Virus record (IMG/VR): IMGVR_UViG_3300028831_000133 | Location: 1-21,741 of that record | Source of the DNA: a virus | Reading direction: 5' to 3' (one strand) | DNA: 21,741 nt | Shown: positions 1 through 21,741 of the stretch, piece by piece | Position numbering within the stretch: the first letter of the stretch is position 1 | How the letters are laid out: the number at the start of each line of letters is the position of its first letter | The notes under the pieces: model-generated | Seen by the model: only the letters and a program-made list of their open reading frames with translations | What the model was told of the DNA's origin: nothing | The model's database searches: none | Position numbers and translations under genes: made by a program

Positions 1-206
1 CGCAGGACGTGATGAACACGTACGCAAACCCTAAGGGAAAGTTTGGCACCGTCGTCAAGGGTAACTGGGAATACGACATCGCTACTGGAGAGAAGGTCCG
101 ACATAGCGGACCTTCTCTCCAGTAGCGATGTCGTATTCCCAGTTACCCTTGACGACGGTGCCAAACTTTCCCTTAGGGTTTGCGTACGTGTTCATCACGT
201 CCTGCG
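1..206. repeat. 100-bp fold-back inverted repeat at left contig end
   Basis: Positions 1-100 are the exact reverse complement of 107-206, with a 6-nt centre (ACATAG). The centre lies inside a short imperfect palindrome, GGTCCG-N6-CGGACC. The 107-206 arm is in frame with the minus-strand gene that starts at 696, so it is probably genuine. The 1-100 arm is probably a snap-back copy made by polymerase or assembly. A true terminal hairpin is possible but would end in the middle of a gene. Confidence 0.9.
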
Positions 207-696
207 GAGTCCACTTGGGATTGTTCGGATCCTTCTGATTCATGGCGTATGAAGCCTGGATCAGATCATCCCAAGCGGACAGGATCTCGGGCATGCCCAT
301 ATTCACATCGAAGCCCTTGATCTTGTTCATGACGCCCTGGTTGACGAACTTGGTCAGCTCGTCATCGGTCCAGTCCAGGGGTGCAAGTCTGGCCTGAGCG
401 TACGACTGGATGTTGGTTTCCTTGCTCGGATCGACAGTAGCTCCACGACCGGTAGGATCAATCATCTTCATCTGTCGCTCGTATGACAGCTGCTGTTCAG
501 TCTTTCGACCTAGATAGATCTGGGACCTGTCGTTGAGCTTTCCCGAAGTGGCACCGCCTTGAACCTGCTGTGCAGCCCCAAGGGCCTGCAGGAACCATGC
601 AGGTGGCTGATCGCCAGATCCAGCAGTTGGCTGGGGCTGGGCGGGAGTCTGGTTGTACCTTGGGTCCGGCGTGGGTGCTGAAGTTGGACCGGCCAT
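82..696 (-). CDS. Virion-module protein of unknown function, C-terminus lost at contig edge
   Basis: This is the last gene of the leftward virion operon. Its ATG at 696 overlaps the TAA of the giant-protein gene (TAATG), and GGAGAG lies upstream, so translation is probably coupled. The first 45 or so residues are Pro/Gln/Ala-rich and disordered-looking. The rest is helical and charged, with a DWTDDELTKFVNQG stretch. I do not recognise the family. The reading frame is genuine only down to about position 107; beyond that it runs into the fold-back copy, so the last residues and the stop at 82 are artefactual and the real protein is longer. Position suggests a structural or assembly protein; that is inference. 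Confidence 0.75.
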   Translation of the reverse strand: MAGPTSAPTPDPRYNQTPAQPQPTAGSGDQPPAWFLQALGAAQQVQGGATSGKLNDRSQIYLGRKTEQQLSYERQMKMIDPTGRGATVDPSKETNIQSYAQARLAPLDWTDDELTKFVNQGVMNKIKGFDVNMGMPEILSAWDDLIQASYAMNQKDPNNPKWTPQDVMNTYANPKGKFGTVVKGNWEYDIATGEKVRYVGPSLQ

Positions 697-3600
697 TACT
701 TACGCTCTCCCTTGATCTTCTGGGTCGTCTTGGCTATCTGTCCTTCAATGCCGAACTGCAGCTGATCGTTAGCCAGGTACCTGTTGAACAGATCATTGAA
801 CTTGGTGTCCGACTGCACTAGACCCAACTGGACGTTTCCCCAGATCTGGGCAAGGTCGGCATTTTCCAGTCGACCGTCACTGTCGCGAGCAGTGAGACTG
901 GTGTTAGAGCGCTGCAAGAGCTGAGCCTGAATGACATCGCGAGCCTGAAGGTAGAGCTTGAGTGTCTGCAGGTCCGACCTCATCGGGTCGGACATCAGGG
1001 ACTGATCCTGGATGATCTGCTTCATTGCGTCGATCCTGCGAGGTACAGCGTTCTTATCCTGAGTGCTAAAGTCCTTCTCCCATGCAGGATACTCTTGCCC
1101 GACATGCTGAATCACGGCATCCTTGACTAGCTGGAACTGCTCTGCACCTGGGTCGGTGTATGAACGATATCCCGCTCGAATGAGAGCGGCATCAACAAGG
1201 CCGGCATACTTCTTGTACTGATCCCAGCCAAGAGACTTCTCGTTATTGTCGATGGCGTCGTATGCCGTCATCTTCTCCCTGCCGGGAATGCCAGCGAAGT
1301 TCATATCCTGCAGCATCTTGTTCGCAGTCTGAGAGAACTCGCCACCGTTGTACGGACCGACGATCAGACCGGCAAGCTCCGGGTGCTCGCCGATCATGTC
1401 CTTGTACTTCTCGGCCGTATTGACGGCCGACGTGGTGCTGTTGATCCCGATGCTCTTGTTGAGAGCTGCAGTGAATCCGTAGTAGTCGGCACCATAGGTC
1501 TTGAGGAACACCTGGGATGCGGTCTTCGGGTTGAGTTCCTGTAGCTGCTTGTACTGGTCGACGAAGAACTGGTACGGAGTTCCCTGCAGTGGGGACATCT
1601 GGACAGAAGTGGGAGACACGAACTGAGTGAGGGCCTTGAGGAACGTGAACTGCTTCGAGTTGGCAACCACCTTCTTCATGTCAGGTTCTGGTCCACCATT
1701 TGCATGCTCCGCAACCTGACGCTGCCACTCTTCCAGCATGGTCTGCTGGAACTTGGTGTTGTCTGGATCATCCCCCTGCCACGCAGACCACAGGGTCTTC
1801 ATGTACGCGGGAGTGACAGAGTCCATAACGCCCTGCGGGCCATACGGAAGAACCTTTGCCCACTGCAGGAAGTCGCCCATACTCGGAGACATCTCCGCTA
1901 CCTTACTCCCCGCGATCTGGACGATAGGTCCAGTACCAGGGTTCCACCATGGATCACCAGGAAGGATGGTGTTCAGGCTGGAGAACGGGAGAGTGATTCC
2001 CCCTTCCGGAACCCCACCCTGAATTCCCTTCACGTTCCTCGTTCCCCCGGGAATCTTCAGGTGCAGGTAGCGATCCGACTGGCTGACGAACGTCCGATCG
2101 ATGATGTTGCCCTTTTCGTCGCGGTGGGTAACGTAGCCGTCCTCATCAACCACATTACCATTCTGATCGGTAACAAGGTTGGCTGCGACAGGAGCGTTGT
2201 AGATCTTGGATGCAGTGTTCAGAAGTTCAGGCTTCTCGGCAACCAGACCGAACCAACGCTCGAGACCATCGACATGCGCCGCCATGAACGGCGCGAAGAA
2301 CCTAAGGGCCTGAGTAGCAGTGGTTCGCTGAGGATCGTACACAACCTGAGACAAGGTGTTGCGAGCACGCTTGTCTGCGGTCTGCATCATCTGGTTCATC
2401 TCATCCTCGGTCACACTCATAGGGAGACCGTTCTCAGCCTTGTATGACTTGTTGGCCGTGATGAGATCCTTCATGTGTGCCATCTGGGCGCGGACATAGA
2501 TCGGCTGGCGAGACATGATGTCGGACGGAATGGTGCCCAGGTACTTGAAGCCTGTGGCGATAGCATTGTCCATCATCGAGGAGACCGACTTCTTCTCCTT
2601 GTCGGTGATCGACTTGATCTCCTCATCGTGGATCGACGGGAAATCCTCCTGTCGAATCGAGTTCCGGAGATCGGCTTCGGTTACGTCGTCGCCGTTAAGC
2701 AGCTTCTGGCGAAGGCCGGTTCCCTCTGGCAGATACTGGTCAAGGTGAGTCTTGAGGAGCCCAAGGAAATTCTTGGGATCCTGAGACTGGCGACCGAAGT
2801 TGCGAAGGTGCTGGCGACCCTCGGCACTCTTGAGGAACGACATGGCCTTATCGCCAGTCGGATCCTCCATCAGCATGCGGGCAACAGGATCGTTGCCGAG
2901 CTGATGGTTGATGGCCCTGAGCCATGCATCCATGTATCCAGGCATGTCCGGAGTGGACGTGGTCCAGCTTCCGGTCTTGATGTACTGAGACTTGTTGATT
3001 GCTTCCTGCCTGGCGAAGATACTGGCCATGGCATCTTCACTGGTGATCTGGTCACGAGGAATTACACCGGCCCACGCCTTATTGAATGGCTGTGGAACTT
3101 CCTCCCCCATGAAGCTGTAGGTTCCCTCACCGATTCGGTACTTGCTGCTCCGCGCTGCAGCCTGACGAAGCATCTCGTGGGAGTAGTCCGTGAACTCGTC
3201 GATCACACCCTTGACTCCATCGAGATCATCCTGGTGGATTCCGATCTGATCCATGAGTCGATCGCGAGTATCCGGATCCGTCGCCTTCGAAAGGCGACGC
3301 TGCTTGATGGCGATCTGCTTCTCAAGCTCGGACTGCATGGAACGGTGATCCGACAGATACTTCTGAACCAGGGGAAACGCCTTATTGACCTGGACGTTTT
3401 CAACCGGCAGCCCGTTACGTCGGGCTGCCGCAATCATGTCAGGGTCGAGAATGCTGATCTTTCCACCGGGACCGGAGATGAGTCCGACGTTCTGGGCGCG
3501 GTTGCGGATGAAGTTCCATCCACCCTTACCGGCATCCGCCATAGCGGACAGCAGGCCGAACTTCACAGCACCGGCAACCATCTCTTCCGATGGTGCACGA

Positions 3601-5786
3601 AGTGCATAGCCAGCACGGAGAAGCGTGCTGGCCTTCCACATGCCGTTGAATCCATCGGCGAAGGTCTTGATGTTGTCGGATACCTTTCCGCCATTCCTGG
3701 TCAGCAAGGAGAAGTGTCCACTGTTGCGGGAGAGGATCTTGTCGAGCTGGTCAACGTCGAGTAGTGGATCCGATGCGGCGAGCTGAGACTTGAGGAACGG
3801 TGCGACACGGTGGCCGTACCCGTCTTCGATGACATCGACATACTTACCGCTCTGAGTGGTGGCAGCACTGAACCTGCTGCTGGTCGGAGTGCGACCAGTC
3901 AGCTCATACATGGCCTTCTGCCAGCCCTCACCGATGATAGTGGAAGCAAAGTCGGCAACGTCGTCGTTCAGGTTATGGCTTCCAACCATGTGGCGAACAA
4001 TCTGCTGCTGGATATCATCCAGTGCAGCACTACGCGCGACCTTATCTCCAGCACTGGCGTACTGGTTGATGAGCGCCAGACGGTTCTCCTGGCCGAGACC
4101 TGGAACCCTCTTGAGCATGTCGTTGACACGATCCATTGCGTCGTCTGCATTGTGATCAACGAATCCCATGGGGACTCGATCACCGAACGACTGGTAGACC
4201 TTGAGCGGGAGAGAGAAGAATCCACGCTGGATGGTCCGGGTGAACATGTTGGAACCAGTTGCTTCGTATGCATCACGGTTGCGGGTAGCCGCCTTGATGG
4301 CGGCGTCCGCAGCATTCTCCGTATCACGCAATCCAAGGGGACCCATTCGGTACGCCCTGCTTACGGTGCCGAACAGGTTCGCACCGGCGGTGGTGATATC
4401 GTCAGGGTTCTTTCCGAAGTTCCTACCGAGGACATCGGAATACCAGTCAGAACGGGAGTTCAGGCCCTCAAGCTCAGCATCCGCAGCAGCGACCATACCC
4501 TTCTGCCACTTGGTTGCCCGGTTCACCCACGTCTTCGGGGTGTAGTTCGACTGGATCCTCTTGCCGAAGATCGCATCAGTGGCCTGCTCATACAGGCCCT
4601 GCTGAGTTGGAGTAAGACCATATGCCGCCTGCGGCATCGTCCCGGCCTTTCGGGCCTGGACGTAGTTATCCAGGATGTCGGCATCCCAAGGATGATCCGC
4701 CAGAAGATTGCGGTTGTCCTGAGCCTTGCCGATCTGAGACACCAGATCCTTGGATCCGGCGGTGAGTTCGGTCAGGGCCTTGTTGTCGCCCTGGGTGTAG
4801 CGCCAGATGAGAGGCATCTCGTCACGAGAAGCGCTACTCAGCACCTGGCCGATAGCCTCACGCTCCGCGATCTTTCGACGACCGCGACCCCAAACGGGAT
4901 GCTGGGCAATCTCGAAGGCGGACTTATCCTCAGCCCAGTCGAAGAACTTGTTCATCCTGTCGGACGAAGAGATCTCCTCGGCGGTCTTAGGTCCCCCGAA
5001 TACCGCCCTTCCCGCCTTCTGTGCAGCAGCTTCGGTTACACCGCTGACTCCACCCTTGGCAAAAGCCTGCCCAAGGGTTGGGAGTGGTGCGGTAATCTCT
5101 GCAGCCTGGAGAGATCGGGCACCCTTAACGGCCTTGGACAGACCTGCTGCAGCACCACCGATCGGATCGGCGACATTCGCAAGGAAGTCCATGGTGCCGG
5201 TACCAACGGTGTACTTCCAACCGTCACGGTTACGCCAGTAGTCCGAGTCGTACAGGAAGCGCTCAAGCTGCTGCTTCTGCTGCTGGTTCAGATTTCCAGT
5301 GTCGGGAATTCCGGGAGTGTCCTCCTCGTCCGAAGTCACGGTGCGCATGGTGTTGTACGCTGCCTGACCTGGCGAGATGTGCTCAGCCTTGTGCCATGCA
5401 TCACTCCACTGGTCACCAGAGAAGAACGTTCCTCCACCATAGATGTCAGCCTTACCACCCATGAGCAGAGCAGTGCTCAGAGGCTGACTCACATAGTTGC
5501 TGTACAGCCAGTAGGCTCCAGATGCAAGCTTTTCCAGCGGAGTAACAACAACGGCATGCGTGATGTTCTTGGTGACGCCCCACCCTGGAATATTGGACAG
5601 GGCCCCATCAACGGAATGCCACGCGGAACCGAGTCCACTCATGATCTGTTCCATAGCGCCAGCCCTCTGCTGGCGCGCCTGCTCATCCGCGACACTCTGT
5701 CCATAGATGGCGGCAGTATCCTGACCGGAAAGTAGCTGGTCAGGGGTAGTCGCAAAGGTGAGGGCGGTGGACGGGTCTGCGAACAT
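696..5786 (-). CDS. Giant (about 1700-residue) virion-associated protein
   Basis: This is by far the largest gene here: 1696 residues from the ATG at 5786. No enzyme motif was recognised. It is mostly alpha-helical and charged, with Ala/Gly-rich stretches (around residues 205-265), a weakly hydrophobic segment near residues 85-110, a coiled-coil-like stretch around residues 830-890, and an aromatic FFAPFMAAHVDGLERWFG segment in the second half. Size and place just downstream of the portal suggest an internal-virion/ejection or large head-tail structural protein; that is inference. The ATG lacks a good ribosome binding site. An in-frame extension reaches an ATT codon at 5831, 7 nt after TAGGAGGG, adding MSKWWAENVSDAGQG if read as a start. 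The stop overlaps the next gene's ATG. Confidence 0.85.
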   Translation of the reverse strand: MFADPSTALTFATTPDQLLSGQDTAAIYGQSVADEQARQQRAGAMEQIMSGLGSAWHSVDGALSNIPGWGVTKNITHAVVVTPLEKLASGAYWLYSNYVSQPLSTALLMGGKADIYGGGTFFSGDQWSDAWHKAEHISPGQAAYNTMRTVTSDEEDTPGIPDTGNLNQQQKQQLERFLYDSDYWRNRDGWKYTVGTGTMDFLANVADPIGGAAAGLSKAVKGARSLQAAEITAPLPTLGQAFAKGGVSGVTEAAAQKAGRAVFGGPKTAEEISSSDRMNKFFDWAEDKSAFEIAQHPVWGRGRRKIAEREAIGQVLSSASRDEMPLIWRYTQGDNKALTELTAGSKDLVSQIGKAQDNRNLLADHPWDADILDNYVQARKAGTMPQAAYGLTPTQQGLYEQATDAIFGKRIQSNYTPKTWVNRATKWQKGMVAAADAELEGLNSRSDWYSDVLGRNFGKNPDDITTAGANLFGTVSRAYRMGPLGLRDTENAADAAIKAATRNRDAYEATGSNMFTRTIQRGFFSLPLKVYQSFGDRVPMGFVDHNADDAMDRVNDMLKRVPGLGQENRLALINQYASAGDKVARSAALDDIQQQIVRHMVGSHNLNDDVADFASTIIGEGWQKAMYELTGRTPTSSRFSAATTQSGKYVDVIEDGYGHRVAPFLKSQLAASDPLLDVDQLDKILSRNSGHFSLLTRNGGKVSDNIKTFADGFNGMWKASTLLRAGYALRAPSEEMVAGAVKFGLLSAMADAGKGGWNFIRNRAQNVGLISGPGGKISILDPDMIAAARRNGLPVENVQVNKAFPLVQKYLSDHRSMQSELEKQIAIKQRRLSKATDPDTRDRLMDQIGIHQDDLDGVKGVIDEFTDYSHEMLRQAAARSSKYRIGEGTYSFMGEEVPQPFNKAWAGVIPRDQITSEDAMASIFARQEAINKSQYIKTGSWTTSTPDMPGYMDAWLRAINHQLGNDPVARMLMEDPTGDKAMSFLKSAEGRQHLRNFGRQSQDPKNFLGLLKTHLDQYLPEGTGLRQKLLNGDDVTEADLRNSIRQEDFPSIHDEEIKSITDKEKKSVSSMMDNAIATGFKYLGTIPSDIMSRQPIYVRAQMAHMKDLITANKSYKAENGLPMSVTEDEMNQMMQTADKRARNTLSQVVYDPQRTTATQALRFFAPFMAAHVDGLERWFGLVAEKPELLNTASKIYNAPVAANLVTDQNGNVVDEDGYVTHRDEKGNIIDRTFVSQSDRYLHLKIPGGTRNVKGIQGGVPEGGITLPFSSLNTILPGDPWWNPGTGPIVQIAGSKVAEMSPSMGDFLQWAKVLPYGPQGVMDSVTPAYMKTLWSAWQGDDPDNTKFQQTMLEEWQRQVAEHANGGPEPDMKKVVANSKQFTFLKALTQFVSPTSVQMSPLQGTPYQFFVDQYKQLQELNPKTASQVFLKTYGADYYGFTAALNKSIGINSTTSAVNTAEKYKDMIGEHPELAGLIVGPYNGGEFSQTANKMLQDMNFAGIPGREKMTAYDAIDNNEKSLGWDQYKKYAGLVDAALIRAGYRSYTDPGAEQFQLVKDAVIQHVGQEYPAWEKDFSTQDKNAVPRRIDAMKQIIQDQSLMSDPMRSDLQTLKLYLQARDVIQAQLLQRSNTSLTARDSDGRLENADLAQIWGNVQLGLVQSDTKFNDLFNRYLANDQLQFGIEGQIAKTTQKIKGERK

Positions 5787-5828
5787 ACCCTGCCCAGCGT
5801 CACTTACGTTCTCGGCCCACCACTTCGA

Positions 5829-5846
5829 AATGGTACTGCCCTCCTA
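5829..5846 (-). promoter_or_regulatory. Strong Shine-Dalgarno before a probable AUU start of the giant gene
   Basis: On the minus strand, TAGGAGGG (5846-5839) directly follows the TAG stop of the preceding gene. Seven nucleotides later, ATT (5831-5829) opens a reading frame continuous with the giant gene. No ATG, GTG or TTG occurs in that frame before the ATG at 5786, which lies 52 nt from the Shine-Dalgarno sequence. The spacing argues for AUU initiation, which is known elsewhere (infC of enteric bacteria) but rare. Confidence 0.55.
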
Positions 5847-6254
5847 CTACTGCGAATACTTCATCTGCCGGATTAGGTTGCGTGCCGAATCGGAAGATCC
5901 AGGCTGGTTGGCCATCCATTCGAGGAACGGCATGTATGAAGCGATGCGCTGCTTCTGTGCGTCGTTCTGCGGGGGCATGATGGCCCCCGCACCTGGACCA
6001 AGGGAAGCGCCATCGGTCACCGGCTGGTTCGGCATGGCACTCGGTGCACTCAACGGAGTCACCCTGTCGGCAGGATTGCCGAACAGACTGGCGAAGTCGG
6101 TTCCACCCGGAAGGCCTGGAGCCTGGGCCATAGGAGCACCCTGCTCAAGCTGCTTGTACGCCTTACCCTCCCCGTAATCCGGGTTGGGCAGGTCTCGTGC
6201 AGGCTGGTCAGTCCGCTTGCTGAACTTGCCCGGCCCGGATACGGGGATGGCCAT
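5847..6254 (-). CDS. Small Pro/Gly-rich virion-module protein
   Basis: This encodes 135 residues and no family was recognised. The first two thirds are low-complexity and rich in Pro, Gly, Ala and Gln, probably disordered. The C-terminus is a compact helical segment ending NLIRQMKYSQ, with an FLEWMANQPG motif just before it. The ATG at 6254 follows the previous stop by 3 nt, with only a weak ribosome binding site, so it likely depends on translational coupling. Its stop abuts the strong Shine-Dalgarno sequence of the giant gene. Its place between portal and giant protein, plus the disordered body with a helical tail, would fit a scaffolding-like or small structural protein, but nothing proves this. 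Confidence 0.75.
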   Translation of the reverse strand: MAIPVSGPGKFSKRTDQPARDLPNPDYGEGKAYKQLEQGAPMAQAPGLPGGTDFASLFGNPADRVTPLSAPSAMPNQPVTDGASLGPGAGAIMPPQNDAQKQRIASYMPFLEWMANQPGSSDSARNLIRQMKYSQ

Positions 6255-6257
6255 GGC

Positions 6258-6482
6258 TTACTCGTGTCCGGCGAGAGGTGCGTTGTGAGAACCGGTTCCG
6301 GTGGTGGTTGGGGTCTGGACGATAATGGTGTCCTGCCACTCCGGCGACTTGGTTGGAGCCTGGTGGCGGGAAGTACCCTCGCTGGTGGACTCAAGCGTGG
6401 GGAGCTCCGGAGGCGGGAACATGCCACCCTTGAGGGACTTCCACACGCCCTCCATCGGATGATCCGAGAAGAAATCAGACAT
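6258..6482 (-). CDS. Small Thr/Pro-rich protein of unknown function
   Basis: This encodes 74 residues starting MSDFFSDHPMEGVW. A short amphipathic N-terminal segment is followed by a Pro/Thr/Ser-rich, probably disordered tail. The ATG at 6482 overlaps the TAA of the 49-aa gene upstream (TAATG), the same coupling arrangement used at several junctions of this operon. No domain was recognised. The tight packing supports a real gene co-expressed with the virion genes. Confidence 0.7.
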   Translation of the reverse strand: MSDFFSDHPMEGVWKSLKGGMFPPPELPTLESTSEGTSRHQAPTKSPEWQDTIIVQTPTTTGTGSHNAPLAGHE

Positions 6483-6631
6483 TACTTAGCCTTCCTGATT
6501 GGGTTGGTCTTGGTGACCTTGATGAAGCGAGGGCTATGGCAGAACGCACACAGTTCCTCACCGTTCTTTTCGATCCACTCAGGCTGAGTACGGATCACCT
6601 TGGCGTAGCGACAGTCGTGCTCATTGTCCAT
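6482..6631 (-). CDS. 49-aa putative zinc-binding protein
   Basis: A short gene filling the gap between the portal and the 74-aa gene, with 1-nt TAATG overlaps at both ends. The product begins MDNEHDCRYAKVIRT and contains LCAFCHSPRF. One Cys near the N-terminus plus a CxxCH motif about 20 residues later resembles a minimal treble-clef or zinc-ribbon knuckle, and the tail is Lys-rich. The perfect fit between two overlapping junctions is the main evidence that it is translated. Function unknown. Confidence 0.7.
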   Translation of the reverse strand: MDNEHDCRYAKVIRTQPEWIEKNGEELCAFCHSPRFIKVTKTNPIRKAK

Positions 6632-8433
6632 TAGATCTGGATGTTCCTTCGGGTCTGAGCCGTCATTGTAGGTGCACCTTCACCCTTGAGTGAGGCAAGA
6701 AGTCGCATCATGTCACCGCTTCCCTGACCTCCTGGACCAGTCGGAGATGACCCCATAGGGCCGCCAGGGGCGCCTTGAGGGGCGCCCTGGCCTGGCATTC
6801 CAGGTGGCACATTCTGAGGCTGCTGTGGAGCCTCCTGGGGCTTGAAGGCCTCAAGGACGGATTCATGTACGGGCTTGCCGCCCTCGCGAAGCTGGATGAC
6901 CTTTGCAAGCTTAGTCAGAAGTTCGGATGGATCCTGACCCTGGAGAGTCAGATTGCCGATGCTCTGCATGAGCATCTGCGTTCCAGCCTTCAAAGCGTCT
7001 TCGAAATCTTCAGAGTCGACCTGTTGCTGCATCTGCACAACATCGATCTGCATGGGGAGCTGGCGCTGAACAAAGTCACGGGAAACGAGCTTGTCTCCTC
7101 GGAGCTGAAGCAGGGCCACGATGGCTCGCGCCGGATCCTGGCCTGCCGCAAATCCATAGGTGACGTCAACCGAGTAGTTACCGTCGATGTCCTTGGACGG
7201 GATGTACGTCTCTTCGAACGGAGTTCCCTGGACAACACCACGGATGGTCTTCTTTTCGTTCGGCCACAGCTTCTCGTCCATCTCGAAGGAGAGGCGAAGG
7301 GCTGCCTCCAATGCATATCCTACCACTTGCTGGCCGGTAGTGATAACGGTGTTGAAGGAGCCCATGAGGGCTTCAACGCCCTTACCCGTGATGATGGAGG
7401 ATTGCAGCTGCCCCTGACGGGCAGCTGGAGATCTGGTCGCAGCGTTCAGTTCCATCCCCATGAGCTGGGATTCCTGATTGGCGAACTGCGGCATGTCGGG
7501 TACGAGGTAGCGAGCCTTGTCCGGGTTGTCGGAACGGATGACCGCGTCATCGCCGAACTCCATAACCGTTACATCGCGGGGAACGAACAGCGGAGCACGA
7601 ACAGACTTCTCGGTTGCCTCGAGACCCAGCAGGGCCATTCGACTGCGGGCAAGGTACACCCACTTGGCGTCATCAAACATTCCGCGGATCTGACCGTCGT
7701 GAGACGGTCGACGGGCCACGGAGATCATGATCTTACCCATGGGGTTCGGCATGACCTCTGCGATCCGGTTGCCGTGCTCAGGCAGGAACATCATGATCTG
7801 GTCGTCATCCTGATACTTGGCGACCTCCACCATGGTGTCCATCCACCGGTTATCCTCCTTGCCGTAGATGCTGCTCGGAGGCTTGAGGGCGGACATGAGC
7901 TGAGGATACTTGGCAGCCAGATCGATCGCCTTCTGACGCCAGATGCGAGTATACGACTTCAGCACTCCGAACAGGTTGAACTCCGGATACGCACTGATAG
8001 GGTTCTCGATCCGGATGATCGGAGTCTTGCGCTCAAAGTCGGGCTCGACCGAGTACACGGCCATGCCGTACGTGTTGTAGAAGTCGCAGAACTCGATCTG
8101 CTTCCCGGCCTCAAGCCGGGACGTCAAGATGTAGTGTTGTGCGACCTTGGTTCGGCGGCTGCTGAACTTCTTCGCCCGCGCACTGGTCATAACGGAGTTG
8201 GTGCAGTTGACCGCTGGCATGACTCCCATGACCTCGGAGATGTCGCGTGCGGTCGTATCGATGGCATTCGCCACGATCGGCTTGGGCCATGCATCCGGCA
8301 TGGAGCCGGGGACAACCTGTTCGATGTCCCCGGCCCTGATGTCGCGCACGTCCTTCTGGCGCTGATCGCGGTCTGAATTAGCCTTGCGAAGCGCTTCGAC
8401 CTTGTTATAGATCTCGCTAGGCGTGCGGACCAT
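6631..8433 (-). CDS. Portal protein
   Basis: This 600-residue protein would form the dodecameric portal ring at the capsid vertex, through which the terminase packages DNA. Evidence is its size, its place downstream of the large terminase, and a portal-like layout: an alpha/beta body (ENPISAYPEF near residue 145, WRQKAIDLAAKYP near 167), a long helical region in the second half (SSIITGKGVEALMGS), and a Pro/Gly/Gln-rich disordered C-terminal tail. I chose the ATG at 8433 because TAAGGAG lies 5 nt upstream. A GTG two codons earlier (8439) would overlap that ribosome binding site. The stop overlaps the 49-aa gene by TAATG. Family assignment rests on overall look and context, not on a catalytic motif. 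Confidence 0.8.
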   Translation of the reverse strand: MVRTPSEIYNKVEALRKANSDRDQRQKDVRDIRAGDIEQVVPGSMPDAWPKPIVANAIDTTARDISEVMGVMPAVNCTNSVMTSARAKKFSSRRTKVAQHYILTSRLEAGKQIEFCDFYNTYGMAVYSVEPDFERKTPIIRIENPISAYPEFNLFGVLKSYTRIWRQKAIDLAAKYPQLMSALKPPSSIYGKEDNRWMDTMVEVAKYQDDDQIMMFLPEHGNRIAEVMPNPMGKIMISVARRPSHDGQIRGMFDDAKWVYLARSRMALLGLEATEKSVRAPLFVPRDVTVMEFGDDAVIRSDNPDKARYLVPDMPQFANQESQLMGMELNAATRSPAARQGQLQSSIITGKGVEALMGSFNTVITTGQQVVGYALEAALRLSFEMDEKLWPNEKKTIRGVVQGTPFEETYIPSKDIDGNYSVDVTYGFAAGQDPARAIVALLQLRGDKLVSRDFVQRQLPMQIDVVQMQQQVDSEDFEDALKAGTQMLMQSIGNLTLQGQDPSELLTKLAKVIQLREGGKPVHESVLEAFKPQEAPQQPQNVPPGMPGQGAPQGAPGGPMGSSPTGPGGQGSGDMMRLLASLKGEGAPTMTAQTRRNIQI

Positions 8434-8442
8434 GCCCACTCC

Positions 8443-9168
8443 TTACTTTCCGAGGAGGGCCTTCAGGGCCTCTCGGGTGCGATTCATCTGCCACGTAGTG
8501 TTCTCGTCGGAGCCAGCCTCTCCGCTGAACACGGAGCCCCACCAGTAGATACTGTCCTTGATGAGTACAAGGCGCTCTTCCTCGATGGCCTGCTTGACAA
8601 CCGCCTTCAGTTCATCTGGGGTCATATCCAATACATCCTTTTGTGATGGCGCGCCTCCATTGGCGCGCCTGACGATCTCCGGGAAGATGACATTCTTGAA
8701 CTGGGCAACGCGAGCATCGCCCGGACAGGCGGTTCCACCATCAGACCACTGAGGAAACATGCGGTGAAATCCATAGCCTGGAGCATCCCAGGATGGACAG
8801 ATCTGCAATGGAATGCCGTGCTGCTGGTGTAGCCAGACTCCAAGCTTGATGATCTGCTCAACCTGGGCATCAGTCCAGGGATCGGTGTGATCCAGATTGG
8901 ACGCGGACTCCAGGGAGATAGCCCGAACGTTAGCGTACATGTTCGCATCCGCACGAGTCTCAGTTCCAATGAACTGACCAAGGTCCCCATCATACGCAAG
9001 ACCGAAGTGGGACTCCAGGTTGGTGGAATCCCGCCAGTACTCGTAGATTCGCTGAACGGTCCATGGTGCCGCGATGCTATGCAGAATGAACTGCGTCGGA
9101 ACAATTGCAGCCTGGGCATCGCTCTCGGGCTGCAGTTCCATCTTTCTTGCTCCTGGATACCAGGCCAT
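8443..9168 (-). CDS. Endolysin: N-acetylmuramoyl-L-alanine amidase (Amidase_2/PGRP type)
   Basis: A 241-residue zinc amidase that would cut the MurNAc-L-Ala bond of peptidoglycan at lysis. Likely zinc ligands are H30 (QFILHS), H135 (GYGFHRMF) and C148 (GTACPGD), the His/His/Cys pattern of T7-lysozyme-like amidases. FGLAYDG and AISLES match other conserved positions. After about residue 165 there is only an acidic helical tail (MTPDELKAVVKQAIEEERL) and no recognisable cell-wall-binding domain. The ATG at 9168 is chosen because GGAGG lies 6 nt upstream and MAWYPGA is the usual opening of such actinophage enzymes; a longer frame to 9231 looks spurious. It overlaps the DUF1003 gene by 92 bp. Confidence 0.9.
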   Translation of the reverse strand: MAWYPGARKMELQPESDAQAAIVPTQFILHSIAAPWTVQRIYEYWRDSTNLESHFGLAYDGDLGQFIGTETRADANMYANVRAISLESASNLDHTDPWTDAQVEQIIKLGVWLHQQHGIPLQICPSWDAPGYGFHRMFPQWSDGGTACPGDARVAQFKNVIFPEIVRRANGGAPSQKDVLDMTPDELKAVVKQAIEEERLVLIKDSIYWWGSVFSGEAGSDENTTWQMNRTREALKALLGK

Positions 9169-9487
9169 CCACTTCCTCCGCCATGTGCTTGATGAGCTCC
9201 AGGGATTCCTGATCGAGCTTGAGATCTTCATGAAGGGCGCTGCGATCAGACGCAGCCGCCCTATTGCTGCTCATGAGCAGTATCGGGGTAGCGAACGCAG
9301 CCTCCGCACTCATGAACAGATTAGCAAGGATGAACGGGTAGGGGTCAAATCTAAGCCACTCCGGCAGGAGAGTGTTCCACAGGAACCACATCACAAGGAG
9401 AGTGGCCTGGCCTAGTACGAACTCCCACGATCCTACGAACCGGGCAAGCCTGTCGCTTGCCCGATCCCATGCGCTTCCTCCAAGCAT
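9077..9487 (-). CDS. DUF1003 membrane protein, candidate holin
   Basis: This encodes 136 residues. The motif FDPYPFILANLFMSAEAAF followed by ILLMSSNR is the signature of the DUF1003 family. Two hydrophobic segments (WEFVLGQATLLVMWFLW, about residues 20-40, and the FILANLF to ILLMS stretch) would cross the membrane, followed by a charged cytoplasmic-looking tail with a CPGCNC cluster. DUF1003 has no firmly established biochemical role that I know of. Two membrane segments directly before, and overlapping, an endolysin make a holin or lysis accessory role plausible (inference). The ATG overlaps the terminase TAA (TAATG). Confidence 0.88.
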   Translation of the reverse strand: MLGGSAWDRASDRLARFVGSWEFVLGQATLLVMWFLWNTLLPEWLRFDPYPFILANLFMSAEAAFATPILLMSSNRAAASDRSALHEDLKLDQESLELIKHMAEEVDGLVSRSKKDGTAARERCPGCNCSDAVHSA

Positions 9488-11346
9488 TACACCGCCCTAA
9501 GGGTCTGGTTCGCCATGTGGTCCAGATCGACACTGAACCTGCGATTCCTGTCCCGTTCCGAGAGGAACGGGTTGTTCCTGCGCTTGGCGAAGAACGAGTT
9601 CTCCGACCCCTCGTTCACCAGCTCACGCGCACGGATCTCCGCGAACCACAAGGCCATGACACAGTCCGTCTTCCGCTTGGACTTCCGTCCCGGAGGTTCG
9701 GGTTCCCAGGTGGTCAGCTGTTCCACCAGGGACTTCACCCCTTCCCCGCTCGAGCGGGAAGGGAGACGAATCAGGTTCCTTCCGGACTCATGCCCGTCGA
9801 ACAGGGTGGACATGGACGCGACTCCGAAGTCCGAATCCCACTTGTTGTTGCCGGTGAAGTGCTCACGCAGTAGACATCCCCGACTGGCCAGGAACTCCCT
9901 CAGGGGTTCCGACTGGGTGACCATCATGTTCATGGCGTTCTTCTCGATACGCCACTCGTTCATCTTGTACTTGACCGTGAACTCCATGATCTTGTTGAAG
10001 ATGTCCTCAGGCTTCAGTCGACCGGCAGTCCAAACGTCCACGACCCACCGAACTCCAGTCGAACGATCGACCGCCAGAACGACGGCTGCCGAGTTACCAG
10101 TGATAGCAGGGTCGAAGCCTCCCACGATATAGCACCCATCCATACCGTGCTCGCGATGACCAACGGCTCCTCGCTGCATCGGGCCTGCTGCACGCATTCC
10201 ATCAATACAGCCGACCACAGCCTTCTGGTTGAAGATGGCGTCATCAACCACGTCTTCCTGTTGGTAGACAAGAGCCCAGTTGCGAGGACCCATGGAACTT
10301 CGCCTTTTCGCCAGGCTTGGTCCATCCCACATAGGGTACAGACCGTCATCATCTGCGGTAACCGAATTGCGGGCCGCGAGAGAAACAGGCTTTCGATTCG
10401 TTCGGGGCCAGAGGGTGACCCAGTCTTTCTTGTCCTCAGCGTACTCGAGAACAGCTGGCTGACTGAGGTAGGTCCAGGGAGAGTCTTCATCGTTGTAGTA
10501 CTCGTCCTTCATGATCTCGGAATACAGATCCTGGGGAGCCAGGCGCGTCCCCACGAGAAGCATCTTACCGGTTGGACTCAGACGGTTGTACACCTCGCGC
10601 TGCATCCAGTCCATCTGCTTCATGAACTCGTGAGCGTTCTTGCCGGTGACCGTGTCATCGAAGATGATCAGGTCTGCTCGGTTTCCGTAGATCTGCCCTA
10701 CGAGACCCAGTGCCAGGACAGTAGGAGTCGGCTCACCGGAGTCTCGCATGGAACTGGACACATAGATGGAGTCCGCCGTCCAAGCGGCGGCGTCCTTATC
10801 AAAGCCCCCGTCTGGAGCAAAGTCGATCTGAAGCTTGCGGTACTGCGGGTTGTTGGATGCAAGACGATCCTTGATGGCTCGCAGGAATCGCTTCGCCATT
10901 TCCTGGGTCTGCGACACGATGATGATACGAACGTTGGGATCCTCGCAGATCCGGTACGTCACATAGTTCACAGTGATGGTCGTACTCTTCGCGTGCTCTG
11001 GAGGAGTGTTGATCATCAGGAAGTCCGGAGAGGACTTGATGTACCTCTGCGACTCGTGGAGATTCCGAGGCTTTCGACCCTCCAGCATGTCCAGCCACTG
11101 AAGGTGGTGGTTGAACAGCTCGGTATCCAGGTACTCCTTACAGAACCGCTCGAAGGAGATCATCCCCCGACTCTTGGTCTGCTGGAAGTTCTCTACCTCG
11201 TCCGGAGTCTTGAGATTCCGGATCTCCTTGATCTTGTCGTCGGACGCCCTGAACTGGGCGTCAGACTTCCTCCAGTACGCTACAGCAGGATCGGTGATAC
11301 CGATCTCTCGGCAGGCTGCTGCACGACTCATACCAGCCTGAGTCAA
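9487..11346 (-). CDS. terL: Terminase large subunit (packaging ATPase/nuclease)
   Basis: A 619-residue (or 635) DNA-packaging motor. Counting from the TTG at 11346: Walker A-like TPPEHAKST at 114-122, Walker B LIIFDD at 226-231, a coupling-motif-like LLVGTR at 263-268, and a C-terminal RNase H-fold nuclease opening with GGFDPAITG (Asp412). The N-terminus looks like a helix-turn-helix (SRAAACREIGITDPAVAYW), which might serve the DNA-recognition role of a small subunit, since no separate terS is seen. The TTG has no ribosome binding site. An in-frame extension runs to an ATC at 11394, 5 nt after GAGGAGG, adding 16 residues (KRELSTGEKKNLFLK after the initiator). First gene of the leftward operon. 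Confidence 0.95.
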   Translation of the reverse strand: MTQAGMSRAAACREIGITDPAVAYWRKSDAQFRASDDKIKEIRNLKTPDEVENFQQTKSRGMISFERFCKEYLDTELFNHHLQWLDMLEGRKPRNLHESQRYIKSSPDFLMINTPPEHAKSTTITVNYVTYRICEDPNVRIIIVSQTQEMAKRFLRAIKDRLASNNPQYRKLQIDFAPDGGFDKDAAAWTADSIYVSSSMRDSGEPTPTVLALGLVGQIYGNRADLIIFDDTVTGKNAHEFMKQMDWMQREVYNRLSPTGKMLLVGTRLAPQDLYSEIMKDEYYNDEDSPWTYLSQPAVLEYAEDKKDWVTLWPRTNRKPVSLAARNSVTADDDGLYPMWDGPSLAKRRSSMGPRNWALVYQQEDVVDDAIFNQKAVVGCIDGMRAAGPMQRGAVGHREHGMDGCYIVGGFDPAITGNSAAVVLAVDRSTGVRWVVDVWTAGRLKPEDIFNKIMEFTVKYKMNEWRIEKNAMNMMVTQSEPLREFLASRGCLLREHFTGNNKWDSDFGVASMSTLFDGHESGRNLIRLPSRSSGEGVKSLVEQLTTWEPEPPGRKSKRKTDCVMALWFAEIRARELVNEGSENSFFAKRRNNPFLSERDRNRRFSVDLDHMANQTLRAV

Positions 11347-11391
11347 CTTGAGAAAGAGATTCTTCTTCTCTCCAGTGGACAGTTCTCGTTT

Positions 11392-11406
11392 GATTTCAGC
11401 CTCCTC
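11392..11406 (-). promoter_or_regulatory. Strong Shine-Dalgarno before a probable AUC start of terL
   Basis: On the minus strand, GAGGAGG (11406-11400) is followed after 5 nt by ATC (11394-11392), in frame with the terminase. The frame up to the TTG at 11346 contains no ATG, GTG or TTG; one CTG lies too far from the Shine-Dalgarno sequence. A 21-codon ORF from an ATG at 11409, in another frame, ends in a TGA overlapping the TTG, so coupled UUG initiation is the competing explanation. Confidence 0.5.
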
Positions 11407-11412
11407 ATATAG

Positions 11413-11457
11413 GGCTCAAGGGATGCATTGGGCGAAGCCCCTAGCATCCATAGAGCC
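11413..11457 (-). other. Branched stem-loop in the terL leader
   Basis: GGCTC (11413-11417) pairs with GAGCC (11453-11457), enclosing GGATGC/GCATCC (11421-11426 and 11444-11449) and an apical GGGC-GAA-GCCC. It would sit directly upstream of the terL Shine-Dalgarno sequence in the leftward mRNA. It has no U-run, so a leader structure is likelier than a terminator. Confidence 0.6.
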
Positions 11458-11487
11458 AGAAGCTGAATCAGGTTCACCAGGTGAAAC

Positions 11488-11513
11488 GAGACAGCCCCCT
11501 AAAGGGCTGTCTC
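11488..11513. terminator. Perfect 10-bp stem-loop, no clear U-tract
   Basis: GAGACAGCCC pairs with GGGCTGTCTC around the 6-nt loop CCTAAA. It can form in transcripts of either strand. Neither side has a clear T-run, so termination would be weak, and it may be an mRNA-end or processing structure. Confidence 0.5.
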
Positions 11514-11580
11514 TTACGCGGGAAGGGGATTCCCAGAGGGAGGAGATTACGGGGTTTGTACTTGATACAACTTAGACCTA

Positions 11581-11604
11581 ACCACTTAGGGGCCCTTGAG
11601 TGGT
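11581..11604. other. Stem-loop followed by GGCATCA
   Basis: ACCACT (11581-11586) pairs with AGTGGT (11599-11604), with AGGG/CCCT pairing inside. Just downstream is GGCATCATG, and GGCATCA recurs in four intergenic cassettes of the small-gene array (14232, 14552, 16560, 17126). This looks like a cassette without a gene. Confidence 0.45.
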
Positions 11605-11638
11605 CGGCATCATGTAAGCCTTGGTGCGTTGGGCCCGT

Positions 11639-11670
11639 TGCCCAGCCACCCTTTAGGGGGTGGCATGGGC
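11639..11670. terminator. Long GC-rich stem-loop
   Basis: GCCCA plus GCCACCC pairs with GGGTGGC plus TGGGC, with one bulged A, around a short CTTTAGG-type loop. The stem is about 12 bp. No U-run follows on either strand. It is the strongest hairpin in the gene-free region. Confidence 0.5.
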
Positions 11671-12048
11671 CTTGGCCCTTGGCACATACCTTCGTAGATG
11701 CGTAGCACTTACCGGCCCCTTGTAACTCGTAACCGCTCTCGCCTTGAGGGTAGCATACGCAGTCAAGTTTCCGCAAATTCCCGGGCGTGTCGTGATCAAG
11801 GATTCCAGTGGTCTAGACAGGTGGTACCCAAACGACCCTTGTCCCACTTGGGTCCCAAGACTTTATGACGGAATTTTTGTAGGACTCACCCACCCACCCA
11901 TGCCGCCAGTTTAAAACCCCCGGGTCCATGACAGGTCGTACACGGTGGAAACCAAAGGATGCCTGATGACCATGGAATCTGCGGCTCACTCACTCCCCGC
12001 GCCTAAGGATCCAAGGTGATCATGCCCTGTTGACCATGGACTCAGTGG

Positions 12049-12093
12049 ATGCATGTACATGCGCTTGCGTGCATACGTACACATGTGCGCGTA
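12049..12093. other. 45-bp alternating purine-pyrimidine tract (Z-DNA candidate)
   Basis: Strict purine-pyrimidine alternation runs for 16 nt (12049-12064), breaks for one step, then resumes for 28 nt (12066-12093). It is rich in GC/CA/TG steps and contains the perfect palindrome GCATGTACATGC (12051-12062). The Cys/His-rich ORFs across it are by-products of the dinucleotide pattern. Confidence 0.6.
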
Positions 12094-12269
12094 AGGACAG
12101 GTACCGCACGCGTAGTGCCTACGATTGCCAGGCGATGAGGCCGAATGAGCTTGGATGTGGGGGACTCCGACCCTCCCCATCATCGATAGGTAGCCATATC
12201 ACCCATTGGACCATTGATTCAAAGGATTAGTAGCACTCCGTGATTGTGTTGTGCGCGGGAGTAATGAAA

Positions 12270-12355
12270 GGCTCAAGAATGCATTCAGGCCATGAATCAG
12301 GGGAGTTTCAGCCAGTTCACCGTGGATTCGAAGGCAGGCCCCATAAAGGGCCTGC
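12270..12355. repeat. Leader repeat, copy 2 (copy 1 at 11413-11513)
   Basis: This copy contains GGCTCAAGAATGCATT, GAATCAGG, TTCACC and a terminal 8-bp stem-loop, in the same order as copy 1. Spacing differs by a few bases. Confidence 0.5.
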
Positions 12356-12363
12356 GATTCATT
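12334..12363 (+). terminator. Terminator-like stem-loop
   Basis: GCAGGCCC (12334-12341) pairs with GGGCCTGC (12348-12355) around CATAAA, and GATTCATTTG follows. The T-run is imperfect, so it could be a weak rightward terminator or an attenuator before the 12509 gene. Confidence 0.5.
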
Positions 12364-12425
12364 TGTTCTGACCATGGACACGTCATCGGTGTGGATACGA
12401 TACACCGCATACGAAAACGGCCTCT

Positions 12426-12488
12426 GACCTGCAGTTCTTGACAGGTCTCATGATCTGGAGGAACGTTCTCGGTGTCAGCAGTACCGAG
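12426..12488 (+). promoter_or_regulatory. Two stem-loops in the leader of the 12509 gene
   Basis: GACCTG/CAGGTC (12426-12447) is followed by CTCGGT/ACCGAG (12468-12488). The GTG start lies 20 nt further on, after ACGGAGG. The two-stem arrangement resembles the leaders of the small genes downstream. A TTGACA at 12438 lies inside the first stem and has no matching -10. Confidence 0.45.
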
Positions 12489-12508
12489 ACAGTGAACGGA
12501 GGTTTCAA

Positions 12509-12694
12509 GTGAGCGACAAGGTGAACGAGTACCTGGCCTACCTGGACAAGGCCGTGGAGCAGGGCGAGAAGCTGATGCGCTTCGGTGAGTGGATGAGGGT
12601 CAAGGACCTGATCCGCTACTGCCACTGTGGTGGCACCATCGCCACCAGCACCAACCGCTGTTCCATCTGCTCCATCCCTGAGGACTGCTACTAA
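12509..12694 (+). CDS. 61-aa zinc-ribbon-like protein
   Basis: The GTG start at 12509 follows ACGGAGG by 6 nt, a good ribosome binding site. The N-terminal half is a charged amphipathic helix (MSDKVNEYLAYLDKAVEQG). The C-terminal half carries CHCGG and CSICSIPEDC, two CxC/CxxC knuckles that would bind one zinc ion. There is no enzymatic motif, so a nucleic-acid-binding or protein-docking role is possible but unproven. It stands alone in the 2.2-kb structured region, with two leader stem-loops upstream and a hammerhead ribozyme starting 23 nt after its stop. Its mRNA 3' end is therefore probably made by ribozyme cleavage. Confidence 0.75.
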   Translation: MSDKVNEYLAYLDKAVEQGEKLMRFGEWMRVKDLIRYCHCGGTIATSTNRCSICSIPEDCY

Positions 12695-12714
12695 CCGCTC
12701 GCCCCCAGCACCAT

Positions 12715-12783
12715 CTAGGACGAAACCTAGGCGCCCTTCAAGGGCGCCGATGGTCCACGGTTTACTACCGTGCTGATGAGTCC
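12715..12783 (+). ncRNA. Type II hammerhead ribozyme
   Basis: All conserved core elements are present in the type II permutation. Stem II strand GGAC (12718-12721) is followed by GAA (12722-12724) and A15.1 (12725). Stem III is C726-C727/G752-G753, then a small internal loop and a 7-bp GGCGCCC/GGGCGCC hairpin (12730-12748, loop UUCAA). U16.1 (12754) and C17 (12755) complete a GUC cleavage site. Stem I is CACGGT/ACCGTG (12756-12772, loop UUACU). CUGAUGA (12773-12779) and GUCC (12780-12783) close stem II, including the canonical G10.1-C11.1 pair. Predicted self-cleavage is after C12755. CTAGG (12715-12719) can alternatively pair with CCTAG (12726-12730). Type II hammerheads are known from bacteria and phages. 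Confidence 0.88.
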
Positions 12784-12804
12784 AGAGTGGTACGGCTCAA
12801 CACC

Positions 12805-12832
12805 TTGACAACGGCACATGCTTTGCTAGTCT
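12805..12832 (+). promoter_or_regulatory. Promoter 1: TTGACA-N16-TAGTCT
   Basis: A perfect -35 (12805-12810), a 16-nt spacer and TAGTCT (12827-12832), which fits the TAnnnT pattern of actinobacterial -10 boxes and is preceded by TGC as an extended -10. It lies 22 nt after the ribozyme and points towards the small-gene array. Confidence 0.7.
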
Positions 12833-12915
12833 TGCACCTAGCTTTACTGGACAGCTTGAGCCGGACACCTCCTAGAGGCCAACGAGGATCAAGCTTCTAA
12901 CCGAAGCTAAGGGAC

Positions 12916-12943
12916 TTGACAAAGCGAAGTAAGTTGCTAGAGT
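12916..12943 (+). promoter_or_regulatory. Promoter 2: TTGACA-N16-TAGAGT
   Basis: It has the same design as promoter 1, 111 bp downstream: TTGACA (12916-12921), 16 nt, then TTGC-TAGAGT with the -10 at 12938-12943. The shared TGCTAG and spacer length suggest one sigma factor reads both. Confidence 0.72.
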
Positions 12944-12963
12944 CGAGACCAGCAAGACTGCAA

Positions 12964-12987
12964 GACAGTGGGAACCCTGCCACTGTC
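12964..12987 (+). terminator. 8-bp stem-loop just after promoter 2, possible attenuator
   Basis: GACAGTGG (12964-12971) pairs with CCACTGTC (12980-12987) around an 8-nt loop. It would lie about 15 nt into the promoter 2 transcript. No T-run follows, so a 5'-protective stem is as likely as an attenuator. Confidence 0.5.
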
Positions 12988-13046
12988 CCAAGGTAACACT
13001 TAGGGCGCTCGGTTCGAGAGTGGCTTACCTGGTCCTTGACCGGAGA

Positions 13047-13055
13047 TGCTAGGAT
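13047..13055 (+). promoter_or_regulatory. Weak third -10-like element (TGC-TAGGAT)
   Basis: It shares the extended TGC-TAGnnT form with promoters 1 and 2. The only TTGACC nearby (13036) is 8 nt away, too close for a -35. Listed for its resemblance only. Confidence 0.25.
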
Positions 13056-13566
13056 CCTCCGAGTAGCACAACGGAGCACACAGTCCCCAAGCTGTGTGAT
13101 GCCACTCCGAGTACACCTTGGGACCCGAGTACCGTAAGGCTCAGGTGCGGACCTGGACAGGCCGTAACCCACCATGCGATAGGTGGAATATGTCCTAGGC
13201 CTCATGACATGAGGTAGTCAGGGAGAGTGGTTAGCTGTAATGGCGCCACTTGAACTAAGCGCTCGAACCTTGATAACTGAACAAACATGGCTCCTCTGAG
13301 TTGAGCTTGGCGATCCGCTACATGGAAGGCCCCAGACGATACACGCTGCGGACGAATGTGTGGTAGGTAGCCAGTGGGATGGACGTAAGCATCCTCGAAT
13401 CTCTCTTCTCTTCCTGGTTGGGAGGGCTGCTAGTGGGTAGCACCGTTAGCGGCTCTCCCGGAGAGTCGAGATCCTAAGCCTAAGGATGAAAGACGCTCGC
13501 GTCTGAATGGGGCAACCCGGCTGCGGCCACCTACGGGACGAACGGTAAGGATTTCGATTGTCCAGG

Positions 13567-13591
13567 GATCCGATCCCTCAAGGATCGGATC
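13567..13591 (+). terminator. 10-bp stem-loop before the first array gene
   Basis: GATCCGATCC (13567-13576) pairs with GGATCGGATC (13582-13591) around CTCAA, followed by TTCAACC. It sits 9 nt upstream of the GGAGGG ribosome binding site, opening the series of gene-by-gene stem-loops. Confidence 0.6.
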
Positions 13592-13611
13592 TTCAACCAT
13601 GGAGGGAACAC

Positions 13612-13809
13612 ATGGCGAGCCTGCAACTTACCTTCTTTCAGAAGGATGAGCGCATCGGATCGGAGACGATCTACGATGCTCTCAGCCGTCCGGAACAGCA
13701 GATCAGGGCCGTGGAAATGGCCAGGATCAAGTATCCTCAGGCCGACAAGGTGACTGGTCTGTACAGCGGCTGGTCCGGCTCCCGTTCGTTCACGATCGAG
13801 AACCCGTGA
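13612..13809 (+). CDS. 65-aa protein of unknown function
   Basis: The ATG at 13612 follows GGAGGGAACAC, an excellent ribosome binding site. A longer frame from 13558 would run through the stem-loop and is rejected. The product starts MASLQLTFFQKDERIG, has a helical middle (LSRPEQQIRAVEMARIKY) and ends in a small beta-like segment (GLYSGWSGSRSFTIENP). No family was recognised. Its TGA overlaps the GTG of the next gene (GTGA), so the two are probably translated together. Confidence 0.75.
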   Translation: MASLQLTFFQKDERIGSETIYDALSRPEQQIRAVEMARIKYPQADKVTGLYSGWSGSRSFTIENP

Positions 13810-13982
13810 CCGCCCGTAAGGACAAGGGTGGCAATCAGACGCCCGAGTCCATACATCAACGGCAGCTCAAGTGCACGCATCCCCGATGGGATGCGTGGTA
13901 CGTCCCCTACTGGGACCCCAAGCACAAGTACCGCACGTGCCTGAACTGTGAGAAGGTCGAAGCCAAGTACATCGGTTGGTAG
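13806..13982 (+). CDS. 58-aa putative zinc-finger protein
   Basis: The GTG at 13806 overlaps the preceding TGA by 4 nt (GTGA). The product is basic and aromatic. It carries KCTHPRWDAWYVPYWD followed by KYRTCLNCEKVEAKYIGW, that is C-x2-H at about residues 23-25 and C-x2-C at about 46-49, consistent with one zinc site. The arrangement resembles short treble-clef proteins common in actinophages. It might bind DNA or RNA, or a host protein; there is no direct evidence. A GGAG just before the next ATG overlaps its stop region. Confidence 0.7.
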   Translation: MTARKDKGGNQTPESIHQRQLKCTHPRWDAWYVPYWDPKHKYRTCLNCEKVEAKYIGW

Positions 13983-13990
13983 GAGTCTTC

Positions 13991-14182
13991 ATGTGGGAAC
14001 ACGTCTGCACCATCGAGGATGATGGTGTCAAGTGCACCGAACGAAGCACCGTGGCTACACAGTGTTTCCGTTACGGTGACGAGAAGTTCGACCGTGCCAT
14101 ATGGGTCGAAACGTGTGAGATCCACTCGTGGGAATGCAGCGAGATCGTCAGCATTCTCGACGTTAGCGTCTACAGTAAGTGA
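13991..14182 (+). CDS. 63-aa Cys-rich protein of unknown function
   Basis: The ATG at 13991 lies 5 nt after AGGAG, itself embedded in the preceding TAG. The start at 13976 has no ribosome binding site. The product has five Cys (HVCTIEDDGVKC, TQCF, ETCEIHSWEC) and two nearby His, which could make a zinc site or disulphides. No family was recognised. It is the third of three tightly spaced genes that share one upstream stem-loop and end at the 14200 terminator. Confidence 0.7.
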   Translation: MWEHVCTIEDDGVKCTERSTVATQCFRYGDEKFDRAIWVETCEIHSWECSEIVSILDVSVYSK

Positions 14183-14199
14183 CTGTGACCAAGGTTGAT

Positions 14200-14263
14200 C
14201 AGCGGCCCTTCACGGGGCCGCTGGTTTTCCCGGCATCACAGCCGAAACCAGAGGGAGAGAACA
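14200..14263 (+). terminator. Terminator plus short stem and ribosome binding site (cassette 1)
   Basis: CAGCGGCCC (14200-14208) pairs with GGGCCGCTG (14215-14223), followed by GTTTT, a normal intrinsic terminator. Then a short CGGC-ATCACA-GCCG stem (14231-14244) and GAGGGAGAGA precede the next ATG. The 20 nt at 14227-14246 recur exactly at 14547-14566. Confidence 0.75.
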
Positions 14264-14515
14264 ATGGCCTACCTGACCAAGAGCAACCCCAACTTCGAGG
14301 CCACCTTTCTGATGCCCAACGAGAACACCGGGGAGAGTGTCTGGGTGTTCGTCTCCAAGATTGGTGGCGGGACGCTCGGGCGTGAATACGATGGCTGCTG
14401 GGACGTCAAGGTGGTCGACTTCGACCAGAAGGAACTTTTCAGCGACGAGATCTACACCAGTCTCCCGCGTTCCCACCGAAAGATGGCTCACCTGGCGGTC
14501 GAATCCTATCTGTGA
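14264..14515 (+). CDS. 83-aa protein of unknown function
   Basis: The ATG at 14264 follows GAGGGAGAGA. The product (MAYLTKSNPNFEATFLMP...) is predicted mostly beta by eye, with alternating hydrophobic residues (SVWVFVSKIGGG, CWDVKVVDFDQ) and a short helical tail. No membrane segment, signal peptide or catalytic motif is evident. It is the first single-gene unit of the array: a stem-loop lies on each side, so it can be expressed as its own message. Confidence 0.75.
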   Translation: MAYLTKSNPNFEATFLMPNENTGESVWVFVSKIGGGTLGREYDGCWDVKVVDFDQKELFSDEIYTSLPRSHRKMAHLAVESYL

Positions 14516-14523
14516 CCACGGTT

Positions 14524-14582
14524 CGCATTCGTCTAGTACGAATGCGTTCCCGGCATCACAGCCGAACCAAGGAGGAGAGAGC
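14524..14582 (+). terminator. Stem-loop cassette 2
   Basis: CGCATTCGT (14524-14532) pairs with ACGAATGCG (14538-14546), followed by TTCCC. The short CGGC/GCCG stem (14551-14564) and AGGAGGAGAGAG come next. The middle part is the second copy of the 20-nt exact repeat. Confidence 0.6.
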
Positions 14583-14843
14583 ATGACCGCACTGTTGGTC
14601 CCCGTTATGGCTCACGAGCTTAAGCGTGGCGACATCATGGTCTTCCCTCCCCGCGTGATCGAATCGCGGGGGAAGCACAGGCGCTCGGAGCTTGACCGCT
14701 ACGAGGGCACTGGTGAGTATGAGGTGTGTGGAACCATGCTGGCCGATGGGGTGATGAAGGTGTTCTGCGCCGACGAATCCCTCACGGTCCGCGTGATCCA
14801 CATGCACTTCATGGCCGAGGTCAACACGCTGGAGTGGGTGTGA
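14583..14843 (+). CDS. 86-aa protein of unknown function
   Basis: The ATG at 14583 follows AGGAGGAGAGAGC. The product contains ELKRGDIMVFPPRVIES, a pattern typical of small beta-barrel-like folds, then a basic loop (GKHRRSELDRYEG) and a strand-rich C-terminal half ending HFMAEVNTLEWV. No family was recognised. The TGA overlaps the GTG of the next gene (GTGA), so these two are coupled. A longer frame from 14337 overlaps the previous gene and is not used. Confidence 0.75.
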   Translation: MTALLVPVMAHELKRGDIMVFPPRVIESRGKHRRSELDRYEGTGEYEVCGTMLADGVMKVFCADESLTVRVIHMHFMAEVNTLEWV

Positions 14844-15178
14844 GTAACTTCAAGGAAACCCGTGCACTGATGCGCTCCGACATCCGTCAGAGCGAGCCGC
14901 CCAAGAGTGGCATCAAGAAGTCCAGGAAGTTCGTTGAGCACAAGCTTACCGGTCTCAGCAGGAAGCAGATCACTGTCGGTAAGACCGCTTACCGCAATGG
15001 TCGACGCATCTGCGAGGTCAAGGGTGTCGCCAAGCACGCCAACAGGCTGCTTGGCCACCTGATCTTCGACGAGTCCGGTGGAGTGTGGCGTTACAAGAAG
15101 ATCGGATGGGACCGCCTGTCCGTGGAGGCGCACCGCACCAAGAACGGTTGCGCCACTATGTTCGCCAACCAGCTTTAA
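14840..15178 (+). CDS. 112-aa basic protein, possible nucleic-acid binder
   Basis: The GTG at 14840 overlaps the previous stop by 4 nt. The product is rich in Lys/Arg in its first two thirds (GIKKSRKFVEHKL, TAYRNGRRICEVKG) and ends TKNGCATMFANQL. The charge suggests nucleic-acid or ribosome contact, but no domain is recognisable. Translation likely depends on the 14583 gene, since no ribosome binding site of its own is evident. Confidence 0.7.
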   Translation: MSNFKETRALMRSDIRQSEPPKSGIKKSRKFVEHKLTGLSRKQITVGKTAYRNGRRICEVKGVAKHANRLLGHLIFDESGGVWRYKKIGWDRLSVEAHRTKNGCATMFANQL

Positions 15179-15184
15179 GGGCCC

Positions 15185-15252
15185 GAGTAGTACTCAGGGG
15201 CACGTTCGAGACGTGCCCCTTATGAACCACTCGGTTCAGCCAGAGGAGAGAG
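15185..15252 (+). terminator. Stem-loop cassette 3
   Basis: It opens with GAGT-AGT-ACTC (15185-15195). GGGGCACGT/ACGTGCCCC (15197-15219, loop TCGAG) is followed by TTATG. The short stem GAACC-ACTC-GGTTC (15224-15237) and AGAGGAGAGAGA then lead to the next ATG. Confidence 0.65.
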
Positions 15253-15253
15253 A

Positions 15254-15655
15254 ATGGTCCACATCACCGAAGAGAACATGCTCGACACCCTGAGGGGGAT
15301 CATCGAGGAGAGGGGTGAGAACTACGTCTATGAAGGCAGCGACGAGTCGGACAGCTGCCTGTATGTTCACCAAGTGAACGGCGATCTCGTTCCCGGGTGC
15401 CTTGTCGGCACCGCGCTCCACCGCCTCGGGGTTCCCTTGCAGACCATGACGTGGCATGAGGGTGCGAGTGCCCATGGCCTGCTCCGTAGGCTGACCAAAA
15501 TTGGGGTCATCGAGGGAGGGGCGGACCACATTGCCTTTGCCCTTAATGAGGCGCAGGCCTATCAGGACAAGGGATCCAGCTGGGGCTATGCCCTGCGTAT
15601 ATATGAGCGTCGCATGCATGAACTCAAGTTCGAAGAGAACCACGAGCCCGAGTAG
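15254..15655 (+). CDS. 133-aa protein with PGC-x-VG motif, paralogue of the 18405 gene
   Basis: The ATG at 15254 follows AGAGGAGAGAGA. The N-terminal helix contains IIEERGENYVYEG; the 18405 product has VIRERGENYMYTN at the same place. PGCLVGTALHRLGV here matches PGCIVGSAILSTGL there. Both end with a Trp/Tyr-containing helix (SSWGYALRIYERR here, YTWKQAYDYAWEQ there). This makes them distant paralogues. The Cys-Val-Gly helix motif recurs in small actinophage proteins of unknown role, from memory. No enzymatic residues stand out. Confidence 0.8.
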   Translation: MVHITEENMLDTLRGIIEERGENYVYEGSDESDSCLYVHQVNGDLVPGCLVGTALHRLGVPLQTMTWHEGASAHGLLRRLTKIGVIEGGADHIAFALNEAQAYQDKGSSWGYALRIYERRMHELKFEENHEPE

Positions 15656-15732
15656 TACTCGTGCAGCCAGCCTTCAGGGCTGGCTGTGCTTTGAACCGCT
15701 CGGTTCACATTCCTGCCAGGGAAGAGAGAATA
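15650..15732 (+). terminator. Stem-loop cassette 4
   Basis: GAGT-AGT-ACTC (15650-15660) spans the stop codon of the upstream gene. CAGCCAGCC/GGCTGGCTG (15664-15686) is followed by TGCTTT. The short stem GAACC-GCTC-GGTTC (15693-15706) and GGGAAGAGAGAA precede the next ATG. Confidence 0.65.
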
Positions 15733-15734
15733 CG

Positions 15735-15959
15735 ATGTCGAAGCTCACCACCATCTCCACCATCCACCACGCCGTGCTGTCCATGGACGACAGCGACGTC
15801 CAGGCCCTTGCGGCTCTGCTTTCCGTCGCCAAGGGCAACACCATGCGTGCCGCTGGTTCTCTCGGCCGCATCAAGGCCCTCTTGGAGACGGCCGGTGGTA
15901 TCGGTCTGGATCACACCGTCGCCGTGGTGGACGGCATGGTCGTTGTCAACAAGCGCTGA
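15735..15959 (+). CDS. 74-aa protein of unknown function
   Basis: The ATG at 15735 follows GGGAAGAGAGAATACG. The product has two helical stretches (STIHHAVLSMDDSDVQALAA, then TMRAAGSLGRIKALLETAGG) and a short beta tail (HTVAVVDGMVVVNKR). It is compact, soluble and near-neutral, and no family was recognised. It is flanked by stem-loop cassettes on both sides. Confidence 0.75.
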   Translation: MSKLTTISTIHHAVLSMDDSDVQALAALLSVAKGNTMRAAGSLGRIKALLETAGGIGLDHTVAVVDGMVVVNKR

Positions 15960-16051
15960 GTAGTGCTCGGGCATGCGTTCCCTCTCCCCGCGAGGGGGCA
16001 CGTAGTGCCCTTTGAACCACTCAGGTTCACCCTTCACCAGAGGAGAGAGAC
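15958..16051 (+). terminator. Stem-loop cassette 5
   Basis: GAGT-AGT-GCTC (15958-15968) spans the upstream stop. A long imperfect hairpin follows (GGGCA/TGCCC at 15969-16010), capped by CCCC-GCGA-GGGG, a GNRA tetraloop, with TTTG after it. The short stem GAACC-ACTCA-GGTTC (16014-16028) and AGAGGAGAGAGA come next. Confidence 0.6.
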
Positions 16052-16052
16052 A

Positions 16053-16520
16053 ATGGCCTATCGCCATATCCGCACGGAAACCGACATCCTCAAGGGTTCG
16101 GAGTTCTTCAACGGGAGACACGGGAATGACAAGGTGATCGTACTGTCCCCCTTCAGTGACAGCTCGGGCAACCATTACGTGGCCTTCGAGCTTTGCGGCC
16201 GCTTCCACGTGGTCACGGATGCCGCGTTCCGTAAGACCTACTTCGAGAAGTCACTTCACACTCTCGAGCGTGGAGACATCTTCCTCATCGACACCGACAC
16301 CGCCAAGGGTTCCTACTTCCTGGTCCTCAGCGACGACCAGGATGAGAGCACCGTTGTGCTCCGCATCGGCCGCGACTCCGAGGGCAGCTACTGGAGCCAC
16401 ATCGCCAGGGGCATCATCAGCTACTATGTCAGCGCCCTGTCGAACGGCGACTACAGCAAGATTAAGATCGTGGGTGGACTGGCCTCGCGCGGCTACAAGA
16501 TCACCGACCTCCACTCCTGA
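16053..16520 (+). CDS. 155-aa protein of unknown function
   Basis: The ATG at 16053 follows AGAGGAGAGAGACA. The product is soluble and mixed alpha/beta. It includes LERGDIFLIDTDTAKGSYFL, a small-barrel-like pattern also seen in the 14583 product (LKRGDIMVFPP), which may reflect a shared fold. A strand-rich second half follows (ESTVVLRIGRDSEGSYW). No catalytic motif was recognised. Confidence 0.78.
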   Translation: MAYRHIRTETDILKGSEFFNGRHGNDKVIVLSPFSDSSGNHYVAFELCGRFHVVTDAAFRKTYFEKSLHTLERGDIFLIDTDTAKGSYFLVLSDDQDESTVVLRIGRDSEGSYWSHIARGIISYYVSALSNGDYSKIKIVGGLASRGYKITDLHS

Positions 16521-16530
16521 CCACTGAGAG

Positions 16531-16598
16531 CGCACGGCTTCAGAGCCGTGCGTTGTCACGGCATCAGGAATCACCTGATACCTACCAGAGGAGAGAGA
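16531..16598 (+). terminator. Stem-loop cassette 6
   Basis: CGCACGGCT/AGCCGTGCG (16531-16552, loop TCAG) is followed by TTG. The short stem ATCAGG-AATCA-CCTGAT (16563-16579) and AGAGGAGAGAGA come next. The CGCACGGC stem is reused in the 17616 cassette. Confidence 0.65.
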
Positions 16599-16600
16599 AC

Positions 16601-16843
16601 ATGGGCTTCTTCGGAAAGCGCGACAAGACGGTTCAGGGGCAGGACACCGCCCCGCAGGTTCCGATCACCAAGAACGTGATGCGCGTCACCTACTCGGATG
16701 ATCGTGGCAGCCTGATGCAGCATGACGTTGTGATCGACCAGCGACACTCGGACGACTTTAACGTCCGTCACGTCATGGCCACCAACGGCACCAACCCCTA
16801 CCAGATCCACCGGATCGACAAGGTCGGGGAGGAGCGGGGATGA
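16601..16843 (+). CDS. 80-aa protein of unknown function
   Basis: The ATG at 16601 follows AGAGGAGAGAGAAC. A basic N-terminus (MGFFGKRDKTVQG) leads into a beta-rich body (NVMRVTYSDDRGSLMQHDVV) with several Asp and His. No recognised family and no membrane segment. The TGA overlaps the ATG of the next gene (ATGA) beneath GGGGAGGAGCGGGG, which serves that gene as its ribosome binding site. Confidence 0.72.
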   Translation: MGFFGKRDKTVQGQDTAPQVPITKNVMRVTYSDDRGSLMQHDVVIDQRHSDDFNVRHVMATNGTNPYQIHRIDKVGEERG

Positions 16844-17079
16844 GCTGGTTAACCGGCATCATGAAGGCCAAGCGTCCCAACCCTAAGGTTGGTATGCGGA
16901 TGGACTTCAAGCCGCAGAGCGTCGAGATCGCCAATGGCGAGATCATTCGAGTGCTCAGTAACGACTCGGTCGACATTCGGATCACATGGTCCACCACCAG
17001 CATGTTCGGTATCGGGATGGTCTACTTGATCGACCTGAACGAAGGTAGCTGGCACATCGTCCGAGAGGACGCATGGTAG
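16840..17079 (+). CDS. 79-aa protein of unknown function
   Basis: The ATG at 16840 overlaps the preceding stop by 4 nt and lies just after GGGGAGGAGCGGGG. The product has a basic N-terminus (MSWLTGIMKAKRPNPKVG) and then alternating hydrophobic strands (EIIRVLSNDSVDIRITW, MVYLIDLNEGSWHIV). It is probably a small beta protein. The 16601 and 16840 genes form a two-gene unit between stem-loop cassettes. Confidence 0.72.
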   Translation: MSWLTGIMKAKRPNPKVGMRMDFKPQSVEIANGEIIRVLSNDSVDIRITWSTTSMFGIGMVYLIDLNEGSWHIVREDAW

Positions 17080-17096
17080 TCCCCATGACCATACTT

Positions 17097-17157
17097 TGCA
17101 CGCACGATATCGTGCGTGCATTGTAGGCATCATGGTGATGTCCCGGAGGAGAGAGAT
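17097..17157 (+). promoter_or_regulatory. Perfect 24-bp palindrome and short stem before a helix-turn-helix gene (cassette 7)
   Basis: The 24-bp dyad at 17097-17120 has half-site TGCACGCACGAT and no central loop. As DNA it looks like an operator; as RNA it could fold with a small loop. The short stem CATCA-TGG-TGATG (17128-17140) and GGAGGAGAGAGA follow. The next gene encodes a helix-turn-helix protein, making autoregulation plausible. Confidence 0.6.
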
Positions 17158-17161
17158 AAGT

Positions 17162-17599
17162 ATGAACGACAGCATCTTCGACTATTGGTCGCGCTCGGAG
17201 GCTGCCGAGAACTTCGGCATCTCCGTTCCCACGCTCAAGAAGCAGGAAGAGGCCGCCACTGAGGCCGGTTACGGCCTCTCGGATAATTTCGTCCGCAAGT
17301 CCAACACCAAGTTCTGGCACAAGGATGAGTGGAACCGAATTCAGTCGGCGCGTCTCCAGAAGTACATCGACGAGGCCGTGAAGCTCGGCCTGGTGGTCAC
17401 CATGAAGACTCACGACGAGCTGATCGATGCCGCTCGTCAGTCCGGATACGACAATGGCTACGATAAGGGCGTGGAATCCGTCGTCGTGCACGGTGAGATC
17501 CCGATCGATAGCACCCACGAACTGAACGAACTCGAGGATGTCGAAGCAACCGGCTATGTGGTCGGAGGCTTCCAGCCCCTGAGTTCGCTCGGACTGTAA
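17162..17599 (+). CDS. 145-aa helix-turn-helix protein, candidate regulator
   Basis: The ATG at 17162 follows GGAGGAGAGAGATAAGT. Residues 9-30 (WSRSEAAENFGISVPTLKKQ onward) fit a MerR/excisionase-style helix-turn-helix in which a SEAAE helix is followed by ISVPTLKK as recognition helix. The region to about residue 65 continues that domain (KFWHKDEWNRIQSARLQ). The remainder is a helical, acidic tail, possibly for dimerisation. A perfect 24-bp palindrome ends 41 nt upstream of the start and may be its own operator. It could regulate the array or, less likely, act as a directionality factor; no integrase is present here. Confidence 0.75.
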   Translation: MNDSIFDYWSRSEAAENFGISVPTLKKQEEAATEAGYGLSDNFVRKSNTKFWHKDEWNRIQSARLQKYIDEAVKLGLVVTMKTHDELIDAARQSGYDNGYDKGVESVVVHGEIPIDSTHELNELEDVEATGYVVGGFQPLSSLGL

Positions 17600-17615
17600 C
17601 CCTCCTCTGGTTACT

Positions 17616-17682
17616 GGAAACGCACGGCCTAAGGGCCGTGCGTTTCCGGAGTATCAGAGTGGTGCTCAATGCCAGAGGAGAG
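17616..17682 (+). terminator. Stem-loop cassette 8 (14-bp perfect stem)
   Basis: A 14-bp stem (17616-17629 with 17634-17647, loop TAAG) contains the same CGCACGGC block as the 16531 cassette. GAGT-GGT-GCTC (17657-17667) matches the 11-nt motif found near stops at 15185, 15650 and 15958. CCAGAGGAGAGA follows. Confidence 0.65.
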
Positions 17683-17685
17683 AAC

Positions 17686-18183
17686 ATGAACGAGAACCCC
17701 TACGTCCTGGAATACTCCTTCGTGCCCACCGAGTGCGGCAACTTCGTCATCACCTCCAAGGAGCTGAAGGACGACGTCTACTCCATTCTGGGCGGCTTCT
17801 CCTACGGCGACAACATCGCCGCCACCGGCGTCTTCTTCGTCGGTGAGCTCGAGATGCCGAACGTGGAGGACTTCGTCAACTGGGCCAAGGAGGTCGAGCG
17901 GGAATACCTCGCAGGCAAGGACGTGGAGCACGCTTCCGTCAAGGTCATCAGGGCCCACCAGTCCATGGAGCAGGTGTCCGAGCAGCACGCCATCTTCCGC
18001 TCCTTCATCCAGGTCGACCCGCAGTACTTCATCGACGGAACCAGCCTGGAGGAGCAGCAGGCGGAACTGGTCATCAACAAGGAGGCCAGCTTCTCCGAGC
18101 TTATGGACGCCCTTGAGCAGGCCGCCATCGACGAGGCCGAGAAGTGCGACTGTGACAACTGCAAGGAGTTCCTGGCCGAGTAA
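17686..18183 (+). CDS. 165-aa acidic protein of unknown function
   Basis: The ATG at 17686 follows AGAGGAGAGAAC. The product is strongly acidic, with an N-terminal alpha/beta part (MNENPYVLEYSFVPTECG, ATGVFFVGELEMPNVEDF) and a long helical C-terminal half ending EKCDCDNCKEFLAE. That terminal CxCxxC could hold a metal. No family was recognised. High acidity is a feature of some phage proteins that mimic nucleic acid, but no motif supports that here. GC at third codon positions looks higher than in its neighbours by eye. Confidence 0.78.
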   Translation: MNENPYVLEYSFVPTECGNFVITSKELKDDVYSILGGFSYGDNIAATGVFFVGELEMPNVEDFVNWAKEVEREYLAGKDVEHASVKVIRAHQSMEQVSEQHAIFRSFIQVDPQYFIDGTSLEEQQAELVINKEASFSELMDALEQAAIDEAEKCDCDNCKEFLAE

Positions 18184-18404
18184 CAAAAGCTTCACCTACC
18201 GTGCTGGCACACGGTGAGTGATGGTGATGCACATGGGGGACGAGTGAGACAGCTATCCAATTTCAAATCCTGGGTAAACGCCCCTCACGACTCCCTTCCC
18301 GCGTAGTCGTTAGTAGTGTTTCGACTGGGAGTTCCCTACTGGTTCGGGGAATCATGTGTATTGCCACCATCCACCGTGGATGGACCTGAGAGGAGAGAAG
18401 ATCA
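18184..18404 (+). promoter_or_regulatory. 221-nt structured leader before the 18405 gene (cassette 9)
   Basis: No gene fits here. Stem-loops are ACCGTG/CACGGT (18198-18215), AGTCG/CGACT (18305-18326), TTCCC/GGGAA (about 18332-18351) and CCATCCA/TGGATGG (18367-18383), then GAGAGGAGAGAAG. It is an enlarged version of the usual cassette. I found no convincing promoter in it. Confidence 0.5.
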
Positions 18405-18956
18405 ATGGAACTGAACCTCCGCACCGTCGTTGAGCTGGTGGAGAAGGTCATCCGGGAACGCGGTGAGAACTACATGTACACCAACGAGGAGACCTACCAC
18501 CGGGTCCGGACGTGCACCAACGTCCTGTTCGACATCGTGGACTTCGAAGGCATCTGCGATGTCACCCGCAAGCACAACAAGAAGAACTTCCGTCCCGGCT
18601 GCATCGTCGGTTCCGCTATCCTGTCGACCGGTCTCGTGGACATTGACTGGTTCTTCTACGACTTCCGAAACTCTTCCACCGCCGAAAACCTCCTGGAGGA
18701 CATCCGGAGGGACTTCGACGTGACGAGCACTGGCATGGCCAGGGACTTCCTTTCCTGCTGTCAGGATCTCCAGGACGACAGCAAGGGCTACACTTGGAAG
18801 CAGGCGTACGACTACGCCTGGGAGCAGGTGCTTTCCCGCATCGATAGCGACTTCTACAACGAGTCGTTCGTGCATGACGAGGGTGATCTGGAGTACATCC
18901 AGGAATGCTTCGGAAAGTTCCGACCCGAGGAGGAGAATGCCGCCGTCAGTAGCTGA
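18405..18956 (+). CDS. 183-aa protein with PGC-x-VG motif, paralogue of the 15254 gene
   Basis: The ATG at 18405 follows GAGAGGAGAGAAGATCA. It shares ERGENY-x-Y near the start, PGCIVGSAI in the middle and a Trp/Tyr helix near the end with the 133-aa 15254 product. It differs by an insertion of about 15 residues before PGC (VDFEGICDVTRKHNKKN) and a longer acidic C-terminus (EGDLEYIQECFGKF). Several Cys are present but not in a standard zinc pattern. Duplication followed by divergence is the simplest explanation. Function unknown. The end overlaps the next gene's start by 20 nt. Confidence 0.8.
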   Translation: MELNLRTVVELVEKVIRERGENYMYTNEETYHRVRTCTNVLFDIVDFEGICDVTRKHNKKNFRPGCIVGSAILSTGLVDIDWFFYDFRNSSTAENLLEDIRRDFDVTSTGMARDFLSCCQDLQDDSKGYTWKQAYDYAWEQVLSRIDSDFYNESFVHDEGDLEYIQECFGKFRPEEENAAVSS

Positions 18957-19425
18957 AATCAAGGCTGTAGTCAAGGCGCTGGAGGACAAGTATCCGGAGG
19001 ATGCCACGTCTAAGGACGTGGCCCTCCGGGTCATCCAGGCTCTTGATGTTCAGCGAGAGAAGTCCGACAAGTGGATCACCGTCATCCAGATCAAGCTTCC
19101 TGGTGGACAGTTTCACAACTTCGCGCTCGGGCCCTTCACTACGTTGAAGCGGGCTCAGACGGCAGGTGAACAGGCGATGCCGAACACCATGCTGTACAAG
19201 CGTGACGGTGATGCCAAGTTCCGAGCGGTTCCCGTGGTCAACAACGAGAAGTCGGCCTGGGAATCGGTCCGCCCCGAACAGGCGGACCATCAGGCATACA
19301 TCAAGGAATCCATCGAGAGATGGGACCCCAGCGCATGGATCAATGCCCTCAAGGAGAAGCAGGGCTGGGGCCACAGGCCTGACGCAGTCAAGGAACAGAT
19401 CAACAAGGAAGAGGAGCACTCGTGA
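18937..19425 (+). CDS. 162-aa protein of unknown function
   Basis: The ATG at 18937 follows GAGGAGGAGA, located inside the end of the previous gene. The N-terminal 35 residues are helical. The middle carries WITVIQIKLPGGQFHNFALG and GPFTTLKRAQTAGEQAM, a strand-strand-helix unit of a type I associate with small actinophage proteins that bear a GPF-T motif. The C-terminus is helical with Trp residues (ESIERWDPSAWINALKEKQG). The stop overlaps the next GTG (GTGA). It starts a run of five overlapping or abutting genes without stem-loop cassettes. Confidence 0.76.
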   Translation: MPPSVAEIKAVVKALEDKYPEDATSKDVALRVIQALDVQREKSDKWITVIQIKLPGGQFHNFALGPFTTLKRAQTAGEQAMPNTMLYKRDGDAKFRAVPVVNNEKSAWESVRPEQADHQAYIKESIERWDPSAWINALKEKQGWGHRPDAVKEQINKEEEHS

Positions 19426-19646
19426 TCACCGGTGACCCTAATCGCATCGAGGCCGTGACCTACGCCACGGCTGATTACGTCCGGGACGTCATGCGTCACA
19501 TCGACAACAACATCAATGGTACAACCGACCATAACCAGTCGTTCGACACGGAGACTTCCCGCATCGCCGACGACCTGAACGAAGAGTATCAGGGCTGGTT
19601 CGGAGACAACCGATACAAGATCACCATCGTCGTGGAGAAGATCTGA
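19422..19646 (+). CDS. 74-aa protein of unknown function
   Basis: The GTG at 19422 overlaps the preceding stop by 4 nt, with GAGGAG 6 nt upstream. The product is acidic and helical (VTYATADYVRDVMRHIDNN) and closes with a strand, NRYKITIVVEKI. The 19914 product ends similarly (KIFKITVYIEEVK), so the two may share a fold. No family was recognised. Confidence 0.72.
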   Translation: MITGDPNRIEAVTYATADYVRDVMRHIDNNINGTTDHNQSFDTETSRIADDLNEEYQGWFGDNRYKITIVVEKI

Positions 19647-19647
19647 C

Positions 19648-19917
19648 ATGATCCATCGAGAGAGCTGGGTAGTCCTGGCTCTCTCGGTTCTCATTCTGTT
19701 CGGCGCTATCCTGGCGACGCTGCTGCGTCCGGAACCGACATGGAATGGGCCGAGAGGCAAGGTCACCCAGAAGATGTGGACCCAGGAATTCTGGCAGGCT
19801 GGGGAGCGTCTGTACCCCGCTCGCTGGTGCCTGGAACTGAACTATCGGGATGAAGTCTGCGTACCGGAGTCCGACTGGAACAAGATCGCCATCGGCGATT
19901 GGTATGGAGCCAAGTGA
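19648..19917 (+). CDS. 89-aa single-pass membrane protein
   Basis: The ATG at 19648 lies 1 nt after the previous stop, with GGAGAAG upstream. Residues 8-26 (VVLALSVLILFGAILATLL) form one transmembrane helix preceded by a short charged N-terminus. The soluble part is Trp-rich (KMWTQEFWQAGERLYPARWC) with two Cys (RWC, EVC) that might pair if it faces outside. There is no lipobox. It could be a small inner-membrane protein acting on the host; function unknown. The stop overlaps the next GTG. Confidence 0.74.
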   Translation: MIHRESWVVLALSVLILFGAILATLLRPEPTWNGPRGKVTQKMWTQEFWQAGERLYPARWCLELNYRDEVCVPESDWNKIAIGDWYGAK

Positions 19918-20105
19918 TCAACGAGACCAAGTTCATCCTCGCCCAGTGCAACGAGGAGCTCTCGGAGCATGACATGATCGACGAGCTCATCGGCTGGGCT
20001 TTTGACAGCGAGAACGACGCCAAGGAAAAGGCCAACTTCGGGGCCAGGCTCGCACCCCAGAGCAAGATCTTCAAGATCACTGTCTACATCGAAGAGGTGA
20101 AGTGA
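19914..20105 (+). CDS. 63-aa acidic protein of unknown function
   Basis: The GTG at 19914 overlaps the previous TGA (GTGA), with TGGAG 5 nt upstream. The in-frame ATG at 19899 would overlap more and lacks a ribosome binding site. The product is helical and acidic (CNEELSEHDMIDELIGWAF), with a C-terminal strand KIFKITVYIEEVK resembling the end of the 19422 product. No family was recognised. Confidence 0.7.
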   Translation: MINETKFILAQCNEELSEHDMIDELIGWAFDSENDAKEKANFGARLAPQSKIFKITVYIEEVK

Positions 20106-20314
20106 TGGGAACCCTGACCATCTTCTGGAAGGGCAAGGACCCGACCGTTCTCAAGGGAGTCTCCAAGGGGGAGGGTGAAAAGGCCGGACGTAACTTCGTG
20201 AACGGAGAGTCCATCTTCGTCCACTACGGACACGTCTCCGGCGTGTCCAGCGTCTACGGTACCGATCGAATCAGCGAGATCGACGGACTCGGGTACGAGG
20301 AGAGTGTCGCATGA
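20105..20314 (+). CDS. 69-aa protein of unknown function
   Basis: The ATG at 20105 overlaps the previous stop (TGATG); GAGGTGA is the ribosome binding site. A GTG directly before it (20102) is an alternative. The product starts MGTLTIFWKGKDPTVLKGVS and has a beta-like body (GESIFVHYGHVSGVSSVYG). It may be a small beta-sandwich, with no recognised family. Its stop overlaps the next gene (ATGA). Confidence 0.7.
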   Translation: MGTLTIFWKGKDPTVLKGVSKGEGEKAGRNFVNGESIFVHYGHVSGVSSVYGTDRISEIDGLGYEESVA

Positions 20315-20493
20315 GCTACATCATCACCATCCAGACGACCAACGAAAAGCTCGAATACTACCACAACGTGGACAAGGTGGACGACTTCGAGACCACGCCA
20401 GGCGGTGTCGCCATCCAGTCGAACGGTGAGACCACCTTCTACCCGTGGGCCACCGTGTGGAAGATGACCATCCGTGAGACGGTGAAGAAGTAG
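20311..20493 (+). CDS. 60-aa small beta protein of unknown function
   Basis: The ATG at 20311 overlaps the previous TGA, with GAGGAGAG 8 nt upstream. The product alternates hydrophobic and polar residues (MSYIITIQTTNEKLEYYH, GGVAIQSNGETTFYPW), suggesting a compact beta fold similar in kind to the 20105 product. It is the last gene of the rightward array, and the strong terminator at 20506 follows its stop. Confidence 0.72.
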   Translation: MSYIITIQTTNEKLEYYHNVDKVDDFETTPGGVAIQSNGETTFYPWATVWKMTIRETVKK

Positions 20494-20505
20494 TTCCAGA
20501 AGTAG

Positions 20506-20538
20506 AAGAGGGGCGCCCTTCCGGGGGCGCCCCTCTTT
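20506..20538 (+). terminator. Strong terminator between convergent operons
   Basis: A 12-bp stem (20507-20518 with 20525-20536) around TTCCGG is followed by TTTC. The complementary strand also has a short pyrimidine run, so it can serve both the rightward array and the leftward sigma-like gene that ends at 20542. Confidence 0.85.
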
Positions 20539-20541
20539 CAT

Positions 20542-20895
20542 TCAGTCTCCCCAGTATCCACCGGTCAACCGTCGAGCAGCCGCGTTGCTCATAGCCTTAC
20601 GACCCTTGGATCGAGTATCCCACTGTCCCATCCCCGCTTCATAGGGATCTTCATTCATGAGCTGAGTAAGTGCCAGGACCGCACGTATCACACGCTGCCT
20701 CGCCTGGTGCTTACTGATCCCATAGATGTGAGCGATCTCTTCGTCACCAAGATCATCTTCATATGCATAACGCAGAATCTGCTGCTGGAGCGGGGGAAGG
20801 AGGTAGAACGATTCCTTCACCTCCGCGACCTCGTCCTGATCCTCATCGAACAGGAACGCAGGAAGCAGGTCGTACACTTCCGAAGGCTTGATCAC
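20542..20895 (-). CDS. Sigma-70 region 4-like helix-turn-helix protein
   Basis: A 117-residue protein whose middle matches sigma region 4: LLPPLQQQILRYAYEDDLGD, then EEIAHIYGISKHQARQRVIR, that is a helix, a turn and a -35-recognition-like helix. No region 2 is present, so it cannot be a complete sigma factor. It may be a region-4-only transcription activator, a terminase-small-like DNA binder or a host-sigma competitor. The N-terminal 35 residues are acidic (LFDEDQDEVAEVKE). The GTG at 20895 is chosen because GAGGAG lies 5 nt upstream; the GTG at 20901 overlaps that ribosome binding site. It overlaps the 34-aa gene by GTGA. Confidence 0.78.
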   Translation of the reverse strand: MIKPSEVYDLLPAFLFDEDQDEVAEVKESFYLLPPLQQQILRYAYEDDLGDEEIAHIYGISKHQARQRVIRAVLALTQLMNEDPYEAGMGQWDTRSKGRKAMSNAAARRLTGGYWGD

Positions 20896-20996
20896 TCGCA
20901 CTCCTCGATAATCAGGGATTCCCCGTCATCACCCACGACCACAACTTCCTTCACTTCGGACATGCCCCTGTCGTCCGAGTTCAAGGATTCCCACAT
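20892..20996 (-). CDS. 34-aa acidic protein
   Basis: A small frame exactly bridging its neighbours. Its ATG overlaps the metallophosphoesterase TGA (TGATG), preceded by GGGAGG, and its TGA overlaps the GTG of the sigma-like gene. The product is acidic: MWESLNSDDRGMSEVKE, then VVVVGDDGESLIIEECE. It has two beta strands and no known motif. Besides any function of its own, it links translation of the genes around it. Confidence 0.6.
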   Translation of the reverse strand: MWESLNSDDRGMSEVKEVVVVGDDGESLIIEECE

Positions 20997-21703
20997 CACC
21001 AGATCCTCCCGTCGAATGCGAACCGACCGCTCGAGGCGACGATCAGCTCGGGAAAACTGTTGACTCCATCGTCATGAACCAGGCCGAAAGCCTGGTTCCA
21101 GGTAGAGTAACCGTCCTTCAAGTACGTCGCCTTGGACTTGTCCATACCGTGACCTACGTTCATAGCCCACCGAGTCCTGGCAGAGTTTCCTGTACCCACT
21201 GCTGTTGTGACGAGTAGAGGTGTATGGGTGTGCCCGTAGACGACGTTAGCGTCATACTCCCGGCTTCGATCCAGTCCGTACTTTCCGGGGACCGAGGAGT
21301 AGGCTCGCTCGTGTCCGTGCACGAGCATAGTGTCACTGGAGACACGAAACGGTCCAGCGACGAGCTGTACACCGGCTTCATCAAGTCCGGCCAGGACTCC
21401 GAAATCCAGCGAACGCAGGCCTGACAGGCCGGGTGCGTTGTCGGCAATGTACTTCTCCGTTCGGTCATCGTGATTGCTCTTCACCATGAGCATTCCACAG
21501 GATCGACCGGCAGCCTCTCGAAAGGCTGCCAGCACATCGGATGCCTTGTCGAACGCCTCCTGAAGCTTACCCGTGTATTCGCCAGCGGTTCCCTTGACCC
21601 ACCGGCCGACCTCGGTCGAGTCGGTAAGGTCGCCGACGAAGGCGAGAACATCGGGTTCGATGTACTCCGTTACCGCAAGCAGCTTCCCCAGATACCGCTC
21701 CAC
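20996..21703 (-). CDS. Calcineurin-like metallophosphoesterase, N-terminus missing
   Basis: 235 residues from a GTG at 21703 that is probably internal, since the frame stays open to the contig end and adds at least EPLI upstream. Metal-site motifs in order are GDLTDS (24-29; D25, D28), SNHDD (76-80; N77, H78), HGHE (129-132) and GHTHTP (157-162). These are motifs II-V of two-metal phosphoesterases; motif I (DxH) would lie just upstream and is lost. Phage members act on DNA, cyclic nucleotides or phosphoproteins, and the substrate cannot be told here. First visible gene of the operon with the 34-aa and sigma-like genes. Confidence 0.85.
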   Translation of the reverse strand: MERYLGKLLAVTEYIEPDVLAFVGDLTDSTEVGRWVKGTAGEYTGKLQEAFDKASDVLAAFREAAGRSCGMLMVKSNHDDRTEKYIADNAPGLSGLRSLDFGVLAGLDEAGVQLVAGPFRVSSDTMLVHGHERAYSSVPGKYGLDRSREYDANVVYGHTHTPLLVTTAVGTGNSARTRWAMNVGHGMDKSKATYLKDGYSTWNQAFGLVHDDGVNSFPELIVASSGRFAFDGRIW

Positions 21704-21741
21704 GATGAGCGGTTCCTGGGGAAGCTGCTTGCGGTAACGGA
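21666..21741. repeat. Fold-back inverted repeat at right contig end
   Basis: Positions 21666-21691 are the exact reverse complement of 21716-21741 (26 bp). Inside are a 2-bp mismatch and a natural 7-bp hairpin (ACCGCTC/GAGCGGT). The last 26 bp are probably a snap-back copy. Genuine sequence likely ends near 21715, truncating the metallophosphoesterase gene. Confidence 0.8.

Follow-up and report, generated by a model that had tools for sequence, protein, structure and literature searches.

The zinc-ribbon gene and its surroundings

The DNA analysed here, a stretch of 21,741 nucleotides (hereafter the window), is the IMG/VR virus record IMGVR_UViG_3300028831_000133. On its plus strand, a promoter-like element, a small zinc-ribbon-like gene, the sequence of a type II hammerhead and a putative promoter/leader region follow one another, as listed below.

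12420-12480, plus: promoter-like element (TTGACA ... GTTCTCGGTGTCAG), putative promoter upstream of the zinc-ribbon gene
12509-12694, plus: zinc-ribbon-like gene of 61 codons with CxC...CxxC cysteines, from the open reading frame list
12710-12715, plus: ACCAUC, complementary to GAUGGU 12749-12754, from the partition function in native context
12716-12718, plus: second in-frame TAG, overlapping stem II, read from the sequence; modal stop position in phage type II hammerheads
12718-12721, plus: stem II 5' strand GGAC, from sequence, fold and covariance model
12722-12725, plus: core G12-A13-A14-A15.1, from sequence and covariance model
12725-12754, plus: stem III, closed, with a UA/GAU internal loop three pairs from the core, from sequence, fold and relatives
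12754, plus: U16.1, from sequence
12755, plus: C17, cleavage predicted 3' of this base from its core position
12756-12761/12767-12772, plus: stem I, closed, CACGGU/ACCGUG with loop UUACU, from sequence and fold
12773-12779, plus: core CUGAUGA, from sequence and covariance model
12780-12783, plus: stem II 3' strand GUCC, from sequence and fold
12805-13500, plus: putative promoter/leader region with TTGACA at 12805 and 12916 and no convincing gene

The terminase of the window is 66-69% identical to those of the Streptomyces Beephvirinae phages FlowerPower, WRightOn, JXY1 and ZooBear. In these phages the genome ends upstream of TerL, and we therefore infer that the zinc-ribbon gene, together with the ribozyme, matches the right genome end, where the early transcript starts. 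The promoter-like element is common to the right ends of the Streptomyces phage genomes: blastn aligned it with FlowerPower (76% over 62 nt, E 1.3e-4) and gave short matches in WRightOn, JXY1 and ZooBear, so that a transcript crossing the ribozyme is plausible. A pattern search of IMG/VR for the same element found none. The zinc-ribbon gene has a GTG start after GGAGG and ends at TAA 12692-12694, and the C-terminal part of its product matches open reading frames in two TerL relatives, L003 and L004 (tblastn E about 1e-3). The protein had no PHROGs match and no relatives in IMG/VR by peptide patterns, and at the DNA level no relatives of 12500-14300 were found among named phages.

A complete type II hammerhead core lies between 12718 and 12783

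Direct reading of the plus strand gave a complete type II hammerhead core at 12718-12783, 5'-GGAC GAAA CCUAGGCGCCCUUCAAGGGCGCCGAUGG UC / CACGGUUUACUACCGUG CUGAUGA GUCC, in which the slash marks the predicted cleavage site. All of the invariant bases (C3, U4, G5, A6, G8, A9, G12, A13, A14, A15.1, U16.1 and H17, the last being C12755) are present, and the pairs next to the core are intact, namely G12780-C12721 (10.1-11.1), C12756-G12772 (1.1-2.1) and A12725-U12754 (15.1-16.1). An earlier note on this DNA, which had proposed a complete type II hammerhead on the rightward strand with no core position violated, was thus borne out, as were its distances: C12755 lies 61 nt past the TAA of the zinc-ribbon gene and 50 nt before TTGACA at 12805. 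In the fold of 12712-12790, stems I and III are closed by loops and stem II is open; the hammerhead is the predicted structure of this isolated 79-nt RNA (-34.1 kcal/mol, z -3.4). Stem III is indeed closed, as had been claimed, but its helix is interrupted by an internal loop that had gone unmentioned, and it consists of ACC/GGU, then UA/GAU, then GGCGCCCU/AGGGCGCC. Among 1500 simulated windows with the dinucleotide make-up of the window, a loose hammerhead descriptor had 10 matches, and the descriptor with the observed stem lengths had none.

In type II hammerheads, loop I often, though not always, makes a tertiary contact with the tail that follows stem II. In the window this pairing is weak, with three Watson-Crick pairs possible. 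Pairings of at least five pairs, of which the window has none, occur in 12 of the 146 phage hammerheads that we collected (see below), against 2.5 expected, and are therefore enriched.

The Rfam cut-off and a purpose-built covariance model

The Rfam Hammerhead_II model (RF02276) gave 13.2 bits for a short stretch, compared with a curated cut-off of 37, and a scan of the whole window at that cut-off returned no Hammerhead_II match. The threshold check that the earlier note had set thus formally failed. When 14 other phage loci were searched at the same cut-off, Rfam recovered 4 of their 57 descriptor-defined hammerheads and missed the remaining 53, and we attribute the miss in the window to the narrowness of the model. 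The 37-bit cut-off is a property of the model, not a defining trait of the type II hammerhead.

We trained a covariance model on 39 phage hammerheads that did not match the search pattern derived from the window. This model found 12716-12785 with 49.1 bits (E about 7e-13), and the second-best site in the window scored 10.6 bits. In the alignment of the 39 hammerheads, 99% of cells were paired and 14 of 16 pairs had changed on both sides, a strong covariation that is not independent proof of the fold, the sequences having been picked by a pairing descriptor.

The internal loop of stem III is shared with other phage hammerheads

The internal loop of stem III in the window matches that of other phage hammerheads. 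Of the 10 hammerheads in our collection whose outer stem III has only three pairs, 8 carry UA opposite GAU or GAC. In a second scan, with CCU and GAUGG fixed and the A left free, the A was present in 32 of 33 hammerheads. The resulting module, CCUAG/CGAUGG, found within 12725-12754 of the window and in 32 IMG/VR hammerheads, resembles the 11-nt GAAA-tetraloop receptor, CCUAAG/UAUGG (PMC11381326), yet differs from it. The module at its fixed distance from the core would mark a structural subfamily of phage type II hammerheads.

The collected phage type II hammerheads tend to follow a stop codon

The placement of these elements was examined in a sample of 146 distinct type II hammerheads on 68 contigs, the window included, from which exact duplicates alone had been removed; it came from two IMG/VR pattern scans and a descriptor scan of the first locus set and is a selection, not a census. 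When open frames of 30 codons or more were counted, the upstream frame had its stop codon 4-13 nt before GAAA in 99 of the 146 hammerheads, compared with 7.5% of random same-strand positions. The modal placement, seen in 37 cases, is TAG-GAC-GAAA, in which the G of the stop codon is the first base of stem II. The next start codon follows CUGANGA at a median of 21 nt. In the window the gene ends earlier, at its TAA, yet the in-frame TAG at 12716-12718 sits exactly at the modal position. Some contigs hold 10-11 hammerhead copies, in agreement with published hammerheads flanking single phage genes (PMC3088659).

We tentatively propose, while giving the idea a low probability, that phage type II hammerheads are coupled to translation termination and that the window, with its second in-frame TAG and strong competing fold, represents a derived case. 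We measured the placement of the stop codons; the coupling is what we propose from it. If it were true, a ribosome terminating on the upstream gene would sit over part of the ribozyme, and cleavage would then signal whether that gene is being translated. The term "stop codon" does not occur in the main text of PMC3088659, and we found no paper describing a coupling of hammerheads to stop codons in a search that missed most subscription journals.

One further arrangement was seen at 6820-7350 of contig L131, where a gene lies between two type II hammerheads that have identical stem I and tail sequences. Behind the second hammerhead follows a gene distantly related (32%) to the window open reading frame at 15254-15655. 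The arrangement suggests ribozyme-bounded gene cassettes moving between phages.

The hammerhead is rare in the clade

One TerL relative of the window, L006, carries a type II hammerhead that scores 54.5 bits and lies on the same strand, some 1.5 kb upstream of TerL. It immediately follows the stop codon of another small gene, and its stem sequences differ from those of the window. No hammerhead above noise was detected in L003, L004, L007, L008, L009, L012, L015, L016 and L026, nor in the four isolates FlowerPower, WRightOn, JXY1 and ZooBear. The element is thus present at this locus in 1 of about 13 relatives for which the region was in hand, rare and patchy in the clade; with none in the four isolates, these counts indicate that the ribozyme is dispensable. 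Another TerL relative, L014, gave a weak match to the hammerhead model at 5055-5096 on the minus strand (18.3 bits, E 0.02).

A competing inactive fold is predicted in native context

Upstream sequence changes the predicted fold. For RNA from 12695 onwards, the predicted minimum is an inactive fold in which ACCAUC 12710-12715 pairs with GAUGGU 12749-12754 and UAGG 12716-12719 with CCUA 12726-12729, and the probability of stem II is 0.00-0.07; for RNA starting at 12712, the probability of the hammerhead is near 0.99. The inactive fold is predicted to form while the 3' strand of stem II has yet to be transcribed. Given 20 nt of upstream sequence, the minimum-energy structure is the hammerhead in only 71 of the 146 family members, in a calculation whose energy model omits core and tertiary stability.

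A CTAGG/CCTAG helix had been suggested in the earlier note as a possible switch, and it turned out to be part of this larger inactive fold. As a conserved feature the switch was rejected on counts: helices of this type with at least five pairs occur in 8 of the 146 hammerheads, and an upstream arm with six pairs occurs in 3 of the 33 closest structural relatives against about 1.4 expected, which is no enrichment. We retain it as a property of the window sequence, where it belongs to the predicted minimum. The hammerhead of L117, 82% identical over 50 nt, retains both arms of the inactive fold.

The region downstream resembles an rRNA leader

Some 700-780 nt of putative promoter/leader region, with no convincing gene, follow the hammerhead of the window, which departs from the family rule. 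Near 13270 the window has an altered rRNA-leader-like box, TTGATAACTGAACA. Relatives carry TTGAGAACTC boxes after TTGACA-type promoters, on the minus strands of L003 (about 1400-700), L004 (about 500-1) and L007 (about 1220-700), and the rRNA-leader-like region is also found at the right ends of L160, L161 and L163 and in L162. A longer form of the box, TTGAGAACTCAACAGCGTG, lies 112-233 nt before 16S rRNA in 36 of 37 judgeable bacterial loci. By this resemblance, the non-coding stretch 3' of the ribozyme has the look of an actinobacterial rRNA promoter/leader, copied or mimicked, and its box may recruit host antitermination factors to early phage RNA. A tRNA array to the right of the ribozyme was considered and rejected, ARAGORN finding none in the window or its relatives.

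A model for the ribozyme and its alternatives

We think it very probable that the phage, a relative of the Streptomyces Beephvirinae, carries here a type II hammerhead ribozyme that acts in cis on the rightward early transcript, with a predicted cut after C12755. The sequence, the isolated fold, the score of the independent model, the counterpart in L006 and the habit of the family to sit at gene boundaries all support this. By analogy with established hammerhead chemistry, the RNA of 12718-12783 would fold and cut itself after C12755, in a transcript starting upstream of the zinc-ribbon gene near the shared element at 12420-12480 and running through the ribozyme. Upstream of the cut, this would leave a short zinc-ribbon mRNA whose 3' end is the stem III hairpin with a 2',3'-cyclic phosphate; the RNA downstream of the cut would begin with a 5'-OH and the stem I hairpin, followed by the promoter/leader region and the early genes. 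We infer both the transcription through the ribozyme and a benefit to the phage, which would likely lie in making the stability and the translation of the first message independent of the leader RNA that follows. The separation of message from array proposed in the earlier note is thereby kept in outline, the ribozyme lying between the zinc-ribbon gene and the promoter array.

The predicted inactive fold invites a different reading, in which this three-way fold (ACCAUC/GAUGGU with UAGG/CCUA) would form first during transcription and delay cleavage or, in a variant, cleavage would depend on a ribosome, a protein or the speed of transcription. We consider such a switchable hammerhead, the variant included, to be unlikely. 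The predicted formation of the inactive fold ahead of stem II, its standing as the predicted minimum in native context and the retention of both of its arms in L117 speak for this reading; against it, the upstream arm is not enriched in the closest structural relatives, the helix of at least five pairs occurs in 8 of the 146 hammerheads, and half of the family misses the hammerhead under the same energy model, which leaves out core and tertiary stability. The inactive fold would also suit a hammerhead that was transferred with a gene cassette, decayed to inactivity and persisted by chance, as would the patchy presence in the clade and a downstream neighbour that, unlike in most of the family, is not a gene. 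Decay nevertheless seems improbable to us, since no invariant base or core pair has been lost, stem III has the internal loop of other phage hammerheads and the independent model scores the element highly. A chance resemblance with no ribozyme at all would agree with the score below the Rfam cut-off, but is barely credible given that none of the 1500 simulated windows reproduced these stem lengths and given the E value of the independent model.

Comparison with known phage hammerheads

Type II hammerheads at phage and prophage gene boundaries have been known since 2011 (Perreault et al. 2011, PMC3088659), when tandem phage and prophage hammerheads were shown to cleave in vitro and a role in cutting long phage transcripts was proposed. 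The hammerhead of the window shares with those of RF02276 and that study the core bases, the open stem II, a position between small phage genes and the proposal of transcript processing. It differs from them in scoring below the cut-off, in the UA/GAU loop of stem III, in the weak pairing of loop I with the tail and in being followed by a promoter/leader region rather than a gene. Counterparts in the IMG/VR contigs L006, L131, L084, L096, L117 and L091 have the core of the window, mostly its GGAC/GUCC stem II, and a position after a stop codon; L131, L096, L117 and L091 also have its UA/GAU (or UA/GAC) internal loop. All six differ from the window in the sequences of stem I and distal stem III and, unlike the window, have a start codon close downstream. 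The hammerhead of the window is thus a sound additional example of the type II hammerheads known from phages, with cleavage predicted. With it, a well-supported ribozyme is placed among the relatives of the Streptomyces Beephvirinae, none of whose searched isolates has one. The public Rfam model misses most ribozymes of the type II kind in the sampled phage contigs. The stop-codon rule and the shared stem III loop offer testable ideas on how phages use these ribozymes, a question open since 2011.

Other observations on the record

Long inverted repeats with the same peptides on both strands occupy the record ends (60-147 and 21666-21741 of the window); they give false microRNA matches in Rfam and are most likely assembly fold-backs. 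Upstream of TerL, a 45-nt element at 11882-11926 of the window recurs in relatives at 76-89% identity (L001, L004, L006, L009, L011, L012, L013, L015, L026 and L162, JXY1 included) and is possibly a cos site or a promoter.
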